This document shows positions 1 to 64,000 of a stretch of 64,000 nt of DNA, piece after piece. A model generated the notes under the pieces. The model had not been told where the DNA came from and did no database searches. It worked only from the letters and a program-made list of their open reading frames with translations. A program made the position numbers and the translations under genes. Source of the stretch: Hyphomonadaceae bacterium (GTDB taxonomy: Bacteria; Pseudomonadota; Alphaproteobacteria; Caulobacterales; Hyphomonadaceae); NCBI GenBank assembly GCA_028285145.1, contig JANQQC010000060.1, positions 1-64,000 of the forward strand. Direction: 5' to 3'. Numbering within the stretch: position 1 is the stretch's first letter; the number at the start of each line of letters is the position of its first letter.

Positions 1-112
1 CCAGTACGGCACCGAAGGCATGAAGTTCTGGACCAAGATCAAGACTGTCACCCAGCGCTGGCCCGAAGGTGACGTTGGAGATCAGGCCTTCATCATCCCG
101 ACCATGCAATAG
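1..112 (+). CDS. mmsA: CoA-acylating methylmalonate-semialdehyde dehydrogenase, C-terminal end (partial)
   Basis: Only the last 36 codons are in the window, in the frame ending with TAG at 110-112. They read QYGTEGMKFWTKIKTVTQRW followed by a short acidic stretch and a PTMQ ending, which is the conserved C-terminus of the aldehyde dehydrogenase that converts (methyl)malonate semialdehyde to propionyl- or acetyl-CoA in valine breakdown. The next three genes on the same strand are the other valine/isobutyrate enzymes, and the hydratase starts 8 bases after this stop, so they are probably one operon. The identity rests on the C-terminal motif plus context. Confidence 0.8.
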   Translation, partial: QYGTEGMKFWTKIKTVTQRWPEGDVGDQAFIIPTMQ

Positions 113-120
113 AGAGCCGG

Positions 121-900
121 ATGATGTCAGACCACAATACCCTCCTCGTAGAGCGCCAAGGCCGCGTCGCAACTGTGACGCTCAACCGGCCGGACAGTTT
201 GAACGCATTGAACGCCGAGTTGATGCAAGAGGTCTCAACGGTCTTCGCTGAGATCGACCGCGATCCAGAAATTGCTGTCAGTGTTCTGACCGGCTCTGGC
301 CGAGCTTTTGCGGCTGGCGCAGATATCGCCGAGATGCAGCCGCAGAATTTTTCAGACATGTATATTCGTGACTATTTCGCGGGCTGGGATCAATTTGCGG
401 CTTGCCGCAAGCCGGTCATCGCTGCGGTCAATGGATTCGCGCTCGGCGGCGGATGTGAGCTCGCCATGATGTGCGACCTTATCATTGCCTCTGACAAGGC
501 GAAGTTTGGCCAACCGGAAATCAAGCTTGGTGTGACGCCTGGTATGGGCGGGTCTGTTCGTCTGACCAAGGCGATCGGCAAGGCCAAGGCCATGGATCTT
601 ATTTTGACCGGCCGCATGATCGAAGCGGAAGAAGCTGATCGGATTGGATTGGTGAGCCGCGTGATCAGTCACGATGCTCTCTTAACCACAGCTCAGTCCG
701 TGGCGAGCGAGATCGCTGCATACTCCATTCCATCCATCGTGGCCGCAAAGGAAATGGTTGGTCGCGCCCTCGACTTATCCACCACGGAGGGGGTCTGCTT
801 TGAGCGACGCCTTTTCATGGGGTTGTTTGGCACGAGAGATCAGAAAGAGGGCATGACCGCCTTCATGGAGAAGCGTCAGCCTGTCTTCTCCGACGAATAA
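121..900 (+). CDS. Enoyl-CoA hydratase (valine catabolism)
   Basis: A 259-residue crotonase-fold enzyme. The oxyanion-hole segment AAGADIAEM lies near residues 64-72, and both hydratase glutamates are present, E113 in GGGCELAMMCD and E133 in FGQPEIKLG, twenty residues apart as in classical enoyl-CoA hydratases. In this setting the likely substrate is methacrylyl-CoA, which would be hydrated to 3-hydroxyisobutyryl-CoA, though a general short-chain hydratase is equally compatible with sequence alone. Two adjacent ATG codons at 121 and 124 could both start the protein. It lies 8 bases after mmsA and 99 bases before the acyl-CoA dehydrogenase. Confidence 0.9.
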   Translation: MMSDHNTLLVERQGRVATVTLNRPDSLNALNAELMQEVSTVFAEIDRDPEIAVSVLTGSGRAFAAGADIAEMQPQNFSDMYIRDYFAGWDQFAACRKPVIAAVNGFALGGGCELAMMCDLIIASDKAKFGQPEIKLGVTPGMGGSVRLTKAIGKAKAMDLILTGRMIEAEEADRIGLVSRVISHDALLTTAQSVASEIAAYSIPSIVAAKEMVGRALDLSTTEGVCFERRLFMGLFGTRDQKEGMTAFMEKRQPVFSDE

Positions 901-999
901 GTCACCAACGGATACCTGCGTGGTTTCCTCCCAGCGCAGGACACACTCGGCGTCCAGAACAATCCCTTTTCTGGACGCCGCTTCTTTAGGAGTAAGATT

Positions 1000-2133
1000 A
1001 TGCGGATGACAGAAGAGCAGACCATGATTGTCGACATGGCGAGCGCGTTTTCCGTCAACCAGCTTCGTCCGCATGCTGAGCGCTGGGATCGTGAGAAGAT
1101 GCTCGATCGCGATGCTCTGCGCGCGATGGCCGAGTTGGGCTTTGGCGGCATTTACACAAGCGAGGAACATGGTGGCAGCGCGCTAGGGCGTCTTGATGCG
1201 GTTTTGATTTTCGAGCAGCTCTCCAAAGGGTGTGTCAGTCACGCCTCGTTTCTGTCCATCCATAATATGGCGACCTGGATGGTTGATCATTTTGGTGGCG
1301 ATGAGTTGCGCGCTCGCTTCGTGCCAAAGCTCACCACTGCAGAGCTGATTGCGTCTTACTGTTTAACCGAGCCTGGAGCTGGGTCGGACGCCGCAAGCTT
1401 GAAGACCTCTGCTGTGAGGGATGGTGATGAGTACATCTTGAACGGCGCAAAGGCTTTCATCTCCGGCGGCAGATTTTCAGATGTCTACATTGTTATGGCG
1501 CGCACCTCCGATGATGGCGCGCGCGGTGTGTCGACCTTTATCGTGGAAAACGGAGCACCCGGTCTCTCCTTTGGGAAAAACGAAGAAAAGATGGGCTGGC
1601 GGGCTCAACCGACAGCGATCGTCAATTTTGATGACTGCCGCATACCTGCGGGTAACCGGGTTGGCCCGGAAGGGGAGGGCTTCAAATACGCGATGGCGGG
1701 GCTGGACGGGGGACGTCTTAATATTGCTGCGTGTTCGCTCGGCGGCGCGCAGGACGCGCTCGACAGAGCGCTGGACTACTCAAAAGACCGACGGCAATTC
1801 GGGCGCGCCATCTCAGATTTTCAGGCCGTCCAGTTCAAACTTGCCGATATGGAGATCGAACTGCAGGCCGCTCGATCTCTCCTCTACAATGCCGCCGACG
1901 TCCTCGATCAGAAGCTCCCACAGGCGACAAGGCTCTGTGCTTCTGCCAAGCGGTTTGTAACCGATACAGGTTTCAAGGTCGCCAATGACGCGCTGCAGGT
2001 ACATGGGGGCTACGGGTATCTTGCCGACTATGAAGTCGAGCGCATCGTACGGGATTTGCGCGTCCATCAGATCCTGGAAGGCACCAATGAGATCATGCGG
2101 GTAATCGTTGCCCGGGATCTCCTTACGTCGTGA
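1000..2133 (+). CDS. Acyl-CoA dehydrogenase, probable isobutyryl-CoA dehydrogenase
   Basis: A 377-residue FAD-dependent acyl-CoA dehydrogenase with the usual order of domains: N-terminal helical domain, a middle beta domain containing CLTEPGAGSDAASL near residue 123, and a C-terminal helical domain with RQFGRAISDFQAVQF. The catalytic base is probably E360 in ILEGTNEIMR. An AGGAG ribosome-binding site at 988-992 sits seven bases before the ATG, which supports the start. Placement between the hydratase and 3-hydroxyisobutyrate dehydrogenase suggests oxidation of isobutyryl-CoA to methacrylyl-CoA; the exact acyl chain is inferred from context. Confidence 0.9.
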   Translation: MRMTEEQTMIVDMASAFSVNQLRPHAERWDREKMLDRDALRAMAELGFGGIYTSEEHGGSALGRLDAVLIFEQLSKGCVSHASFLSIHNMATWMVDHFGGDELRARFVPKLTTAELIASYCLTEPGAGSDAASLKTSAVRDGDEYILNGAKAFISGGRFSDVYIVMARTSDDGARGVSTFIVENGAPGLSFGKNEEKMGWRAQPTAIVNFDDCRIPAGNRVGPEGEGFKYAMAGLDGGRLNIAACSLGGAQDALDRALDYSKDRRQFGRAISDFQAVQFKLADMEIELQAARSLLYNAADVLDQKLPQATRLCASAKRFVTDTGFKVANDALQVHGGYGYLADYEVERIVRDLRVHQILEGTNEIMRVIVARDLLTS

Positions 2134-2188
2134 ACAGGTATTTTTGTGCCGGAGTTAATGGGCCGCGCATTCAAGAAGTGGAACTGAC

Positions 2189-3097
2189 ATGAAGATCGCA
2201 TTTATCGGTTTGGGCAATATGGGGTCGGGTATGTGCCTCAATCTGATTAAAGCTGGACACGAGGTGAAAGTTTTCGATCTGGATGATGCAGCGGTCGACG
2301 CCATGGCTGCTGCCGGCGGAAAAACGGCCGGGTCAGCATCGGAGGCGTCGCAAGATGCAGCAATCATTGTGACCATGCTGCCGGCGGGCAAACATGTTCG
2401 CAGCGTCTACTTCGGAGAAGGTGGTGTGGCAGGCGCAGCGCCAGCAGGGGCATTGTTCATCGACTGCTCCACAATCGCTGTAGACGATGCCCGCGCTGCT
2501 TCGCGCGAGGCGAGCGAAGCCGGTTTTGTCATGGTGGACGCTCCGGTGTCAGGCGGTGTGGCGGCGGCGGCGGCTGGCGCGCTGACCTTCATGGTCGGTG
2601 GAGCCAGGGAAGCGTTCGATCGAGCCCGGCCCATACTGGAGCTGATGGGATCCAAGATCGTTCATGCCGGGGATGCCGGAAACGGACAGGCCGCAAAGAT
2701 TGCGAACAATATGCTTCTGGGTGTCTCGATGATCGCCACTTGTGAAGCATTTGATCTGGCACAAAAGCTCGGACTGGACGCTCAAAGCTTTTTTGACATT
2801 GCATCAATGTCGTCCGGCCAAAACTGGTCGATGACATCTTACTGTCCTGTGCCCGGTCCGGTTCCTGCTGCGCCTTCAAATAATGATTATGCCGCCGGAT
2901 TTGCAGTCAGTATGATGCTGAAAGATCTCTCCCTGGCGACCGATGCATCAGACAGCGTCGGTGCGGGTTCGAGTTTTGGACGGATGGCGCAGTCCATTTA
3001 TGAAGCTCTCAATGACCAAGGGCATGGCGGTAAGGACTTCTCCGTCATTATGCAGCATCTAGATCGCAGCCATATGGCGGACTCAGAATCCGCCTGA
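2189..3097 (+). CDS. mmsB: 3-hydroxyisobutyrate dehydrogenase
   Basis: A 302-residue beta-hydroxyacid dehydrogenase. The NAD-binding motif GLGNMGSGM is at residues 7-15, the substrate-binding motif DAPVSGG at about 117-123, and the catalytic lysine is K170 in GNGQAAKIANN. It would oxidise 3-hydroxyisobutyrate to methylmalonate semialdehyde, the substrate of the mmsA product at the start of the window. It is last in the four-gene cluster, 55 bases after the acyl-CoA dehydrogenase, and is followed by a hairpin terminator. Confidence 0.93.
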   Translation: MKIAFIGLGNMGSGMCLNLIKAGHEVKVFDLDDAAVDAMAAAGGKTAGSASEASQDAAIIVTMLPAGKHVRSVYFGEGGVAGAAPAGALFIDCSTIAVDDARAASREASEAGFVMVDAPVSGGVAAAAAGALTFMVGGAREAFDRARPILELMGSKIVHAGDAGNGQAAKIANNMLLGVSMIATCEAFDLAQKLGLDAQSFFDIASMSSGQNWSMTSYCPVPGPVPAAPSNNDYAAGFAVSMMLKDLSLATDASDSVGAGSSFGRMAQSIYEALNDQGHGGKDFSVIMQHLDRSHMADSESA

Positions 3098-3117
3098 TGC
3101 GGCCTTTAAGTCTGCGT

Positions 3118-3135
3118 AGCGCTTGAAGCGCTTTT
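3118..3135 (+). terminator. Hairpin terminator after mmsB
   Basis: AGCGCT, a three-base loop and AGCGCT again form a self-complementary six-base-pair stem that runs into TTTT. It lies 21 bases after the mmsB stop. The stem is short, so this is a modest candidate for the end of the valine operon. Confidence 0.5.
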
Positions 3136-3313
3136 ATCCGCCTTCTTGGCGGGCGTTCACCAGAATAATTCAAGGCAATCGTTTCATGTCCTGTCGTGAT
3201 CTGGGAGCATTCCAACGATGTGGATCTTGCATGACGGGATGTCCATATTGGCGTCGCATGTGCCTTGACGGCCATGATAGGGGCCCAAGTCAACGGCTCA
3301 GCGATCCGGACCA

Positions 3314-4543
3314 TTATCGGTCATCAACGATCCTAAGCGTCGCGATATGAGCATCGATCTTTGAGGCTGCGTCACCCGATAAAGGAAGATGCGTTTTCTC
3401 AGCTCGCCAAACCTCATTGAACCGGTCGACAGTGTCTCGTGCAGCTTGTCTGACCAAGGGCTCAGGAAGCCCTGCTTTTGCTGACAGATAGGCCAACTCA
3501 TCAAGTGTGAGCTCGGTCATTTTCTTTGTGCGGGCATATTTGAGCGCTACATGCTCATCGTCGATATACGCGATGGTCGAGACAAAGTCATAAGCTGGCG
3601 AGATGCTGGGATTGCGGCGATCGCGATAGATCAGGGACCAGTTTTTCAGGTGCATGTCGGCATTGCCGACCAGCGTGTTGAAAACCAGGCGTCGAATAAA
3701 CTCTTCGATGTCGGCATTGCTCGTTTCGATGGCCAAGACTTTTGCGATGCTGCGATACGAGGCTTTCTCATATTTCTTCTGTGGCATCACCCCGAACACC
3801 TGCGCGAAGTCTTCTATGTGAATCCGGTCGCCCTGATCGCTTCGGTCAAAACGCCTTATGGCGAAGACCGGCTCCTGGATCCGGCTGAGTTCCGGCGGCA
3901 GGCCATCAATTGCGTCATGGGCGACAAGATCAATGTCGGGTACGTCGATGCCGATGAGTGATGCAAGGCGCATCATTGAGTATTCGTTTTCTGGAACGCG
4001 CGCATAGGTCAGGGAAGGGAGCTTTGCGATCCAGTCGCCGCCGGTCCCGTCGATGGGAATGGTCAGTCCGCCATTGGCCGCTTTGACAGCGGAGAATTTA
4101 AGTTGCACGCCGGCCAGGGAAAAGCGAAGCGCATTGGAGCGCGCAGGAGATGCATTTTGATCCTCTGCAAGATCAACGTCTTCAAGCCAGCTGCGACCGT
4201 CGGGGGCCGTGACGTCCATCGCGCCGGGCAGATCCTGCCCAAGCGCCCATAGCAGGAAGAATTCCCGAACCGCTTTGACGCCGGCACGCTTGGCGAGATA
4301 TTCGCGCAAGGGTCCTTCCGGGAGGAGGTTAGAGAAGAACGGGGCGAGGCTCGTCTTTGTTGGCCGCAATTGCTCGATCAACCCGCCGGTCTGGTCTTTA
4401 AATGACAGGCTCAAGGTCGGTCGGTTCGGATCGGCGATATAGTCTTCTGTGAATGAGAAGATGGACCGGTCGCCAGGCTGGAGGGTGAGCTTGCCAATCA
4501 CCTCATCATATAGACGAACATCAAGCACGCGAACATCACTCAT
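3314..4543 (-). CDS. hipA: HipA-family serine/threonine kinase toxin
   Basis: About 409 residues from the ATG at 4543. Residues 5-90 form the HipA N-terminal subdomain, followed by the HipA-C kinase fold: a glycine loop FSLAGVQLKF near 141-150, the ATP-binding lysine in WIAKLPS (about K174), the catalytic stretch NADMHLKN (D296, N301) and the metal-binding PAYDFV (D319). E. coli HipA phosphorylates glutamyl-tRNA synthetase and causes persistence; the target here is unknown. The frame stays open upstream to 4633, but ATG at 4543 (or 4549) gives the normal N-terminus and a short overlap with the end of hipB, as expected for a co-translated pair. Confidence 0.9.
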   Translation of the reverse strand: MSDVRVLDVRLYDEVIGKLTLQPGDRSIFSFTEDYIADPNRPTLSLSFKDQTGGLIEQLRPTKTSLAPFFSNLLPEGPLREYLAKRAGVKAVREFFLLWALGQDLPGAMDVTAPDGRSWLEDVDLAEDQNASPARSNALRFSLAGVQLKFSAVKAANGGLTIPIDGTGGDWIAKLPSLTYARVPENEYSMMRLASLIGIDVPDIDLVAHDAIDGLPPELSRIQEPVFAIRRFDRSDQGDRIHIEDFAQVFGVMPQKKYEKASYRSIAKVLAIETSNADIEEFIRRLVFNTLVGNADMHLKNWSLIYRDRRNPSISPAYDFVSTIAYIDDEHVALKYARTKKMTELTLDELAYLSAKAGLPEPLVRQAARDTVDRFNEVWRAEKTHLPLSGDAASKIDAHIATLRIVDDR

Positions 4544-5111
4544 CGTCATCGTCCAGACTGTAGGCGGGGCGCGGTGCGCTTTCGCTTTCCAAGACGCCAT
4601 GAGCCTTTTCATTTCGGAGGCGAATAAGCGCACGTAAGATCGGGGTCAGCGCGTCTAGGCTACCCGGTGTTGCATTGCTGAGTGCTGTGCGAGCCTGTTT
4701 CAGTAAAGATAGGTCGGTTTCTGTCAGGCCCACTACAGAAAGACCGGGAAGCACATTCTTCGCCCGTTTGAGCAAAAAATTGTCCGGTTGCTCAACAAGA
4801 AAACGCTCCAAGTTTCCTTCGATGTTCCTTAGAAATTCGGCTTTGCGCTTTGGATCGGCGTCCATCGCCTTCTCGCGAGTCATCGCCTTGATGGCGGGCA
4901 AATGGTGCCGCTCGGCGAGAATGACTTCCAGGCCTAGCGTGCGTGCAAGATCGATGAGGCTCGAGAGACGCAGATCGATGTCGCCGTTTTCGATCTTCGA
5001 GATGCGAGCCTGATCGGTTCCGGCTGCGTCGGCGAGGGCGCGCTGACTGAGGCCGCGCCGCTCGCGCGCGGCCTTCAGCGATTGTCCAATATCTTCGAGG
5101 GCATAGGTCAT
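4536..5111 (-). CDS. hipB: HipB-like antitoxin with long C-terminal extension
   Basis: 191 residues, about twice the length of E. coli HipB (88). Residues 7-62 are a Cro/C1-type helix-turn-helix (RRGLSQRALADAAGTDQ then ISKIENG), followed by a hydrophobic strand (LGLEVILAER) typical of HipB dimerisation. Residues 75-190 are extra: charged and mostly helical, ending in an acidic tail with four aspartates. It lies directly upstream of hipA with an eight-base overlap. Two matching 18-bp palindromes precede the start, so autoregulation by the HipBA complex is likely. Function of the extension is not known to me. Confidence 0.85.
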   Translation of the reverse strand: MTYALEDIGQSLKAARERRGLSQRALADAAGTDQARISKIENGDIDLRLSSLIDLARTLGLEVILAERHHLPAIKAMTREKAMDADPKRKAEFLRNIEGNLERFLVEQPDNFLLKRAKNVLPGLSVVGLTETDLSLLKQARTALSNATPGSLDALTPILRALIRLRNEKAHGVLESESAPRPAYSLDDDDE

Positions 5112-5141
5112 GATGTCTTTTCAATCATATTTTTCAGAAAA

Positions 5142-5159
5142 AATGTACAATAAAACATC
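5142..5159. promoter_or_regulatory. Probable HipB operator 1 (proximal)
   Basis: AATGTA-N6-AACATC, an imperfect 18-bp dyad 31 bases upstream of the hipB start. Its second half-site is identical to that of the perfect dyad 44 bp further upstream, with the same six-base spacer length and a similar AT-rich spacer. E. coli HipB operators are also 18-bp dyads, though of different sequence. Confidence 0.6.
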
Positions 5160-5185
5160 TGATGACAGGTTTACAAGCGATATTC

Positions 5186-5203
5186 GATGTTCAATTAAAC
5201 ATC
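5186..5203. promoter_or_regulatory. Probable HipB operator 2 (distal)
   Basis: GATGTT-N6-AACATC, a perfect inverted repeat of six-base arms, 75 bases upstream of the hipB start. The 44-bp centre-to-centre distance from operator 1 is close to four helical turns and would let two bound dimers lie on the same face of the DNA. Confidence 0.65.
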
Positions 5204-5218
5204 AAATCGGAATTTGAT
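5201..5218. promoter_or_regulatory. Third 18-bp dyad overlapping operator 2
   Basis: ATCAAAT-N4-ATTTGAT is a perfect seven-base inverted repeat that starts inside the right arm of operator 2. It could be another regulator site or simply AT-rich symmetry; its half-site differs from the two proposed HipB operators. Confidence 0.3.
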
Positions 5219-5305
5219 GATTCATTGATCATAATCTAGAGAGTGAGGCGAACGGACCCTCTTGGCTCCGGGCCCAGTATCCTCCAGCTTCAATGCTGAG
5301 CGTGC

Positions 5306-5572
5306 TCACCCAAATCCAATATCGCTTCGGCCGTGCACAGTTGAGATTTCGGCAGCACTCTCGAACGCACTGTCAGCGACGTCCCAGCCGCTAAGCTGAT
5401 CAAAATCGATCCCAGTAATCGCAGAGATTATGGAGATCGGGACGCGTTTGGTTTCATAATCCCCAAACGCCTCTTCAGGGGTCGGCAGGAGATTCTTCTG
5501 TGTGTGACGATAGCCGGTCACCCGCATCCGACCATTTTCTTCAGCCATAGAAACGGTGTAGTTGCTTACATA
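5306..5572 (-). pseudogene. C-terminal remnant of a DNA/RNA non-specific endonuclease
   Basis: The last 88 or so codons of a minus-strand reading frame resemble the C-terminal part of NUC1/endonuclease-G type nucleases: MRVTGYRHTQKNLLPT, then FGDYETKRVP and ITGIDFDQLSGWD, matching the family pattern of a strand, a Q-x-x-L-L-P loop, FG-x-(Y/F)-x-T-x-x-VP and TGLDF. The half of the enzyme that should contain the DRGH catalytic motif is missing. Upstream, the frame runs antisense-like through the end of the NTF2-like gene and shows no family motifs. It is therefore a truncated relic, with the breakpoint near 5575. Confidence 0.6.
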
Positions 5573-5579
5573 TCTTCGA

Positions 5580-6011
5580 CTAGTCGACGTTGCTTGAAAA
5601 TGGAAACGCCTGGTCAAGAAAGTGAGAGACGTCGGCGTAAACACGCCAGTCGAATATCTGCATCTCACCACCTTCGGACCGGAAGCGATAAACATCCGTG
5701 CAGGGGAGTTTGAACTCGGCACCCGTCGACGCGCGTCTGAAACGTGAGTCGGCTTCGATGATCACTGTGTCTTTGTGCTCGAGAACCAAATGAGAGTCGT
5801 GGCCCAGCCAGGTTACGATGCTGCGTTGCCACGTCATGTATTCTTCGATTCCCGAGACGCCAAGAAAAGCGGGTCGACCGGCGACATGATAAGCCACATC
5901 GGATGTAAACCATTTGGCGGCCGCTTCCCAATTCCCCGAACCAACATCGGCTTCCATCGCGACGACGTGATCAATAAGTTGGCCTTGTTCGATAATCGGT
6001 TCGGGTTTCAT
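5580..6011 (-). CDS. NTF2/SnoaL-like small protein
   Basis: 143 residues from the ATG at 6011 (MKPEPIIEQG). The pattern of an N-terminal helix (LIDHVVAMEADVGSGNWEAA), a strand-helix with WFTSDVAYHVAGRPAFLGVSG, and late strands FKLPCTDVYRFR and MQIFDWRVYADVS fits the cone-shaped NTF2-like fold used by SnoaL cyclases, ketosteroid isomerases and many uncharacterised proteins. No ligand can be inferred. A longer version from a TTG at 6155 is possible; neither start has a clear ribosome-binding site. It abuts the nuclease remnant, which suggests a rearrangement joined them. Confidence 0.6.
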   Translation of the reverse strand: MKPEPIIEQGQLIDHVVAMEADVGSGNWEAAAKWFTSDVAYHVAGRPAFLGVSGIEEYMTWQRSIVTWLGHDSHLVLEHKDTVIIEADSRFRRASTGAEFKLPCTDVYRFRSEGGEMQIFDWRVYADVSHFLDQAFPFSSNVD

Positions 6012-6155
6012 AAAAATCTTTTGCTGGCTTACTGTGGTCTTGAGTCCCACCTCTAAAAACTCCCACAGATCTCGCAAGTCCTTTTGATTGAAGGTCTGAG
6101 TGTCGAGCGGCTGCCAATTTAACGGAAATGATCGAGCGACACGAAACTGTTTCAA

Positions 6156-6505
6156 AGCCTAGCTAAGGAACAAGGGCAATCTCCAACGAGACCTCCCGTC
6201 CTGGTGATTGCGTGGCACCATGTCACCGCCTGGGACAGGGCAACTGGTGAGGGTGACGCACGAACAGGACCGTCGGCGCGAGCCGACGGTCATCTCGTAG
6301 GGCTTAGAGTTTCCAACCCAAGAGCCCTTACCCATCGGTCAGCGGCGGATGTGACTCCGGCTCGAAGATATATCATCCGTATACAAATGAAAAACCGGCC
6401 GACTTCATAAAATCTTTCCTAATGTATCATTGAAGCGAGATTGCGCCCGACCGTCCGGCCACTAGCTCTGCTGCGGTCAAAATCGACCAAGCGAGGGGAA
6501 CCGCT
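6156..6505. other. Gap without a convincing gene; contains a perfect hairpin
   Basis: No open frame here has protein-like character. The notable structure is at 6268-6291: GACCGTCGGC, a GCGA loop, then GCCGACGGTC, a perfect ten-base-pair stem closed by a GNRA-type tetraloop. No T-run follows, so it is not a classical terminator. The remainder is AT-richer than the flanking core genes. Confidence 0.5.
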
Positions 6506-6727
6506 ATGACTGCTTTGACTTGGTTAAGACCTCGACATTTTTCATCACTTCTTCCGAGCACAGCGCTGGCCATTCTCATATCTGACACGGCGATGGCTCA
6601 GAGCCATGAGAGAAATGATCAAGCTCAGATGTGCTATCCGTCGAACGTGAACCTGTTTCAAGCAACGAAAAGATGTCCCGAATGCAAAGTATCTACGGCT
6701 TCCACAAAGTGGTGGAAACGTGCGTGA
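6506..6727 (+). CDS. Small putative exported protein, possibly frameshifted
   Basis: 73 codons with a plausible signal peptide: a basic start, a hydrophobic stretch (SLLPSTALAILIS) and a cleavage site after AMA near residue 31. GAGGGG at 6492-6497 is a reasonable ribosome-binding site. The C-terminal part is rich in Cys and Lys and matches nothing I know. A second frame from about 6619 to 6747 also reads as plausible protein (IYGFHKVVETCVRNDPYQLG near its end), so the real gene may switch frame near 6610-6670, either by mutation or by a sequencing error. Confidence 0.35.
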   Translation: MTALTWLRPRHFSSLLPSTALAILISDTAMAQSHERNDQAQMCYPSNVNLFQATKRCPECKVSTASTKWWKRA

Positions 6728-6825
6728 GGAACGATCCGTACCAACTGGGTTTCTCCTAACCCTTTGTAATAAATGGAATAATTCCGGATCTTTTTTGAGG
6801 GGTGCGACCTCCCGCACCCAAATAG

Positions 6826-6862
6826 GCCCCTGATTTCCTTGTGGATTTCGGGGGCTTTTTTT
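6826..6862 (+). terminator. Rho-independent terminator
   Basis: GCCCCTGA pairs with TCGGGGGC (one G-T pair) around a 14-base loop and is followed by seven T residues. Just upstream, at 6800-6819, GGGTGCG and CGCACCC form another seven-base-pair hairpin. Together they would stop transcription coming from the small exported gene at 6506. Confidence 0.75.
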
Positions 6863-6974
6863 GTCTGGCGTTTGGATCTTTGCATCCTTCCATGAGGGCT
6901 AAAAGCCGGCCCAGCACACGCCATCCTGTTTCACGCGAGACACCGCTATTCCAACCTACTCGAAAGGTGCCTAG

Positions 6975-8003
<1,029 letters not shown>

Positions 8004-8029
8004 GCTGGCGTCCTGTAGGGCGGGGCCGG

Positions 8030-11000
8030 TTAATTGCCGGACTCGCCCAGCAGCCGGTCAAAGTCGCGCGTCCATTCCACTTCAAGCCTCGGCCCGAATT
8101 CAGGGTCGATCGACGTGCCGACTTCGACATTGCTGAGCGGGGTCCATTCCAGCGCGATGCCCGGCGCGCCGGACGCGCCTGTCTCGATCTCAAGATAGAC
8201 GTCGTCGGCGATATAGCTTCCGGTCGACACCGTCGCGCCATTGTCGCCAACGCCGAAGTCCAGCCGGTCCAGCCCGGTCGCTGCGCGCAAAGGCCCGGTC
8301 AGGTCGAACGTATCGCCACCAGCCAGGGAGGCGGCCGCGCCGGCAAGCTGGGCGGCCTGAAGCGGGCTCAGCTGCGACGGCGACCGGCCAAACAGCGCCC
8401 GGGACAGGATCTCGTCTTCTGGAAGGGTCGGGTTTGAGCTGAGGGTCACATCCGGCGAGAGGGCGGGACCGGTCAGCGAAACGATGGTTTCGACGCCGCC
8501 CGAAGAGCGGCTTGCACGCAGGCGGATTCGCGTATCCTCAGGCGGCCCGTCAAAGCGGAGCGAGCCTTCAGAAAAGCGGAAGCGGCGGCTGACAAGGTCT
8601 GCCTCGCCGCGCACGAGGTTGGCCTCGCCATTGATCAGGGGTGCGCCAGGTCGTCCGGTCACGCGCGCATCGACCTGCCATTCTGTCTCTATACCGCGCC
8701 CGACAACATAGACTCGCCGGTCCGCCTGCACCCCGATGTCAAGCGTGACCGGGCGCGTGTCGGTCTCCTCGGGCAGGGGCTGGTCGCTGGTCTCCTCAAA
8801 GGAGACATCCAGCGTGGTGTATCCACCGCGTGGCAGTTCCTCGATGTTCAGGCGTGCCCGGTCGATTGTAAGATCGCCTTTGATGTCGGTGCGCCCGTCC
8901 ACGCTCCGCATGGAGGCCGCGCCGGAAAGGGTTGCTGTAAGATCGCGGCGGTTCAGGGCGTCCAGTTGATTCAGCTGCAGCTCAATGCCGCCAGACCCAT
9001 CATAAGCATAGCGTCCGGAACCGGTGAGCGTTCCGCCGTCGCCGCCATCCGCACTGAGTTGATCGACAATGGCCGCATCTTCGAGCAGGCGCGCATCGAC
9101 CTCGACAGCCTTCAGAAAGAGACCAGATTGTCCGTCCTCGAACACACCATTCTTCAGGGTCGCTTGCCCGGTCGGGACGAGCTCCGTAATTGGACCAGAG
9201 GCGGCAAGATCAAGCTGCACATCACCCTCAAGTCTCAGGTCCGGCGGCCCAATCAGGGCGAGGATGGGCGCTACAGGTCCGCCGCCGGTCAGGGTGAGGT
9301 TTGCCGGTTGCGCGGCAGGAAAGCTCAGCCGGATGGGTGCCGTACTTGTCTCGACCGGCGCGGTCAGCTCCGCGCGGGCGTTCAGCGCGTCGGCTTCATC
9401 GGTGGCGATAAGCGTCGCGGTGAGGGTCTTCTCGGCGAGGCCGGCCATTAGCGCGACGTCTGCCTCCGGCGATCCACTTGGCCCACTCGCAAGCCCGATG
9501 ACGTTTATCTCGGTTGTGCCGTCCAGTTGCCCTGTCTCGCCTTGCAGCCTGATGGCACCGCCAAGCGCCCCGCGCAGGGACGGGCGGCCAAGAAGCGGTC
9601 CGAGCCGCGACAGCGACAGGCTCTGGAATTCGGCCTGGGAGGTCTGCCCGTCGTCGGTCCAGTCGACATCAAAGTCGACACTGCCTTCGAGGAAGGAGAG
9701 CGCCCCGTCAGCTACGATGCCGTCATCGAATCTGAGATTCACGGGCGTGACCACTGCGAGCTGTGCCCCGCCGAGCGAGGCGCTCCCGCGAATGACCGCC
9801 GACCGCTCGGACAGGTCGAGGCGGAGCCGGGGCTCAAGCGAGACATCCGAGACAAGGCCGAGCACCTCGGCTTCTCCGTCGAGTTCCAGCGTGGCGGAGT
9901 AGTTCGGCCACGCGCCGGATATCGAGACATCTGCGGTTCGCGCGCTGATACCCGGCAGGGTCACATTCGTTCCGAACAGCGCGGCATCCACCTGCCGCCC
10001 GCCAAGCGTGATGCCCCCGTCCAGCGTACCGCCGCCCTGCGTGGTGCCGGCCACGTCAAGGTTCGCCACCAGCGAGGACACGTCCGCGCCCGTACCAGAC
10101 AACTCCCCACTGACGGTGAGGTCTCGCGACTCCGCGTTCAGCTCGGAGATGGTCCATATTCCATCCTCTATCGCAGCAAGCGCAGCGATACGGAAAGGCG
10201 TGTCGTAGGCATTGCCTGTCAGAACCATAGCGGCGGCGAGCGGCTGGCCGAGCGTCAACCGTCCGGTCAGAACGGGTCTGTCGACCCGGATGCCGCGAAG
10301 TGTGACCGATGAGGATCGCACGCGGGTGTTGATCTCAGGTACATCGACCGTTCCTGCAAGATTGACGGTTCCTGAAAGAGGCGCAAAGCGCGCGCCCTGC
10401 AGGGTTCCCGCATTGAGGTCGGCGGTCAGCGTTCCGCCAAGCGCGCCATTCTGAATAGAGGCGTCGCCCGAAATGAGTGTCTCTTCGCCTTCAACGGTGA
10501 TGTCCGAGAGCTGAAGATCGCCACCCTCGGCGCGGGCATACTCGGCCGAGACGGAAACGGTCTCTCCAAGTAGCGTGGCGACAGTATTGCCTGTGACTGT
10601 TGGTGTCAGGTCACCAGAGATACGCCCGGAGAGCGCCCCTTCGAGATCACCGCTGACACTCCATCTCAGTTCGCCATGCGCGGGCAGGGCCGCCGCATCT
10701 CTGATCCTGAGACGCCCCGCGAGATCAATCGGTCCGGATGAGATGGACCCGGCCCCTCTCACGCGTGCCGCTTCGGTTTCCAGCGAAAAGCGGTCTGCGT
10801 CGAACCGGGCGCGGTCGCGTCGATAGCGCCCGTCGATCCGACCATTGAGCGGGCCGGCAAGCATGTCTCCGGCTCTGCCCGAGAGACCAAGAAGCGCATC
10901 GGCGACCATCATCGTATCTACACGGACGACATTATCCTGATATCCAAACGTCCCATCGAGTTCGAGACCATTAAGCGTCCGCTCGCTGAGGCTAATACTT

Positions 11001-12139
11001 GGTGTCTCGATGGTGCCCTCAAACCGATATCCGGACAGGCCGTCAATGAGCCGGCCGTGCAGTCGTGCCTCAGACATGGAGATCGAGGACACGGCGGTCA
11101 CCTGGGCAGCATCCATATCAGCCAGACCCAGGTCGAGGTCTTCGATGACCCGCGCGCCGTCATCTTCGGTCAGGCGTCCGGAAGCGTCCGCCTGAACGTA
11201 GGGCGCAGTCATGAGAAGGGTGAAAGGCAGGCCATCTTCGGCCTCGCTCGTGGAGAGGGCGAACGCCACTTGTTTACCGAACCGATCAACCAGTGCTTCT
11301 GTGAAACCCGACAGTCCTAGATTTGCAGATCCGGTAAGATCAAGCGAGCCGTTTACGCGCTCTCCTGCAACGGTGATCACGGTCTCCTCGCCGATCTCTC
11401 CGTCAGCAGACAGAACCCAGCGATCCTCTTGCCGCTCCGCCAGAACGGTCAGGGAAACGGCCTTGTCCGATTCAGCGCGGATGAGCGTCGCGAACAGGCC
11501 GGCAGGCTCGCCGTCGAGTTCGGCCCGTCCCGACAGGGGCGAAGACGGGGACCATGATAGGTCGACGTCCAGCTGATCTCCGCGCCCTTCCGTCGGCCTT
11601 AGCCGCATATCGATGTCGCCGGTACGATCCGTCAGCTGGAACGAGGCCGTTGCGGCATAAGATGCTGCCGGGCCTGCGACGCCGTCTTCCAGTGTCAGAG
11701 TCCGGATCAGTCCGTTGCCGAGTTCATAGGCGTCGAGGGACGTCCCGTTGCCGGAGCCGTTGCTTGCTCTCAGTGTTGGTCGTCTGTCAACGTCTAGCGT
11801 ATCGACCATGACGTCATGCAGAGACAGTCGGCGCTCCAGCAGCGCCCATGGCGACCAACCAATCTCGACATTCTCAGCCGTCAGCCAGACACCGGCATCG
11901 TCGCTGACCTCGACCAATGACAGGCGCAGGCGGCCGAGCAGGTCTCCTTCAAGGCCATCAATCTCGATCGTCTGGCCACGAGTGTTCAGGTCTTCGATGA
12001 GATTTTCCGCATATGCGCGCCCAGCTCCGGTCGTCGCCCAGATGCGCAGGCCGATCATGGCGAGCACAATCAGCGCAAGCAGGCCGATCGCGCTCCAGCG
12101 CACCGTGCGCCAGGACGGAATGAAAGCGGAGCGATCCAT
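8030..12139 (-). CDS. tamB: Translocation and assembly module inner-membrane protein TamB
   Basis: 1369 residues: one N-terminal membrane helix (about 14-32), a very long repetitive beta-rich region with recurring D/G-rich strand pairs, and the conserved C-terminal TamB (DUF490) domain from about 1030 with GEANLVRGEADLVSRRF and the terminal VEWTRDFDRL. TamB spans the periplasm and, with TamA, helps insert outer-membrane proteins and move phospholipids. Its ATG shares one base with the tamA stop (TGATG), so the pair is translationally coupled. Length is typical of alphaproteobacterial TamB. Confidence 0.95.
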   Translation of the reverse strand: MDRSAFIPSWRTVRWSAIGLLALIVLAMIGLRIWATTGAGRAYAENLIEDLNTRGQTIEIDGLEGDLLGRLRLSLVEVSDDAGVWLTAENVEIGWSPWALLERRLSLHDVMVDTLDVDRRPTLRASNGSGNGTSLDAYELGNGLIRTLTLEDGVAGPAASYAATASFQLTDRTGDIDMRLRPTEGRGDQLDVDLSWSPSSPLSGRAELDGEPAGLFATLIRAESDKAVSLTVLAERQEDRWVLSADGEIGEETVITVAGERVNGSLDLTGSANLGLSGFTEALVDRFGKQVAFALSTSEAEDGLPFTLLMTAPYVQADASGRLTEDDGARVIEDLDLGLADMDAAQVTAVSSISMSEARLHGRLIDGLSGYRFEGTIETPSISLSERTLNGLELDGTFGYQDNVVRVDTMMVADALLGLSGRAGDMLAGPLNGRIDGRYRRDRARFDADRFSLETEAARVRGAGSISSGPIDLAGRLRIRDAAALPAHGELRWSVSGDLEGALSGRISGDLTPTVTGNTVATLLGETVSVSAEYARAEGGDLQLSDITVEGEETLISGDASIQNGALGGTLTADLNAGTLQGARFAPLSGTVNLAGTVDVPEINTRVRSSSVTLRGIRVDRPVLTGRLTLGQPLAAAMVLTGNAYDTPFRIAALAAIEDGIWTISELNAESRDLTVSGELSGTGADVSSLVANLDVAGTTQGGGTLDGGITLGGRQVDAALFGTNVTLPGISARTADVSISGAWPNYSATLELDGEAEVLGLVSDVSLEPRLRLDLSERSAVIRGSASLGGAQLAVVTPVNLRFDDGIVADGALSFLEGSVDFDVDWTDDGQTSQAEFQSLSLSRLGPLLGRPSLRGALGGAIRLQGETGQLDGTTEINVIGLASGPSGSPEADVALMAGLAEKTLTATLIATDEADALNARAELTAPVETSTAPIRLSFPAAQPANLTLTGGGPVAPILALIGPPDLRLEGDVQLDLAASGPITELVPTGQATLKNGVFEDGQSGLFLKAVEVDARLLEDAAIVDQLSADGGDGGTLTGSGRYAYDGSGGIELQLNQLDALNRRDLTATLSGAASMRSVDGRTDIKGDLTIDRARLNIEELPRGGYTTLDVSFEETSDQPLPEETDTRPVTLDIGVQADRRVYVVGRGIETEWQVDARVTGRPGAPLINGEANLVRGEADLVSRRFRFSEGSLRFDGPPEDTRIRLRASRSSGGVETIVSLTGPALSPDVTLSSNPTLPEDEILSRALFGRSPSQLSPLQAAQLAGAAASLAGGDTFDLTGPLRAATGLDRLDFGVGDNGATVSTGSYIADDVYLEIETGASGAPGIALEWTPLSNVEVGTSIDPEFGPRLEVEWTRDFDRLLGESGN

Positions 12140-13893
12140 CAGAAGGCCTGACCGATACTGACATAGATCTGTATCGGGTCCTCACCGGACTGCCGGTCCA
12201 GCGGCGTCGCGATATCAAACCGGATCGGCCCGACAACCGTGCGGTACCGCACGCCAAAGCCGGCCGAATAGCGCAGATCGCCGAGATTGGGCGACTGGTT
12301 CCGGCTCACATTCGCCGCGTCCACAAAGGCGACATAGCCAAGCTGGCCATCTCCGCGCCAGCGCAGCTCGCCTGAAATCTCCAGGAGCCCGCGTCCACCT
12401 GTTGGCGATCCGTCTTCTTCAGGACCGACGGATTGAAACTCGAACCCGCGCGCGCTGCCGCCGCCACCCGCAAAGAAGCGCCGGCTGACGGGCAGGGCGT
12501 CGATATCGGCCCCATAGACAAAACCGCTCCGGATACGGCCGGCCGCCACCAGCCGGTCTTCCTTCCAGAGAGGCTGATAGCCGGTCAGCTCGCCCGTCAG
12601 CGTGAAGAACTGCGTGTCCTCATCGCCGGTTGCGAGCGCAGGTTCGGCGCGCGCATTTGCGCGCCAGCCCCTGGTCGGGTCAAGCGGGTCGTCCGACCGA
12701 TCCAGCCGCGCGCCCGCCGATGCGCTGAGGATTTGCAGGTCGCGCTGGCCGAAGGCGTCTTCCTCGCTCGTTACCTCGCTGGCAACGCCTAGTGAGTAGG
12801 CGAAGCTCTTGCTGTGCCGGACCTCATAGGCACCTGACAGCGTGACCGCTTCCCGGTCAAAGGCGTCGGTCTCATCGCGGATCGCGTCAGCCGAAAAGAC
12901 AAGCGCTTTATCGAAGGCGATGGCGTTCGGAATCCGCCAGTCGACGCCGACAGTGCGTTGCTGGGCGGCGACTGTAGCGCGCGCGGTCAGCGTATCGCCG
13001 CGACGGGTCGCGTTACGCCGGGTCAAACTTGCCGTCACGCCGGGGCCCTCACTGGTGGAGACGCTGGCACCTGCCGTGACGGTGTAGCGGTCGCGTTCGG
13101 TCAGTGTGACGATCACATCCCGGACTTCGCCGCCCTCGGCAGTGGGTTCAGATGACGTTTCGTCGAGATGAGCGGAGGAGACCTCATAAAGTCTCGTATT
13201 CGCGAGCCGCCCGTTAAATTCCGACAGTTTGTCGGGGCTGAACACGTCGCCTTCCTCGAAAGGGATCAGGCGGCCCAGATAAGGCTGGCGGGTTCGCACG
13301 CCGTCATCGAAGATCACCTCGCCAAACCGTACACGGGGGCCGGGTTTCAGCCGATAGGTGATCGAGATCGTCCCGTCTTCACGGTCACCCGAAACGCGCC
13401 GCTCAAGGGCTTCGGCATCGGCATAGCCAAGGCCGCGCATGACGGCGATCAGACCGGCTTCCTGCGACACGACATTGTCGGCGATGGCGAAATCGCCGGG
13501 TTCGATGGTCATCGCGCGGGCGAGGCGGGCCTCGTCTTCTGGCGACAGCTCGCCACCGATAATCCGCCGCCGGGTTTCGGCGATGCGGTAGCGCGGGCCC
13601 GGTTCGACCTTGATCGCCGGGCGGGGCGGGGGCCCGGATTCCACTGAATGGCTGACCTCCGCATCGAAATAGCCGCGTGAGTTCAGGTATTCCTGCGCCC
13701 GGCGCGCCGCCTGCCGGGCCTGCCGGCGCGCTTCGAAAACGGTTTCTGCGGGGTCGGTTTCCGCCAATTGTCCGGAGATCCGCTCAACCAGCCGTTCCGA
13801 TGCGGTGTCGCTGACAATCCGCACGCTTTCCGCTGATGCGACAAGCGGCGCGGTGCCGGCCAGAACGGCCAAGAGACAAGCGGTGCGGAGCAT
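12139..13893 (-). CDS. tamA: Outer-membrane Omp85-family protein TamA
   Basis: 584 residues: a signal peptide (MLRTACLLAVLAGTAPLVASA), POTRA domains over roughly 25-260 (including YLNSRGYFDAEV and GLGYADAEAL), then a 16-strand barrel domain with the conserved FFAGGGGSARGF lid-lock type motif near 480 and an aromatic C-terminus (YVSIGQAF). It is the outer-membrane partner of TamB, encoded immediately downstream with a one-base overlap. Confidence 0.95.
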   Translation of the reverse strand: MLRTACLLAVLAGTAPLVASAESVRIVSDTASERLVERISGQLAETDPAETVFEARRQARQAARRAQEYLNSRGYFDAEVSHSVESGPPPRPAIKVEPGPRYRIAETRRRIIGGELSPEDEARLARAMTIEPGDFAIADNVVSQEAGLIAVMRGLGYADAEALERRVSGDREDGTISITYRLKPGPRVRFGEVIFDDGVRTRQPYLGRLIPFEEGDVFSPDKLSEFNGRLANTRLYEVSSAHLDETSSEPTAEGGEVRDVIVTLTERDRYTVTAGASVSTSEGPGVTASLTRRNATRRGDTLTARATVAAQQRTVGVDWRIPNAIAFDKALVFSADAIRDETDAFDREAVTLSGAYEVRHSKSFAYSLGVASEVTSEEDAFGQRDLQILSASAGARLDRSDDPLDPTRGWRANARAEPALATGDEDTQFFTLTGELTGYQPLWKEDRLVAAGRIRSGFVYGADIDALPVSRRFFAGGGGSARGFEFQSVGPEEDGSPTGGRGLLEISGELRWRGDGQLGYVAFVDAANVSRNQSPNLGDLRYSAGFGVRYRTVVGPIRFDIATPLDRQSGEDPIQIYVSIGQAF

Positions 13894-14015
13894 TCTGATC
13901 CTGATGCGGCCGAAACGGAGTTAACGTTGCAAGACGCGGTCCATTTTGGGCCAGCGTCGATTATTATGGTTACCTACTATATGACCTTGAAAAATCGCTG
14001 AATAAGGGCGCTGAA

Positions 14016-14978
14016 ATGCAGGACTTCCAGACAATCGAAGCGAATGGCGTGAACTTGCGGGTCGCGGTCAAGGGGGAAGGCCCACTTGTGCTGTTCGTGC
14101 ATGGCTTCCCGGAGAGCTGGTATTCTTGGCGAAAACAGCTCGATGCGCTGGCCGCTGCCGGCTATCGCGCCGCCGCCCCGGATGTGCGTGGCTATAGCGG
14201 ATCGGATAAGCCGCACGCGATTGAGGCCTACGATATGGAAGCGCTCACAGGTGATATGGCGGCCCTCGCCAGGGCCCTCCAGCCCGAAGGACCGGCGGTG
14301 ATTGTCGGCCATGACTGGGGTGCCCCCATCGCCTGGAATTCAGCATTGTTGCACCCCGAACAGTTCCGTGCGGTGGCCGGCCTGTCGGTGCCTTACATGC
14401 CGCCCGGTGAGCATGCGGCTATCGACGTCTTCAGGAACTTCTTCACCAAACAGGGCCTGTTTTTCTATCAGGTCTACTTCCAGGATGAGGGTGTGGCCGA
14501 GGCAGAGCTTGAAGCCGATCCCGCCGCGACCATCCGCAAATTCTACTATGCGATTTCCGGAGATGCCCCGGAGGGTACATGGCCGATCGATAAGAAGCAT
14601 GGCGAGACGCTGCTGTACCGCCTGCCGGAGCCGCCCATGCCACTGCCCTGGCTGAACGAGGAGGATGTTGCCTACTATGAAAGCCAGTTCAAGGCGTCCG
14701 GCTTTCGCGGGCCTCTGAACCGTTATCGCAACCATTATCGCGATCACGACCTCCTGCGCGCCGTGCCTGACAGCCAGATCAAGCAGCCTGCGCTATTCAT
14801 CGGTGGTGACCGCGATCTCGTCCTGAAAATGTTCCCCGGCGATGTTGTGAAGGACATGCAGCCGAACTTCGCGGATCTGCGCGGTGTGCACATACTGCCG
14901 GGCTGCGGCCACTGGACTCAGCAGGAGCGGGCTGAGGATGTGAGCCGCCTGCTTCTTGAGTGGCTTAGCGGCCTGTAA
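14016..14978 (+). CDS. Alpha/beta hydrolase, soluble epoxide hydrolase type
   Basis: 320 residues. The oxyanion motif HGFPESWYSW (29-38), nucleophile D100 in GHDWGAP, an acidic residue in GGDRDLV (265 or 267) and H299 in GCGHWTQQERAE form the epoxide-hydrolase triad, in which Asp replaces the Ser of esterases. Tyrosines in the lid (YQVYFQ, FYYAISG) are in the right region to activate an epoxide. A haloalkane dehalogenase is less likely because the residue after the nucleophile context and lid fit epoxide hydrolases. The substrate is unknown. Confidence 0.88.
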   Translation: MQDFQTIEANGVNLRVAVKGEGPLVLFVHGFPESWYSWRKQLDALAAAGYRAAAPDVRGYSGSDKPHAIEAYDMEALTGDMAALARALQPEGPAVIVGHDWGAPIAWNSALLHPEQFRAVAGLSVPYMPPGEHAAIDVFRNFFTKQGLFFYQVYFQDEGVAEAELEADPAATIRKFYYAISGDAPEGTWPIDKKHGETLLYRLPEPPMPLPWLNEEDVAYYESQFKASGFRGPLNRYRNHYRDHDLLRAVPDSQIKQPALFIGGDRDLVLKMFPGDVVKDMQPNFADLRGVHILPGCGHWTQQERAEDVSRLLLEWLSGL

Positions 14979-15007
14979 TCAAGGATATTCAGGTGGAACG
15001 GCGTGTC

Positions 15008-15052
15008 TGAAACGAAAGACGCCCGGCGCGGAGGGGGGAGTCCGGCCGGGCG
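15008..15052 (-). terminator. Terminator for the outer-membrane barrel gene
   Basis: On the minus strand CGCCCGGC pairs with GCCGGGCG (arms at 15020-15027 and 15045-15052) and the sequence then continues TCTTTCGTTT. It lies 25 bases after the stop of the gene at 15077. Confidence 0.65.
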
Positions 15053-15076
15053 CTTCAAGGTGCGTGGGGAGGGGGA

Positions 15077-15853
15077 TTAGCCGCCGAAGCGGTACCGCGC
15101 ACCAATTGAGAAGATGTTCTGCTGGTTCTCGATATCGAGTGTGCCCGGGAACAGGTCATTGTTCACTTCGATATCGTCGGTTGCCCGATAAGCGTACTCG
15201 CCGAACACTTCCCAGGTATCCGTGACGAGGTATGTCGCACCGGCTTTCAGCTGGTAAGCGAACTTGGTCTCGCCATCATCGATGATGGCGATGCCTGATG
15301 GATTGTAGGTAACGTCCACATCGGCAAAACCAATTCCCGCGCCGACATAGGGCTGGAAGGCACCGCCGGCACCAAAGTCATAATAGCCGTTCACGAAGAC
15401 CGCCGTGGAGGTGATGTCGCCCTGTCCGTCAGCGACCACGTCGGCAACCGTCACGCCGAGCGGGTCAGGGCTACCGGCGACCGAGGCCGCATCCAGCGTG
15501 CCGATCGGGCCACCGCCAAGTGTTACGTCAGTGTGCGTGTCGACGTCAGCGTCCGTGTAGGCGAGCTCAACGCCCAACCGCACGCCATTGGCATAACGCC
15601 GGCCAATCTCACCGCTGACGGCAAGGCCCTGGTCGAACTCCGTGCTCCAGCCATATGGCGTGCCTGCCGCCACGTCGAGTGTTGATCCATCGCCCAGATT
15701 TCCTGTGGTGAACGCGTCCGTGGTGCCGGAATTGTCGCTGTCATTCTGCGCGTTAATGCCAACTGAGCCGCCCACATACCAACCTTCAGCGGCGGCGGGG
15801 CTTGCGAGGATCACGCCGGCGGCTGCCAGTGTTGAACCAAGAAGAAGTCTCAT
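15077..15853 (-). CDS. Outer-membrane beta-barrel protein
   Basis: 258 residues starting at MRLLLGSTL, with a signal peptide cleaved after SPAAA near 23. The mature part begins GWYVGGSVGIN and shows alternating strands with aromatic girdles (FQPYVGAGIGFADVDV, FAYQLKAGATY, WEVFGEYAYRA) and ends in FSIGARYRFGG, the aromatic ending recognised by the BAM complex. This is the eight-stranded OmpA/Omp25-like surface-antigen fold. The frame is open further upstream to 15901, but that leader is not signal-like. A related barrel lies at 47780. Confidence 0.85.
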   Translation of the reverse strand: MRLLLGSTLAAAGVILASPAAAEGWYVGGSVGINAQNDSDNSGTTDAFTTGNLGDGSTLDVAAGTPYGWSTEFDQGLAVSGEIGRRYANGVRLGVELAYTDADVDTHTDVTLGGGPIGTLDAASVAGSPDPLGVTVADVVADGQGDITSTAVFVNGYYDFGAGGAFQPYVGAGIGFADVDVTYNPSGIAIIDDGETKFAYQLKAGATYLVTDTWEVFGEYAYRATDDIEVNNDLFPGTLDIENQQNIFSIGARYRFGG

Positions 15854-15969
15854 CAAATCACTCCAGTGTTGTCCCGAGCTGCCTTGCTCGCCACTCCACA
15901 TAGGATGATCGATCCCATCGTCAATATTTTATTTTATGTAATATAAGAAACGATATAACGCTTTCGTGA

Positions 15970-16587
15970 TCAGGCCTTCGTGCTCAGGCTGATCCATGTG
16001 CGCAGTGTGTCCATAACGCCTTCGACCGGGACGGGTTCCATGGTTTGTGCCCCGAGCAGATCCTGATGCAGACTAACCACCAGCAGCGGCGAAAATGCGG
16101 CGAGGGCAAATGTCCGCAGCTCGCTTTCGCTGAGATGATCGGCCCCGCTGAGGCGGGCCTTTTCCATCAGTGCTTGCAGGGAGGGTTCAAGGATCAGGCT
16201 GGCATACACTTGCCCGATTTCGGGATCAGCTAACCCCTCAATGAGACCGAAGGCATGTGTGCGGACAAATCCGCCATGGGCGATGCCGGTCGCCGAAATC
16301 TGAAAGTAGGCGTTGAGTCCAGCCTCCACGCTTTCGGCAGGGGAGGCCAGCGCGTCCCAGATAACCCGGCCGCGCCGGGCAATGTCGGTCAGGATCGCGC
16401 GCACCACGCCGCGCCGGTCCTCGAAATAGTGCCGCAGCGTTGGTTCGGACACGCCGACATTCTGCGCGAACTCGCGAAGGCTTGGCCGGCGCAGGTCGCT
16501 GTTCAGGGCGAACTCGGTCAGCGCGAGTAACAGCGCTTCCTTCTTCTCGTCGAAGCGTTTGTTCCGGCTTCCCGCTGTTCTCGGCAT
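15970..16587 (-). CDS. TetR-family transcriptional regulator
   Basis: 205 residues. The N-terminal helix-turn-helix spans about 15-65 (LREFAQNVGVSEPTLRHYFEDRRGVVRAIL), with the typical TetR HYF motif, and a helical ligand-binding domain follows. It is transcribed away from the esterase gene at 16785, with about 200 bp between them, so that esterase is a candidate target. The ligand cannot be read from the sequence. Confidence 0.88.
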   Translation of the reverse strand: MPRTAGSRNKRFDEKKEALLLALTEFALNSDLRRPSLREFAQNVGVSEPTLRHYFEDRRGVVRAILTDIARRGRVIWDALASPAESVEAGLNAYFQISATGIAHGGFVRTHAFGLIEGLADPEIGQVYASLILEPSLQALMEKARLSGADHLSESELRTFALAAFSPLLVVSLHQDLLGAQTMEPVPVEGVMDTLRTWISLSTKA

Positions 16588-16784
16588 TCAGACTCCCATC
16601 CCCGCTAACCGCTCTCCCGGCGATACTATGGCGCGATTGACCGGAGAACGCCAAAGACAGTGCTGAAAAAACAGCAGTATGGCCTCTTGCAGCAGGGTGT
16701 CCGATACAGGACTGGTTCTTGCAAGCGCGACGGATGGTTCATGCCGGATCGTTTCAGAACTGGCGACGGGTAATGGAGTCCGAC

Positions 16785-17756
16785 ATGCAGACACGGCACA
16801 TGATTGCTGGCCTGGCCCTGATCTGGCTGGCTGCCGCGTGTTCAGGCGGGGGTGGGGGCGGAGGTTCGCCTTCAAGTCCCGCGACGCCGCCGTCTACGCC
16901 GCCAGCTGGTGCCCCGCAAAGCCAGTTCGACCAGACCTATGGCACCGGGCTCACCATGAGCGGGTCACGATCCCTGACCCTCGATCTCTATCAGTCCGGT
17001 GATTCCTGTACCGCTGCCCGACCTGTGGTGATTCTGATCCATGGCGGCAGCTTTCAATTCGGCTCCAAGACATCCAGCCCATGGCCCTCGCTCGCGTCCA
17101 GCCTCACCGACAGGGGATATGTCGCTATCTCCATCAATTATCGTCTCGAGCGCGATGATCCGGTGCCGTCAGCCGAATTCACACCCGTTCGCGACGGTTT
17201 GCTGAGCGGGGTGCCCACTCCGATCCCGGCAGACGCACAGCAGCAGGCCGACCTTGTCGCCAGCGCCTTTGAAGACGCGGTCACCGCAATCCGCTGGACC
17301 ATCGACAATGCCGACGCCAATTGCATCGACACCAGCCGTATCGGTCTTTGGGGCGGCTCGGCCGGTGCCGTGATCGCCCTGCACACCGCTTACGGGCTCG
17401 ACGAATTCGCCATCGATGTTCCTAAACCCGAGGTCGTGATCGATTATTGGGGCCGCTTTATCGGCTCTGGCTTCATGGAGGCATCCGACCCGCCGCTTCT
17501 CATCCTCCATGGCGACGCTGATGATGTCGTCTCCTACACCTTCGCGCAGGATCTGCAGACCGAAGCACAGGCGGCGTCCGTTCCGCACAGTTTCTACACG
17601 GTCGCCGGGGGCGGGCACAGTTTCGGCGCGATCCCGGTCGACACGATCCGCCTGGATGGCGTCACGCTGGAAGAGCTGACACTGCGTTTTCTCGATGCCC
17701 AGCTCATGGATGGCACACCGAACTTCGAAACACGCACGGTCGCAACCGGCGGCTAG
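16785..17756 (+). CDS. Lipoprotein alpha/beta hydrolase (HSL/BD-FAE-type esterase)
   Basis: 323 residues from MQTRHMIAG, chosen because GGAG lies seven bases upstream and the start gives a clean lipoprotein leader ending LAAAC, followed by a glycine-rich linker. Enzyme motifs are HGGSFQFGS (oxyanion), GLWGGSAGA (nucleophile serine), HGDADDVV (acid) and GGGHSFG (histidine), as in hormone-sensitive-lipase-like esterases. It probably acts at the cell envelope on a short ester. The TetR gene is divergent and may control it. Confidence 0.82.
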   Translation: MQTRHMIAGLALIWLAAACSGGGGGGGSPSSPATPPSTPPAGAPQSQFDQTYGTGLTMSGSRSLTLDLYQSGDSCTAARPVVILIHGGSFQFGSKTSSPWPSLASSLTDRGYVAISINYRLERDDPVPSAEFTPVRDGLLSGVPTPIPADAQQQADLVASAFEDAVTAIRWTIDNADANCIDTSRIGLWGGSAGAVIALHTAYGLDEFAIDVPKPEVVIDYWGRFIGSGFMEASDPPLLILHGDADDVVSYTFAQDLQTEAQAASVPHSFYTVAGGGHSFGAIPVDTIRLDGVTLEELTLRFLDAQLMDGTPNFETRTVATGG

Positions 17757-17813
17757 GGCACGTTCACAGGTGCATTGGCAGCCTCAGCTCGCACTCCGAG
17801 ACGTTGAGGGAGC

Positions 17814-18173
17814 TTAACTCGTGTATGACTTGAAGGTCATGATAACGCCGAGGGTCGCGAGAAGCGCAATAAAACCATAGCTCATCAGACCGGGTTCCAT
17901 CTGCGGGGCGGTCGGGAAGAACAAGCGCAGCAGGCCACCGGCCAGCATCAACCAACCGGCGAGTGTAATGCTGAGCGTCCAGAATGGACGCCAGCGGCTA
18001 TGGAACCGGATGATCCCGAGGCCAGCGGCGAACAACATCATTCCGTTCAGATAGGTGAGTGGAGGGTAGTTCTCCGTCCAGATATCGAAATTGATCCACT
18101 CCGAAATGGTCACAGCGACAAGGGTCGGCCCTAGCACAGAGCCGATCCGCAGGGATGTTTCATCGGTTTTCAT
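17814..18173 (-). CDS. Small integral membrane protein, unknown function
   Basis: 119 residues with about four hydrophobic segments: LGPTLVAVTISEWI (weak), YLNGMMLFAAGLGIIRF, WTLSITLAGWLMLAGGLLRLFF and YGFIALLATLGVIMTF. No catalytic or binding motif is visible and I do not recognise the family. It is flanked by convergent and divergent genes with no operon partner. Confidence 0.65.
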   Translation of the reverse strand: MKTDETSLRIGSVLGPTLVAVTISEWINFDIWTENYPPLTYLNGMMLFAAGLGIIRFHSRWRPFWTLSITLAGWLMLAGGLLRLFFPTAPQMEPGLMSYGFIALLATLGVIMTFKSYTS

Positions 18174-18392
18174 GTTTGCTCACGTTCCGCGCAGCTAAGG
18201 TTGTGAGGTGTCTTCATGCCAGATCGATGCGGTTTTCAACCCATCGCCGATGTTCCATTCGGGCTCATTACGCATTTTCTGACTTAAGGCCCTTCGGAGC
18301 GAGCAATGCCAATCCCACGGTTTTCGCCCGCAGCGCTTACGGGACCAGCAAACTTATCCCCGCCCGTTCCGGCCCGGCTATGATGGCTGGCC

Positions 18393-19019
18393 ATGTCGGA
18401 TGACGTTTTTCTTTATGCGCGCGATCTCGTGACGCGGTTATCGAATTGCCTCGGCGCGGTGGTGCTGGGTGTACAGTGTGCGCTTGAAGCCGCTGTCGAC
18501 GGACTGGTCCCGCGCAAGATCTATAACGAGGCCGTGCGGGAGTTACGCATGGCCGAAGCCATCCTCCGGCGCATGGCGCTTTTGATCGCTGTGCGAATGA
18601 ACATCACACCGCTCCCGGTTTGCGGCCCCGTCCGGCCTCGGGCAGCGCCGTCACGCAAAGCTGAACGTAAAGAACCGGCGCATCGTCTCTCCCTGTTCGA
18701 TCCATGGGGCTCAGCTCCAACTGAATGGCCGGCACCTGGCGAGAGCCGCAGGGGCCATCCGGCGGCCGGGCTCGCGCGGCGGCTGGCCCTCGTCACCGAA
18801 GCATTTGAGGATATCGAGCCCATGGCGCAGCGCATGGCGCGCTGGATGCAACGGCGCGAACGGCGTCTGGCGGCCCCTGTCGGGCCAAGGTCCCGGCCTG
18901 AGCATTGCTGGATTTGCCGGATCGGCCGACCGCCCGGCCTCTCCCGCTGGGACAGGGGATTTGTCGCCTCTGCGCTGGAAGGGCTGCAAGCGCAGGCGCG
19001 CGCCGCCTATCCGCCCTGA
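18393..19019 (+). CDS. Hypothetical protein with helical N-terminus and C-terminal Cys pair
   Basis: 208 residues. The first 75 form a hydrophobic helical region (LGAVVLGVQCALEAAV, VRELRMAEAILRRMALLIAV), followed by an Arg/Pro-rich linker with LSLFDPWG, and a C-terminal helical part with LALVTEAFEDIEPMAQRMARW and CWICRIGRPPGLSRWD. No known domain is recognised. The third-position GC bias and long helical blocks support it as coding over the opposite-strand frames. Confidence 0.6.
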   Translation: MSDDVFLYARDLVTRLSNCLGAVVLGVQCALEAAVDGLVPRKIYNEAVRELRMAEAILRRMALLIAVRMNITPLPVCGPVRPRAAPSRKAERKEPAHRLSLFDPWGSAPTEWPAPGESRRGHPAAGLARRLALVTEAFEDIEPMAQRMARWMQRRERRLAAPVGPRSRPEHCWICRIGRPPGLSRWDRGFVASALEGLQAQARAAYPP

Positions 19020-19086
19020 CTCTGGACCAATTCAATCGAGTGCCCGCCCGGCTAAGCCTTGGCGGGACAGATGCGCTGGGTCACGC

Positions 19087-19506
19087 TCAGGTCTCGCTCT
19101 GCTGAACGGCAAGCGTGCCGAGGGTCTCCACCCAGACCAGCATGTCTTCCTCAACGCCCTGATCGCGAAGGAAATTGGTAAAGGCCGGGACAAACTGAGC
19201 CGGGCTGCCGCACTGGTCCACCGCAGCTTCCAGCTCTGGCATTATGTCGGTCTGGAAGTCGCTTGCCAGATCCTGAAACTCTTCCAGCTTCACCGCCATG
19301 CGCAGCATGGTGAAGGGGCCTGGGTCCTCGAGGTCCTGCGAGAAGTCGCGCAGATCATTGATCAGCCCGCGATTGTCCTGCGCAAAAGGAGTAAGCACCT
19401 GATCCGTCTTCCACTGGATCCATTCGGCCGTGCAGGGCTCAGGCTCCAGCGAAGCGCAGGCCGTCAGCAAGGCGGGCAGGGCCGCTGCGAAAAGAAGTCG
19501 TTTCAT
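19087..19506 (-). CDS. Putative lipoprotein
   Basis: 139 residues starting MKRLLFAAALPALLTAC, a signal peptide with an LTAC lipobox, so C17 should be lipidated. The mature protein is acidic and largely helical with two more cysteines (EPEPC and DQCG) that may form a disulfide. No family is recognised. It lies 33 bases beyond the end of the thiolase-like gene on the same strand and may be co-transcribed with it. Confidence 0.7.
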   Translation of the reverse strand: MKRLLFAAALPALLTACASLEPEPCTAEWIQWKTDQVLTPFAQDNRGLINDLRDFSQDLEDPGPFTMLRMAVKLEEFQDLASDFQTDIMPELEAAVDQCGSPAQFVPAFTNFLRDQGVEEDMLVWVETLGTLAVQQSET

Positions 19507-19539
19507 GAAAGGCTCCCTTTGCGGCGAGCCTATCAGAGC

Positions 19540-21048
19540 CTAGGCGAAGGTGAAGCGATTGGTGCCGTTGTCCTGCGCTTTCACCGAAACCTTCAACCCA
19601 ACTGGGGAGGCTTCCTCTTGGAGACGCTTCAGGGCGTCCGGCTGCGAATTCGCGATGACCCGTTTCCCATCAGCGGTCCGGACAAAGGCCACACCGTCCC
19701 AGTTGCCCTCGCGATCGCGGAAAATCGTGAAGGACTCCAGCGTGCCGCTGTCTGTCGTTTCCGTGACCTCAACGCGCGGTGCATCCTTCGCCACAGGTTC
19801 AGCCGGTGTGAAACTGTCAGGGCGCGTTGTGGAGTAAACGCCAGCGGCCTCTTTCGTCATCCAGCCGCCATTGGCGAGAACGAGGCCGAAATTACCCGGA
19901 GCCTCGCGGAGGCGTTCGGAAATGCTTGCTATTCCGTGCAGGGAGTAATTGTTGCCCGGTCCACCAAAGAAAGGCAGCCCGCCTGTCACCGTGAGTTGAC
20001 GATTATCTGTGTCAGGATTAATTCCCAGCACCGCTGTCGACGAAAAGACCGCACACGGAAAACAGGAATACAGATCGAAAACATCGATATCGTCAGGTGT
20101 TTTCCCGGCCTGCTCAAGTGCGCGGCCAATGGCGGTTTCCATGGCCCAGGAGCTGTCCATGCTCTCGCGTTCCGAAATCAGCGTATCGGCCGCTTCTCCG
20201 CCGCCATGGAGGTAAACACGTTTGCGTGCCGGAACGCCAAGCTCATCGGCCATCTCTTCCGACATCAGAAGCGCTGCTGCGCCGACATTCACGGCATCCT
20301 GCGCCACATGCCATTTCAGAAAGGGATCGGAGACTTCGAAGTTTTCCTTCGATGGCGTTGCCAGAAACTCGGCCGACCGCGCTGTCCTGAACTGTGCATT
20401 GGGATTGTCGGCAGCGACCGCAGAGAATTTCTCCCAAAGGCGGGACATGGAGGCGCGATGCTCGCTCCGCGTTTCGCCGTCGCGGGCGGCGATGGCGTTC
20501 TCGAAGAAGCCATAGAAGGTCGGCGGGAAAACGAGACCGTGCTTGATCTCGGTCTGGTTCAGCAGGCGGTCTTTATCGACGCGGTCCTCAAACGGCAGAT
20601 CGGCAGAATCCGCCCAGTCGATTTTGACCTTGTGCCGACGCGCGCCCTTGGAGGCGCGATTGGCTTCAGATCCCGTCAGAAGGGCGCACTTGATTTCGCC
20701 CTCATGGATACGTGCCGCCAGTTCGTTGACCATCTGCTGAGGGCTCTGGCCGCCAAGACCGGTGTAGATCGCGCGTTCGGGCGTTGCGCCAATATCGCGC
20801 GCCACGGTGCCAGGCAGGTTTTCATTCTTGCCATTGGGATGGCCAAAGGGCGTGGAGTCCTCATTGGTCCGCACCACAGCAATCGTATCGATGTTCTTCG
20901 CGTCAACACCAGCATCGGCCAGCGCTTTCTTGGATGCCTCCACGGCGAGGCTGAGCGGCGAGGGAGCCCCTTCAGGACCGGCCGTGCCGTCCCATTCGCT
21001 GATAGACTGTCCTACACCGACCAGAACCGGCATCGCGCCCTTTGCCAT
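19540..21048 (-). CDS. Thiolase-like acetyl-CoA acetyltransferase with C-terminal OB-like domain
   Basis: 502 residues. The N-terminal part has thiolase topology (MPVLVGVGQS, ALADAGVDAKNIDTIAVV), and the later motif GGLPFFGGPGNNYSLHGI is typical of the sterol-carrier/SCPx-type thiolase-like group. The position where degradative thiolases carry the nucleophilic cysteine reads GLGGQSPQQ, with no cysteine; DLYSCFPC lies further on. Residues 415-500 (FTIFRDREGNWDGVAFVRT) look like the small OB-like domain found at the end of this family. The reaction is uncertain. Confidence 0.8.
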   Translation of the reverse strand: MAKGAMPVLVGVGQSISEWDGTAGPEGAPSPLSLAVEASKKALADAGVDAKNIDTIAVVRTNEDSTPFGHPNGKNENLPGTVARDIGATPERAIYTGLGGQSPQQMVNELAARIHEGEIKCALLTGSEANRASKGARRHKVKIDWADSADLPFEDRVDKDRLLNQTEIKHGLVFPPTFYGFFENAIAARDGETRSEHRASMSRLWEKFSAVAADNPNAQFRTARSAEFLATPSKENFEVSDPFLKWHVAQDAVNVGAAALLMSEEMADELGVPARKRVYLHGGGEAADTLISERESMDSSWAMETAIGRALEQAGKTPDDIDVFDLYSCFPCAVFSSTAVLGINPDTDNRQLTVTGGLPFFGGPGNNYSLHGIASISERLREAPGNFGLVLANGGWMTKEAAGVYSTTRPDSFTPAEPVAKDAPRVEVTETTDSGTLESFTIFRDREGNWDGVAFVRTADGKRVIANSQPDALKRLQEEASPVGLKVSVKAQDNGTNRFTFA

Positions 21049-21232
21049 GACTGAAACTCTCCTTCAATTCGGCCCGAGAATAGCTATCCGATCCGGCGCT
21101 GACGAGCCGCGACGTGGCGTCAAGACTGAAGATTGCGCGGCAGAAAGCGGGCTGCAAACAGCGATTTGCGGCGGCTTGTCTCTTTCCTGCGCGGCCGCGT
21201 CCTGTATTGAAGCGCGTGAGAAGGAGCTCGCC

Positions 21233-22531
21233 ATGATACCCCGCTATGCCCGCCCAGAAATGACCGCCATCTGGTCGCCGGAAACCAAGTTCGGCATCTG
21301 GCTCGAAATCGAGACGCTTGCGGCTGAAGCGATGGAAGAACTCGGGCAGATTCCTGCGGGTGTGACCGCAGCCGTGAGAGCGCGTGGCGGCTTCGAAGTT
21401 GCCCGGATCGACGCGATCGAAGCCGAGGTGAAGCACGATGTGATCGCCTTTCTCACGAACGTCGCTGAGCATGTCGGTGACGAAGCGCGTTACCTTCACA
21501 AGGGCCTGACTTCATCGGACGTGCTCGACACCTGTTTCAACGTCCAGCTTGACCGCGCCAGTGCGTTGCTTCTGACCGCCCTTGATCGTGTCCTCACCGC
21601 GCTGGAAAAACGCGCCCGCGAACACAAGCTGACGCCAACCATTGGGCGCAGCCACGGCATCCATGCTGAGCCGACGACATTCGGTGTGAAGCTCGCCACC
21701 TTCCATGCGGAGTTCCAGCGCGCGAAATCGAGGCTCGAAGCGGCGCGCGAGGAGATTGCGACCTGTGCCCTCTCTGGCGCGGTCGGCACATTCGCAAACA
21801 TCGATCCGCGCATTGAAGAACACGTCGCCAAGGAACTCGGGCTCAAGCCCGAGCCCGTCTCCACGCAGGTCATCCCGCGGGATCGTCATGCCATGTTCTT
21901 CGCCACCCTTGGCGTGATCGCGTCATCGATCGAGCGGATCGCGACGGAAATCCGTCACCTGCAACGCACCGAAGTCCTCGAAGCCGAAGAGTTCTTCTCC
22001 GCCGGCCAGAAAGGCTCCTCGGCCATGCCGCACAAGCGTAATCCGGTGCTGACGGAGAACCTCACAGGCCTTGCCCGGCTTGTCCGCTCCGCCGTGACGC
22101 CGGCCATGGAGAATGTCGCCCTCTGGCATGAGCGGGACATCTCGCACTCGTCGGTGGAACGTGGGATCGGCCCGGATGCGACCATCCATCTGGATTTTGC
22201 GCTCCATCGCCTGGCCGGCGTTATCGAGAATCTGGTGATCTACCCGGAAAACCTGATGAAGAATCTCGATCAGCTCGGCGGCCTGCACAATTCACAACGG
22301 GTGCTACTGGCGCTCGTCGAGGCAGAAGTCAGCCGCGAAGATGCGTATCGTCTGGTCCAGCGTAATGCGATGCGCACCTGGGCAGGCGAGGGCGATTTCC
22401 TCGATTTCCTGAAAGCTGATGATGAGGTGACGGCGCGTCTGTCGAACGACCAGCTCGAAGCGCTCTTTGATCTTGATTACCACTTTTTGCAGGTGGATCT
22501 GATCTTCAAGCGCGTTTTCGGCAGCGCTTGA
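21233..22531 (+). CDS. purB: Adenylosuccinate lyase
   Basis: 432 residues of the fumarase/aspartase superfamily. The signature GSSAMPHKRNP contains the catalytic serine loop, and TIGRSHGIHAEPTTFG carries a catalytic histidine. It catalyses two purine steps: SAICAR to AICAR and adenylosuccinate to AMP. AAGGAG at 21221-21226 supports the ATG at 21233; the frame is open far upstream but runs antisense to the thiolase. Other purine genes lie 30 kb away in this window. Confidence 0.96.
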   Translation: MIPRYARPEMTAIWSPETKFGIWLEIETLAAEAMEELGQIPAGVTAAVRARGGFEVARIDAIEAEVKHDVIAFLTNVAEHVGDEARYLHKGLTSSDVLDTCFNVQLDRASALLLTALDRVLTALEKRAREHKLTPTIGRSHGIHAEPTTFGVKLATFHAEFQRAKSRLEAAREEIATCALSGAVGTFANIDPRIEEHVAKELGLKPEPVSTQVIPRDRHAMFFATLGVIASSIERIATEIRHLQRTEVLEAEEFFSAGQKGSSAMPHKRNPVLTENLTGLARLVRSAVTPAMENVALWHERDISHSSVERGIGPDATIHLDFALHRLAGVIENLVIYPENLMKNLDQLGGLHNSQRVLLALVEAEVSREDAYRLVQRNAMRTWAGEGDFLDFLKADDEVTARLSNDQLEALFDLDYHFLQVDLIFKRVFGSA

Positions 22532-22579
22532 GGTGCGTTCCATTGCGTCGAGACCTGACTCCGGCGCATTATCCCGCCG

Positions 22580-24295
22580 ATGAGCGAGTCCGACGATCTT
22601 TCCGGCGATCACGCCCCAGACGACAAGACCTTCTCCATGTTTGGCGACGAGGAGATGGGCAGCGCCGATACCGGCTATCAGGTGCTCGCGCGGAAGTATC
22701 GTCCCCGGCTGTTCTCTGATCTGATCGGGCAGGAAGCCATGGTGAGGACGCTGGAAAACGCGTTCGAAACCGGCCGCATCGCCCATGCCTTCATGCTCAC
22801 CGGTGTTCGCGGGGTCGGCAAGACAACGACGGCGCGGCTGCTCGCGCGCGGCCTGAACTATGTCCGCGAGGGCGTTGATGGGCCTTCCATCCATCTCGAT
22901 CCGCCCGGAGAGCATTGCAACGCCATCATGGAAAGCCGGCATCCGGATGTTCTGGAGCTCGACGCGGCCTCCCGAACCGGTGTCGCAGACATGCGGGAAT
23001 TGCTGGATGGTGTCCGCTATTCGCCAGTGTCCGCACGCTACAAGGTCTACATTATTGACGAAGTGCACATGCTTTCAACAGCGGCGTTCAATGCGCTGCT
23101 AAAGACGCTGGAAGAGCCGCCGCCGCACGTGAAATTCGTGTTTGCAACAACTGAAATCCGCAAAGTCCCGGTCACGGTCCTGTCTCGATGCCAGCGCTTT
23201 GATCTGAAACGGCTCGATGCCTCTGCGCTGACGGAGCATCTCGGCAAAATTGCGAAACGGGAAGGGGCTGACGTTTCAGAGGAAGGCCTCGGCCTGATTG
23301 CCCGCGCGGCTGAAGGCTCGGTTCGCGATGCCCTGTCCATTCTCGATCAGGCGATTGTGCAGACGACCGACGGCGGAGCCGTCACAGGCGCGGCTGTCCG
23401 GGACATGCTTGGTCTCGGCGATCGCGCACGTCTTCTGGATGTGTTCGACATGGCCATCTCCGGAGACGGAAAAGGCGCATGCGCCGAAGCGCAGGATCAG
23501 CTACTCGCAGGCGCGGATCCGCTCGTCCTTCTGAAAGACCTTCTGGACATCTGCGCGGATGTCGCGACGGCGCAAGTGTCCGGCGAGGACTACGCGCCGC
23601 CCGGACCATCAGACTGGGTCACCCGGACAAAGGAAATTGCCTCACGCCTGTCGCCGGCGCAGGCCGCGCGCTACTGGCAGATGCTGCTGTCCGGCTATAG
23701 CGACGCCCAGATCGCGCCCGAGCAGGATACAGCCATGCGCATGGTCATCCTGCGCCTGTCGGCGGCGGCCAACCTGCCATCGCCGGAAGAGGCTGTGCGT
23801 ATGCTGGCCGGTGGAGAAGGAGGCCAGGGCGGGGGCAGCCCGCCTCCGGGAAAGGCTGAAGCGGCTTCGTCCGCACCTGCCAGCCCGAAAAGCTTCGATG
23901 ATATTGCAGGGCTTCTCTCTACCCAGCGCGAAGCCATTCTGGCTGGCGAAGTTGAAACCTATCTGCGTCCCGCTTCGTTCGAGCATGGACGTATTGTCTG
24001 CGCGGTAAAGGAAGGCGCGCCCGCCGATATTTTGTGTCGGCTTTCGCTCTTCCTGGAGAGAGAGACTGGAAAGGCCTGGACTGTTGAGATTGCTGAGGCG
24101 ACCGGCGAAACCATCAAGGAGCGCGCCTCCCGCATCCATGACGAGAAGGTTTCCGATGCTGCCAGCCATCCGACGATCGCTGCGGCGCTCGCGGCAATGC
24201 CGGGCACAAAGATTGTCGAGGTGCGTCAGGAAGGCCCGCTTGATCAGGACGAAGCCGGAGCCAATGTAGTGCCGCTCACCCCAAAGCGCGCCTGA
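22580..24295 (+). CDS. dnaX: DNA polymerase III subunits gamma/tau
   Basis: 571 residues. An AAA+ clamp-loader ATPase with Walker A GVRGVGKT (75-82), Walker B IIDEVHM and sensor motifs FVFATTEIRKVPVTVLSRCQRFDL. The four-cysteine zinc finger of E. coli DnaX is absent: the segment after LNYVREGV contains only one cysteine (GEHC). The C-terminal tau region after a Gly/Ser/Pro-rich linker near 410-440 would bind the polymerase. I see no A-AAA-AAG frameshift heptamer in the right place. ybaB follows after 17 bases. Confidence 0.95.
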   Translation: MSESDDLSGDHAPDDKTFSMFGDEEMGSADTGYQVLARKYRPRLFSDLIGQEAMVRTLENAFETGRIAHAFMLTGVRGVGKTTTARLLARGLNYVREGVDGPSIHLDPPGEHCNAIMESRHPDVLELDAASRTGVADMRELLDGVRYSPVSARYKVYIIDEVHMLSTAAFNALLKTLEEPPPHVKFVFATTEIRKVPVTVLSRCQRFDLKRLDASALTEHLGKIAKREGADVSEEGLGLIARAAEGSVRDALSILDQAIVQTTDGGAVTGAAVRDMLGLGDRARLLDVFDMAISGDGKGACAEAQDQLLAGADPLVLLKDLLDICADVATAQVSGEDYAPPGPSDWVTRTKEIASRLSPAQAARYWQMLLSGYSDAQIAPEQDTAMRMVILRLSAAANLPSPEEAVRMLAGGEGGQGGGSPPPGKAEAASSAPASPKSFDDIAGLLSTQREAILAGEVETYLRPASFEHGRIVCAVKEGAPADILCRLSLFLERETGKAWTVEIAEATGETIKERASRIHDEKVSDAASHPTIAAALAAMPGTKIVEVRQEGPLDQDEAGANVVPLTPKRA

Positions 24296-24312
24296 ACTCC
24301 AAGGAAGATGTG

Positions 24313-24639
24313 ATGAAAGATATCGGCAAGATCATGCAGCAGGCGCAGGCCATGCAAAAGCAAATGGCTGAGGCGCAGGAGAAGATCGAGGCGACCGAAG
24401 CCACCGGCGTTGCCGGGGCCGGTCTGGTCTCTGTCACGCTCAAGGGCAAGGGCGAACTGGTCGGCCTGAATATCGACCCGTCCCTCATGAGCGATGAGGC
24501 CGAGATCGTTGAGGATCTCATCAAGGCGGCTCATTCCGATGCGCGTCGAAAGCTCGACGAAGCCATGGAAGAGGCCATGAAGGAAGCCACCAAGGGCCTC
24601 GGTGGCGGCCTGATGCCGGGCTTCAAGATGCCCTTTTAA
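24313..24639 (+). CDS. ybaB: YbaB/EbfC nucleoid-associated protein
   Basis: 108 residues: an N-terminal coiled helix (MQQAQAMQKQMAEAQEKIEATEATG), a small beta domain (LVSVTLKGKGELVGLNIDP) and a C-terminal helix, the standard YbaB layout. These dimers bind DNA without strong sequence specificity. AAGGAAG five bases upstream supports the ATG at 24313. It keeps the usual dnaX-ybaB linkage, but recR is displaced by two citrate-synthase-like genes. Confidence 0.93.
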   Translation: MKDIGKIMQQAQAMQKQMAEAQEKIEATEATGVAGAGLVSVTLKGKGELVGLNIDPSLMSDEAEIVEDLIKAAHSDARRKLDEAMEEAMKEATKGLGGGLMPGFKMPF

Positions 24640-24640
24640 T

Positions 24641-25708
24641 TCAGGCTGCTTCGGGCATCGGTCCGCGATAGACAGATTTCGGACGGACAAGCCGGCCTTC
24701 CTCGATCTGCTCGCAGGCATGGGCAATCCAACCAAGCACGCGCGCGCAGGCAAACACGGCGGTGAAGGCATGGCGCGGAATGTTCAGCGCTTCCAGAAGC
24801 AACGCGGTGTAGAATTCGACATTCGTTTCCAGCGCCCGCTGCGGATACTTTTTCGCGAGACGATGCAGCACTTCACTTTCGATATGCTCTGCGAAATCGA
24901 GCCGGCCAGCTGTGTCCGGCAGCCGGTTGATAGCCGCCTTAAGTGCATCGGCGCGTGGATCGCGGGCGCGATAAACCCGGTGACCAAAGCCCATCAGCCG
25001 CTCGCCGCGTGCAAGCGCATCGTCAATCCAGCGTTCCGCGTTTTCAGGCACGCCGATATCGTCCAGCATATCGAGAACCGGTCCCGGCGCGCCGCCATGC
25101 AGTGGTCCTTTCAGGGCTGACAGGCCGGCAATCGCTGCTGACGTCAGGCCCGCGCGTGTTGAGGCAACGACACGGGCCGCGAAGGTCGATGCGTTGAGGC
25201 CGTGATCGCAGACCGTTGCAAGATACGCGTCCAAAGCCCGTACGGCGTCCGGCGTCGGCATTTTACCGGAGATCATCCAGAGGAAGTCCGCCGACGTTGA
25301 AAGGCCGGGATCGGGCGCAACAGGATCAAGCCCGGCCGCACGCCGGATGGCTGCAGCCGTGAAAACAGGGCCAGAGGCCGCGACCTGAATGGCCGTCTCC
25401 AGTGTTTCCTGATCATCCAGCGTCGCCCAGCCGAAACGAAGCGCACCGACCGTGTCGAGAGCAGATTCGGGTTCTATCATCGTGGCGAAAGCCTGCTCCC
25501 GAGCAGGGCCAAGTCTTGCGCCAAGCTCGCGCGCGTCCGGCAGGTCTTCGAAAAAGCCCGACCAAAGGAGATGCGCCACGTCTTCAAAGGCGAGCGAAGC
25601 CGACAGCGTTTCCACTGGCCAGCCTCGAATAACGAGCCGACCCTTCTCTCCATCAACGTCCGACAACACCGTTTCAGCGGCGACGATATGCTCAAGTCCT
25701 GTGTCCAT
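24641..25708 (-). CDS. Citrate synthase-like protein with Asp-to-Glu active-site change
   Basis: 355 residues, shorter than the housekeeping enzyme (about 430). The two active-site histidines are present, H204 in KGPLHGGAPG and H243 in GFGHRVYRARDPRA, plus DHGLNAST. The catalytic aspartate, usually in NVDFYSG, is glutamate here (E298 in TNVEFYTA). This could be a citrate, methylcitrate or citramalate-type condensing enzyme, or one with altered activity. It converges on ybaB with one base between stops and is divergent from the HTH-containing paralogue. Confidence 0.85.
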   Translation of the reverse strand: MDTGLEHIVAAETVLSDVDGEKGRLVIRGWPVETLSASLAFEDVAHLLWSGFFEDLPDARELGARLGPAREQAFATMIEPESALDTVGALRFGWATLDDQETLETAIQVAASGPVFTAAAIRRAAGLDPVAPDPGLSTSADFLWMISGKMPTPDAVRALDAYLATVCDHGLNASTFAARVVASTRAGLTSAAIAGLSALKGPLHGGAPGPVLDMLDDIGVPENAERWIDDALARGERLMGFGHRVYRARDPRADALKAAINRLPDTAGRLDFAEHIESEVLHRLAKKYPQRALETNVEFYTALLLEALNIPRHAFTAVFACARVLGWIAHACEQIEEGRLVRPKSVYRGPMPEAA

Positions 25709-25763
25709 GTGTTCTGCCTTTCATTTGGCCGCTAAGTCGGACAGGACTTGCTTGTCGTCAATC

Positions 25764-25780
25764 TTGATCAATATAATCAA
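25764..25780. promoter_or_regulatory. Dyad between the divergent citrate-synthase genes
   Basis: TTGAT-N7-ATCAA, with an internal perfect TTGATCAA palindrome at its left end, lies 4 bases before the proposed ATG at 25784 and 56 bases from the other start. Overlap with the ribosome-binding region of the HTH gene suggests autorepression. I inferred this from position and symmetry only. Confidence 0.4.
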
Positions 25781-25783
25781 TAC

Positions 25784-26914
25784 ATGAAATGGATTGACCG
25801 GAATGAAGCCATCTCCCGTCTTGGGGTGAAGCCACAGACGCTGTACGCCTATGTCAGCCGGGGCCTCGTGGCCTCGCGACCGCAGGAAGAGGATCCGCGT
25901 GTCAGCGCCTATTCTGCGGCGGATATCGATGCCCTGATCAAGCGCCGACGGAGTGGGCGGGGGCGGGAAGCGATTGCATCGGCCGCCATTGCCTGGGGCG
26001 ATCCAGTGATGACGACCCGGATTACCACCATCAGAGATGGCCGCCTGATTTATCGCGGCCACGATGCCGTTGAGTTGGCGGAGACCTCAACACTGGAGTC
26101 CGTCGCTGCACTGCTCTGCGGCGAGAATGATCCAGCCGAGGCATCAAGGATGAGTGCGGGGGCAAGTGGGGAGACCGGCAAGGCACGCATCCTGTCATTT
26201 CTGGCGGGACGCGCCGAATCCGACCTTCCAACATTCGGAAGGGCACCAACGTCGCTCGCGCGCGAAGGGCTTGGCCTTTTATCAGGGGTCTGCGCAGCGG
26301 CGGCGGGTCATCAGGGCAGGGGCTTTTGCCATCAGACGCTGGGCAGGCTCTGGCAGCTCTCTCCCGGCGGGATTGATCTGCTGAGGCGCGCGCTGGTGCT
26401 GCTGGCGGATCATGAGCTGAACCCCTCGACCTTTGCCGCCCGGGTCGCAGCCTCGACCGGCGCGCCACTCGCAGCATGTGCACTGGCGGGATGTGCGGCG
26501 CTGAGCGGACCGCTTCATGGCGAGGCGTCTGCCCGTGCACTGGCCTATCTGCGGCGTGCGGAAACCGAAGGCGCGCAGGCAGCGCTTGCAGACTTGGCGG
26601 CCCGAAGGGAGCGTCCACCAGCTGTCGGACATCCGCTTTATCCCGCTGGTGACCCACGTGCAGCCGCGCTGCTTGAGTGGATGCAATTGCCAGATAGCGT
26701 TGCCGGAGCGATCGTCGCTGCTGAAGACGCTTCCGGGGATCCTGCAAACATAGACATGGCGCTGGCCGCGCTGACAGTGTCGCTCGGGCTTACAGATGAT
26801 GCGCCGTTTCTGTTGTTTGCATGCGGCCGGATGGCGGGCTGGATCGCCCAAGCCATAGAGCAGTCGGCCAGTGGCGCGCCGATCCGCCCAAGAGCATCAT
26901 ATGCAGGCGACTAG
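25784..26914 (+). CDS. Helix-turn-helix/citrate synthase fusion protein
   Basis: 376 residues. Residues 1-55 are a MerR/excisionase-like winged helix (WIDRNEAISRLGVKPQTLYAYVSRGLVAS, then AYSAADIDALIKRR). From about 75 the citrate-synthase fold begins with TTRITTIRDGRLIYRGHDAVELA, with the histidine motifs GPLHGEAS and VGHPLYPAGDP and an aspartate in the NIDMALAAL segment. It could be an enzyme with a DNA-binding module or a metabolite-sensing regulator. ATG at 25784 is chosen because it starts the HTH; no strong ribosome-binding site is seen. Confidence 0.82.
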   Translation: MKWIDRNEAISRLGVKPQTLYAYVSRGLVASRPQEEDPRVSAYSAADIDALIKRRRSGRGREAIASAAIAWGDPVMTTRITTIRDGRLIYRGHDAVELAETSTLESVAALLCGENDPAEASRMSAGASGETGKARILSFLAGRAESDLPTFGRAPTSLAREGLGLLSGVCAAAAGHQGRGFCHQTLGRLWQLSPGGIDLLRRALVLLADHELNPSTFAARVAASTGAPLAACALAGCAALSGPLHGEASARALAYLRRAETEGAQAALADLAARRERPPAVGHPLYPAGDPRAAALLEWMQLPDSVAGAIVAAEDASGDPANIDMALAALTVSLGLTDDAPFLLFACGRMAGWIAQAIEQSASGAPIRPRASYAGD

Positions 26915-26950
26915 CCAGCCCGCTTGCCTCACGGCGGAATCACAGCCCAT

Positions 26951-27565
26951 ATGCGCGTCATGACAGACCGCGCCGCCGGACCGGAAATCCTTCGTATGAT
27001 CGAACTGATCGGCAAGCTGCCGGGACTGGGCCCGCGCTCGGCCCGCCGCGCGGCGCTCCATCTGCTCAAACGCAAGGATCAGCTGCTCGTCCCACTGGCC
27101 GATGCGCTGGCGGAAGCTGCTGACAAGATCGAAACCTGCCGCACCTGTGGAAACTTCGACACGATGCAGCCCTGCGCCGTCTGTCAGGCTCCAGGCCGTG
27201 ATGACGGGCTGATCTGTGTGGTCGAGGACGTGCCAGACCTTTGGGCGCTGGAACGTGCGGGCGCGTTCCGCGGGCGCTACCATGTGCTGGGCGGCGTGCT
27301 CTCTGCGATTGACGGGATTGGCCCAGACGAGTTGAACCTAGCAGCGCTGGAAACCCGAGTGTCTGAGGGCGACGTGCGCGAAGTCATTCTGGCGCTCAAT
27401 GCGACGGTCGATGGTCAGACAACGGCGCACTATGTGGCCGAGCGTCTTGAGCCCAGCGGGGTGACTGTCACCCGCCTCGCACATGGTGTGCCCGTGGGCG
27501 GCGAGCTCGACCATCTCGATGATGGCACGCTCTCCACCGCCCTTCGTTCGCGCCGGGGCGTCTGA
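26951..27565 (+). CDS. recR: Recombination mediator protein RecR
   Basis: About 204 residues. The helix-hairpin-helix [21 protein letters not shown], the four-cysteine zinc finger [16 protein letters not shown], and the Toprim domain with [15 protein letters not shown] and [15 protein letters not shown] are all present. RecR works with RecF/RecO to load RecA at gaps. Starts at 26951 or 26960 are both acceptable. It is normally next to dnaX-ybaB; here the citrate-synthase pair separates them. Confidence 0.95.
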
Positions 27566-27571
27566 CGAGCT

Positions 27572-28711
27572 CTATTCGCCGGGCTTCAGGCGGAAAATTG
27601 CGCCGTCGAGATCAGCCGTGGCGAGATAGAGATACCCATCCGGACCTTCGGCCACGTCGCGGTAACCGTAACCTTCTTCGGTTAGCAACGCTTCCTGTCC
27701 GACAACCGCGCCATCTTCCAGATCAATGCGGACAAGTTTCTGCCCACGTGGTCCATTCATGGCGCCAATAAACAGGTCGCCCGTCCAGCCGGGATACTGA
27801 TCGCCGGTGTATCTGGTCATGCCAGATGGTGCGATGGAGGGCACCCATTTCTCAACGGGCTGCGCGAGGCCTTCCTTCTTGGTGCGATTGGTGATGATCG
27901 TGCCGTCGTAATTCACGCCATAGGTGATTTCCGGCCAGCCATAATTCGTGCCCGGCTCAATGACGTTCAACTCGTCACCACCCTTCGGGCCGTGTTCATG
28001 GGCAAAGAGTGTTCCGGTTTCATCGTCATAGGCGATGCCCTGAACGTTTCTGTGGCCGAGTGTGTAGATCTTGGGATCCGCGCCTTCCTGACCGACAAAG
28101 GGGTTGTCGTCGGGCGTCGTTCCGTCAGGCATGATGCGAACGATCTTCCCGAAATGGTTCTCCAGCGACTGGGCGTCATCCATGCGCATGAAGCCGTCGC
28201 CAAGCGTCACGAGTAGCGAACCATCCGGCAGGAACATGAGACGGCCACCAAAGTGAACGCCGCGTGGCTTGACGGCATCTGCTTCGAAGATCGTTTCGAC
28301 GTCCGTCAGGCTCGCGCCGTCCTCGGAGAGGCGGCCGCGAACAACGGAGGTGTGGTTAGCGTCATCGTCGCCCTTGGAATAGGCGAGATAGAGCAGGCGG
28401 TTGGTGTCAAAGGCTGGATCAAGGGCAAGGCCGAGATAACCGCCCTGATTGGCGACGTAGGCTTCAGGCGTTCCAGAGACCGGCGTGGGGTCAAGCTCAC
28501 CGTCGCGAACGATGCGGAGCCGGCCCTCGCGCTCGGTCACCAGCATTTCGCCGCTTGGGAGGAAGGCCATGCTCCAAGGGAATTCGAGGCCTTCTGCGAC
28601 TGTCTCCAGGGTGAGGCCGGAGGATGAGGCGTTATCGCTTTCATCTCCAGATGCGACGGCCCCTCCACAGGCGGCCAGGCCTAGAACGGATGCAGCGGTC
28701 AATGCGATACG
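27572..28711 (-). CDS. PQQ-dependent aldose sugar dehydrogenase-type lipoprotein
   Basis: 379 residues from MRIALTAAS, whose leader ends GLAAC (lipobox). The six-bladed propeller shows family motifs: LEFPWSMAFLPSGEMLVTER, GVHFGGRLMFLPDGSLLVTLGDG, HRNVQGIAYDDETGTLFAHEHGPKGGDELN and GTNYGWPEITYG. These match the soluble aldose sugar dehydrogenase (YliI/GDH-B) family, which oxidises sugars in the periplasm using PQQ. An in-frame ATG at 28726 is an alternative start. It converges on recR with six bases between stops. Confidence 0.88.
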   Translation of the reverse strand, partial: RIALTAASVLGLAACGGAVASGDESDNASSSGLTLETVAEGLEFPWSMAFLPSGEMLVTEREGRLRIVRDGELDPTPVSGTPEAYVANQGGYLGLALDPAFDTNRLLYLAYSKGDDDANHTSVVRGRLSEDGASLTDVETIFEADAVKPRGVHFGGRLMFLPDGSLLVTLGDGFMRMDDAQSLENHFGKIVRIMPDGTTPDDNPFVGQEGADPKIYTLGHRNVQGIAYDDETGTLFAHEHGPKGGDELNVIEPGTNYGWPEITYGVNYDGTIITNRTKKEGLAQPVEKWVPSIAPSGMTRYTGDQYPGWTGDLFIGAMNGPRGQKLVRIDLEDGAVVGQEALLTEEGYGYRDVAEGPDGYLYLATADLDGAIFRLKPGE

Positions 28712-28788
28712 CATGAGGAATGTCTCCATTACGACGTTATCGCGAATATAGGCTGTTCGCGGCACCCGTGAAGCCTGAACCGCCAATG

Positions 28789-28813
28789 AAAAAGGGCGGC
28801 CCGAGAGCCGCCC
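28789..28813 (-). terminator. Terminator after the TonB-dependent receptor
   Basis: On the minus strand GGGCGGC and GCCGCCC form a perfect seven-base-pair stem with a six-base loop, followed by TTTTT. It lies 25 bases past the receptor stop, between it and the sugar dehydrogenase. Confidence 0.85.
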
Positions 28814-28837
28814 CTGATCGTGTTTTACCTCAAACCG

Positions 28838-31756
28838 TTACCAGGACTTGGCGACGCTGACGCCCCAGGTCGATGGCTCGGTCAGGAAGATGTTCGTAAA
28901 CAGACCAGAAGAGTCATCGGTAAGATACGCACCGGTAATGACTTCCTCGTCGGTGACGTTCTTGCCGAAGAACTCGACCGAAAGGCCGTTCTCTTCATTG
29001 TCGAGACGCAGCGACAAGTTCACGTTGTCCCAACTTTCCAGCTCGTCGCGGCCGGTGTTCCAGACACGGCTGAAGCTATCGGACTGCATGTAGTAGTCAA
29101 CGCGGGCCGTTGCAGACCAGTCACCGAGATTACCTTCGCCGCTTGGCAGCCATGTGTATTCCGCACCAAAGCTGAACGTCGTTTCAGGCGCACCCGGGAT
29201 GGAGTTGCCATCCAGGTTCTTGGCGTCGCCTTCGAACGGCTCCAGCAGGCTTGCGGTGCCTTGTGTTCCGTCGGGATTTGTAAAGGTGACCACTGCATCC
29301 GGATCCAGACCGAACCCAGCTTCGCCACCGGCAAACGCCCCGGTGCAGAGCCCTGCGCTCGAACCGGGAGCAAGCAAACCGGCATCAATAGCACCAAGAA
29401 CCGTAGCGTAACCCTGGGCCGACACGACGCAGTTTGCGAAGTTCACCGCGTTCTTGAGAACGACGAGATCGTCGCGGCCATTGGCACGATCCAGCACATC
29501 CACACCGAACGTGTCCTGAATGCTTGTGTCCAGAAGACCAAGATTGGCACTCAGGACCAGCGTAGAGACAGGGTTCCAGACTGTTTCGAGTTCGAAGCCT
29601 GTCAGCTCTGCGTCGATGTTGAAGTTCACAGAGCTGCGGTTGATGATCTGCGTGATCTGGTAGCCTTCATAGTCGTAGAAGAAAGCACCTGCGTTCAATT
29701 GCAGGGCACCGCCCGCTAGCGTGTTCTTGGTGCCCAACTCGTACGAGTTGATGAATTCCGGCTCGAACTGAGGCGGGAAGAGCTCTGCCCCAGCAGGCTG
29801 CGGTGGGTTGATACCGCCGCCTTTGTAGCCTCGCGAGTAGAAGCCGTAGATCAGCGTGTCCTCGGAGAAGTTCAGATCAGGCGACCAATCGAAACCAGCC
29901 CTTCCTGTGACTTCTTCAAACGAGGCTTCTTGCAGACCTGTGGCGTTTCTTGGATCCCCATTCTGCGGAGTGCCCGGACCGAACGCGACCTCTGGCGTGA
30001 ACAGATAGGTTGGGACAATGTCCTGTTCCTTCTGGTCATCCGTATACCGCAGCCCAAGGGTCAGGGTGAGGTCGTCGTTGACGTCAAAGTAGCCCTCACC
30101 AAAGAAGGCCAGCGACTCCAGACGATAAGGTGAAAGCGAGCGGAAATAGTTCCCGCCATCTCCGCCGAGCGTGCCCTCAAACAGAGCTTCACCATTTCCA
30201 GCTGTGTCGATTGGTACCGTAAAGGGGAACCCTAATGGACCATTTGTCATGCCTGATGGATCAGATGAAACAATGGCATTTTGCAGCTGCGTGAGAGCTG
30301 TCAGGGTGTTCGAGAAAACATAGTAGCCATTATTTGGATCAAACGGATCAATCGCTTCAAAGTCGACGTAGATGCCGCCGAGGTTGAAATTGAACCGCCC
30401 ATCATAATTGGATTGAAGGCGAATTTCGTGCGTGATCTGCTCACTGTCGCCACCCGACAAATCAAATGTGCGGAATATGTTGGACGCCCCAAGCTGAGGG
30501 TCCGAAACCACACCGCCAGGGAACAGGGCGTTGTAGAGATCTGCACCAGGGTCGACGCCTGGTGGTATGGCTGACAGATCGTTGAACGCGATGTTCGGCG
30601 CGATCTTGTTGTAATCCTCAATCGACAGGACGCTGTCTTCCATATAGCTGCCGATATAGCTCAGCATCAGGGAATCATTGAGGTCATACTCTGCCTTGAA
30701 GGTGTAGAGTGTCGACTCTGCCTGATAAATCGGATCGAAGGCCGACTCGATCTCGCGAAGGTTCGGATTGAGTGGTGTCGTGAAGGCGTCGCCGTTTAGA
30801 AGACCCGCTGCTACGCCAAGACCACCGCCGAGTGTCGCTGCTGAGTTGACGCGATCAAAGGACTCGCTAAGCGGCGCTTCCTGACACCCAAGGCTGGTAA
30901 AGTTCTGATCAGCCGCGCTGATAGGAATGCCTGCAAAACTCGTTTCGAATGGGTCCTTGTCGCAGAGCTGCTTGCCGGTCCGAAGACGGTTGTCGTCTTC
31001 GTTGAAGTGCTCGACCATCAGCCAGGAACGGAACGTTTCAGTTGGCTCAAAGGCGAGTGTTGCGCGGAGGCCATACAGCTCTCGGCCGTCAATATCGGTG
31101 TTGGAAACAGTGTTCCTCGCAAACCCTTCGCGCTCGAGGTAGGAGCCGGCAACTCGAAGAGCCAGGTTCTCACCGAGTGGAACGTTCAGCATGCCTTTGA
31201 CCTTGGCAGTACCGAAATTGCCGAGCGTGCCTCGGATGTTGCCTTGCCACTCCTCAAGAACAGGCTTGGCGGTAATGACGTTCACCACGCCGCCGGTGGC
31301 GTTCCGGCCGTAGAGCGTACCTTGCGGGCCACGCAGTGTCTCAACACGCTCAACATCGAAGAACTCGGCTTCGAAGAGGCGGTTGGCGGTCAGTGGAACA
31401 TCGTTCTGGTGAACGCCGACGCCACTATCGCCGGACTGGGCGACTGCGTCATTACCGATGCCGCGGATTTTGAAGTTGTAACCGGCGAAGTTGCCTTTGG
31501 TGAACGAGACGTTCGGAATGGATTTAACAAGGTCCGGGCCACCAGCGAGCTGGAGTTTTTCCAGCGCGGCTTCGTCGAAAGCGGACACAGCAATCGGAAC
31601 ATCCTGAATGGACTCTTCCGTTTTCTGCGTGGTCACGACGATGGTGGTCAGCGTGCGCTGGTCATCATCCTCTTGCGCCACCGCTGGCGTCGCCGTGAAA
31701 GCAAGCGCGGACGCACCAGCCAGCAGGGCAAATTTCGACTGTAGTGTGGATTTCAT
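28838..31756 (-). CDS. TonB-dependent outer-membrane receptor
   Basis: 972 residues: a signal peptide ending TPAVA near 27, a TonB-box-like TLTTIVVTTQK, a plug domain (IQDVPIAVSAFDEAALEKLQ, VGVHQNDVPL, VETLRGPQGTLYGRNATGG) and a 22-strand barrel ending GVSVAKSW. The plug signature places it with the iron-siderophore-like/uncharacterised receptors common in Caulobacterales and Sphingomonadales; the ligand is not evident. A strong GGAGGAG lies about 8 bases before the ATG. The gene is isolated from any TonB/ExbB genes here. A palindrome lies about 170 bp upstream. Confidence 0.95.
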   Translation of the reverse strand: MKSTLQSKFALLAGASALAFTATPAVAQEDDDQRTLTTIVVTTQKTEESIQDVPIAVSAFDEAALEKLQLAGGPDLVKSIPNVSFTKGNFAGYNFKIRGIGNDAVAQSGDSGVGVHQNDVPLTANRLFEAEFFDVERVETLRGPQGTLYGRNATGGVVNVITAKPVLEEWQGNIRGTLGNFGTAKVKGMLNVPLGENLALRVAGSYLEREGFARNTVSNTDIDGRELYGLRATLAFEPTETFRSWLMVEHFNEDDNRLRTGKQLCDKDPFETSFAGIPISAADQNFTSLGCQEAPLSESFDRVNSAATLGGGLGVAAGLLNGDAFTTPLNPNLREIESAFDPIYQAESTLYTFKAEYDLNDSLMLSYIGSYMEDSVLSIEDYNKIAPNIAFNDLSAIPPGVDPGADLYNALFPGGVVSDPQLGASNIFRTFDLSGGDSEQITHEIRLQSNYDGRFNFNLGGIYVDFEAIDPFDPNNGYYVFSNTLTALTQLQNAIVSSDPSGMTNGPLGFPFTVPIDTAGNGEALFEGTLGGDGGNYFRSLSPYRLESLAFFGEGYFDVNDDLTLTLGLRYTDDQKEQDIVPTYLFTPEVAFGPGTPQNGDPRNATGLQEASFEEVTGRAGFDWSPDLNFSEDTLIYGFYSRGYKGGGINPPQPAGAELFPPQFEPEFINSYELGTKNTLAGGALQLNAGAFFYDYEGYQITQIINRSSVNFNIDAELTGFELETVWNPVSTLVLSANLGLLDTSIQDTFGVDVLDRANGRDDLVVLKNAVNFANCVVSAQGYATVLGAIDAGLLAPGSSAGLCTGAFAGGEAGFGLDPDAVVTFTNPDGTQGTASLLEPFEGDAKNLDGNSIPGAPETTFSFGAEYTWLPSGEGNLGDWSATARVDYYMQSDSFSRVWNTGRDELESWDNVNLSLRLDNEENGLSVEFFGKNVTDEEVITGAYLTDDSSGLFTNIFLTEPSTWGVSVAKSW

Positions 31757-31926
31757 TCTTTCACTCCTCCTCGAGCCCCGGTGGTTTCGGTGGCGTCGCA
31801 GCGTTTCCTAAATGGGCTTCCGTCTTGTTGCGGAATGCCTCAATTGCCATGTCAGCGTTGCAGGAGAGGGTTTGTCAACACGAAGCTGCGCCTGAACAGA
31901 AATCCCTAAAATGCAGTGCTAATTAT

Positions 31927-31941
31927 GTGACGTTACGTCAC
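31927..31941. promoter_or_regulatory. Perfect 15-bp palindrome between the TonB receptor and queC
   Basis: GTGACGT-T-ACGTCAC has two perfect seven-base arms around a single central base. It lies 56 bases before queC and 171 bases before the divergent receptor start, in the only intergenic space of both genes. The symmetry is that of a TetR- or GntR-type operator. No preQ1 riboswitch-like structure was apparent nearby. Confidence 0.5.
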
Positions 31942-31996
31942 TGACAGGATGCGATGGCGCTTGGTGGCGGGTCCCGCAAATGCTACTTCCCCCGCC

Positions 31997-32710
31997 ATGA
32001 CTACGGTAGGCAGCAAAGCGATTGTTCTTTTCTCTGGCGGGCAGGACTCCGCCGTGTGTCTGGCATGGGCGCTGGAGAATTTTTCTGCGGTCGAGACCGT
32101 CGGCTTCGATTACCGCCAGCGTCACCGAATCGAACTCGACTGCCGGATCGCTTTTCGGGATGCTTTGACGGCGCGTTTTCCAGTGTGGGGCGAGCGGCTG
32201 GGTCCGGATCACAAACTGGATGCCGCCGTTCTCTCATCGCTTGGCGAAACGGCAATGACGCACGACACCGCAATTCGAATGTCGAAGGAGGGACTGCCCA
32301 ACACATTCGTACCGGGGCGAAATCTTCTGTTCCTCACCCTGGCTGGGGCGCTGGCCTATCGGCGGGATGCTGATGTGCTGGTTGGCGGCATGTGCGAGAC
32401 CGATTTTTCTGGATATCCCGACTGCCGACGCGACACCCTGGACGCGCAGGAGGCGGCGCTGGTTCTCGGCATGGACCGGCCACTCAAGATCGCCACGCCC
32501 CTGATGACGCTCGACAAGGCGCAAACATGGGCGATGGCGCATGAGCTTGGCGGGTCGGTGCTGATCGATCTTATCGTCGAGGAGACTCACACCTGCTATC
32601 TGGGCGACCGATCTCGCCGCCATGATTGGGGTTATGGTTGCGGCGAGTGTCCTGCCTGTGAGCTGCGGGCCCGCGGGTGGGCGCGTTGGCGGGAGCAGGT
32701 GACGGCGTGA
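31997..32710 (+). CDS. queC: 7-cyano-7-deazaguanine synthase
   Basis: 237 residues. The PP-loop SGGQDS (13-18) binds ATP, and the C-terminal [14 protein letters not shown] belongs to the zinc site. QueC converts 7-carboxy-7-deazaguanine to preQ0. ATG at 31997 gives the family N-terminus ([16 protein letters not shown]); the open frame upstream is not conserved-looking. queE starts inside its stop codon (GTGA overlap). Confidence 0.96.
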
Positions 32711-33357
32711 CGATCTACACCGTGAAGGAAGCCTATGTGACCTTGCAGGGGGAAGGTGCGCAAACGGGCAGGGCGGCGCTGTTTCTGCGCTTTGCCGGTT
32801 GCAATCTCTGGAGTGGGCTGGAGCGCGATCGCGCCACGGCCGTCTGCAACTTTTGCGACACAGATTTTGTGGGGGCGGATGGCGAGAATGGTGGCAAGTT
32901 TGACGGCGAAACCGCGCTTGCCGCGCATGCCCTGGACCTTTGGAATGCAGAGCCACGTGGTGACGGCAGACCATACATCGTCTGCACCGGCGGTGAACCA
33001 TTGCTCCAGCTCAAGGCTCCGTTGATTGAAGCGCTTCACTTGGCGGGCTTCGAGATCGGTGTGGAGACGAACGGCACCATCGCCGCGCCGAAAGGGCTGG
33101 ACTGGATTTGTGTTTCGCCGAAAGCAAATGCGAGACTCGCCCAAACTTCTGGTCATGAGCTGAAACTCGTATACCCGCAGGATGAACCCGAAGCACAGCC
33201 AGAGCGCTTTGAGTCACTGGACTTTCAGCACTTTTTCCTGCAACCGAAGGACACGGTCGATCAGGCGGAGAATATCGCCGCCGCCGCAGCGTATTGTATG
33301 AAGAATCCCCAATGGCGACTGAGTTTGCAAACCCACAAACTGATCGGGCTACCCTGA
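32707..33357 (+). CDS. queE: 7-carboxy-7-deazaguanine synthase
   Basis: 216 residues from a GTG that overlaps the queC stop by four bases, matching the family start [16 protein letters not shown]. The radical-SAM cluster cysteines are C32, C47 and C50, spaced C-x14-C-x2-C, the extended form known in QueE, instead of the usual C-x3-C-x2-C. The GGEPLLQ motif follows. It turns 6-carboxytetrahydropterin into 7-carboxy-7-deazaguanine. The queD frame overlaps its last 46 bases. Confidence 0.95.
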
Positions 33358-33734
33358 GCCCTGATGGCGCGACGTTCGAGATCGAAAAAGCGGTCTCGTT
33401 CGAAGCTGCGCACTATATGGGCGGCAAGCCGGAAGGGCATCCATATCGCAATGTCCACGGCCACTCGTTTCGTCTGGAGGTCCGCATCGCTGGCGTTGTG
33501 AAGTCCGGTGAGGAATGGGTGGAGGACTTCTCTGTTCTTGAGGCCGCGCTGAAGGCAACGGCTGCAAAGCTGGATCATCGGCTGCTCAATGAGATTGAGG
33601 GACTGGAAGTTCCCACGCTTGAGCGCATCTGCCTTTGGGTGGCTGAGGACCTGAAAGCCAGCTTGCCCGGGCTTGCTTCTGTCACACTGGCTCGCCCCAG
33701 CCTCGATGAACGCTGCACCCTCAGTCTTCGCTGA
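33312..33734 (+). CDS. queD: 6-carboxytetrahydropterin synthase homologue lacking the usual Cys
   Basis: 140 residues of the PTPS/QueD (COG0720) family. Zinc-binding histidines are H34 (FEAAHYM), H49 and H51 (VHGHSF), and the catalytic Asp-His pair is D88-H89 in LDHRLLN. The nucleophilic cysteine of E. coli QueD (EGHKCGRLHGH) is tyrosine here (Y45 in EGHPYRNVHGH), and the C-terminal substrate-binding glutamate region reads LARPSLDERC. It is nevertheless in the queC-queE-queD operon and may still make 6-carboxytetrahydropterin through a variant mechanism. ATG at 33312 is preferred; 33294 is possible. Confidence 0.88.
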   Translation: MATEFANPQTDRATLSPDGATFEIEKAVSFEAAHYMGGKPEGHPYRNVHGHSFRLEVRIAGVVKSGEEWVEDFSVLEAALKATAAKLDHRLLNEIEGLEVPTLERICLWVAEDLKASLPGLASVTLARPSLDERCTLSLR

Positions 33735-33745
33735 AGGTCCGTTGA

Positions 33746-35293
33746 CTAGTCTTCCGAAATGAAGGCGAGCGCCGCGTCCAGAAATTCGCGCGTGGCTGGT
33801 TCACTGTCGGTGAGACTGTGATTGGAGCTTTCAAGGCTCAGGAACCTAGCGTTCGGAATATGAGATGCGAGTTCGCGCGCTTCATCCATCGTGGCGATCC
33901 CATCACTACTTGAATGAGCGACAAGCGTCGGCGCGCGCACGGCTGAAAGGCGCGGCCTGACATCAAGCGTCCCGAAGGCTTCAACGAAGCGGATCGCGTT
34001 CTCAGCCGACGCCGCCTTGCGCTGAAACTCATTAAACCAGACCGTTTCTTCTTCGGTCGCCGTTGGCATGAAGGTTGAGGTGACGAGTTGTCTCAATCCG
34101 GCATTGTCTACGCCCCATTGCGTTTTGATGAGAGTTTGGATCGCCTCCCGTTCAGCGATCAACTCCTTATCCCCGGTGACGCGCCAGCCCGCCGCGAAGC
34201 CGCCTTGCAACACGATGTGGGAGACCCGCTCTGGATGTCTCGCGGCGTACTCGATGGCGACGGCGGCCCCTTGCGAGAAGCCGATCAGCGGGAACCGATC
34301 CAGCCCGGCGGCTTCAACAACCACTTCCAGATCCTCGACCATTCGATCGAACGAAATTTCCGGAACATCCCAGTCGGACAGTCCATTGCCGCGGCCATCG
34401 TAACGGATCAGCGTGTGACCTTCCGCGAACGTGCGCAGCTGACCGCCATCGACGGGCGAACTCCAGTCGAACTCAAGATGCGTCAGCCAGTTCGCCGCTT
34501 TAACAAGGGGAGGTCCGGACCCCGCGCTGGCCCAGGCGATGACAGTTCCATCGGACGCGCGCTGAAAACGGATCGTCTGCTCCAGAAGCAGGCGGCGCGT
34601 GTCGGGTGCTGCCGAAGGTTGCTCGACGGGCGCGGCCTGCCAGTCCATTCCCGCATCGGCAAAGCGGGAGATGAACTCTTCTTCTCTGAAGTCCGCATCT
34701 GCGTCGCGGCCGAGCCGGCGCAAAAGGCGAACAACGCGGCTTGCGCTCTCGCGGTCGTAGGGGTTGGCGTCCAAAGCAGCTTTAGCGAAGGCCAACGCCC
34801 TGTCGGGTGCAACGACTGGGTGATCGGCGATACTGGCGGCCAGTACTGCACGATCTCGTTCGAGGGCAGTGCGCTCACTGGTCAGCCATGCCTGATATTC
34901 GGCGAGGTCCGGCAGATCGAGGCCGTCGAGAGGATGACCCGCGATTGCATCAAAGGCTGCGATGAGCTCGTCAACCCCCCCGCTTTCTTCCAGTTGCGCC
35001 GCTCCCTTCGCTTCGACTTTCGCAAGCGACACGCGTTCTCGATCGGCGATCAGACGTTCCCTCGTTTGGTCGTTGATGAGGGGACGCAGCTTGCTGAGGG
35101 ACCATCGTAACGCGGCGCGGGGATCGTCTGTTCGGTCCCAGAAGAGATCGCACAATCGCTCGCGTCGATGCGGTCGGGCGGTCAGCACGAGGAAAGCCAG
35201 AAGCGCGCGCGTCTTGCGGGACGCGGGCAGGGGAACCGGCTCGCCGTCGCGAAGCAGAGAGAACTCTCCATAAAGATTGAGGGTCAGGCCCAC
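33746..35293 (-). CDS. BTAD/SARP-like DNA-binding domain fused to an alpha/beta hydrolase
   Basis: 515 residues. Residues 3-95 resemble an OmpR-type winged helix of SARP regulators (LNLYGEFSLLRDGEPVPLPASRKTRALLAFL, then RRERLCDLFWDRTDDPRAALRWSLSKLR), and 100-215 a helical bacterial transcriptional activation domain (ALDANPYDRESASRVVRLLRRLG). Residues 240-515 are an alpha/beta hydrolase with nucleophile S340 in GFSQGAA, an acid in HSSSDGIA and a histidine in SSNHSLT. All triad residues are present, so the hydrolase may bind or cleave a signal that controls DNA binding. Targets are unknown; it is convergent with queD. Confidence 0.85.
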   Translation of the reverse strand: MGLTLNLYGEFSLLRDGEPVPLPASRKTRALLAFLVLTARPHRRERLCDLFWDRTDDPRAALRWSLSKLRPLINDQTRERLIADRERVSLAKVEAKGAAQLEESGGVDELIAAFDAIAGHPLDGLDLPDLAEYQAWLTSERTALERDRAVLAASIADHPVVAPDRALAFAKAALDANPYDRESASRVVRLLRRLGRDADADFREEEFISRFADAGMDWQAAPVEQPSAAPDTRRLLLEQTIRFQRASDGTVIAWASAGSGPPLVKAANWLTHLEFDWSSPVDGGQLRTFAEGHTLIRYDGRGNGLSDWDVPEISFDRMVEDLEVVVEAAGLDRFPLIGFSQGAAVAIEYAARHPERVSHIVLQGGFAAGWRVTGDKELIAEREAIQTLIKTQWGVDNAGLRQLVTSTFMPTATEEETVWFNEFQRKAASAENAIRFVEAFGTLDVRPRLSAVRAPTLVAHSSSDGIATMDEARELASHIPNARFLSLESSNHSLTDSEPATREFLDAALAFISED

Positions 35294-35380
35294 GAACGCA
35301 TCCTCTCAAATTGCGGCCCGCAATCTCTGCCTTCGCCGCGTTGATTGCAACTCGAACGTGTCCGGCAAGAATTCCGACTG

Positions 35381-35416
35381 AAAGAAAAGTGGAGGCTTCT
35401 GTTGCCAGGCGCCTCC
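35381..35416 (-). terminator. Terminator of the tmRNA gene
   Basis: On the minus strand GGAGGC pairs with GCCTCC around a 14-base loop and is followed by ACTTTTCTTTC. It lies directly after the last tmRNA pseudoknot-like hairpin. Confidence 0.8.
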
Positions 35417-35704
35417 GGGCCCCGCCTAGGGCGCTGATGCCCTAGGAGTTAAGTGCGGTAATCCACGCACAGCCTACGCTGCGAGTAGTTCACCTTCAGC
35501 AAAGTTGTCATTAGCAACTATTGTTGATCGAGCTTCTAAGGGGGCTCAACCCGGCGAAGGCATCGTCTTTACACGTCCGTCGATCCTATTTCGGCCCCAT
35601 CCTGTCCAGCTAATGACTGGAGGTAAATGGTGGAGCCGCCGGGTACCGCCCCCGGGTCCGAACCGCTTATTACACGCGCGTTTATCGCCATAGTTCCGAA
35701 GAAC
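35417..35704 (-). ncRNA. ssrA: Circularly permuted two-piece tmRNA
   Basis: Read on the minus strand. The acceptor piece comes first and ends CGGCTCCACCA (CCA at 35630-35628). After about 29 spacer bases the coding piece starts at 35598 with GGGGCCGAAATAGGATCGAC, a hallmark tmRNA 5' sequence. GGGGCCG pairs with CGGCTCC to form a seven-pair acceptor stem containing the G3-U70 wobble recognised by alanyl-tRNA synthetase. The tag frame runs from 35515 to 35474 and encodes ANDNFAEGELLAA then TAG, close to the Caulobacter tag. This 3'-half-before-5'-half order is the known alphaproteobacterial arrangement. TATATT (35716-35711) is a plausible -10 box; ends are approximate. Confidence 0.93.
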
Positions 35705-35750
35705 ACTCTCAATATAGGAGGTGTTCGTGAACGAGAAAAGAACGAAACGC

Positions 35751-37235
35751 CTACTGGTTCAGTCTAAGGTCGGAGATTGAAGCCGCAATGTCTGCATAGG
35801 TATCGACGAGATCGGAGGCCGAGTTCGGCGTGTGGAAATAGCTTGGCTCCGTCGCGCAGTTGCGCAGAACTGTCTCAGCCGTCGTGTTGTTGAGATCGAA
35901 CACGATCGTATAGACGAAAACGCCTTCCGTTTTCGCCGCGTTGCAAAGTGTCGTCATGCGGTCCCAGCCATTGCCATAGGTTCCGGCATCAGTGCGCCAT
36001 GTGTTAAAGGCCCCATCCGTCATCATGATGATGACCTTGCGGACATTAGGGTCTGTATAGCCATGCGGCTCCGACCCGACCGGCCAGACATAAGACCAAC
36101 CTGGAGAAATCAGGTACCAGCCCATCGCGAAGCCTAGGGAACCATTGGTTGCGAAGTTGGCGGTCAGCCCGTTGATCGCCGTGGTCAGCGTGGACTTGTT
36201 GTAAGTGAGCGGCACGACCTCTGACGGTGAGCAATCGTCATAGGTCATGTTCAGCGCGGTGTCGTTTCTGATGCGAAAGGAGCCGGTATTGGAAGAGGTA
36301 ATACCGTCATCACCGCGCACCTTTTGATCATCATCCGCGTCGACGAACCAGTGAGGGTCTGCCGAGCCAAACCATGAGCCGGCTCCGGGCGCGGCATCCG
36401 TGAAGGCCTGCGCGCCATCTCGTTCGTAGATGCAGGTATTGTCGATATCATTATCGACATCGACCCATGTATGGTCGCCGTTCGGTTCCATCTGGTAAAC
36501 CGGATCCCATCGGCGACAGCTCCCATCCGACCAATAGCGCCCACAAACGGTTCCTGTCTGAACGCGGGTCTGCGACCGCCAGGTCCGATCCGGTTGTTCG
36601 TCGGTCATGGCGTTGAAGTATGGGCCGACATTGATTGTGTGATCGTAGGGCGCGATGGCAATGCGCACTTCGCCTTCCAGCGCGCTGCCTGCAGGGGGGA
36701 GGAGTTCATCAAGTGCGTTAAGCGCGGCGGTCTTTAGGACGTCGAGCTTTTCATCGCTCGTGCCGGTGACGTCGTCTGTCATCGATCCGGACACGTCAAA
36801 GACGAACGCAATGTCGAGTTTGTTGATGCCGTATGTCGCCGAGGCATCGACCGCGATTGGAATCTCCTCGCGCTGAACCGCTGCAAGAAGCACGGTGGCC
36901 TGGCGGCAATCTGCGCTCGCGCGGACTTCGTCCTGATCGGCCGGGATCACGACATCAACCTCGTCACAGCTAACACCATGAGTTTCATCACTGATCATCT
37001 GGGCGAAATATGAGCGCACCGTCGTCGTGATTTCCTCATCCGTTTTGCCGACCTGAAGGTCGCGCGCGCCCGCGATGACAGCGGCGTCCATCGCGAACTG
37101 GACCTTTTCCTTGCTGTTGACCGTCAGGTGCAGGTCCACGGCGAGTCCTGTGATCGCCATGATCGGGATCAGCATAAGTGCGGTGATGACGGCCATCTGG
37201 CCGCTTTCATTGCGTAAATCGCGCGCGCGAGGCAT
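35751..37235 (-). CDS. TadG-like pilus assembly protein with von Willebrand A domain
   Basis: 494 residues from MPRARDL. Residues 10-35 carry the TadE/TadG pilin-like segment (ESGQMAVITALMLIPIMAITGLAVDL), then NSKEKVQFAMDAAVIAGARD as in putative Flp-pilus assembly proteins. The vWA domain has the MIDAS motif DVSGSMT near 150 and a second metal-site segment VIIMMTDGAFN near 405. Six or more cysteines suggest periplasmic disulfides. No other tad/flp genes are nearby, so it may act alone. It is upstream of ssrA on the same strand. Confidence 0.82.
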   Translation of the reverse strand: MPRARDLRNESGQMAVITALMLIPIMAITGLAVDLHLTVNSKEKVQFAMDAAVIAGARDLQVGKTDEEITTTVRSYFAQMISDETHGVSCDEVDVVIPADQDEVRASADCRQATVLLAAVQREEIPIAVDASATYGINKLDIAFVFDVSGSMTDDVTGTSDEKLDVLKTAALNALDELLPPAGSALEGEVRIAIAPYDHTINVGPYFNAMTDEQPDRTWRSQTRVQTGTVCGRYWSDGSCRRWDPVYQMEPNGDHTWVDVDNDIDNTCIYERDGAQAFTDAAPGAGSWFGSADPHWFVDADDDQKVRGDDGITSSNTGSFRIRNDTALNMTYDDCSPSEVVPLTYNKSTLTTAINGLTANFATNGSLGFAMGWYLISPGWSYVWPVGSEPHGYTDPNVRKVIIMMTDGAFNTWRTDAGTYGNGWDRMTTLCNAAKTEGVFVYTIVFDLNNTTAETVLRNCATEPSYFHTPNSASDLVDTYADIAASISDLRLNQ

Positions 37236-37413
37236 GGCAACAGCCCTCCTGACGCACTGTTCTGTCACATCACGCTGACCGATCAGTTGATCCTGCTTTC
37301 GGGATCACACGGCTTTGTTCAGAAGCTGCTAACCATAAACGCTTGCTGCTTTGCATTTGGGCCGGGGCTGGTAAATCTTGTGCCGCGCAACCCAAAGGAT
37401 TCGGCCCCAAGCC

Positions 37414-38208
37414 ATGCAAACCTACCTCGACCTGCTTCAGGACATTCTCGACAATGGCGTTGATCGCGATGACCGCACGGGTGTGGGCACACGCGCGGTT
37501 TTCGGGCGGCAGATGCGTTTCGATATCTCAGAAAAATTTCCGCTGCTGACGACAAAGCGCCTGCATGTGCGGTCCATTATCGTCGAATTGCTCTGGTTCC
37601 TGCGCGGGGAAACCAATGTTCGCTGGCTGCAGGAACGCGGTGTTTCGATCTGGGATGAGTGGGCTGATGAGAATGGCGAACTTGGCCCTGTCTATGGCAA
37701 GCAATGGCGCAGCTGGGCGGCTCCAAACGGCGAGACGATCGACCAGATCCAGTGGGTGCTTGATGAGATCCGGACCAATCCAGCCTCGCGGCGGCTGATT
37801 GTGTCCGCCTGGAACCCGTCCGAAGTGAATGAGATGGCGCTGCCGCCCTGCCATTGCCTGTTTCAGTTCAATGTCATGAACGGCAAGCTGAACTGCCAGC
37901 TCTACCAGCGCTCGGCCGATGTGTTCCTCGGCGTGCCTTTCAACATCGCGTCCTATGCTCTGCTCACCATGATGATGGCACGCGCGACCAGTCTGGAAGC
38001 GGGTGAATTCGTGCTGACGCTGGGCGATGCGCATCTTTACTCAAACCATTTCGAGCAGGCTCGTCTTCAGCTGACCCGTACGCCGCGACCGGGCCCCAGA
38101 ATGATCTTGAATCCCGACAAGAACGATATCTTCAGCTGGGAGTTCGAGGATTTCGAAGTCGTCGATTACGACCCGCATCCCGGCATCAAGGCCCCGATCG
38201 CGGTTTAA
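37414..38208 (+). CDS. thyA: Thymidylate synthase
   Basis: 264 residues, the same length as E. coli ThyA. The nucleophile is C146 in [11 protein letters not shown], and the folate and dUMP contacts [30 protein letters not shown] and [10 protein letters not shown] are intact. It makes dTMP from dUMP using methylene-tetrahydrofolate. ATG at 37414 gives the family N-terminus. Its stop abuts the stop of the convergent transporter gene, with folA just beyond, which recycles the dihydrofolate ThyA produces. Confidence 0.97.
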
Positions 38209-38907
38209 TCAGACAGATTGCGGATCGATCAGGCCGGCGTCTTCCCGTCGCCTGACGGCGGCTGATACGATGATCGCGCCAACCATCTTCCCGATAAAGA
38301 ACACGATCCAGTTGGCGGCGTGCAGCATGGTGCCGGCTGGCTCATCCAACCGCATCTGAATCGCAAGGTCTGCCCCGTACAGGAAGATCGTCGTGTCGAT
38401 GGGGGAGGCGAGCAGGCTGGAGAGCAGGATGCGCTGGGACAGGCGGTACTTCGTGAAGGTGTAGAGCGCCCAGTCGGCCATTTCCGACACCGCAAATGCG
38501 ATCCCCGAAGCGAGCGCGATGACGGGCCAAGCGTAGTAGAACGACCATGCGATAGCGAGCGCCATTACGATCAGCACACGCTGGCCCATGCGCCGTTGAA
38601 CAAAGTCCCGAAACACAAATACGAGACCTGTCACCAGCGTCAGGGGGTGAAGTTCGACCCCCCGCGCAAACATTTCGTTCGGGTCCATCAATTGGAGGCT
38701 TGGCACGACGCCGAACGACCAGTTCAGAAACGGGATCGTTGCAAAATAGATGAAGGCCCATGTGCGCCCGCCCTCGCGGTAGATGATGTAGAGCGTGCAA
38801 ACGAGCCCAATTGCGACAACAAGCAGGTCATCTGGTCGCCCACCGGTCAACGCGCCGACAATCTGTGTCACGAGAAATGAAACTGCGTTGACAATCTCTG
38901 CGATCAT
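38209..38907 (-). CDS. YhhQ/VUT-family transporter, probable queuosine-precursor uptake
   Basis: 232 residues with about six membrane helices and the family motifs GLVFVFRDFVQRRMGQRVLI, AFAVSEMADWALYTF and LASPIDTTIFLYG. The family (COG1738, DUF165) includes YhhQ, which imports preQ0/preQ1. The organism appears to make preQ0 itself (queC/E/D 5 kb away), so this would be a salvage route. It lies between thyA and folA on the opposite strand. Confidence 0.85.
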   Translation of the reverse strand: MIAEIVNAVSFLVTQIVGALTGGRPDDLLVVAIGLVCTLYIIYREGGRTWAFIYFATIPFLNWSFGVVPSLQLMDPNEMFARGVELHPLTLVTGLVFVFRDFVQRRMGQRVLIVMALAIAWSFYYAWPVIALASGIAFAVSEMADWALYTFTKYRLSQRILLSSLLASPIDTTIFLYGADLAIQMRLDEPAGTMLHAANWIVFFIGKMVGAIIVSAAVRRREDAGLIDPQSV

Positions 38908-39057
38908 GGCGACCTCGAAGTGTTCGGCGACCTGTAATGGTTGCGCGGGTTCAGGTGTGCCAGTGGCATTCCCCGCCAGCCCACAAAGGTCAACTAGATC
39001 ATGTCGCCGGTTGCGGCGAGGGCATCGCGCAGGAGATCAGCTCAGAATGAGGAAGAC

Positions 39058-39585
39058 ATGACCGGTGAGGTAAAGCTTTGTCTCATCGTCGCCCGGGCGC
39101 GAAACGGTGTGATTGGTGCGAAGGGCGGGTTGCCGTGGCGTCTGTCCGGCGATCTTGTATTTTTCAAGAAAACAACGCTCGGCAAGCCGATCATCATGGG
39201 CCGGAACACGTGGGAAAGTCTTCCGCGCCAGCCGCTGCCTGGGCGCGAGAACATCGTTTTGACGAAGGACTGGTCTTACGCGGCCAACGGTGCGCGGGTT
39301 TATTCGAGCTTTTCATCTGCAGTCGCCGCGGCCCGCGCCATCGCTGCGCGCGCGGGTGAGGACGAGGTCTTCGTTATTGGCGGCGGGGCCGTTTACGACC
39401 GGGCGCTCAAGGTGGCCGACCGCATCTATCTCACTGAAGTCGATGTCGAACCGGACGGCGACACATACTTCCCGGCGCTGGATGAAAACGCATGGGTGGA
39501 AACCAGCGTTTCAGAGTTCAAGGCCGACGAGAAGAATGAACATGACTTCCGTATTCGTGTCCTTGATCGCGACTTTGCCTCTTAA
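39058..39585 (+). CDS. folA: Dihydrofolate reductase
   Basis: 175 residues. LCLIVARARNGVIGAKGGLPWRLSGDL contains the substrate pocket, with aspartate D in SGDL as the usual proton donor region; MGRNTWESL and FVIGGGAVYDRAL bind NADPH. GAGGAAG just before the ATG at 39058 decides the start over an upstream ATG at 39001. It regenerates tetrahydrofolate consumed by ThyA. Confidence 0.96.
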   Translation: MTGEVKLCLIVARARNGVIGAKGGLPWRLSGDLVFFKKTTLGKPIIMGRNTWESLPRQPLPGRENIVLTKDWSYAANGARVYSSFSSAVAAARAIAARAGEDEVFVIGGGAVYDRALKVADRIYLTEVDVEPDGDTYFPALDENAWVETSVSEFKADEKNEHDFRIRVLDRDFAS

Positions 39586-39626
39586 GACGGGCTCACATAG
39601 GCTGCCGGAAAAGAGGACACGCCGCC

Positions 39627-40538
39627 ATGGAATTTGAAGTTATCGCCGAAGGCCTTCGCTTCCCCGAAGCGCCTGTCGTCATGACCGATGGGTCGGTGAT
39701 CGTCGTTGAGATTGAGCGCAAGACTGTCACGCGCTGCTGGGCTGGCGGGAAGACCGAGGTGATCGCTGAGCCGGGCGGCGGCCCGAACGGCCTCGCAATC
39801 GGGCCGGATGGCGCGCTCTATTGCTGTAATAATGGCGGCTTTCTCTATCACGACGTCGACGGGCTGATGGTTCCAGGACATTGTCCTGACGACTATTCCG
39901 GCGGCCGCGTTGAGCGAATCGATATCGCAACCGGGAAAGTGGACCGGCTGTACGAAGAGGCGGACGGGATTGATCTGCGCGGCCCCAATGACATCGTGTT
40001 CGACAAGGCCGGCAATTTCTACTTCACCGATCTCGGTAAGACCTATTCCCGAAGCCGCGACAATGGTGGCCTATTTTTCGGCAAACCCGATGGGAGCGAG
40101 GTCAAATGCCTGGACTATCCCCACATCTCGCCAAACGGCGTCGGCCTCTCACCAGATGAGAAACACGTCTACTTCGCCGACACGATGTCAGCGCGCCTCT
40201 GGGCCTTCAATATCGCCGAGCCGGGGGAACTGGACCCGATTGCGCCGCCCTTCGCCAAGGGGAGAGTGGTCGCTGGCATGCCTGAGCTGCGCTATTTCGA
40301 CAGTCTCGCTGTCGCCGCATCCGGCAATGTATGCGTCGCTACCATCGCAATGGGTGGCATCACGACGATCCAGCCGAATGGCGAGCATAGCCATATCGCC
40401 CTTCCAGATCCGTTCGTGACCAATATCGCTTTTGGCGGCGAAGACATGCGCGATGCCTACATCACGCTGTCCGGCACAGGAAAATTGATCAAATGCCGAT
40501 GGCCGGAAGCTGGCCTGAAGCTGAATTTCAATGCCTGA
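39627..40538 (+). CDS. SMP-30/gluconolactonase family lactonase
   Basis: 303 residues of a six-bladed beta-propeller. Blade motifs with metal-ligand positions are visible: an early Glu in GLRFPEAPV, Asn in GPNDIVFDKAGNFYFTDLG and the SPNGVGLSPDEKHVYFADT blade with its Asp. The family hydrolyses sugar or related lactones. Forty-one bases separate it from folA on the same strand, but there is no functional link to folate. Substrate unknown. Confidence 0.88.
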   Translation: MEFEVIAEGLRFPEAPVVMTDGSVIVVEIERKTVTRCWAGGKTEVIAEPGGGPNGLAIGPDGALYCCNNGGFLYHDVDGLMVPGHCPDDYSGGRVERIDIATGKVDRLYEEADGIDLRGPNDIVFDKAGNFYFTDLGKTYSRSRDNGGLFFGKPDGSEVKCLDYPHISPNGVGLSPDEKHVYFADTMSARLWAFNIAEPGELDPIAPPFAKGRVVAGMPELRYFDSLAVAASGNVCVATIAMGGITTIQPNGEHSHIALPDPFVTNIAFGGEDMRDAYITLSGTGKLIKCRWPEAGLKLNFNA

Positions 40539-40626
40539 GAGATACGGAGCTTGCCACTTTCCTGCCGCTTGTGCGTGTCACGAAGCGCCTTAATCTGAAG
40601 GTTCTCACCTGTCTGGAGTGTTCCGA

Positions 40627-42159
40627 ATGCGTATAGCTCTCGCCGCCGCAGCCCTTTCCGCAACCGCTTTTGCTGCTTCCGCTGCAGCCGAGGAGGGCGG
40701 GCAGAGCGATGCCATGACCTCCGCGCTCGCCGCTGGTTACAAGGCTGCCTTCACCTGCTCGGCCACGTTCAACGCCAATCAGTCACTGGCCGAGATAGAA
40801 GCCAACGAACTCACCGGGATCTATCCTGACTATCGCTCGGCGCTGCGGTCTCTCGGGCGGGCCCAGATCGACTCAGCCAACAAGACAGTTTCGGTCGCCT
40901 ATGATTCTGCTTTGCCCCCGCGCATGGCCGTCTGGCGGCCCGGCATGGGGTGCGCCCAGCTGCCGATCGGCGCTGATGCGTCCGCGGCAGACTATGTCCC
41001 CGGCTTTTCAAGCTGGCCGGAGCCGACTGCGCCAGATCGTTCAACCGCCATCGGCTCGAATGTGGTGATCACGTCTAACGTCGCCTTCTTCGAGCGTCTC
41101 GAAGTGCCTGTGACATTTGCCTTTGATGGTCAGTCCTATGGTGAGGACAACCGCACCAGCGCGCTCGTCATCGCGCAGAATGGTCAGATCATCGCCGAGC
41201 GGTATGCGCGCGGCATCGACGCCGAAACGCCTCAGCGCACATGGTCTGTGGCAAAATCCATTGCGGCGACGCTGATTGGTGTGGCGGACGAGCAGGGCAT
41301 TCTGGAGCTGGACTTCCCGGCCGTGATCGAAGCCTGGACGGCAGGCGGCGACCCGCGCCGGGAGATCACCGTTCGCAATCTGCTCCATATGTCCTCCGGC
41401 CTGGATAGTGGCGAACGCGGATCACGGACTGACCGGATCTATTTCGGCGGCCAGCGCGTGATCGACAAGGCCGTGACGGCGTCCCTTGAAGCGGTGCCGG
41501 GTGCGCGCTGGAAGTATGCCAACAATGACACCCTGCTAGCCGTCCGCGCCCTGCGCGAGGCCATGGAGGACGATGCCGCCTATCACCGTTTCCCCTATGA
41601 AGCGCTGCTCCTGAAAATCGGTGCCGAGCGCACCACGCTGGAGACGGACTGGAATGGCGATTATCTCGCATCCAGTCAGGTCTGGTCGACCGCAAGGGAC
41701 CTCGCCCGCATTGGACAGCTATACCTGCAGGATGGCGTGTGGGGTGGTGAGCGCCTGCTACCGGAGGGCTGGGTCGAATTCGTCACGACGCCAGCCCCCG
41801 ACCAGCCTGAGATCGACCTCGGTTATGGCGCGCAGTTCTGGTTGCTGAACAATGCCGACGGCGTGCCGGAAGATACGTTCGCGGCGATGGGTCATCGCGG
41901 CCAGTTCATCGTGATTGTCCCTTCAAAGAACGTCGTGATCGTTCGTCGTGGCTATGATGAAAGTGGCGGTGACGGATTTGATATTGCCCGCTTCACGGCT
42001 GACGTGCTCACCGCGCTTGAGCCTGATGAGTATGAGCAGCTCGTCGATGAAGAAGGCTTTGCCGTCTACGACGAAGATGGAAATCCGGTTTACGTGCTCA
42101 CCCCTGAGCAGGAGTTCGAGCTGGAGCTGAGGCGCGAACGCGAGCGTGCCCGGAACTAG
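40627..42159 (+). CDS. Periplasmic beta-lactamase-fold serine hydrolase
   Basis: 510 residues from MRIALAAAALSA, with a signal peptide ending ASAAA near 21. The penicillin-binding-protein fold motifs are S207-V-A-K210 in RTWSVAKSIAA, YANND as the tyrosine motif, and HRG in MGHRGQFIVIV. These match the class C/esterase EstB/6-aminohexanoate-dimer hydrolase group. The tail after about 450 is acidic then basic. A true beta-lactamase activity cannot be assumed. Confidence 0.87.
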   Translation: MRIALAAAALSATAFAASAAAEEGGQSDAMTSALAAGYKAAFTCSATFNANQSLAEIEANELTGIYPDYRSALRSLGRAQIDSANKTVSVAYDSALPPRMAVWRPGMGCAQLPIGADASAADYVPGFSSWPEPTAPDRSTAIGSNVVITSNVAFFERLEVPVTFAFDGQSYGEDNRTSALVIAQNGQIIAERYARGIDAETPQRTWSVAKSIAATLIGVADEQGILELDFPAVIEAWTAGGDPRREITVRNLLHMSSGLDSGERGSRTDRIYFGGQRVIDKAVTASLEAVPGARWKYANNDTLLAVRALREAMEDDAAYHRFPYEALLLKIGAERTTLETDWNGDYLASSQVWSTARDLARIGQLYLQDGVWGGERLLPEGWVEFVTTPAPDQPEIDLGYGAQFWLLNNADGVPEDTFAAMGHRGQFIVIVPSKNVVIVRRGYDESGGDGFDIARFTADVLTALEPDEYEQLVDEEGFAVYDEDGNPVYVLTPEQEFELELRRERERARN

Positions 42160-42162
42160 ACC

Positions 42163-42876
42163 CTAGCGGCCTGCCAGCGCGCAGGCCGCCAGGCCCTCGC
42201 CATCGACGACCCGCATTCGGGCCTGCAATGTGCCAGCCCGCTGACGGACATAAGGTCCGGGCGGGTCGAGCCGCCATTTGTTGGGGCTTGGCAAGACGGC
42301 TGCGAGCAGGGCGGCTTCGCGCTCGGTCAGGTCTGCCGCCGACTTGCCGAAGCGCACACGGGCGGCGGCTTCAGCCCCGAAGATGCCGTCGCCCCATTCA
42401 GCGACGTTCAGATACATCTCCATCACCCGCTCCTTCCCCCAGACGAAGTCAATAAAGAGCGCGAACCAGGCCTCGGCGGCTTTTCTCGGGTATCCGCCGC
42501 CATTCCAAAGGAAGACGTTCTTTGCTGTTTGCTGAGTGATTGTGGATGCTCCGCGACGGCCCTGGCCGCGTTCGGCCTCATCGATCGCCTGCTCGATCGC
42601 GTCGACGTCTATGCCGTCATGCTGGCAGAACCGGCTGTCCTCAGCGGCGATGACGGCGCGCACGAGATGAGGAGAAATCTCTTCGATCGGCACCGTGACT
42701 TTCCGCAGTGTTTCACCGGCAATGCCGCGCTCGGCCATGGTGATTGTGATCGGAGCAGGGGTGGCGATCAGGATCAGGCCATAGACGTGCACGGCCACGA
42801 AGAGCGCCCCAACGGCCCAAAGGAGCCTTACCAGCCAGCGCCGCAGGGGATGGATGTCGTTCAGGCCATCTCCCAT
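42163..42876 (-). CDS. mtgA: Monofunctional biosynthetic peptidoglycan transglycosylase
   Basis: 237 residues with one N-terminal membrane helix (LLWAVGALFVAVHVYGLILIA) and a family 51 glycosyltransferase domain: catalytic E79 in AAEDSRFCQHDGID, then RRGASTITQQTAKNVFLW and KERVMEMYLNVAEWGDGIFGAE. It polymerises lipid II into glycan strands. The start overlaps the end of queG by 16 bases, so the two are probably co-transcribed. Confidence 0.96.
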   Translation of the reverse strand: MGDGLNDIHPLRRWLVRLLWAVGALFVAVHVYGLILIATPAPITITMAERGIAGETLRKVTVPIEEISPHLVRAVIAAEDSRFCQHDGIDVDAIEQAIDEAERGQGRRGASTITQQTAKNVFLWNGGGYPRKAAEAWFALFIDFVWGKERVMEMYLNVAEWGDGIFGAEAAARVRFGKSAADLTEREAALLAAVLPSPNKWRLDPPGPYVRQRAGTLQARMRVVDGEGLAACALAGR

Positions 42877-43964
42877 TCTGCCCGAACCTCCGCATCTGTT
42901 TCACTGGCGAGCCGAGCCTGTTTTTCGGCCTCGAAGCGCTCAGAGTCCAGCTGACACAACGCCCAGACGGCCGCGCCGCGCACCAACGCAGACGCGTCAT
43001 CCAGCAGGCTGGTGGCTGTTTCCACCCCATTCCCGGAATTGCCGAGTGCGATCAGCACGTTGCGCACGAAGCGATCCCGGCCGATCCGCTTGATCGGCGA
43101 GCCCGCAAAGATTTCCCGGAAATGCGCATCATCCAGAGCAGCCAGCGATTCCAGCGTTGGGTCGCGTAGCTCAATCCGGGCATGATAGGCGGCCTCGTGC
43201 GCGACCGAGGCGAACTTGTTCCAGGGACAAATAGCGAGACAATCATCGCAGCCATAGATTCGGTTCCCCATGGCCTGACGGAACTCAACAGGGACGGGGC
43301 CTTTGTGCTCAATCGTGAGGTAGGAGATGCAACGCCGGGCATCGAGCTGATAGGGTGCAGGAAAGGCATCTGTCGGGCAGACATCGAGGCAGGCCCGGCA
43401 CTGGCCGCAATGATCTGTTCCGGGCGTGTCTGGCGTGAGCTCCTCGTCGGTAAGCATGACACCGAGAAACAGCCATGAGCCGTGCTCGCGGCTGACAAGG
43501 TTGGTATGCCTGCCTTGCCAGCCGAGCCCGGCCTTTTCGGCGAGAGGCTTCTCCATCAACGGTGCTGTGTCGACGAACACCTTCACCTCGGCACCGATCT
43601 CGGCGACAAACGCCCGCGCCAGCGCCTTCAGCCGTTTTTTCAGAACGTCGTGATAGTCGGCATTGCGGGCATAGACAGAGAGGTTTCCGATGTTTCGGCG
43701 CGCGAGTGTCTCCATGGGATCGTGATCCGGCCCGTAATTCATGGCGACGACGATTGCGGATTTCGCATCCGGCCACATGGCGGTCGGGGCCTTGCGGCGC
43801 TCCAGCGTTGTTTCCATCCAATCCATAGTGCCGTGCCGACCGGCCTCAATGAAGGCTTCAAGCTTCCCGCTCGCCGCCCATGCTTCGTCCGCCCGCGCAA
43901 TCCCGCAGGCATCGAACCCAAGTTCTGTGGCTTGTGACTTCAGGAAGGCCTCTGAGGCAGACAT
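42861..43964 (-). CDS. queG: Epoxyqueuosine reductase
   Basis: 367 residues. Catalytic aspartate D132 in FVDTAPLMEKPLAEKAGLGW, and two [4Fe-4S] clusters in CGQCRACLDVCPTDAFPAP and CDDCLAICPWN, as in the cobalamin-dependent QueG; a HEAT-like helical tail follows (LLDDASALVRGAAVWAL). It performs the last step of queuosine formation in tRNA. It is first in a queG-mtgA pair, about 10 kb from queCED. Confidence 0.95.
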   Translation of the reverse strand: MSASEAFLKSQATELGFDACGIARADEAWAASGKLEAFIEAGRHGTMDWMETTLERRKAPTAMWPDAKSAIVVAMNYGPDHDPMETLARRNIGNLSVYARNADYHDVLKKRLKALARAFVAEIGAEVKVFVDTAPLMEKPLAEKAGLGWQGRHTNLVSREHGSWLFLGVMLTDEELTPDTPGTDHCGQCRACLDVCPTDAFPAPYQLDARRCISYLTIEHKGPVPVEFRQAMGNRIYGCDDCLAICPWNKFASVAHEAAYHARIELRDPTLESLAALDDAHFREIFAGSPIKRIGRDRFVRNVLIALGNSGNGVETATSLLDDASALVRGAAVWALCQLDSERFEAEKQARLASETDAEVRAEWEMA

Positions 43965-43970
43965 GGCGAG

Positions 43971-44648
43971 TCAGAAATCGAGATCGGCATAGTGCGCTGC
44001 AGGTCTTGCGCCATCCAGTCGGTCAGCAAGTACGGCGCGCATGGCAGGGCGCGACTTCAGCTTTGCGTACCAAGTCTTCAGGTCTGGCGCTGACAACCAG
44101 TCAACATCACCGAAATAGTCGAATGCGGAGAGATGCGCCGCCACGGAAAGGTCGGCGACGCTCAGGCTACGCCCGCCGATCCATGGCCGGTGTTCAGCCA
44201 GCGCGTTGAGGACGGTGAGCTTGCCGCGCAGGGCATGCGCGCCAGTCCGCAGCGCGTTGCTGTCGGGCGCACGGCTCCGGCGGATGACCTGATTAACACG
44301 CTCAGCCAGGAGGGAAGCGGTCACCTCCGCCATGCTTTCCTCGGTCCACTGCCACAGACGGCGGGCCTCGGCGCGATCGAGCGCATTGATCGGCAGGAGG
44401 CGTGCGTCACGCACCGTCTCCTCAATGTGCTCGACAATGGCATGCGTGCCAACAGCGACAACGCGTCCGGCCGTTCCGTCCGTATCGATCAGCATGGGCC
44501 CGCGCGCGCCCGGTCCCGCCTTGGAGACTTCGGCATGCGGAGACCAGGGCGGCGACTCCACGAAGTCCACCGACTGAGCCTTCTCACCAAGAGCGAGTCT
44601 CGCAGTGCGTCCGTGTGGGTCGAGCAGCCAGTGGAACAGTCTTTTCAT
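43971..44648 (-). CDS. Glutathione S-transferase family protein
   Basis: 225 residues: a thioredoxin-like N-terminal domain (MKRLFHWLLDPHGRTARLALGEK) and a helical C-terminal domain with PWIGGRSLSVADLSVAAHLSAFDYFG, the N-capping box of GSTs. The N-terminal motif has HGRT where the catalytic Ser/Cys usually sits. It ends 6 bases before queG begins on the same strand, so these may form one operon. Substrate unknown. Confidence 0.87.
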   Translation of the reverse strand: MKRLFHWLLDPHGRTARLALGEKAQSVDFVESPPWSPHAEVSKAGPGARGPMLIDTDGTAGRVVAVGTHAIVEHIEETVRDARLLPINALDRAEARRLWQWTEESMAEVTASLLAERVNQVIRRSRAPDSNALRTGAHALRGKLTVLNALAEHRPWIGGRSLSVADLSVAAHLSAFDYFGDVDWLSAPDLKTWYAKLKSRPAMRAVLADRLDGARPAAHYADLDF

Positions 44649-44680
44649 CGGCGGCGACCCTAGAGGAAATCCGGCCGGTG

Positions 44681-45643
44681 TTAAGCGGCGTCTTCCTCAA
44701 AGCTTTCGCCGCCATGAGACTCCGCATGGCCGCGCGGGTCCGGGTGGATCAGAATGTCAGCTGCCGGAAACTCGTCCAGAATGGCGCGCTCGGCGGCCAC
44801 CATGCGTTCATGGGCGTCCACCAATGTGATGCCGGGCGGCAAGTCCGCATGGAATTGGATATGGACATAAGGCCCGGATGCGCGGGTACGCAGGGCATGA
44901 ATGTCGAGAAGATGCCCGCCGGCGAGGGCAAGCTCCCGGATTCGCGCCCGGGCCTCGTCTGACAGCTCTCTGTCGAGCAGTTGGTTTATGCCGCCACGCG
45001 CCACGTCGAGCGCGCTCCATGCCAGCCAGACCGCAACACCCAGTCCGATCAGGGGGTCGGCCCATGGGGCATTGAGCATGGTGGCTGCGCCAATACCACC
45101 AATCACAGCGAAGTTCGCGGCAAGGTCAGCTGCGTAGTGGGCACGATCACCCGCTGTCGCCACCGATCCTGTTTTTCGTATGGCACGCGTTTGCGCCCAG
45201 ACGAGGCCGATCGTGAGAACTATGGAAATCACCATCACGCCTATGGCGAGCCCGCCCCGCTGAACCTCGCGTGGCGCGAACACGTGTCCGATGGCCTCGC
45301 GCGCCACCAGAGCCGCCGCAACACCGACCAGCATAGCTTGCACGACACTGGCAAAGCCTTCGGCTTTGCCGTGCCCATGCCGGTGATCGTCGTCTGGTGG
45401 TCGCGCGGCGTAAGCCACAGCCGCCAGCGTGAACAGGGAGGCGGCGAGATCGAGGCCTGAGTCAGCCAGCGATGACAGCATCGCTACGGAATCGGAGACA
45501 AACCATGCCCACGCCTTGAGCAAGGTCAGCGTCGTGGCGACACCAACAGACAGAAACGCGGTTCGCCGGGTGATCTTTGCAGCCACGCCAGCTGGCAAGC
45601 CGCCCGGCAGATGGCCGTCACCCTCTGTTGCATGTCCGCTCAT
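44681..45643 (-). CDS. Cation diffusion facilitator (zinc/iron efflux)
   Basis: 320 residues with about six membrane helices. The metal site residues are in SLADSGLDLAA (D-x3-D) and DRAHYAADLAAN (H-x3-D), the FieF/YiiP pattern for divalent zinc, iron or cadmium. A His-rich loop (DDDHRHGHGKAEG) precedes helix 3, and a cytoplasmic domain ends with HIHPDP-like ILIHPDPRGHAESHGG. It exports divalent metals with proton exchange. Confidence 0.93.
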   Translation of the reverse strand: MSGHATEGDGHLPGGLPAGVAAKITRRTAFLSVGVATTLTLLKAWAWFVSDSVAMLSSLADSGLDLAASLFTLAAVAYAARPPDDDHRHGHGKAEGFASVVQAMLVGVAAALVAREAIGHVFAPREVQRGGLAIGVMVISIVLTIGLVWAQTRAIRKTGSVATAGDRAHYAADLAANFAVIGGIGAATMLNAPWADPLIGLGVAVWLAWSALDVARGGINQLLDRELSDEARARIRELALAGGHLLDIHALRTRASGPYVHIQFHADLPPGITLVDAHERMVAAERAILDEFPAADILIHPDPRGHAESHGGESFEEDAA

Positions 45644-45756
45644 TCAAGCACCTCAACGTCAGGTGGAAGACATAAGCCCTGAACTCGAAATGTCAAAAAA
45701 TCTTATTATAACAGCGTGTTAAATGAAAATGAGAGGCGGTGTCATTCTCAGAGGCG

Positions 45757-46137
45757 CTATGCGTCACCCACTGTGATCGCCTCGACCCGATCCGGGTAGG
45801 CGGCAAGGTGATCCTTGATTGATGCGACCGCCGGGAAGGGGGACTCATAGGTCCACAGCGCATCCCGGATCAGAGAGCCATCATCCTTGCGAATGTGAAA
45901 GTACGCCGCCTCACCTTTGTATGGGCACCAGGTTGTAGTGTCCGAGCGTTCCAGCCGGTCCATATTGGCGGCGCTTCTTGGTAGATAGGCGACCGCGGGA
46001 TAGCTCGCTTCCTGCAGGCTCAGATGGGACACTGCGTCAATAATGGCTGCACCACCGGCCATGACGCGCACAGGTTTTGCGACCGCTTCAATGGTGATCG
46101 GGTGGTCGGGCCCCGGTTCGCGATGTTGCCGGGTCAC
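45757..46137 (-). CDS. DUF427 domain protein
   Basis: 126 residues with the DUF427 motifs [43 protein letters not shown] and [21 protein letters not shown]. The WCPYKG stretch is the family signature; function is unknown. Its start overlaps the grxD stop by four bases, so it is the last gene of the bolA operon. Confidence 0.9.
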
Positions 46138-46469
46138 GCCGCCTCCATGGCGATGCCCTTCTGGGCGAAGTGCTCTTTCAGTTCACCGGCTTCGAACATC
46201 TCTTTCACGATGTCACAGCCACCAACAAACTCGCCCTTCACATAGAGCTGCGGAATAGTTGGCCAGTCCGAATAGACTTTGATGCCTTCCCGAATGTCCT
46301 GGTTCTCCAGAACATTGGTGGAGACGTACTCAACACCCAGATAATCCAGCATCTGCACCACGACCGAGGAGAACCCGCATTGCGGAAATGTCGGTGTGCC
46401 CTTCATGAAGAGAACGACATCATTGGATTTGACGGCGTCATCTATGGCTTTCTGGGTCTCGTCGGTCAT
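46134..46469 (-). CDS. grxD: Monothiol glutaredoxin (Grx4 family)
   Basis: 111 residues with the CGFS active site (C31 in TFPQCGFSS) and the [19 protein letters not shown] glutathione-binding region. Such proteins carry [2Fe-2S] clusters and partner with BolA in iron-sulfur and iron homeostasis; bolA is two genes upstream in the same operon. Confidence 0.96.
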
Positions 46470-46532
46470 GGGGCGCTCCGAAATGGTGTTCTGGTTTCGC
46501 TAAGCTGAAGCTAGGAGCCTGACACGCTGCTT

Positions 46533-47357
46533 TCAATGGCTGGCGGCCATTGTCCGAACGACCGTTATGTTGCTGCGAAGGCGGTCGAGCCGCGTTGTAG
46601 TGGTGACTGCTACGTCCGCGCCGCCTTCACGGAGTGCCCATTGAAGCGCCTCGTCCGGGGCTAGACGAGCGCTTTTGGGGACTTCAGGTGTTGAGCGAAG
46701 CGTCTTCCGGCCCAGTCGCCAAAGCGCGCCCGCTGAGACCCCGTGGCCTTGTCCGAGCGATGGCGACATCACCTCAATAGCGAAAACGACGGCACCTGAG
46801 GCTTTCAGGGCGGCGACCCGCTTTGTCGCTTCGTCTCCGAGCCCGGCATGAACCGGCAGCATGACCGCGCTGAACGGTCCGCGATCCAAACCGGCCTCGA
46901 CTTCCGCGCCGCGTCCGGCGAGTCCCAGATACCTGACCGAGCCGTCCTTTAAGCGGGTGCTGAGCCGTGTGAGCAGTGCGTTGGTTAGTTCCTCCGGGGC
47001 TGCGCCATGCATCCATAGCAGGTCGATCGCTCGCCCGAGCCGCTCGATTGACTGGTCGATTGATCGTTCAATGCTGTCAGGGGAAAAGTCCCTTGTCCGA
47101 TGCCGGAGCCCGGATGATGACAGGCCGGCTTTGGTCGAAATGAAAATGTCTTCTTCCGCGCCAATCGCCCGTCCGAGCCGGCGTTCGGCGTCGCCGTTGC
47201 CATAGGCGGGCGCGGTGTCGAACAGGGTGACACCTTGCTCAATGGCCGTCTCGACCGTGTGCTGGACCTTGCTGGCGCTGAGAAGCGGTGTCGCCAGCGG
47301 ACCGCTGATCCCGAAGGCGAGCGGCAATCTCGCATTGATATTGGCCTGCAGGCTCAA
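46533..47357 (-). CDS. Aldo/keto reductase family protein
   Basis: 274 residues starting with a TTG that overlaps the bolA stop (TTGA). Catalytic tetrad candidates are D and Y in FDTAPAYGNGDAERRLG, K in FISTKAG and H in DLLWMHG. It resembles the NADP-dependent AKR14-like or galactose-dehydrogenase-like reductases that start directly with the barrel. It sits between bolA and grxD, which are normally neighbours, so it may have a redox role linked to them, but that is inference. Confidence 0.85.
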   Translation of the reverse strand: MSLQANINARLPLAFGISGPLATPLLSASKVQHTVETAIEQGVTLFDTAPAYGNGDAERRLGRAIGAEEDIFISTKAGLSSSGLRHRTRDFSPDSIERSIDQSIERLGRAIDLLWMHGAAPEELTNALLTRLSTRLKDGSVRYLGLAGRGAEVEAGLDRGPFSAVMLPVHAGLGDEATKRVAALKASGAVVFAIEVMSPSLGQGHGVSAGALWRLGRKTLRSTPEVPKSARLAPDEALQWALREGGADVAVTTTTRLDRLRSNITVVRTMAASH

Positions 47358-47587
47358 CCGGGCGCGCTGGTTTTCAGGGCGAGGGCGTGAAGCTCGCCGC
47401 CCATTTTTCCCTTCAGCGCGGCATACACCATCTGGTGCTGCTTGACGCGCGGCACGCCATTGAATTGCGCACTGATAATCTCGGCCTGCCAGTGATCATT
47501 GTCGCCAGCGAGGTCAGTGAGGGTGATTTCTGCATCTGGAAAAGCGTCCTTGAGGAAGCCTTCCAGGGTTTCTCGGGTCATCGCCAT
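47354..47587 (-). CDS. bolA: BolA family protein
   Basis: 77 residues from MAMTRETLEG. The fold motifs LKDAFPDAEITLTDLAGDNDHWQAEIISAQF and the conserved histidine region RVKQHQMVYAALKGKM are those of the short BolA/IbaG type that coordinates an Fe-S cluster with a monothiol glutaredoxin. In-frame ATGs at 47602 and 47581 are alternatives. First gene of a four-gene operon with the AKR, grxD and DUF427 genes. Confidence 0.94.
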   Translation of the reverse strand: MAMTRETLEGFLKDAFPDAEITLTDLAGDNDHWQAEIISAQFNGVPRVKQHQMVYAALKGKMGGELHALALKTSAPG

Positions 47588-47779
47588 GCGCGTCTCCAAC
47601 ATAATTATCGGACAGGTGGCGCGCCGGGAAGCCGCGGTCAAGGCGTGCTGCCGGGGAACGCGGGAATGCAAGCTTATTCTTGTTACGGATGATTAATCGG
47701 AACGCCTTCTTTCCGCCTGCGTTCGTTGGTGTCTCCGCTCCACGGAGCGGGAGAACCAACATACGTATAAGGACTTTCC

Positions 47780-48418
47780 ATGCTTAAACAGACTTTGATT
47801 GGCGCTGCTTCCGTATCAGCTTTTGCATTCATGATTGCCGGGCCAGCAGCGGCACAGTCCTATGGACAGGAAGACACCGGCTTTTATCTGCAAGGCGGCT
47901 ATAGCTATATTGATATCGAGCCTGACGGTGCCGATGACGGCGTCGACACCGATGCCATCACGGCGCGTTTCGGTTATCAGTTCACGCCTATGCTAAGCCT
48001 CGAGGCGGACTTGTCCTCGGGCATTGATGACGGCGAGTTCGACTTCAATGTCGATGAGGACGACTTCGATCTCGACGACAATAATGACGGCGACTTCAAC
48101 GACCTGATTGCCGCCTCCGGAGACATCGGTCTGAACTACCTGCTGGGAATCTATGGCCGGGCAAGTATTCCGGTCACGGATCGTATCGATCTGTCCGGCC
48201 GGCTCGGCTATGCCTACATCGATCTCGATGCCACGGTTGTGACGCCGGGCGGGACACCGATCACCACGGTCGAGGACTCTGAGGACGGTGCCGCGCTTGG
48301 GGCCGGCGTCAGCTTCGACCTGACCGAAAGCTGGGAGCTGCGTGGTGACTACACCTGGTATGGCTTCGACAACACCGACACCAATGCCTTCACCGTCGCT
48401 GCTGGCTACAAGTTCTAG
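47780..48418 (+). CDS. Outer-membrane beta-barrel protein (porin-like)
   Basis: 212 residues with a signal peptide cleaved after PAAA near 28. The mature part begins FYLQGGYSYIDIEPDG and alternates strands with acidic loops, including a very Asp-rich stretch (DEDDFDLDDNNDGDFND) near 95-110, possibly calcium binding. The ending NAFTVAAGYKF has the C-terminal aromatic signal. Similar in class to the protein at 15077. Confidence 0.85.
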   Translation: MLKQTLIGAASVSAFAFMIAGPAAAQSYGQEDTGFYLQGGYSYIDIEPDGADDGVDTDAITARFGYQFTPMLSLEADLSSGIDDGEFDFNVDEDDFDLDDNNDGDFNDLIAASGDIGLNYLLGIYGRASIPVTDRIDLSGRLGYAYIDLDATVVTPGGTPITTVEDSEDGAALGAGVSFDLTESWELRGDYTWYGFDNTDTNAFTVAAGYKF

Positions 48419-48443
48419 CCGTCGTTGAAGCTTGAAAACCCCA

Positions 48444-48480
48444 AACGCCGGCCTGGTTCAGAACCGGGCCGGCGTTTTTC
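48444..48480 (+). terminator. Terminator after the barrel gene
   Basis: AACGCCGGCC and GGCCGGCGTT are perfect ten-base arms around a 13-base loop, followed by TTTTC. It separates the barrel gene from the convergent M2 peptidase gene. Confidence 0.9.
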
Positions 48481-48485
48481 CTTGC

Positions 48486-50345
48486 TTACCAGCCGCAGGT
48501 ACGGCCTTCGTTTTCTTCCTCGAGATAATCGATCAGCGGCGCGAAATATTCGATGATCGCGCTGCCATCCATTTCCCGCGTTCCGGTGAACAGTTCCAGC
48601 GTGTCCGGCCAGGGCTGGCTGGACCCCATCTCCATCATTGCATTGAAGCGCTCGCCAACTTCTTCGTTGCCATAGATCGAGCAGCGGTGAAGCGGGCCTT
48701 CCCAACCGGCCTGCTGACAGGCGGCTTTGTGGAACTGGAACTGCATCACATAGCTGAGGAAGTAACGCAGGTACGGCGTGTTGCCCGGGATGTGGTACTT
48801 CGCGCCGGGATCGAAGGCGTCAGCAGGGCGCTCCCCGGGCGGCGTGATGCCCTGATAGGAGAGGCGCTTTTCCCACCAGGCGTCGTTGTAGCGCTCCGGC
48901 GGGGTCGAGCCGTCGAGCACCGACCAGCGCCAACTATCCATCGTTACGGCGAAGGGCAGGAAGGCGATCTTGTCGAGCGCCGTGTTCATCAACAGGCCGA
49001 GATCGGCTTCCGCCGGTGGGACTTCGTCGATCAGGCCGATCGCCTTGAGATAGTCCGGCGTGATGGAGAGCGCGAGGAAATCGCCAATCGCCTCGTGGAA
49101 GCCGTCATGAGCACCATCCTTGTAGAGGAAATCCTGATCCTTATAGGCGCGCTGATAGTAATTGTGGCCGAGCTCATGATGGACCGTGTGGAAGTCCTCG
49201 GCATTCACCTCAGTACACATCTTGATCCGGATATCGTCCTCATTGTCGAGGTCCCATGCAGAGGCATGGCAGACCACTTCGCGGTCGCGGGGCCGCGTGA
49301 TCTGGCTGCGTTCCCAGAAAGTCTCGGGCAGGGGATCAAGGCCGATGGAGGAGAAGAATTCCTCGCCCGTCTCGACCATTTTCAGCGGCGTGTAACCCTC
49401 CGCAACGAGGCGCTCAGTGACGTCATATCCGGGATCTGCAGCGGGCGGGGCGACCAGCGGATAGATGCTGGACCATTGCTGCGCCCACATATTCCCGAGC
49501 AGGTCGGCGCGGATTGGCCCGCTGGCGGCCTGTACCTCATCGCCATACTCCTCATTCAGTTCGGCGCGCACATAGCAGTGGAGCTCCTCATAAAGCGGTT
49601 CGACCTGGCCCCAGAGGCGGTCGACCTCTGTCCGCATTGCATCGGGCTCCATGTCGTAATTAGAGAGCCACATGTCGGAGAGATCATCGAAGCCAAGCTC
49701 GTTCGCGCCCTTGTTCGCGATCTCCACCATGCGGGCATAATCGTCCTTCATGACAGGCGACACGGTGCGCCAGCCTTCCCAGACGGCTTTCAGTTCCTCC
49801 GGATCGCGCGAGGTTTCGATGATGGTCGAGAGCTCGTCGAGGTTCAGGGTCTGTCCATTGTAGTCGAACTTGCCGGTCGAGTAGGTGGCGTCGAGTCTCG
49901 TTGTGATCTGCGCCAGTTCATCAGCCGCGCCGGTTGTTGATGGTGCCGGAATGGTGATGCCCGAGCGCAATTTCTGCATCTTGCGCGCAAGATCGTCCGA
50001 CAGTTCGACATCCTCAAACCGCTTGGTGCCATTGGCGAGATCGACGGCAAGCTTGGTGTATTCAGCGCCAGCCTTTGCCGCGAGCCAGTTGGTGTCGAAG
50101 GTAATGTTGGTGGCCTGCACCCAGTAAATGCGTCCGGCATACTCGCTCATCTCCGCGAGGCGGTGTTCGGCGTCCTCGATAAAGGCTTCAGCGTCGGCAA
50201 GAGCTTCCGCCTCCTTGTCCACTTCCACTTCGGCTTCCTGGTCGCTGGCGTCTTCCAGCGTCGCGATATCCGGCAGTCCGACGCTTTCACATGCAGACAG
50301 CGCAAGAGCAGAGAGCGCAGCAGCGCTCAAGAGAGCGGTTTTCAT
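48486..50345 (-). CDS. M2-family peptidase (ACE-like), lipoprotein
   Basis: 619 residues: a leader MKTALLSAAALSALALSAC with an LSAC lipobox, an acidic helical N-terminus, and a zinc site H390-E391-L-G-H394 (HHELGHNYYQRAY), followed by DGFHEAIGDFLALS with the third ligand glutamate. The layout and length match bacterial homologues of angiotensin-converting enzyme, dipeptidyl carboxypeptidases, placed here at the cell envelope. It is convergent with the barrel gene and divergent from an M28 peptidase. Confidence 0.93.
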   Translation of the reverse strand: MKTALLSAAALSALALSACESVGLPDIATLEDASDQEAEVEVDKEAEALADAEAFIEDAEHRLAEMSEYAGRIYWVQATNITFDTNWLAAKAGAEYTKLAVDLANGTKRFEDVELSDDLARKMQKLRSGITIPAPSTTGAADELAQITTRLDATYSTGKFDYNGQTLNLDELSTIIETSRDPEELKAVWEGWRTVSPVMKDDYARMVEIANKGANELGFDDLSDMWLSNYDMEPDAMRTEVDRLWGQVEPLYEELHCYVRAELNEEYGDEVQAASGPIRADLLGNMWAQQWSSIYPLVAPPAADPGYDVTERLVAEGYTPLKMVETGEEFFSSIGLDPLPETFWERSQITRPRDREVVCHASAWDLDNEDDIRIKMCTEVNAEDFHTVHHELGHNYYQRAYKDQDFLYKDGAHDGFHEAIGDFLALSITPDYLKAIGLIDEVPPAEADLGLLMNTALDKIAFLPFAVTMDSWRWSVLDGSTPPERYNDAWWEKRLSYQGITPPGERPADAFDPGAKYHIPGNTPYLRYFLSYVMQFQFHKAACQQAGWEGPLHRCSIYGNEEVGERFNAMMEMGSSQPWPDTLELFTGTREMDGSAIIEYFAPLIDYLEEENEGRTCGW

Positions 50346-50497
50346 AGAGTCCTCCTCAACAGGCTAGCGGGCGAGCGCAAAGCCTGCAAATCTCTTATTA
50401 CGCGAGAAAACCCCGCCAGCGATTCGGGGTCAATGGCGTGCGTGAGGGAGACAACCGGCAAGTTATAGATTCGGTTGTGGAATAGGGGGATGTCGAA

Positions 50498-51469
50498 GTG
50501 TTCAAGTGGATTCTTCCCGCAGGATTAACGATCCTGACAGCCGCTGCTGTCGTTTGGGTGAGCGAAGCCGCCCCTCCCGATTTCAAGCCGCAGCGATTCG
50601 ATGCGCAGCAATTGCTGGACTTCACCGAGGCGCTCTCCAGCGATGAGTTGGCCGGGCGCGAAACCGGCTCACCCGGGGCGGCGAAAGCCCGCTCGATGAT
50701 CAAGCAGCGTTTCGTGACCGCCGGTTTGGTGGCTTACAAGCTCGGCTATGAGCATTCCTTCAAGCATGGACCGCTGGACGACCCGAATGCGCAGAAGACG
50801 GCCATCAACCTCATCGGTCGAAAGGACGGTATCGACGCGGATGGTCCTTATCTCGTCGTCTCGGCCCATTATGACCATCTGGGCGAGGGCGGCGGCGAGA
50901 TCTTTAATGGCGCTGACGATAATGCATCAGGCGTTGCCGCCCTGATCGCGGTTGCCGAATGGTTTGCGGAGAATCCGCCTGAGCACACAGTGATCTTTGT
51001 CGCGTTTGATGCTGAGGAAGAGGGACTGATGGGCGCGCGCACCTTTGTGCGGAACCCACCTGTCCCGCTTGAGCAGATCGCCCTCAACATCAATCTCGAT
51101 ATGGTCGCCCGCGCCGACGAGAGCGAGCTCTACGCGGCGGGTGCGTTTCATACCCCGCAGCTCGTTCCGATCATCGATCAGGCGTCGGCCGCCTCGCCCC
51201 TGAGTGTCCTGCGGGGGCACGACCGGCCAAGCGATGGTGATCAGGACTGGACGCTGCTGTCAGACCACGGCCCGTTTCATCAGGCCGGCGTTCCGTTCGT
51301 GTATTTCGGGGTCGAGGATCATGACGATTACCATCAGGTGAGTGACGAATTCTCAAAGATCGATCCCGACAAATTCCTTCGCGCGGTTGAGGCGATTGTC
51401 ATCGCGACCGAACTGTTCGATGAGCGGCTGGGCGAAATCGCGGCCATCCCGCGCGTGCGAAAGGACTGA
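50498..51469 (+). CDS. M28-family zinc aminopeptidase, exported
   Basis: 323 residues from GTG, with a signal peptide (WILPAGLTILTAAAVVWVSEA). Zinc ligands and catalytic residues follow the M28 order: SAHYDHLG, FNGADDNASGVA, DAEEEGLMGAR, NINLDMVARA and a late SDHGPFHQAGVPFVYFG. It would release N-terminal residues from periplasmic peptides. It is divergent from the M2 peptidase, with about 150 bp between them; together they look like an envelope peptide-degradation set. Confidence 0.92.
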   Translation: MFKWILPAGLTILTAAAVVWVSEAAPPDFKPQRFDAQQLLDFTEALSSDELAGRETGSPGAAKARSMIKQRFVTAGLVAYKLGYEHSFKHGPLDDPNAQKTAINLIGRKDGIDADGPYLVVSAHYDHLGEGGGEIFNGADDNASGVAALIAVAEWFAENPPEHTVIFVAFDAEEEGLMGARTFVRNPPVPLEQIALNINLDMVARADESELYAAGAFHTPQLVPIIDQASAASPLSVLRGHDRPSDGDQDWTLLSDHGPFHQAGVPFVYFGVEDHDDYHQVSDEFSKIDPDKFLRAVEAIVIATELFDERLGEIAAIPRVRKD

Positions 51470-51473
51470 CCTC

Positions 51474-51986
51474 ATGAGCGACACCATTTCCTATATGCTG
51501 AAGGCCTCGACCGGGCAGTCGCTTGGGGCGCTGGCGAGTATTCTTGGAAAGGCCAAGGCGCATGCGAGCGAAACGGATGTTGAGGAGAGTGTGTTCCTGA
51601 GCGCGCGGCTTTTCCCTGACATGTTCCCGCTGCTGCGTCAGGTTCAGGTTGCGACGGATATCACCAAGCGCGGCGGCGAACGCCTTGCCGGTGTTGAGCC
51701 CGCCTCCACGCCCGACGATGAAACCAATTTCGATGAGCTGATCGCAAGGTGCGCAGCGGCGAATGAAGCGGTTCAAGGCCTTGATGATGATGCCCTCAAC
51801 GCGAACGAGAATGTAACGCTTCAAGTCCCGATCGGCGATCAGACGATGCCGATGGAAGGGCGCTTCTTCCTGTCCAACTTCATCCTGCCGAACCTGCATT
51901 TCCACGCGGCGACGGCCTACAATCTCCTGCGGATGCAAGGCGTTGTGCTCGGCAAGCGTGACTTCCTCATGCCAGGCGGAGCCTAG
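51474..51986 (+). CDS. DUF1993 family protein
   Basis: 170 residues matching DUF1993 (a DinB/YfiT-like four-helix fold): AHASETDVEESVFLSARLFPDMFPLLRQVQVATD, then FFLSNFILPNLHFHAATAYNLLRMQGV near the end. Histidines in NLHFHAATAY suit a metal site. ATG at 51474 follows AAAGGA and lies five bases after the M28 peptidase stop, so the two are probably co-transcribed. Function is unknown. Confidence 0.88.
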   Translation: MSDTISYMLKASTGQSLGALASILGKAKAHASETDVEESVFLSARLFPDMFPLLRQVQVATDITKRGGERLAGVEPASTPDDETNFDELIARCAAANEAVQGLDDDALNANENVTLQVPIGDQTMPMEGRFFLSNFILPNLHFHAATAYNLLRMQGVVLGKRDFLMPGGA

Positions 51987-52031
51987 GCACTTGGCTCTGA
52001 GGTGACTGACTGCCGCGAAGGGAAAACGAAG

Positions 52032-52502
52032 ATGAGACGACATGCATTGATTGGCTTGATTGCCGGATCGCTTGGTGCCTGCGCCGTCTCTGACCCTGTT
52101 CCGGGAACGGCAAGTCACGAGATGTCGTGCAGCGGTGCGGAGGCGGCAATGTCCGCTCTCGACGCCTTTATGGAGACGTTTAACTCACGCGATGTTGCGG
52201 CCTGGGAGGGCACGTTCGCCTTCCCGCATGTTCGCATCGCCAGTGGTCAGGTCACGGTGCAGGAGAATGCCGGCGAAGGTGTCGAGCGTTTGTTCGAACG
52301 GCTGGCTGAAACAGGGTGGGATCACAGTGCCTGGATCTCGCGCGAACTTGTCCAGTGCGGCGATGAGAAGATCCATTTTGCGACGGAGTTCGCGCGATAC
52401 CGCGCCGATGGGTCTGAGTTGGCTCGCTTTCAGTCGCTCTACGTCATGACGCTGGTCGACGGCGAATGGCGTGTCCGTGCTCGCTCCAGCTTCGCGCCGT
52501 AG
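52032..52502 (+). CDS. NTF2-like lipoprotein
   Basis: 156 residues starting MRRHALIGLIAGSLGAC (lipobox LGAC). The mature part reads as an NTF2/SnoaL-like fold: AMSALDAFMETFNSRDVAAWEGTFAFPHVRI, then FATEFARYRADGSE and FQSLYVMTLVDGEWRVRARS. Two cysteines (SCSG, LVQCGDE) may form a disulfide. Function unknown. It ends 12 bases before the convergent purL stop. Confidence 0.78.
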   Translation: MRRHALIGLIAGSLGACAVSDPVPGTASHEMSCSGAEAAMSALDAFMETFNSRDVAAWEGTFAFPHVRIASGQVTVQENAGEGVERLFERLAETGWDHSAWISRELVQCGDEKIHFATEFARYRADGSELARFQSLYVMTLVDGEWRVRARSSFAP

Positions 52503-52513
52503 CCGGCTGTCAC

Positions 52514-54850
<2,337 letters not shown>

Positions 54851-54962
54851 GGGCGCTGGCTAGCGCTTAATCGCCGAGTCGGGAAGTCCTGGTGTTTGTC
54901 GCGCCGCCCCTTGCGCCGCGGGGCCGAAGCGGGAGACTGACGCAAAGAGCAGGGGATAAGCC

Positions 54963-56105
54963 ATGCGCAGACGCGATCTACTGGCAGGACTGGGCGCAGC
55001 GGGGCTCGGTGGATGTGTTGCCACGCCCACCCTTAATGCGCCGGTGGTGACCCCGCCGCAGATCGGCTCGGCCCTCGTTCAGCCTCTGGATGCGCCTATG
55101 GCACCGGTGCAATCTTCCATGGACCGCGTGACCCGTACGCTGGTGGGCCTCAGGCCGTTTCGCAAACCGGGCCCGCGTCTTGAGGCGGTCTGCGTCGGCG
55201 GGAAGGATGTGGTCCACAATTACGGCCATGGCGGGGGTGGGGTGTCCCTCTCCTGGGGCGTGGCCGAGCTTGCAGCAGATAACGCCAAGGCCTTCGGGCG
55301 GACGGAGATCGCTGTGCTCGGTGCGGGCTCCATCGGCCTCTCCACAGCGCTGGAGCTACAGCGGGCTGGGGCAGATGTAACGATCTACGCCAAGGACTTC
55401 CCTCCCTACACCACGTCCAACATCGCTGGAGCCATGTGGCACCCGGTGACGCTCTATGAGCGCGATCAGGTCAGCGCTGAGACGATGGAGATGCTCCATC
55501 TGGCCTCCAAGATCGCCTTCCTCCGCTTCATCGCCTACGCCAATGATCCGCGCTACGGCGTCTACTGGATCCGGCAGTATTCGCTCAGCAATCGGCCAAT
55601 GAATACCAGCCGGCCTTATATGGGCGGTGATGCGCTCTATCCGGGCCTCAAACGCAATCAGCCCGGCGCACCTTTCGGCTTCGCCTACCATGACGCCTAT
55701 TACACGCTGATGATCGATTCCGATCTTTACATGCGGGCGCTGGTCAATGACTTCCTCGGTACGGGCGGGCGAATGGTCGAGCAGACCTTCGACACTGCCG
55801 CCGACCTTGAAAGTCTGCCCCAAAATACGATTGTGAACTGTATGGGCCTTGGCTCTGGCGCTGTCTTTGAGGATGAGAGCATCATCCCGGCGCGCGGTCA
55901 GCTGACCTTTTTGCTGCCGCAAAACGATATTGACTATGGCTATGCCGGTTGGACGCGGGAGCACGGTCAACTCTACATGTTTCCGCGCAAGACTGGCGTG
56001 TTGCTCGGCGGATCGTTCGACAAGGGTGACTGGTCGCTTGAGCCCCGTGAGGATGAAGTCCACCGTATGGTGGAGGGCCATGCGGCGCTCGCGGCGCGGC
56101 TTTAG
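54963..56105 (+). CDS. D-amino-acid oxidase family FAD protein, Tat-exported lipoprotein
   Basis: 380 residues. The leader MRRRDLLAGLGAAGLGGC has twin arginines and a lipobox-like GGC, so the protein may fold in the cytoplasm and be exported by Tat, then lipidated. FAD binds at IAVLGAGSIGLSTALELQRAGADVTI, and VNCMGLGSGAVFEDESIIPARGQ is the D-amino-acid oxidase signature. An extracytoplasmic location is unusual for this oxidase. Its stop overlaps the convergent adenine-deaminase stop. Confidence 0.85.
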   Translation: MRRRDLLAGLGAAGLGGCVATPTLNAPVVTPPQIGSALVQPLDAPMAPVQSSMDRVTRTLVGLRPFRKPGPRLEAVCVGGKDVVHNYGHGGGGVSLSWGVAELAADNAKAFGRTEIAVLGAGSIGLSTALELQRAGADVTIYAKDFPPYTTSNIAGAMWHPVTLYERDQVSAETMEMLHLASKIAFLRFIAYANDPRYGVYWIRQYSLSNRPMNTSRPYMGGDALYPGLKRNQPGAPFGFAYHDAYYTLMIDSDLYMRALVNDFLGTGGRMVEQTFDTAADLESLPQNTIVNCMGLGSGAVFEDESIIPARGQLTFLLPQNDIDYGYAGWTREHGQLYMFPRKTGVLLGGSFDKGDWSLEPREDEVHRMVEGHAALAARL

Positions 56106-57112
56106 GTGGCCGTGGTCGCGTCGATTGCAGCAAGATGGGCGGCCTTTTCAGCGTCGGTGAGAAACGAGCCCTCAAAACTGTTCTTTGCAAGGCGGATGAT
56201 TTCGTTCCGGTTGAGGTTCAGCGCGTCGGCTACGGCCTCGAAATTCTGGTTCATATAGCCACCGAAATAGGCCGGATCGTCTGAGTTGACGGTCACATGC
56301 AGGCCCGCATCCAGCATTCGTTTGACGGGACTGTCTTCGATCCTGTCGATAACGCACAGCGACAAATTGGACAGCGGGCAATTTGTAAGTGTCATCTGGC
56401 TGTCGCGCAGATGATCGATCAGCGCCGGGTCTTCCATCGATCGGTTGCCATGATCGACCCGGTCGACGGCGATATCGAACAGGGCCTCGCGGATATATGC
56501 TGGCGGGCCTTCTTCTCCCGCGTGCATGCAGAGCTTGAAGCCCATCTCGCGGCAGCGCTGAAACAGCTTTGCGAACTTAGCGGGTGGATGGCCCATCTCG
56601 GAACTGTCGAGACCGACCCCCACAAACCGGTCATGCCATGGTGTGCTTTCTTCCAGCAGCGCGAAGCCATCGTCTTCAGGCAGATGCCGCAGAAAGCTCA
56701 TGATCAGCTTGGAGGTGATGCCGAGCTCTTTTTCGCCATCTGACAACGCTTTGAGGATACCGTCGGCAACGACTCCAAAGGGCACGCCGCGCTCCATATG
56801 GGCCTGCGGGTCGAAGAACATCTCGACATGCCGGACATTGTCCTGCGTGACGCGGTGGAGATAGGCCGAGGTGAGATTGTAGAAATCCTGTTCGGTCTGC
56901 AGCACGGCCATGCCGGCATAGTAGAGGTCCAGAAATTCCTGCAGATTGTCGAAGTCGTAGGCAGCCTTTGCTTCCTCAAGGGTCTTGAAGGGCAGGGCGA
57001 TCTTGTTGCGTTCGGCCAGCTCCATCATCTGCTCGGGCTCGAAGCTGCCTTCGATATGCAAGTGCAGCTCGGCCTTGGGCAGGGCGGCGATGAGATCGGT
57101 ATGGCTCGTCAT
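56102..57112 (-). CDS. Adenine/adenosine deaminase family
   Basis: 336 residues with metal ligands in AELHLHIEGSFEPE, CMHAGEEGPP and VNSDDPAYFGGYM, plus VDHGNRS. The NLQEFLDLYYAGMAVL and FFDPQAHMERGVPFG stretches are characteristic of the adenine deaminase branch (adenine to hypoxanthine), not adenosine deaminase. It lies 27 bases after purQ on the same strand, which fits purine salvage next to de novo synthesis. Confidence 0.9.
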   Translation of the reverse strand: MTSHTDLIAALPKAELHLHIEGSFEPEQMMELAERNKIALPFKTLEEAKAAYDFDNLQEFLDLYYAGMAVLQTEQDFYNLTSAYLHRVTQDNVRHVEMFFDPQAHMERGVPFGVVADGILKALSDGEKELGITSKLIMSFLRHLPEDDGFALLEESTPWHDRFVGVGLDSSEMGHPPAKFAKLFQRCREMGFKLCMHAGEEGPPAYIREALFDIAVDRVDHGNRSMEDPALIDHLRDSQMTLTNCPLSNLSLCVIDRIEDSPVKRMLDAGLHVTVNSDDPAYFGGYMNQNFEAVADALNLNRNEIIRLAKNSFEGSFLTDAEKAAHLAAIDATTAT

Positions 57113-57139
57113 TCGGCAGTCTCCGGATGATCGTTGTGG

Positions 57140-57802
57140 TTAGGCTGCCCCCACGAGGCTCTCAAATAGGGCGACCCCATCCGTTCCGCCCTCATGGTCG
57201 CCAATGGCGCGTTCGGGGTGGGGCATCATGCCCAGGATGCGCCCATTTTCCGAAAGCACGCCAGCGATATCCCGGGCTGAGCCGTTGGGGTTGCCGGCAT
57301 AGCGAAAGGCGACCCGGCCTTCGTTTTCCACAGCGCTCAGTGTCTCCTCGTCGGCGACGTAGTTGCCGTCATGATGGGCGATCGGGATGCTGATTTCGTC
57401 CCGCCCGGCATAGGCCGACGTGAAGGCAGTGTTGGCATTTTCCACTTTCAGCGCCTGCGGCTTGCAGACGAAGTGCAGCGAGGCGTTGCGGATTAGTGCG
57501 CCGGGAAGGAGGCCTGTTTCACAGAGTATCTGGAAGCCATTGCAGACGCCGAGCACATACCCGCCGCGGTCGGCATGGCTGAGCAGCTGGCTGATAATCG
57601 GCGAATTGCCGGCGATCGCGCCGCAGCGAAGATAGTCTCCGTAGGAAAAACCGCCCGGCACCATGATGATGTCTGTGCCGTCCGGGATCGTCCCGTCCTT
57701 GTGCCAAACCATGGCAGGTTCGCTGCCAGTGGCCTGCTTCAGGGCGACTTGAGCGTCGCGGTCACAGTTCGATCCGGGAAAAACGATGACGGCTGTTTTC
57801 AT
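57140..57802 (-). CDS. purQ: Phosphoribosylformylglycinamidine synthase subunit PurQ
   Basis: 220 residues of a class I glutamine amidotransferase. The nucleophile is C87 in [11 protein letters not shown], and PHPERA near the C-terminus holds the His-Glu pair. It supplies ammonia to PurL. ATG at 57802 gives the canonical start [16 protein letters not shown]; the longer upstream frame lacks homology. The small lipoprotein gene divides it from purS. Confidence 0.97.
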
Positions 57803-57903
57803 GGCTCGCGCATTAGCAGCGAATCGCCTGTGAAGGAAACCGGCTTGTGTTTTTGACACGTCGAGGCCACTTATTCGGTCACAGTTAACAGTGAGGACCA
57901 CTC

Positions 57904-58047
57904 ATGAAAGCTCTTATCGCAGCCCTCGCGGCCCTGCCGCTTCTCGCCGCCTGCAATACAATTGAAGGCATCGGCGAAGATGTGGAAGCCACCGGCAAGG
58001 TCGTTAAAGAGACGGCGCAGGATGTTGAAGAAGACATCACGGACTAG
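57904..58047 (+). CDS. Entericidin-like small lipoprotein
   Basis: 47 residues: MKALIAALAALPLLAAC is a lipoprotein signal with an LAAC lipobox, followed by NTIEGIGEDVEATGKVVKET, the sequence pattern of entericidin A/B-type envelope lipoproteins. GAGGA lies about eight bases before the ATG. It is on the strand opposite to the pur genes, with its own terminator, and is easily missed because of its size. Confidence 0.85.
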   Translation: MKALIAALAALPLLAACNTIEGIGEDVEATGKVVKETAQDVEEDITD

Positions 58048-58069
58048 GCGCAACCCTCCCAACGCGTTG

Positions 58070-58100
58070 AATCCCTGCGGTTAATTCCGCGGGGATTTTT
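58070..58100 (+). terminator. Terminator after the entericidin-like gene
   Basis: AATCCCTGCGG and CCGCGGGGATT form an 11-pair stem with one T-G pair and a TTAATT loop, followed by a run of T residues. It also separates this gene from the convergent EthD gene. Confidence 0.85.
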
Positions 58101-58127
58101 CACTACAGGGCTGAAAAACTTCCTCCT

Positions 58128-58496
58128 TCAGCCAACAATGACATGCTCTTCGTTGAACCAGAGCGGTGAGCGCGACAGGTCGATGAATTTGCGCTCATCC
58201 TCCAGAAGCGCGGCCCCGGCGGCCTCCGCGCCTGGGTTCTCGCCAGCGGCAAAGAAGGCGTCCCAGCTTTCCCACCAGAGCTCAGCTATGCCGTCATACA
58301 TTTCCGGTGCATCGCGCGAGGCCCTGATTCCGTCATTCATTTCATGCGTTTCTGCATGAGTTTGGACGTAGCGCCGGATGCCAAGGGTTTCGGCATGGCT
58401 CGAGACGAGCGGGGCATGCTCCTCCCGCCAGTATCGCTGAAATTCCTCCCGGCTGAGAGAGGGCAGGCGATGCAGGCAGAAGGTCAGCTTGATCAT
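58128..58496 (-). CDS. EthD-domain protein
   Basis: 122 residues with the EthD dimeric ferredoxin-like fold: [30 protein letters not shown] at the start and FIDLSRSPLWFNEEHVI at the end. The RYWREEHAPL segment is the family hallmark. EthD-type proteins accompany degradation or ether-cleaving systems but many are orphans. It overlaps the purS stop by four bases, so it is co-transcribed with purC and purS; a link to purines is not known. Confidence 0.85.
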   Translation of the reverse strand: MIKLTFCLHRLPSLSREEFQRYWREEHAPLVSSHAETLGIRRYVQTHAETHEMNDGIRASRDAPEMYDGIAELWWESWDAFFAAGENPGAEAAGAALLEDERKFIDLSRSPLWFNEEHVIVG

Positions 58497-58738
58497 GCGG
58501 CGAGTTCGACCCGATAGCTTTCGATCACTGTATTCGCGAGCAGCTTTTCACACATTTCCCGGACGCGGGCCTCTGCGGCCTCCTGCGAGAGGCCGTCTTC
58601 AAGATCAAGCTCGATCACTTTGCCAATGCGCGCGCCCTCAACCTCATTATAGCCCATCCGTCCGAGTGTATCGGCGACGGCTTTGCCCTGAGGATCGAGA
58701 ACGCCGGGTTTCAAACCGACATGGACGATGGCTTTCAT
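58493..58738 (-). CDS. purS: Phosphoribosylformylglycinamidine synthase subunit PurS
   Basis: 81 residues: [29 protein letters not shown] and the closing [12 protein letters not shown] are standard for PurS, which bridges PurL and PurQ and helps channel ammonia. It overlaps purC and the EthD gene by four bases each (ATGA), giving a tight three-gene operon. Confidence 0.96.
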
Positions 58739-59505
58739 TTCGGCGCTCCGTTGAAATCGAGAATTTCTGCACCCTGCTGGGATTCCTTGATAATGCCGAG
58801 CCGGCGGGCGACTTCGGCATAGGCTTCGGTGACGCCGCCAAGGTCGCGGCGGAACCGGTCCTTGTCGAGCTTTTCACCTGATTCAATGTCCCAGAGGCGG
58901 CAGCTGTCGGGGCTGATCTCATCAGCCAGTATGGTGCGCACCATATCTCCCTCATAGAGCCGGCCAAACTCGACCTTGAAGTCGATCAGGCGGATGCCGA
59001 CGGCGGCAAACAGACCCGACATGAAATCGTTTACGCGCAGCGCCATGGAGATCATGTCGTCGAGTTCCTGGGTTGTGGCCCAGTTGAAGGCGGTAATGTG
59101 CTCTTCTGTGACGATTGGATCGCCCAGCTCGTCCTTCTTGTAGTAGAATTCGACGATTGAGCGCGGCAGCTGCTCGCCTTCTTCCACGCCAAGGCGGGTC
59201 GACATGGAGCCGGCGGCCACATTCCGGACCACGACTTCAATCGGGATGATTTCGACTTCGCGAATCAGCTGTTCGCGCATGTTGAGGCGGCGAATGAAGT
59301 GATTGGGCACGCCAATCGAGGTGAGGCGGGTCATCATGAACTCGCTGATGCGGTTGTTCAGGACGCCCTTGCCATCGAGAATGGCTTTCTTCTCGGCGTT
59401 GAAAGCGGTCGCGTCGTCCTTGAAATACTGGACCAAAGTGCCCGGTTCGGGGCCCTCATAGAGAATTTTGGCCTTGCCCTCATAGATCATGCGCTTGCGG
59501 GACAT
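58735..59505 (-). CDS. purC: Phosphoribosylaminoimidazole-succinocarboxamide synthase
   Basis: 256 residues from [18 protein letters not shown], preceded by AAGGA. ATP and CAIR binding regions include [21 protein letters not shown] and [10 protein letters not shown], and [12 protein letters not shown] is the family signature. It joins CAIR and aspartate to give SAICAR, the substrate of PurB at 21 kb. The open frame upstream to 59604 is not conserved. Confidence 0.97.
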
Positions 59506-59708
59506 GTCGGTGTGTCCTTCGTCAAAAAGGGAATATGAGCGGTCCGGATTCGGCCCGCGCCAAAAGTGAGCGATACGTCTACTCCACACCGCGCTTTGAA
59601 ACAAACACCATGATCACGTCCTGCGGCCTTGCGGGTGCTTGATTGGCAGGGCTCAGCGTCCCTATATGCCAGTAATATCAATGCCGACGCCATGAAAGGC
59701 CAGATGAG

Positions 59709-60035
59709 ATGAACTCCTTCAATGACCGCGAGCGCGCCGAAGAAGCCAAATATGCCCTTGATCAGGACACTCAGTTCAAGGTCATGGCGCGTCGGAATAA
59801 GCTTCTGGGGCTCTGGGCGGCCGATCTGATGGGCCTCGTCGGCTCCGATGCTGAAGCCTATGCCAAAGCAGTTGTGCTGGCCGATCTGGAAGAAGCCGGC
59901 GATGATGATGTATTCCGCAAGATCCGGGGCGATTTCGACGCTGAAGGCATCGACCGGACCGATGAGCGTATCCGTGAGCATATGGCTGAGTTGCTCCCCG
60001 TGGCGCGCGATCAGGTTCTGAGTGAGAACAGCTAA
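59709..60035 (+). CDS. DUF1476 ATP-synthase inhibitor (zeta subunit)
   Basis: 108 residues matching the alphaproteobacterial zeta subunit: FNDRERAEEAKYALDQDTQFKVMARRNKLLGLWAAD and a four-helix C-terminal part. In Paracoccus this protein blocks rotation of the F1 ATPase when energy is low. It is divergent from purC, an arrangement common in alphaproteobacteria. Confidence 0.95.
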   Translation: MNSFNDRERAEEAKYALDQDTQFKVMARRNKLLGLWAADLMGLVGSDAEAYAKAVVLADLEEAGDDDVFRKIRGDFDAEGIDRTDERIREHMAELLPVARDQVLSENS

Positions 60036-60199
60036 GGTTTTTTATCGTTTTGTTCGCGGCTGATCCGGGCTTCGCCCGGGCCGCTGCGGCGTTGGTTAGT
60101 TTGACCCCCGCTTCGCGATGGATCGGGCTCAAGGCTGTACGTTTCTTGCGTTCGCTTCGCTCATGCTGACTGTGGGTTTCCATGGGGCCTGTCTCATAA

Positions 60200-60450
60200 T
60201 CCGCTCATCCCGGCGCAGGTCGGGATTTCCCACCGCATTGCTGAGGGGTTTCAGTCCGGCTGAGCCAGATCCCGGATCAAGTCCGGGATGAGCGGGATAG
60301 TTTTCTGTCTCCTCCCGGTCTTTCCGTTTCGCGCCTCCCCCTCCTTCGGGGAGGGGAACCGAGGGGGCGGGGCGCTGACTTTTCGTTTGTGCTCTGACCT
60401 GACTATTGCGCCCCTCACCCCCAACCCCTCTCCCCGCGGGAGAGGGGGGC
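60200..60450. repeat. Mosaic of short palindromic intergenic repeats
   Basis: Four stem-loops in a row: ATCCCG/CGGGAT at 60207-60226; ATCCCGGA/TCCGGGAT at 60269-60289; CCTCCCC/GGGGAGG at 60334-60354; and CCCCTCTCCC/GGGAGAGGGG at 60425-60447. The second type, containing CCGGATCAAGTCCGGGAT, and the last type are well-known extragenic repeat styles in alphaproteobacterial genomes. They behave like REP sequences and need not encode anything. Confidence 0.75.
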
Positions 60451-60512
60451 TGCACCTCAATCCGGCCCGCGTTGCCGCGTCCGGTTATCCCTCTGGCTCC
60501 CTCGAAGGGCCT

Positions 60513-60582
60513 GCGCGCGGACGCTTCGAACGTCTCGCTATTTCTAGTGCGCTTGGTTCCTGACGCCGGAGCGTCCGCGCGC
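60513..60582. repeat. 12-bp perfect inverted repeat with 46-base loop
   Basis: GCGCGCGGACGC at 60513-60524 is exactly complementary to GCGTCCGCGCGC at 60571-60582. The loop is AT-richer than the arms. It may be a repeat element or part of a structured RNA; no terminator-like T-run follows. Confidence 0.5.
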
Positions 60583-61034
60583 GGATGTGTCTTTCACGCG
60601 GTCCCGCCGGGCCTCAGCCGTGCTCCATGCTTGCTTTCTACAAACCCCATGTCTCCACAGGGCCCAGCATGGCGGCCGGGGCGCTTCCCACCCGGGGTTT
60701 AACCGGGCACCCGGACGGCGTCGCTAGGCAGGCCATCAGAGCCGGCGCTCCGCCCCTGCCAGTCAACACACCCACCGCCGCCCGACCCAGCCGGTCCGGA
60801 CCTGGCCCATGGGCGACGATGCCAGCATCATAGCTGGGCGTGGCAAGAGGGGGATAAGGTTTTACGAGGGCCTGTGGTTACGGGGCAAAGGGCGGGGATA
60901 GGCGAGCGCGATCCTTATTCAGTTTTGCCGAAGAGGCTTGGCGACGAGAGCACTGCAGCAGGATTAACCGGTCAGTCACTGCTCATGCTGTTTTACTGCG
61001 CCCACTGAATTGCGTTGGGTGGATAAGCTACGAC

Positions 61035-61436
61035 ATGAGGCTTTGGTTGATTCTGGCAGCCAGTATCGCACTTGCGAGCTGTGGTAGTGTCGACCGGCGC
61101 AAGGCCGGTTTCAGTTGCGAGGCGACGGATGAGGCTCTGCCACGCCACGGTACGAGCGTTCGCTTCCATTTCGAGAATGGTTTCCTGTTCGTTCAGAACG
61201 AGTCCGGCCGGGCGGATAATGTCTGCTCGCAGGCCGGGATGTTGTCCTGCCAGGTCAATATGACCGACGATCTCCTGACCTTGCGCCAGGACATCAAACC
61301 CGCGTATTGCGAGTTGCGCCGGTCGGTTAAGACCGCGCTTGATATCGATCGCATGTCCGGCGAATTCGTCTTTACGCAGGAGAATTGCGATGATCTTGGG
61401 AAGATGGTCGTGACCGGTATGTGCGCGATGAGCTGA
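61035..61436 (+). CDS. Putative cysteine-rich lipoprotein
   Basis: 133 residues: MRLWLILAASIALASC has an LASC lipobox. The mature part has seven further cysteines (FSCEA, NVCSQ, LSCQV, AYCEL, ENCDD, MCAMS) that probably form disulfides, and a beta-rich pattern (VRFHFENGFLFVQNES). I do not recognise a family. It is the only gene read out of the 1-kb repeat region. Confidence 0.7.
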   Translation: MRLWLILAASIALASCGSVDRRKAGFSCEATDEALPRHGTSVRFHFENGFLFVQNESGRADNVCSQAGMLSCQVNMTDDLLTLRQDIKPAYCELRRSVKTALDIDRMSGEFVFTQENCDDLGKMVVTGMCAMS

Positions 61437-61464
61437 GGCGGGCCGATAGTTGGCCTGATACTCA

Positions 61465-62325
61465 TTACAAAGGACTGCGGACCCGGCTGGGTGTCAGCGT
61501 TGCGAGCCCGACCCCGCCAAGGATCAGCAGGCTGGCGAGGACGAAGCGGGTTGTCAGCGGCTCGCTTAGCAGAAGGACGCCGCCAGCAGCGGCAATCGCC
61601 GGCACGGTGAGTTGGGCGATACCGGCCTTTGTCGAGGAGAGCCCTTTCAGAGCCGCATACCAGACGATGTAGCCAAGCCCGGACGTGCCTGCGCCGGAGA
61701 GCACTGCCAGCGCGACGCCTCTGGATGTTGGCAGCGGCTCCGGCGCAATCATCAGGACCGGGACCGCCAGCACGGCGGCGAGTACCGAGGCTCTGATGAA
61801 GTTCCCAGCTGTCGCGGCTGTCGGATCACCTTTGCTCCGACCGTAGATGGAATAGAGCCCCCAGCTGATCCCAGCCATACCCATAGACAGGGAGCCGATC
61901 AGGGATGGCGCTTCGAGGCTCGGCGAGAGCAGCCAGGCGAGCGCTGCGACGGCGGCGGACAGGCCAAGCCATTGCATAAGTGTGAGCCGCTCCCCCGACA
62001 GAAGCCCCGCGCCGACCATGGTGATCTGCACGGGCGCGAAGAGGATGAGCGCCCCCGTCCCGGCGGGCAGGGCGATATAGGCGTAGGAGAAGAAGGCCGC
62101 ATAACCGAGCAGCGCGGCGGCGGAGCGCCAGTCTCCTATGGCTGATTTGCGCGTGACGACCAGAATGAGGGCAAGTGCGATTGCGCCGCTAATCAGCCGG
62201 ATCAATGCGAAGCCACCCGCACCGGCTTCCTGATCAACCAGCGCCAGACGCCCCAGCACCGAGTTGGCCGCGAAAGCGACCATGGCCGTTGTAGTCAGGG
62301 CGAATGTCCGGGCGGCGAGGTTCAA
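61465..62325 (-). CDS. EamA/DMT-family transporter
   Basis: 286 residues with about ten hydrophobic helices in two repeats, typical of EamA drug/metabolite transporters. ALILFAPVQITMVGAGLLSGERLTLMQWLGL and the second-half GLGYIVWYAALKGLSSTKAGIAQLTVPAIAA are family-like. The cargo is unknown. It overlaps the downstream end of the crotonase gene by four bases, suggesting one operon. Confidence 0.9.
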   Translation of the reverse strand: MNLAARTFALTTTAMVAFAANSVLGRLALVDQEAGAGGFALIRLISGAIALALILVVTRKSAIGDWRSAAALLGYAAFFSYAYIALPAGTGALILFAPVQITMVGAGLLSGERLTLMQWLGLSAAVAALAWLLSPSLEAPSLIGSLSMGMAGISWGLYSIYGRSKGDPTAATAGNFIRASVLAAVLAVPVLMIAPEPLPTSRGVALAVLSGAGTSGLGYIVWYAALKGLSSTKAGIAQLTVPAIAAAGGVLLLSEPLTTRFVLASLLILGGVGLATLTPSRVRSPL

Positions 62326-63089
62326 AACTGGCCGTGCCGGCCTTTGCCTCTGGTGAATTCTGTCGCGCCGGAACGAGTCTCGCCGCTCCTGATGACCTCA
62401 AGGCCTCGCCGGGTTTCGTCCTCCAGCGCGGTGGTCAGGTCCACATCCCATTGCTCATAGGCCGAGCGGCGGTCCGAGCGCATGCAAAGCTCCGGGAAGG
62501 CGGCGATGTCTTCGGCCAGTGCGATGGCCGCTTCGAGCGCATCGCCGGCCGGGACGCGGCGATTGGCAAGGCCGATCTCAAGCGCTTCTGCGGCATCGAC
62601 CTCCCGGCCCGTCAGGATCATGTCGAGCGCGCGGGACTGCCCGATCAGGCGGGGCAGGCGGATCGTGCCGCCATCAACCAGCGGCACGCCAAAGCGTCGG
62701 CAGAAGACACCGAAACGGGCAGTTTCGGATGCGACGCGCAGATCGGCCCAGATTGCAAGCTCAATCCCACCCGCGACAGCGTAACCCTCCACCGCCGCAA
62801 TGACAGGTTTTGAGAGCAGAAGCCGGCTCGGCCCCATCGGCCCGAAATCGCCGGTCGCCTTGATCGGATTGCCGTTGCCTTCGGAAACGGCTTTCAGATC
62901 CGCGCCAGCGCAGAAGTTTCCGTCCGCCCCCGTGAACACGGCGACCTTGGCGTCGGGATCGGCGTCGAACGCCTTGAAGGCATCGTACAGCGCGTGGGCG
63001 GTCTCACCGTCGACGGCGTTGCGCTTTTCCGGCCGGTTGATGGTGATGATGCGGACAGGGCCGCGCGTTTCGACAAGAACGACGGTCAT
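62322..63089 (-). CDS. Crotonase-family protein lacking the second catalytic Glu
   Basis: 255 residues with the crotonase fold: oxyanion segment CAGADLKAV near 60-68 and E110 in AVAGGIELAIWADL. At the position of the second hydratase glutamate there is C130 (RFGVFCRRFGVPL), so classic hydration is unlikely; isomerase, hydrolase or other CoA chemistry is possible. It is upstream of the DMT gene and 17 bases after the alpha/beta-hydrolase gene. Confidence 0.87.
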   Translation of the reverse strand: MTVVLVETRGPVRIITINRPEKRNAVDGETAHALYDAFKAFDADPDAKVAVFTGADGNFCAGADLKAVSEGNGNPIKATGDFGPMGPSRLLLSKPVIAAVEGYAVAGGIELAIWADLRVASETARFGVFCRRFGVPLVDGGTIRLPRLIGQSRALDMILTGREVDAAEALEIGLANRRVPAGDALEAAIALAEDIAAFPELCMRSDRRSAYEQWDVDLTTALEDETRRGLEVIRSGETRSGATEFTRGKGRHGQF

Positions 63090-63106
63090 TTTTCCATCCT
63101 CTCCTA

Positions 63107-63808
63107 TCAGGCGTGCGCCTTATGGGTGTTTGCGACGTCCACGAGCACTTCGGTGAGCGCCTGCGGGGCGGACTGGGCGACGAGATGTGTTGCGTCCGGA
63201 ATAGTGAGCACGTCCGCATGTGGTACATAGCCGAGAAAGCGCTCGACGGAGGCATCGGTGAGCGGTGAGTCCGTTCCGCCTCGAACCAGAAGGACAGGAA
63301 GCCGGAGTTGCCGGCAGTTCTCGCGGAGATCGTCCGCCCGGCTGAGAATATCGTCGACTATGGGCGCGTTGACGTCGACATCATCGCGGCCATCCAGAAA
63401 GCCGCGAACGCTCGGCGGGTGCAGCTCCGGCGTGACATCCAGCAGGACCAGACCCTCTACGCTCGTGCCTTGTCCGATCCGGGCAATCGCCGACAAGAGG
63501 GAAAAGCCGCCAAGCGAGCAGCCAACAGCGATGGGCGCGTCCAGCTGTTCAAGCATGGCGACGGCATCATGAGTGAAGTTCGGCAGCGACCCATCACCCG
63601 TCTTCAGGCTGTGCCCGTGTCCACGCTGATCATAGGCGATGGAGCCGAAGCCGGCCTCAAGCAGGCCGCGCATGACGGGCTTGAAGACACCGGCATGTTC
63701 ACCTCCCGCATGGAGCAGGAGGAGATCGGGTTGGTGTCCGAGCGCGATGCCGCGAAGCTGACCGTCAGGACGGTCGAGTTGGATCGATTGAAATGTCGAC
63801 TCGGTCAT
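63107..63808 (-). CDS. Alpha/beta hydrolase
   Basis: 233 residues from MTESTFQSIQLDRPDG. A serine nucleophile in VGCSLGGFS, an acid in GGTDSPLTD and a histidine in PDATHLVAQ form the triad, and LLLHAGGEHAGVF is the oxyanion region. The pattern fits general esterases, lactonases or peroxidase-like hydrolases. The start at 63808 lies five bases after the end of the CoxE-like gene, supporting one operon continuing to the crotonase. Confidence 0.85.
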   Translation of the reverse strand: MTESTFQSIQLDRPDGQLRGIALGHQPDLLLLHAGGEHAGVFKPVMRGLLEAGFGSIAYDQRGHGHSLKTGDGSLPNFTHDAVAMLEQLDAPIAVGCSLGGFSLLSAIARIGQGTSVEGLVLLDVTPELHPPSVRGFLDGRDDVDVNAPIVDDILSRADDLRENCRQLRLPVLLVRGGTDSPLTDASVERFLGYVPHADVLTIPDATHLVAQSAPQALTEVLVDVANTHKAHA

Positions 63809-63813
63809 CAGGC

Positions 63814-64000
63814 CTAGCGCCCGAGTTCCTTCATCGCGCCGCCGAGGCCTTCCAGGGTCAGCTCGAACATGCGTTGCGGGCCGATCAGTTCGCGGATGAG
63901 CTGGATGGAGCCGGTATACTCCCACGCGCCTTCCTTGACCGGGTTCAGCCAGACAAGATCCGGGTACTGCTCGACAAGGCGCTGGATCCAGAGGCCGCCG
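63814..64000 (-). CDS. CoxE-like vWA-domain protein, C-terminal end (partial)
   Basis: The last 61 codons are present, ending in TAG (complement of 63814-63816). They read DLVWLNPVKEGAWEYTGSIQ, then LIGPQRMFELTLEGLGGAM, which matches the C-terminus of CoxE-type vWA proteins (WLNP-x-W-x-YT-x-SI ... RM-F-x-LTL-x-GL-x-x-AM). These work with MoxR ATPases in metallo-enzyme maturation. The gene continues past the window. Confidence 0.75.
   Translation of the reverse strand, partial: GGLWIQRLVEQYPDLVWLNPVKEGAWEYTGSIQLIRELIGPQRMFELTLEGLGGAMKELGR

Follow-up and report, generated by a model that had tools for sequence, protein, structure and literature searches.

Organization of the locus

Two divergent genes related to citrate synthase are located in the window, by which we mean the whole stretch of 64,000 nucleotides that was analysed, and both open reading frames named in the original prediction were recovered. 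The first gene, hereafter A, occupies positions 24641..25708 of the minus strand and encodes a CitA-type (PRK12350) citrate synthase of 355 aa. The second, hereafter B, occupies positions 25784..26914 of the plus strand and encodes a regulator-like protein of 376 aa, in which a helix-turn-helix (HTH; about residues 1-57), a linker with little order and a citrate synthase domain of reduced length (about residues 80-376) follow one another. A putative operator, GTCAATCTTGATCAATATAATCAA, lies directly 5' of B on the plus strand (25757..25780).

The pair sits between ybaB (24310-24639) and recR (to 27565), as had been remarked earlier. This location is real in the genome itself but we reject it as meaningful: ybaB, recR or dnaX was found beside the pair in none of the fetched relatives, and the insertion site is thus incidental. 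An ordinary synthase gene, which we take as gltA, is present on another contig of the same genome, so that A and B are extra synthase-type genes.

Gene A belongs to the CitA subfamily

A matches the Citrate_synt domain with 325 bits and exceeds the curated NCBIfam cut-off of NF009005/PRK12350 (433 bits against 332), and the solved structure nearest to it is CitA of Bacillus subtilis (2c6x). The catalytic Asp is replaced by Glu in A ('ETNVEFY'), which the original prediction had singled out. The replacement is present but not abnormal, for the same Glu occurs in 36 of 36 A orthologues (35 by pattern, and L014, which reads 'TNAEYY', by eye) as well as in the solved CitA structures of B. subtilis ('TNVEFY', 2c6x) and Mycobacterium tuberculosis ('ETNVEFW', 8gmf). 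An inactivating lesion was therefore rejected, Glu being the norm of the subfamily. The synthase signature, searched in both A and B with a PS00480-like pattern, is intact in all 36 A proteins. Since the Glu is normal, the signature is kept, and the probable orthologue CitB complements gltA (see below), an active citrate (or citrate/methylcitrate) synthase is the most likely identity of A. No prpB was detected in the genome at E<=1e-30 and genes for methylmalonyl-CoA mutase were found, which makes a methylcitrate cycle, or a methylcitrate signal, unlikely in this organism.

Domain architecture of protein B

The N-terminal part of B (25784..25954, plus strand) had been described as a MerR-like HTH, and the assignment holds. 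The Pfam domain HTH_17 is weak in B of the window (E=0.016, below the Pfam cut-off) and matches at E<=0.01 in 12 of 19 B orthologues, with the best value at 2e-5. The modelled HTH was aligned, with middling Z scores throughout, to Pukovnik Xis (Z 7.7, rmsd 1.9, 53 aligned), to SoxR bound to DNA (Z 6.8, rmsd 3.6, 65 aligned) and to BldC bound to DNA (Z 6.8, rmsd 2.5, 54 aligned), and with a moderate score to RacA bound to DNA. When Foldseek was run with only the HTH, no E value fell below 0.018 and many winged HTH families scored close to one another. On these grounds the N-terminus of B is placed among the MerR/HTH_17-type winged helices, in the range of MerR, BldC and Xis. The HTH is also the most conserved block of B, its LYAYVSRG motif being nearly invariant where B proteins share only 35-45% overall identity, and the degeneration that had been named as an argument against a DNA-binding role is thus not seen. 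DNA binding by this domain is suggested by the operator footprint described below.

The C-terminal part matches Citrate_synt (PF00285) with 179 bits in Pfam, and the predicted fold of B is closest to real synthases (Foldseek E ~1e-12, TM ~0.7, for the model). The best NCBIfam synthase score of B is 124 bits against a curated cut-off of 421, and public records name the protein 'citrate synthase family protein' or 'citrate synthase'. A phylogeny of both proteins had been proposed as a check; in our quick maximum-likelihood tree, the 49 B domains all group together with full support, in a single clade that excludes A, gltA and prpC.

The catalytic and oxaloacetate-binding residues (His, Asp and Arg equivalents) are all retained in 44 of the 49 B proteins. 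The synthase signature G[FYAV][GA]Hx[IV]x(1,2)[RKTQ]xx[DV][PS]R is found in one of 50 and gone in the other 49. It surrounds the third His at the CoA side, near which a basic residue of citrate synthases points towards CoA, and part of the domain length is lost too. Because the CoA-side signature is lost and the oxaloacetate/citrate residues are kept, a tricarboxylate or oxaloacetate would be a better ligand candidate for B than acyl-CoA; of the two signals originally put forward, acyl-CoA is disfavoured and oxaloacetate stands.

The retained catalytic residues, which would be unnecessary for a pure sensor, are a point in favour of a trigger enzyme, as is the nearness of the predicted fold to real synthases. 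B would then still catalyse a reaction, as a synthase (perhaps a specialised one) or a lyase, and would also bind its own operator, with regulation coupled to turnover; either the turnover of oxaloacetate/acyl-CoA or a reaction intermediate bound in B would be relayed directly to transcription. If true, B would be the founding member of a new regulator family for the citrate/methylcitrate pathway, spread across Proteobacteria. We consider it unlikely in view of the missing signature and the shortened domain, and also of the failure of the probable B orthologue CitC to replace E. coli gltA (PMC7083601), although another acyl-CoA may be used. A regulator derived from an enzyme, with the synthase domain as its sensor, is the reading that we favour.

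A conserved element upstream of gene B

By comparing the upstream regions of B genes we found a nearly invariant element directly ahead of the B start, which in the wider class takes the form of GTCAATnTTGAT, seven free bases and ATCAA, and which gives the operator consensus GTCAATnTTGAT-N7-ATCAA. The copy in the window ends 3 bp ahead of the ATG of B, lies 48 bp from the start codon of A, and overlaps a TATAAT hexamer (25772-25777). A classical MerR promoter has a 19-20 bp spacer, with the operator placed between -35 and -10; in the window, a search for a consensus sigma-70 promoter found none, and what the site overlaps is the hexamer. GTCAATNTTGATN7ATCAA occurs in 18 exact copies among 241 alphaproteobacterial genomes, and 17 of these precede a matched B start by 4-67 bp on the same strand; with one mismatch allowed, a site precedes 22 of the 32 B genes. 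The 61 closer relatives contain 12 exact copies, of which 11 are located at B. A query with a 6-bp spacer matched at no B gene, the usual spacer being 7. Sites were also found before B in Caballeronia, Ensifer, Ewingella and Pseudoroseomonas, and the element recurs in most of the examined B loci from outside Alphaproteobacteria. An exact match in G256 lies within a der/engA-like gene and was taken as chance.

The element is conserved as DNA and not as protein, as it contains an in-frame stop in L016 and its distance to the ATG shifts the frame in L014. For this reason the ATG at 25784 is preferred as the start of B over the less well placed TTG at 25748, and translation of the 5' stretch as B coding sequence (NLDQYNQY) was ruled out.

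The genome under study contains a single exact site, which fits a local regulator; the search for a wider regulon yielded just two matches with three mismatches, without clear gene context, and the idea was rejected. Such a restriction of the operator to B loci is what one would expect to see if B were an autoregulator acting at its own operator. The site is absent in four order-level genomes whose B is not paired with A (L019 and L021-L023), three of them with decayed pockets. As a side observation, L021, L022 and L023 (genus-level group g11) have kept the HTH and lost A, the operator and the catalytic residues, and look like a natural decay series of the sensor domain.

The same element bears on the possibility that B is a duplicated citrate synthase of the ordinary kind whose HTH has no function, in which case the element would be a promoter, an attenuator or the site of some other regulator. 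The TATAAT hexamer within it, close to the B start codon, is what such an explanation would draw on. We regard it as improbable: no consensus sigma-70 promoter was found at the site, the preservation across classes of 24 bp with an unvarying 7-bp spacer goes beyond what an ordinary promoter would show, and the sites track B and no other gene. The position of TATAAT six bases before the ATG of B (25772-25784 of the window) suggests, in addition, a leaderless B transcript.

Linkage of the two genes and divergent neighbours of B

B was found in 32 of the 241 alphaproteobacterial genomes, or about one in eight, and A in 25 of them. A adjoins B in divergent orientation in 21 of the 25 A-bearing genomes (Fisher p=1.6e-18, without correction for relatedness), so the lack of linkage that had been named as counter-evidence is not observed; the four A genes without B barely clear the family cut-off (334-336 bits). 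The check whether the two genes always co-occur came out negative. Around a third of the B genes within the class, and almost every one outside it, lack A; there the operator is usually still present and another gene is divergent from B. The tight adjacency across alphaproteobacteria, together with the fact that citrate synthases are dimers whose active-site residues are shared across subunits, would suit a mixed A-B synthase in which B is a regulatory subunit and the HTH a docking module that does not bind DNA, but this is the least probable of the explanations weighed here, in view of the many B genes without A that mostly keep the operator, and of the HTH conservation and the operator itself, which it would leave unexplained.

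The genes that face B where A is absent are diverse. Family III CoA transferase genes were identified by Pfam in L076 and L078, by annotation in Ewingella, and by sequence likeness in L152, L154, L156 and L161. Others encode a DUF2332 protein (L075 by Pfam, L077 by likeness), a cupin (L074), a methyltransferase (L079 by Pfam, L158 by likeness), a 2-hydroxyacid dehydrogenase-like protein (L155), a TTT/Bug-like binding protein (L159, by eye) and a gltA-type synthase (L081). With divergent targets as varied as these, no single shared ligand suggests itself. The recurrence of CoA transferases facing unpaired B genes (L076, L078, L098, L152, L154, L156 and L161) suggests a shared acyl-CoA/organic-acid theme.

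B is faced by prpB in three genomes (L149, L150 and L151) that do not belong to the class and are presumably Gammaproteobacteria in the wide sense. The clearest arrangement was seen in L150 (G373; 2989-6517), where prpB, then prpC and then the start of an acnD-like gene are divergent from B, with prpB (520 bits) and prpC (725 bits) both above the curated cut-offs. In a fourth genome, L157, an incomplete acnD fragment with TIGR02333 as its best match faces B. The B protein of L150 may regulate the methylcitrate cycle, and as a candidate for that role it differs from the PrpR types known so far.

Proposed function of B

We propose that B is an enzyme-derived, autoregulated one-component transcription factor, whose synthase domain senses a di- or tricarboxylate and which controls the divergent gene, and we assign this reading a probability of about 0.72. 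A regulatory role is well supported by comparison between genomes, namely by the fold, the conserved HTH, the operator with its restriction to B loci, and the linkage to A. The idea of a metabolite-controlled switch made of an enzyme and a DNA-binding relative, with which the original prediction had started, gains support from the operator between the two genes, their tight linkage, and the conserved HTH and ligand pocket.

In the proposed mechanism, B is the product of a fusion between a winged HTH of the MerR/BldC/excisionase type and a citrate synthase domain. As a dimer or higher oligomer, B itself would bind the putative operator over the -10-like TATAAT near its own start, and would in this way control the transcription both of its own gene and of the divergent one, which in this genome is A. 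Citrate, 2-methylcitrate or oxaloacetate may fill the conserved substrate pocket and shift the synthase domain between its open and closed forms, which would alter the placing of the HTH and DNA binding by what is probably dimer-mediated allostery. The outcome would be that expression of the synthase is under feedback from its own substrate or product. The sign of regulation is something we infer, with autorepression as a guess because the site covers a -10-like hexamer.

As to the ligand, which is likewise deduced, the methylcitrate genes facing B are the clearest pointer, since 2-methylcitrate is the product of an enzyme with the citrate synthase fold and the pocket of B keeps the matching residues. 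In organisms without the methylcitrate pathway, citrate or oxaloacetate is more plausible.

A family annotated as 'citrate synthase' thus appears to be a transcription factor, with a reach of about one in eight of the sampled alphaproteobacterial genomes and several families outside the class. If this is true, the annotation of B-type 'citrate synthases' would be corrected, a reason would be offered for why CitC of Caulobacter does not act as a synthase, and some bacteria would gain a candidate regulator for their methylcitrate-cycle genes. It would also provide a testable case of an enzyme of central metabolism turned into a sensor.

Comparison with known systems

In B. subtilis, citA is divergent from the gene of the LysR-type regulator CitR. 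CitA is thus similar to A both in its catalytic Glu (2c6x) and in having a divergent regulator gene; CitR, however, is a LysR protein, whereas B is itself a relative of citrate synthase.

The adjacent citrate synthase paralogues CitB and CitC of C. crescentus (CCNA_03757/03758; PMC7083601) resemble A and B, and a PRK12350 match was found in the C. vibrioides control genome. CitB is a probable orthologue of A and CitC of B. citB restores the growth of an E. coli gltA mutant and its neighbour citC does not (PMC7083601), as expected if the two correspond to A and B. Unlike our reading of B, CitC is not described there as a DNA-binding protein. In S. coelicolor, the neighbouring putative citrate synthase genes sco5831/sco5832 share an intergenic MtrA site (PMC12323332), which is possibly the same arrangement in another phylum.

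PrpR has target genes that overlap with those of B in some genomes outside Alphaproteobacteria (prpB, prpC and acnD). It is of the sigma-54 type in enterobacteria and of a different type in M. tuberculosis (PMC6765138). Its architecture is unrelated to that of B, whose sensor has the citrate synthase fold.

A published regulator with a citrate synthase domain was not found in the open-licence literature. MocR/GabR proteins combine a winged HTH of the GntR type with an aminotransferase (PLP-fold) domain. They are like B in carrying an enzyme-derived effector domain on a winged HTH, and differ in both parts, B having a MerR/BldC/Xis-type HTH and a citrate synthase fold. Enzyme-derived one-component regulators are already known (MocR/GabR; BzdR, PMC3602430), and one based on citrate synthase appears to be undescribed. 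In BzdR/BoxR, which control catabolic genes, an HTH is joined to a shikimate-kinase domain sensing benzoyl-CoA (PMC3602430), and the combination of a DNA-binding domain with an enzyme-fold sensor is shared with B. The HTH type and the enzyme fold are different, and no sequence relation is claimed; moreover, shikimate-kinase activity has been lost in BzdR/BoxR (PMC3602430), whereas B has kept its catalytic residues.
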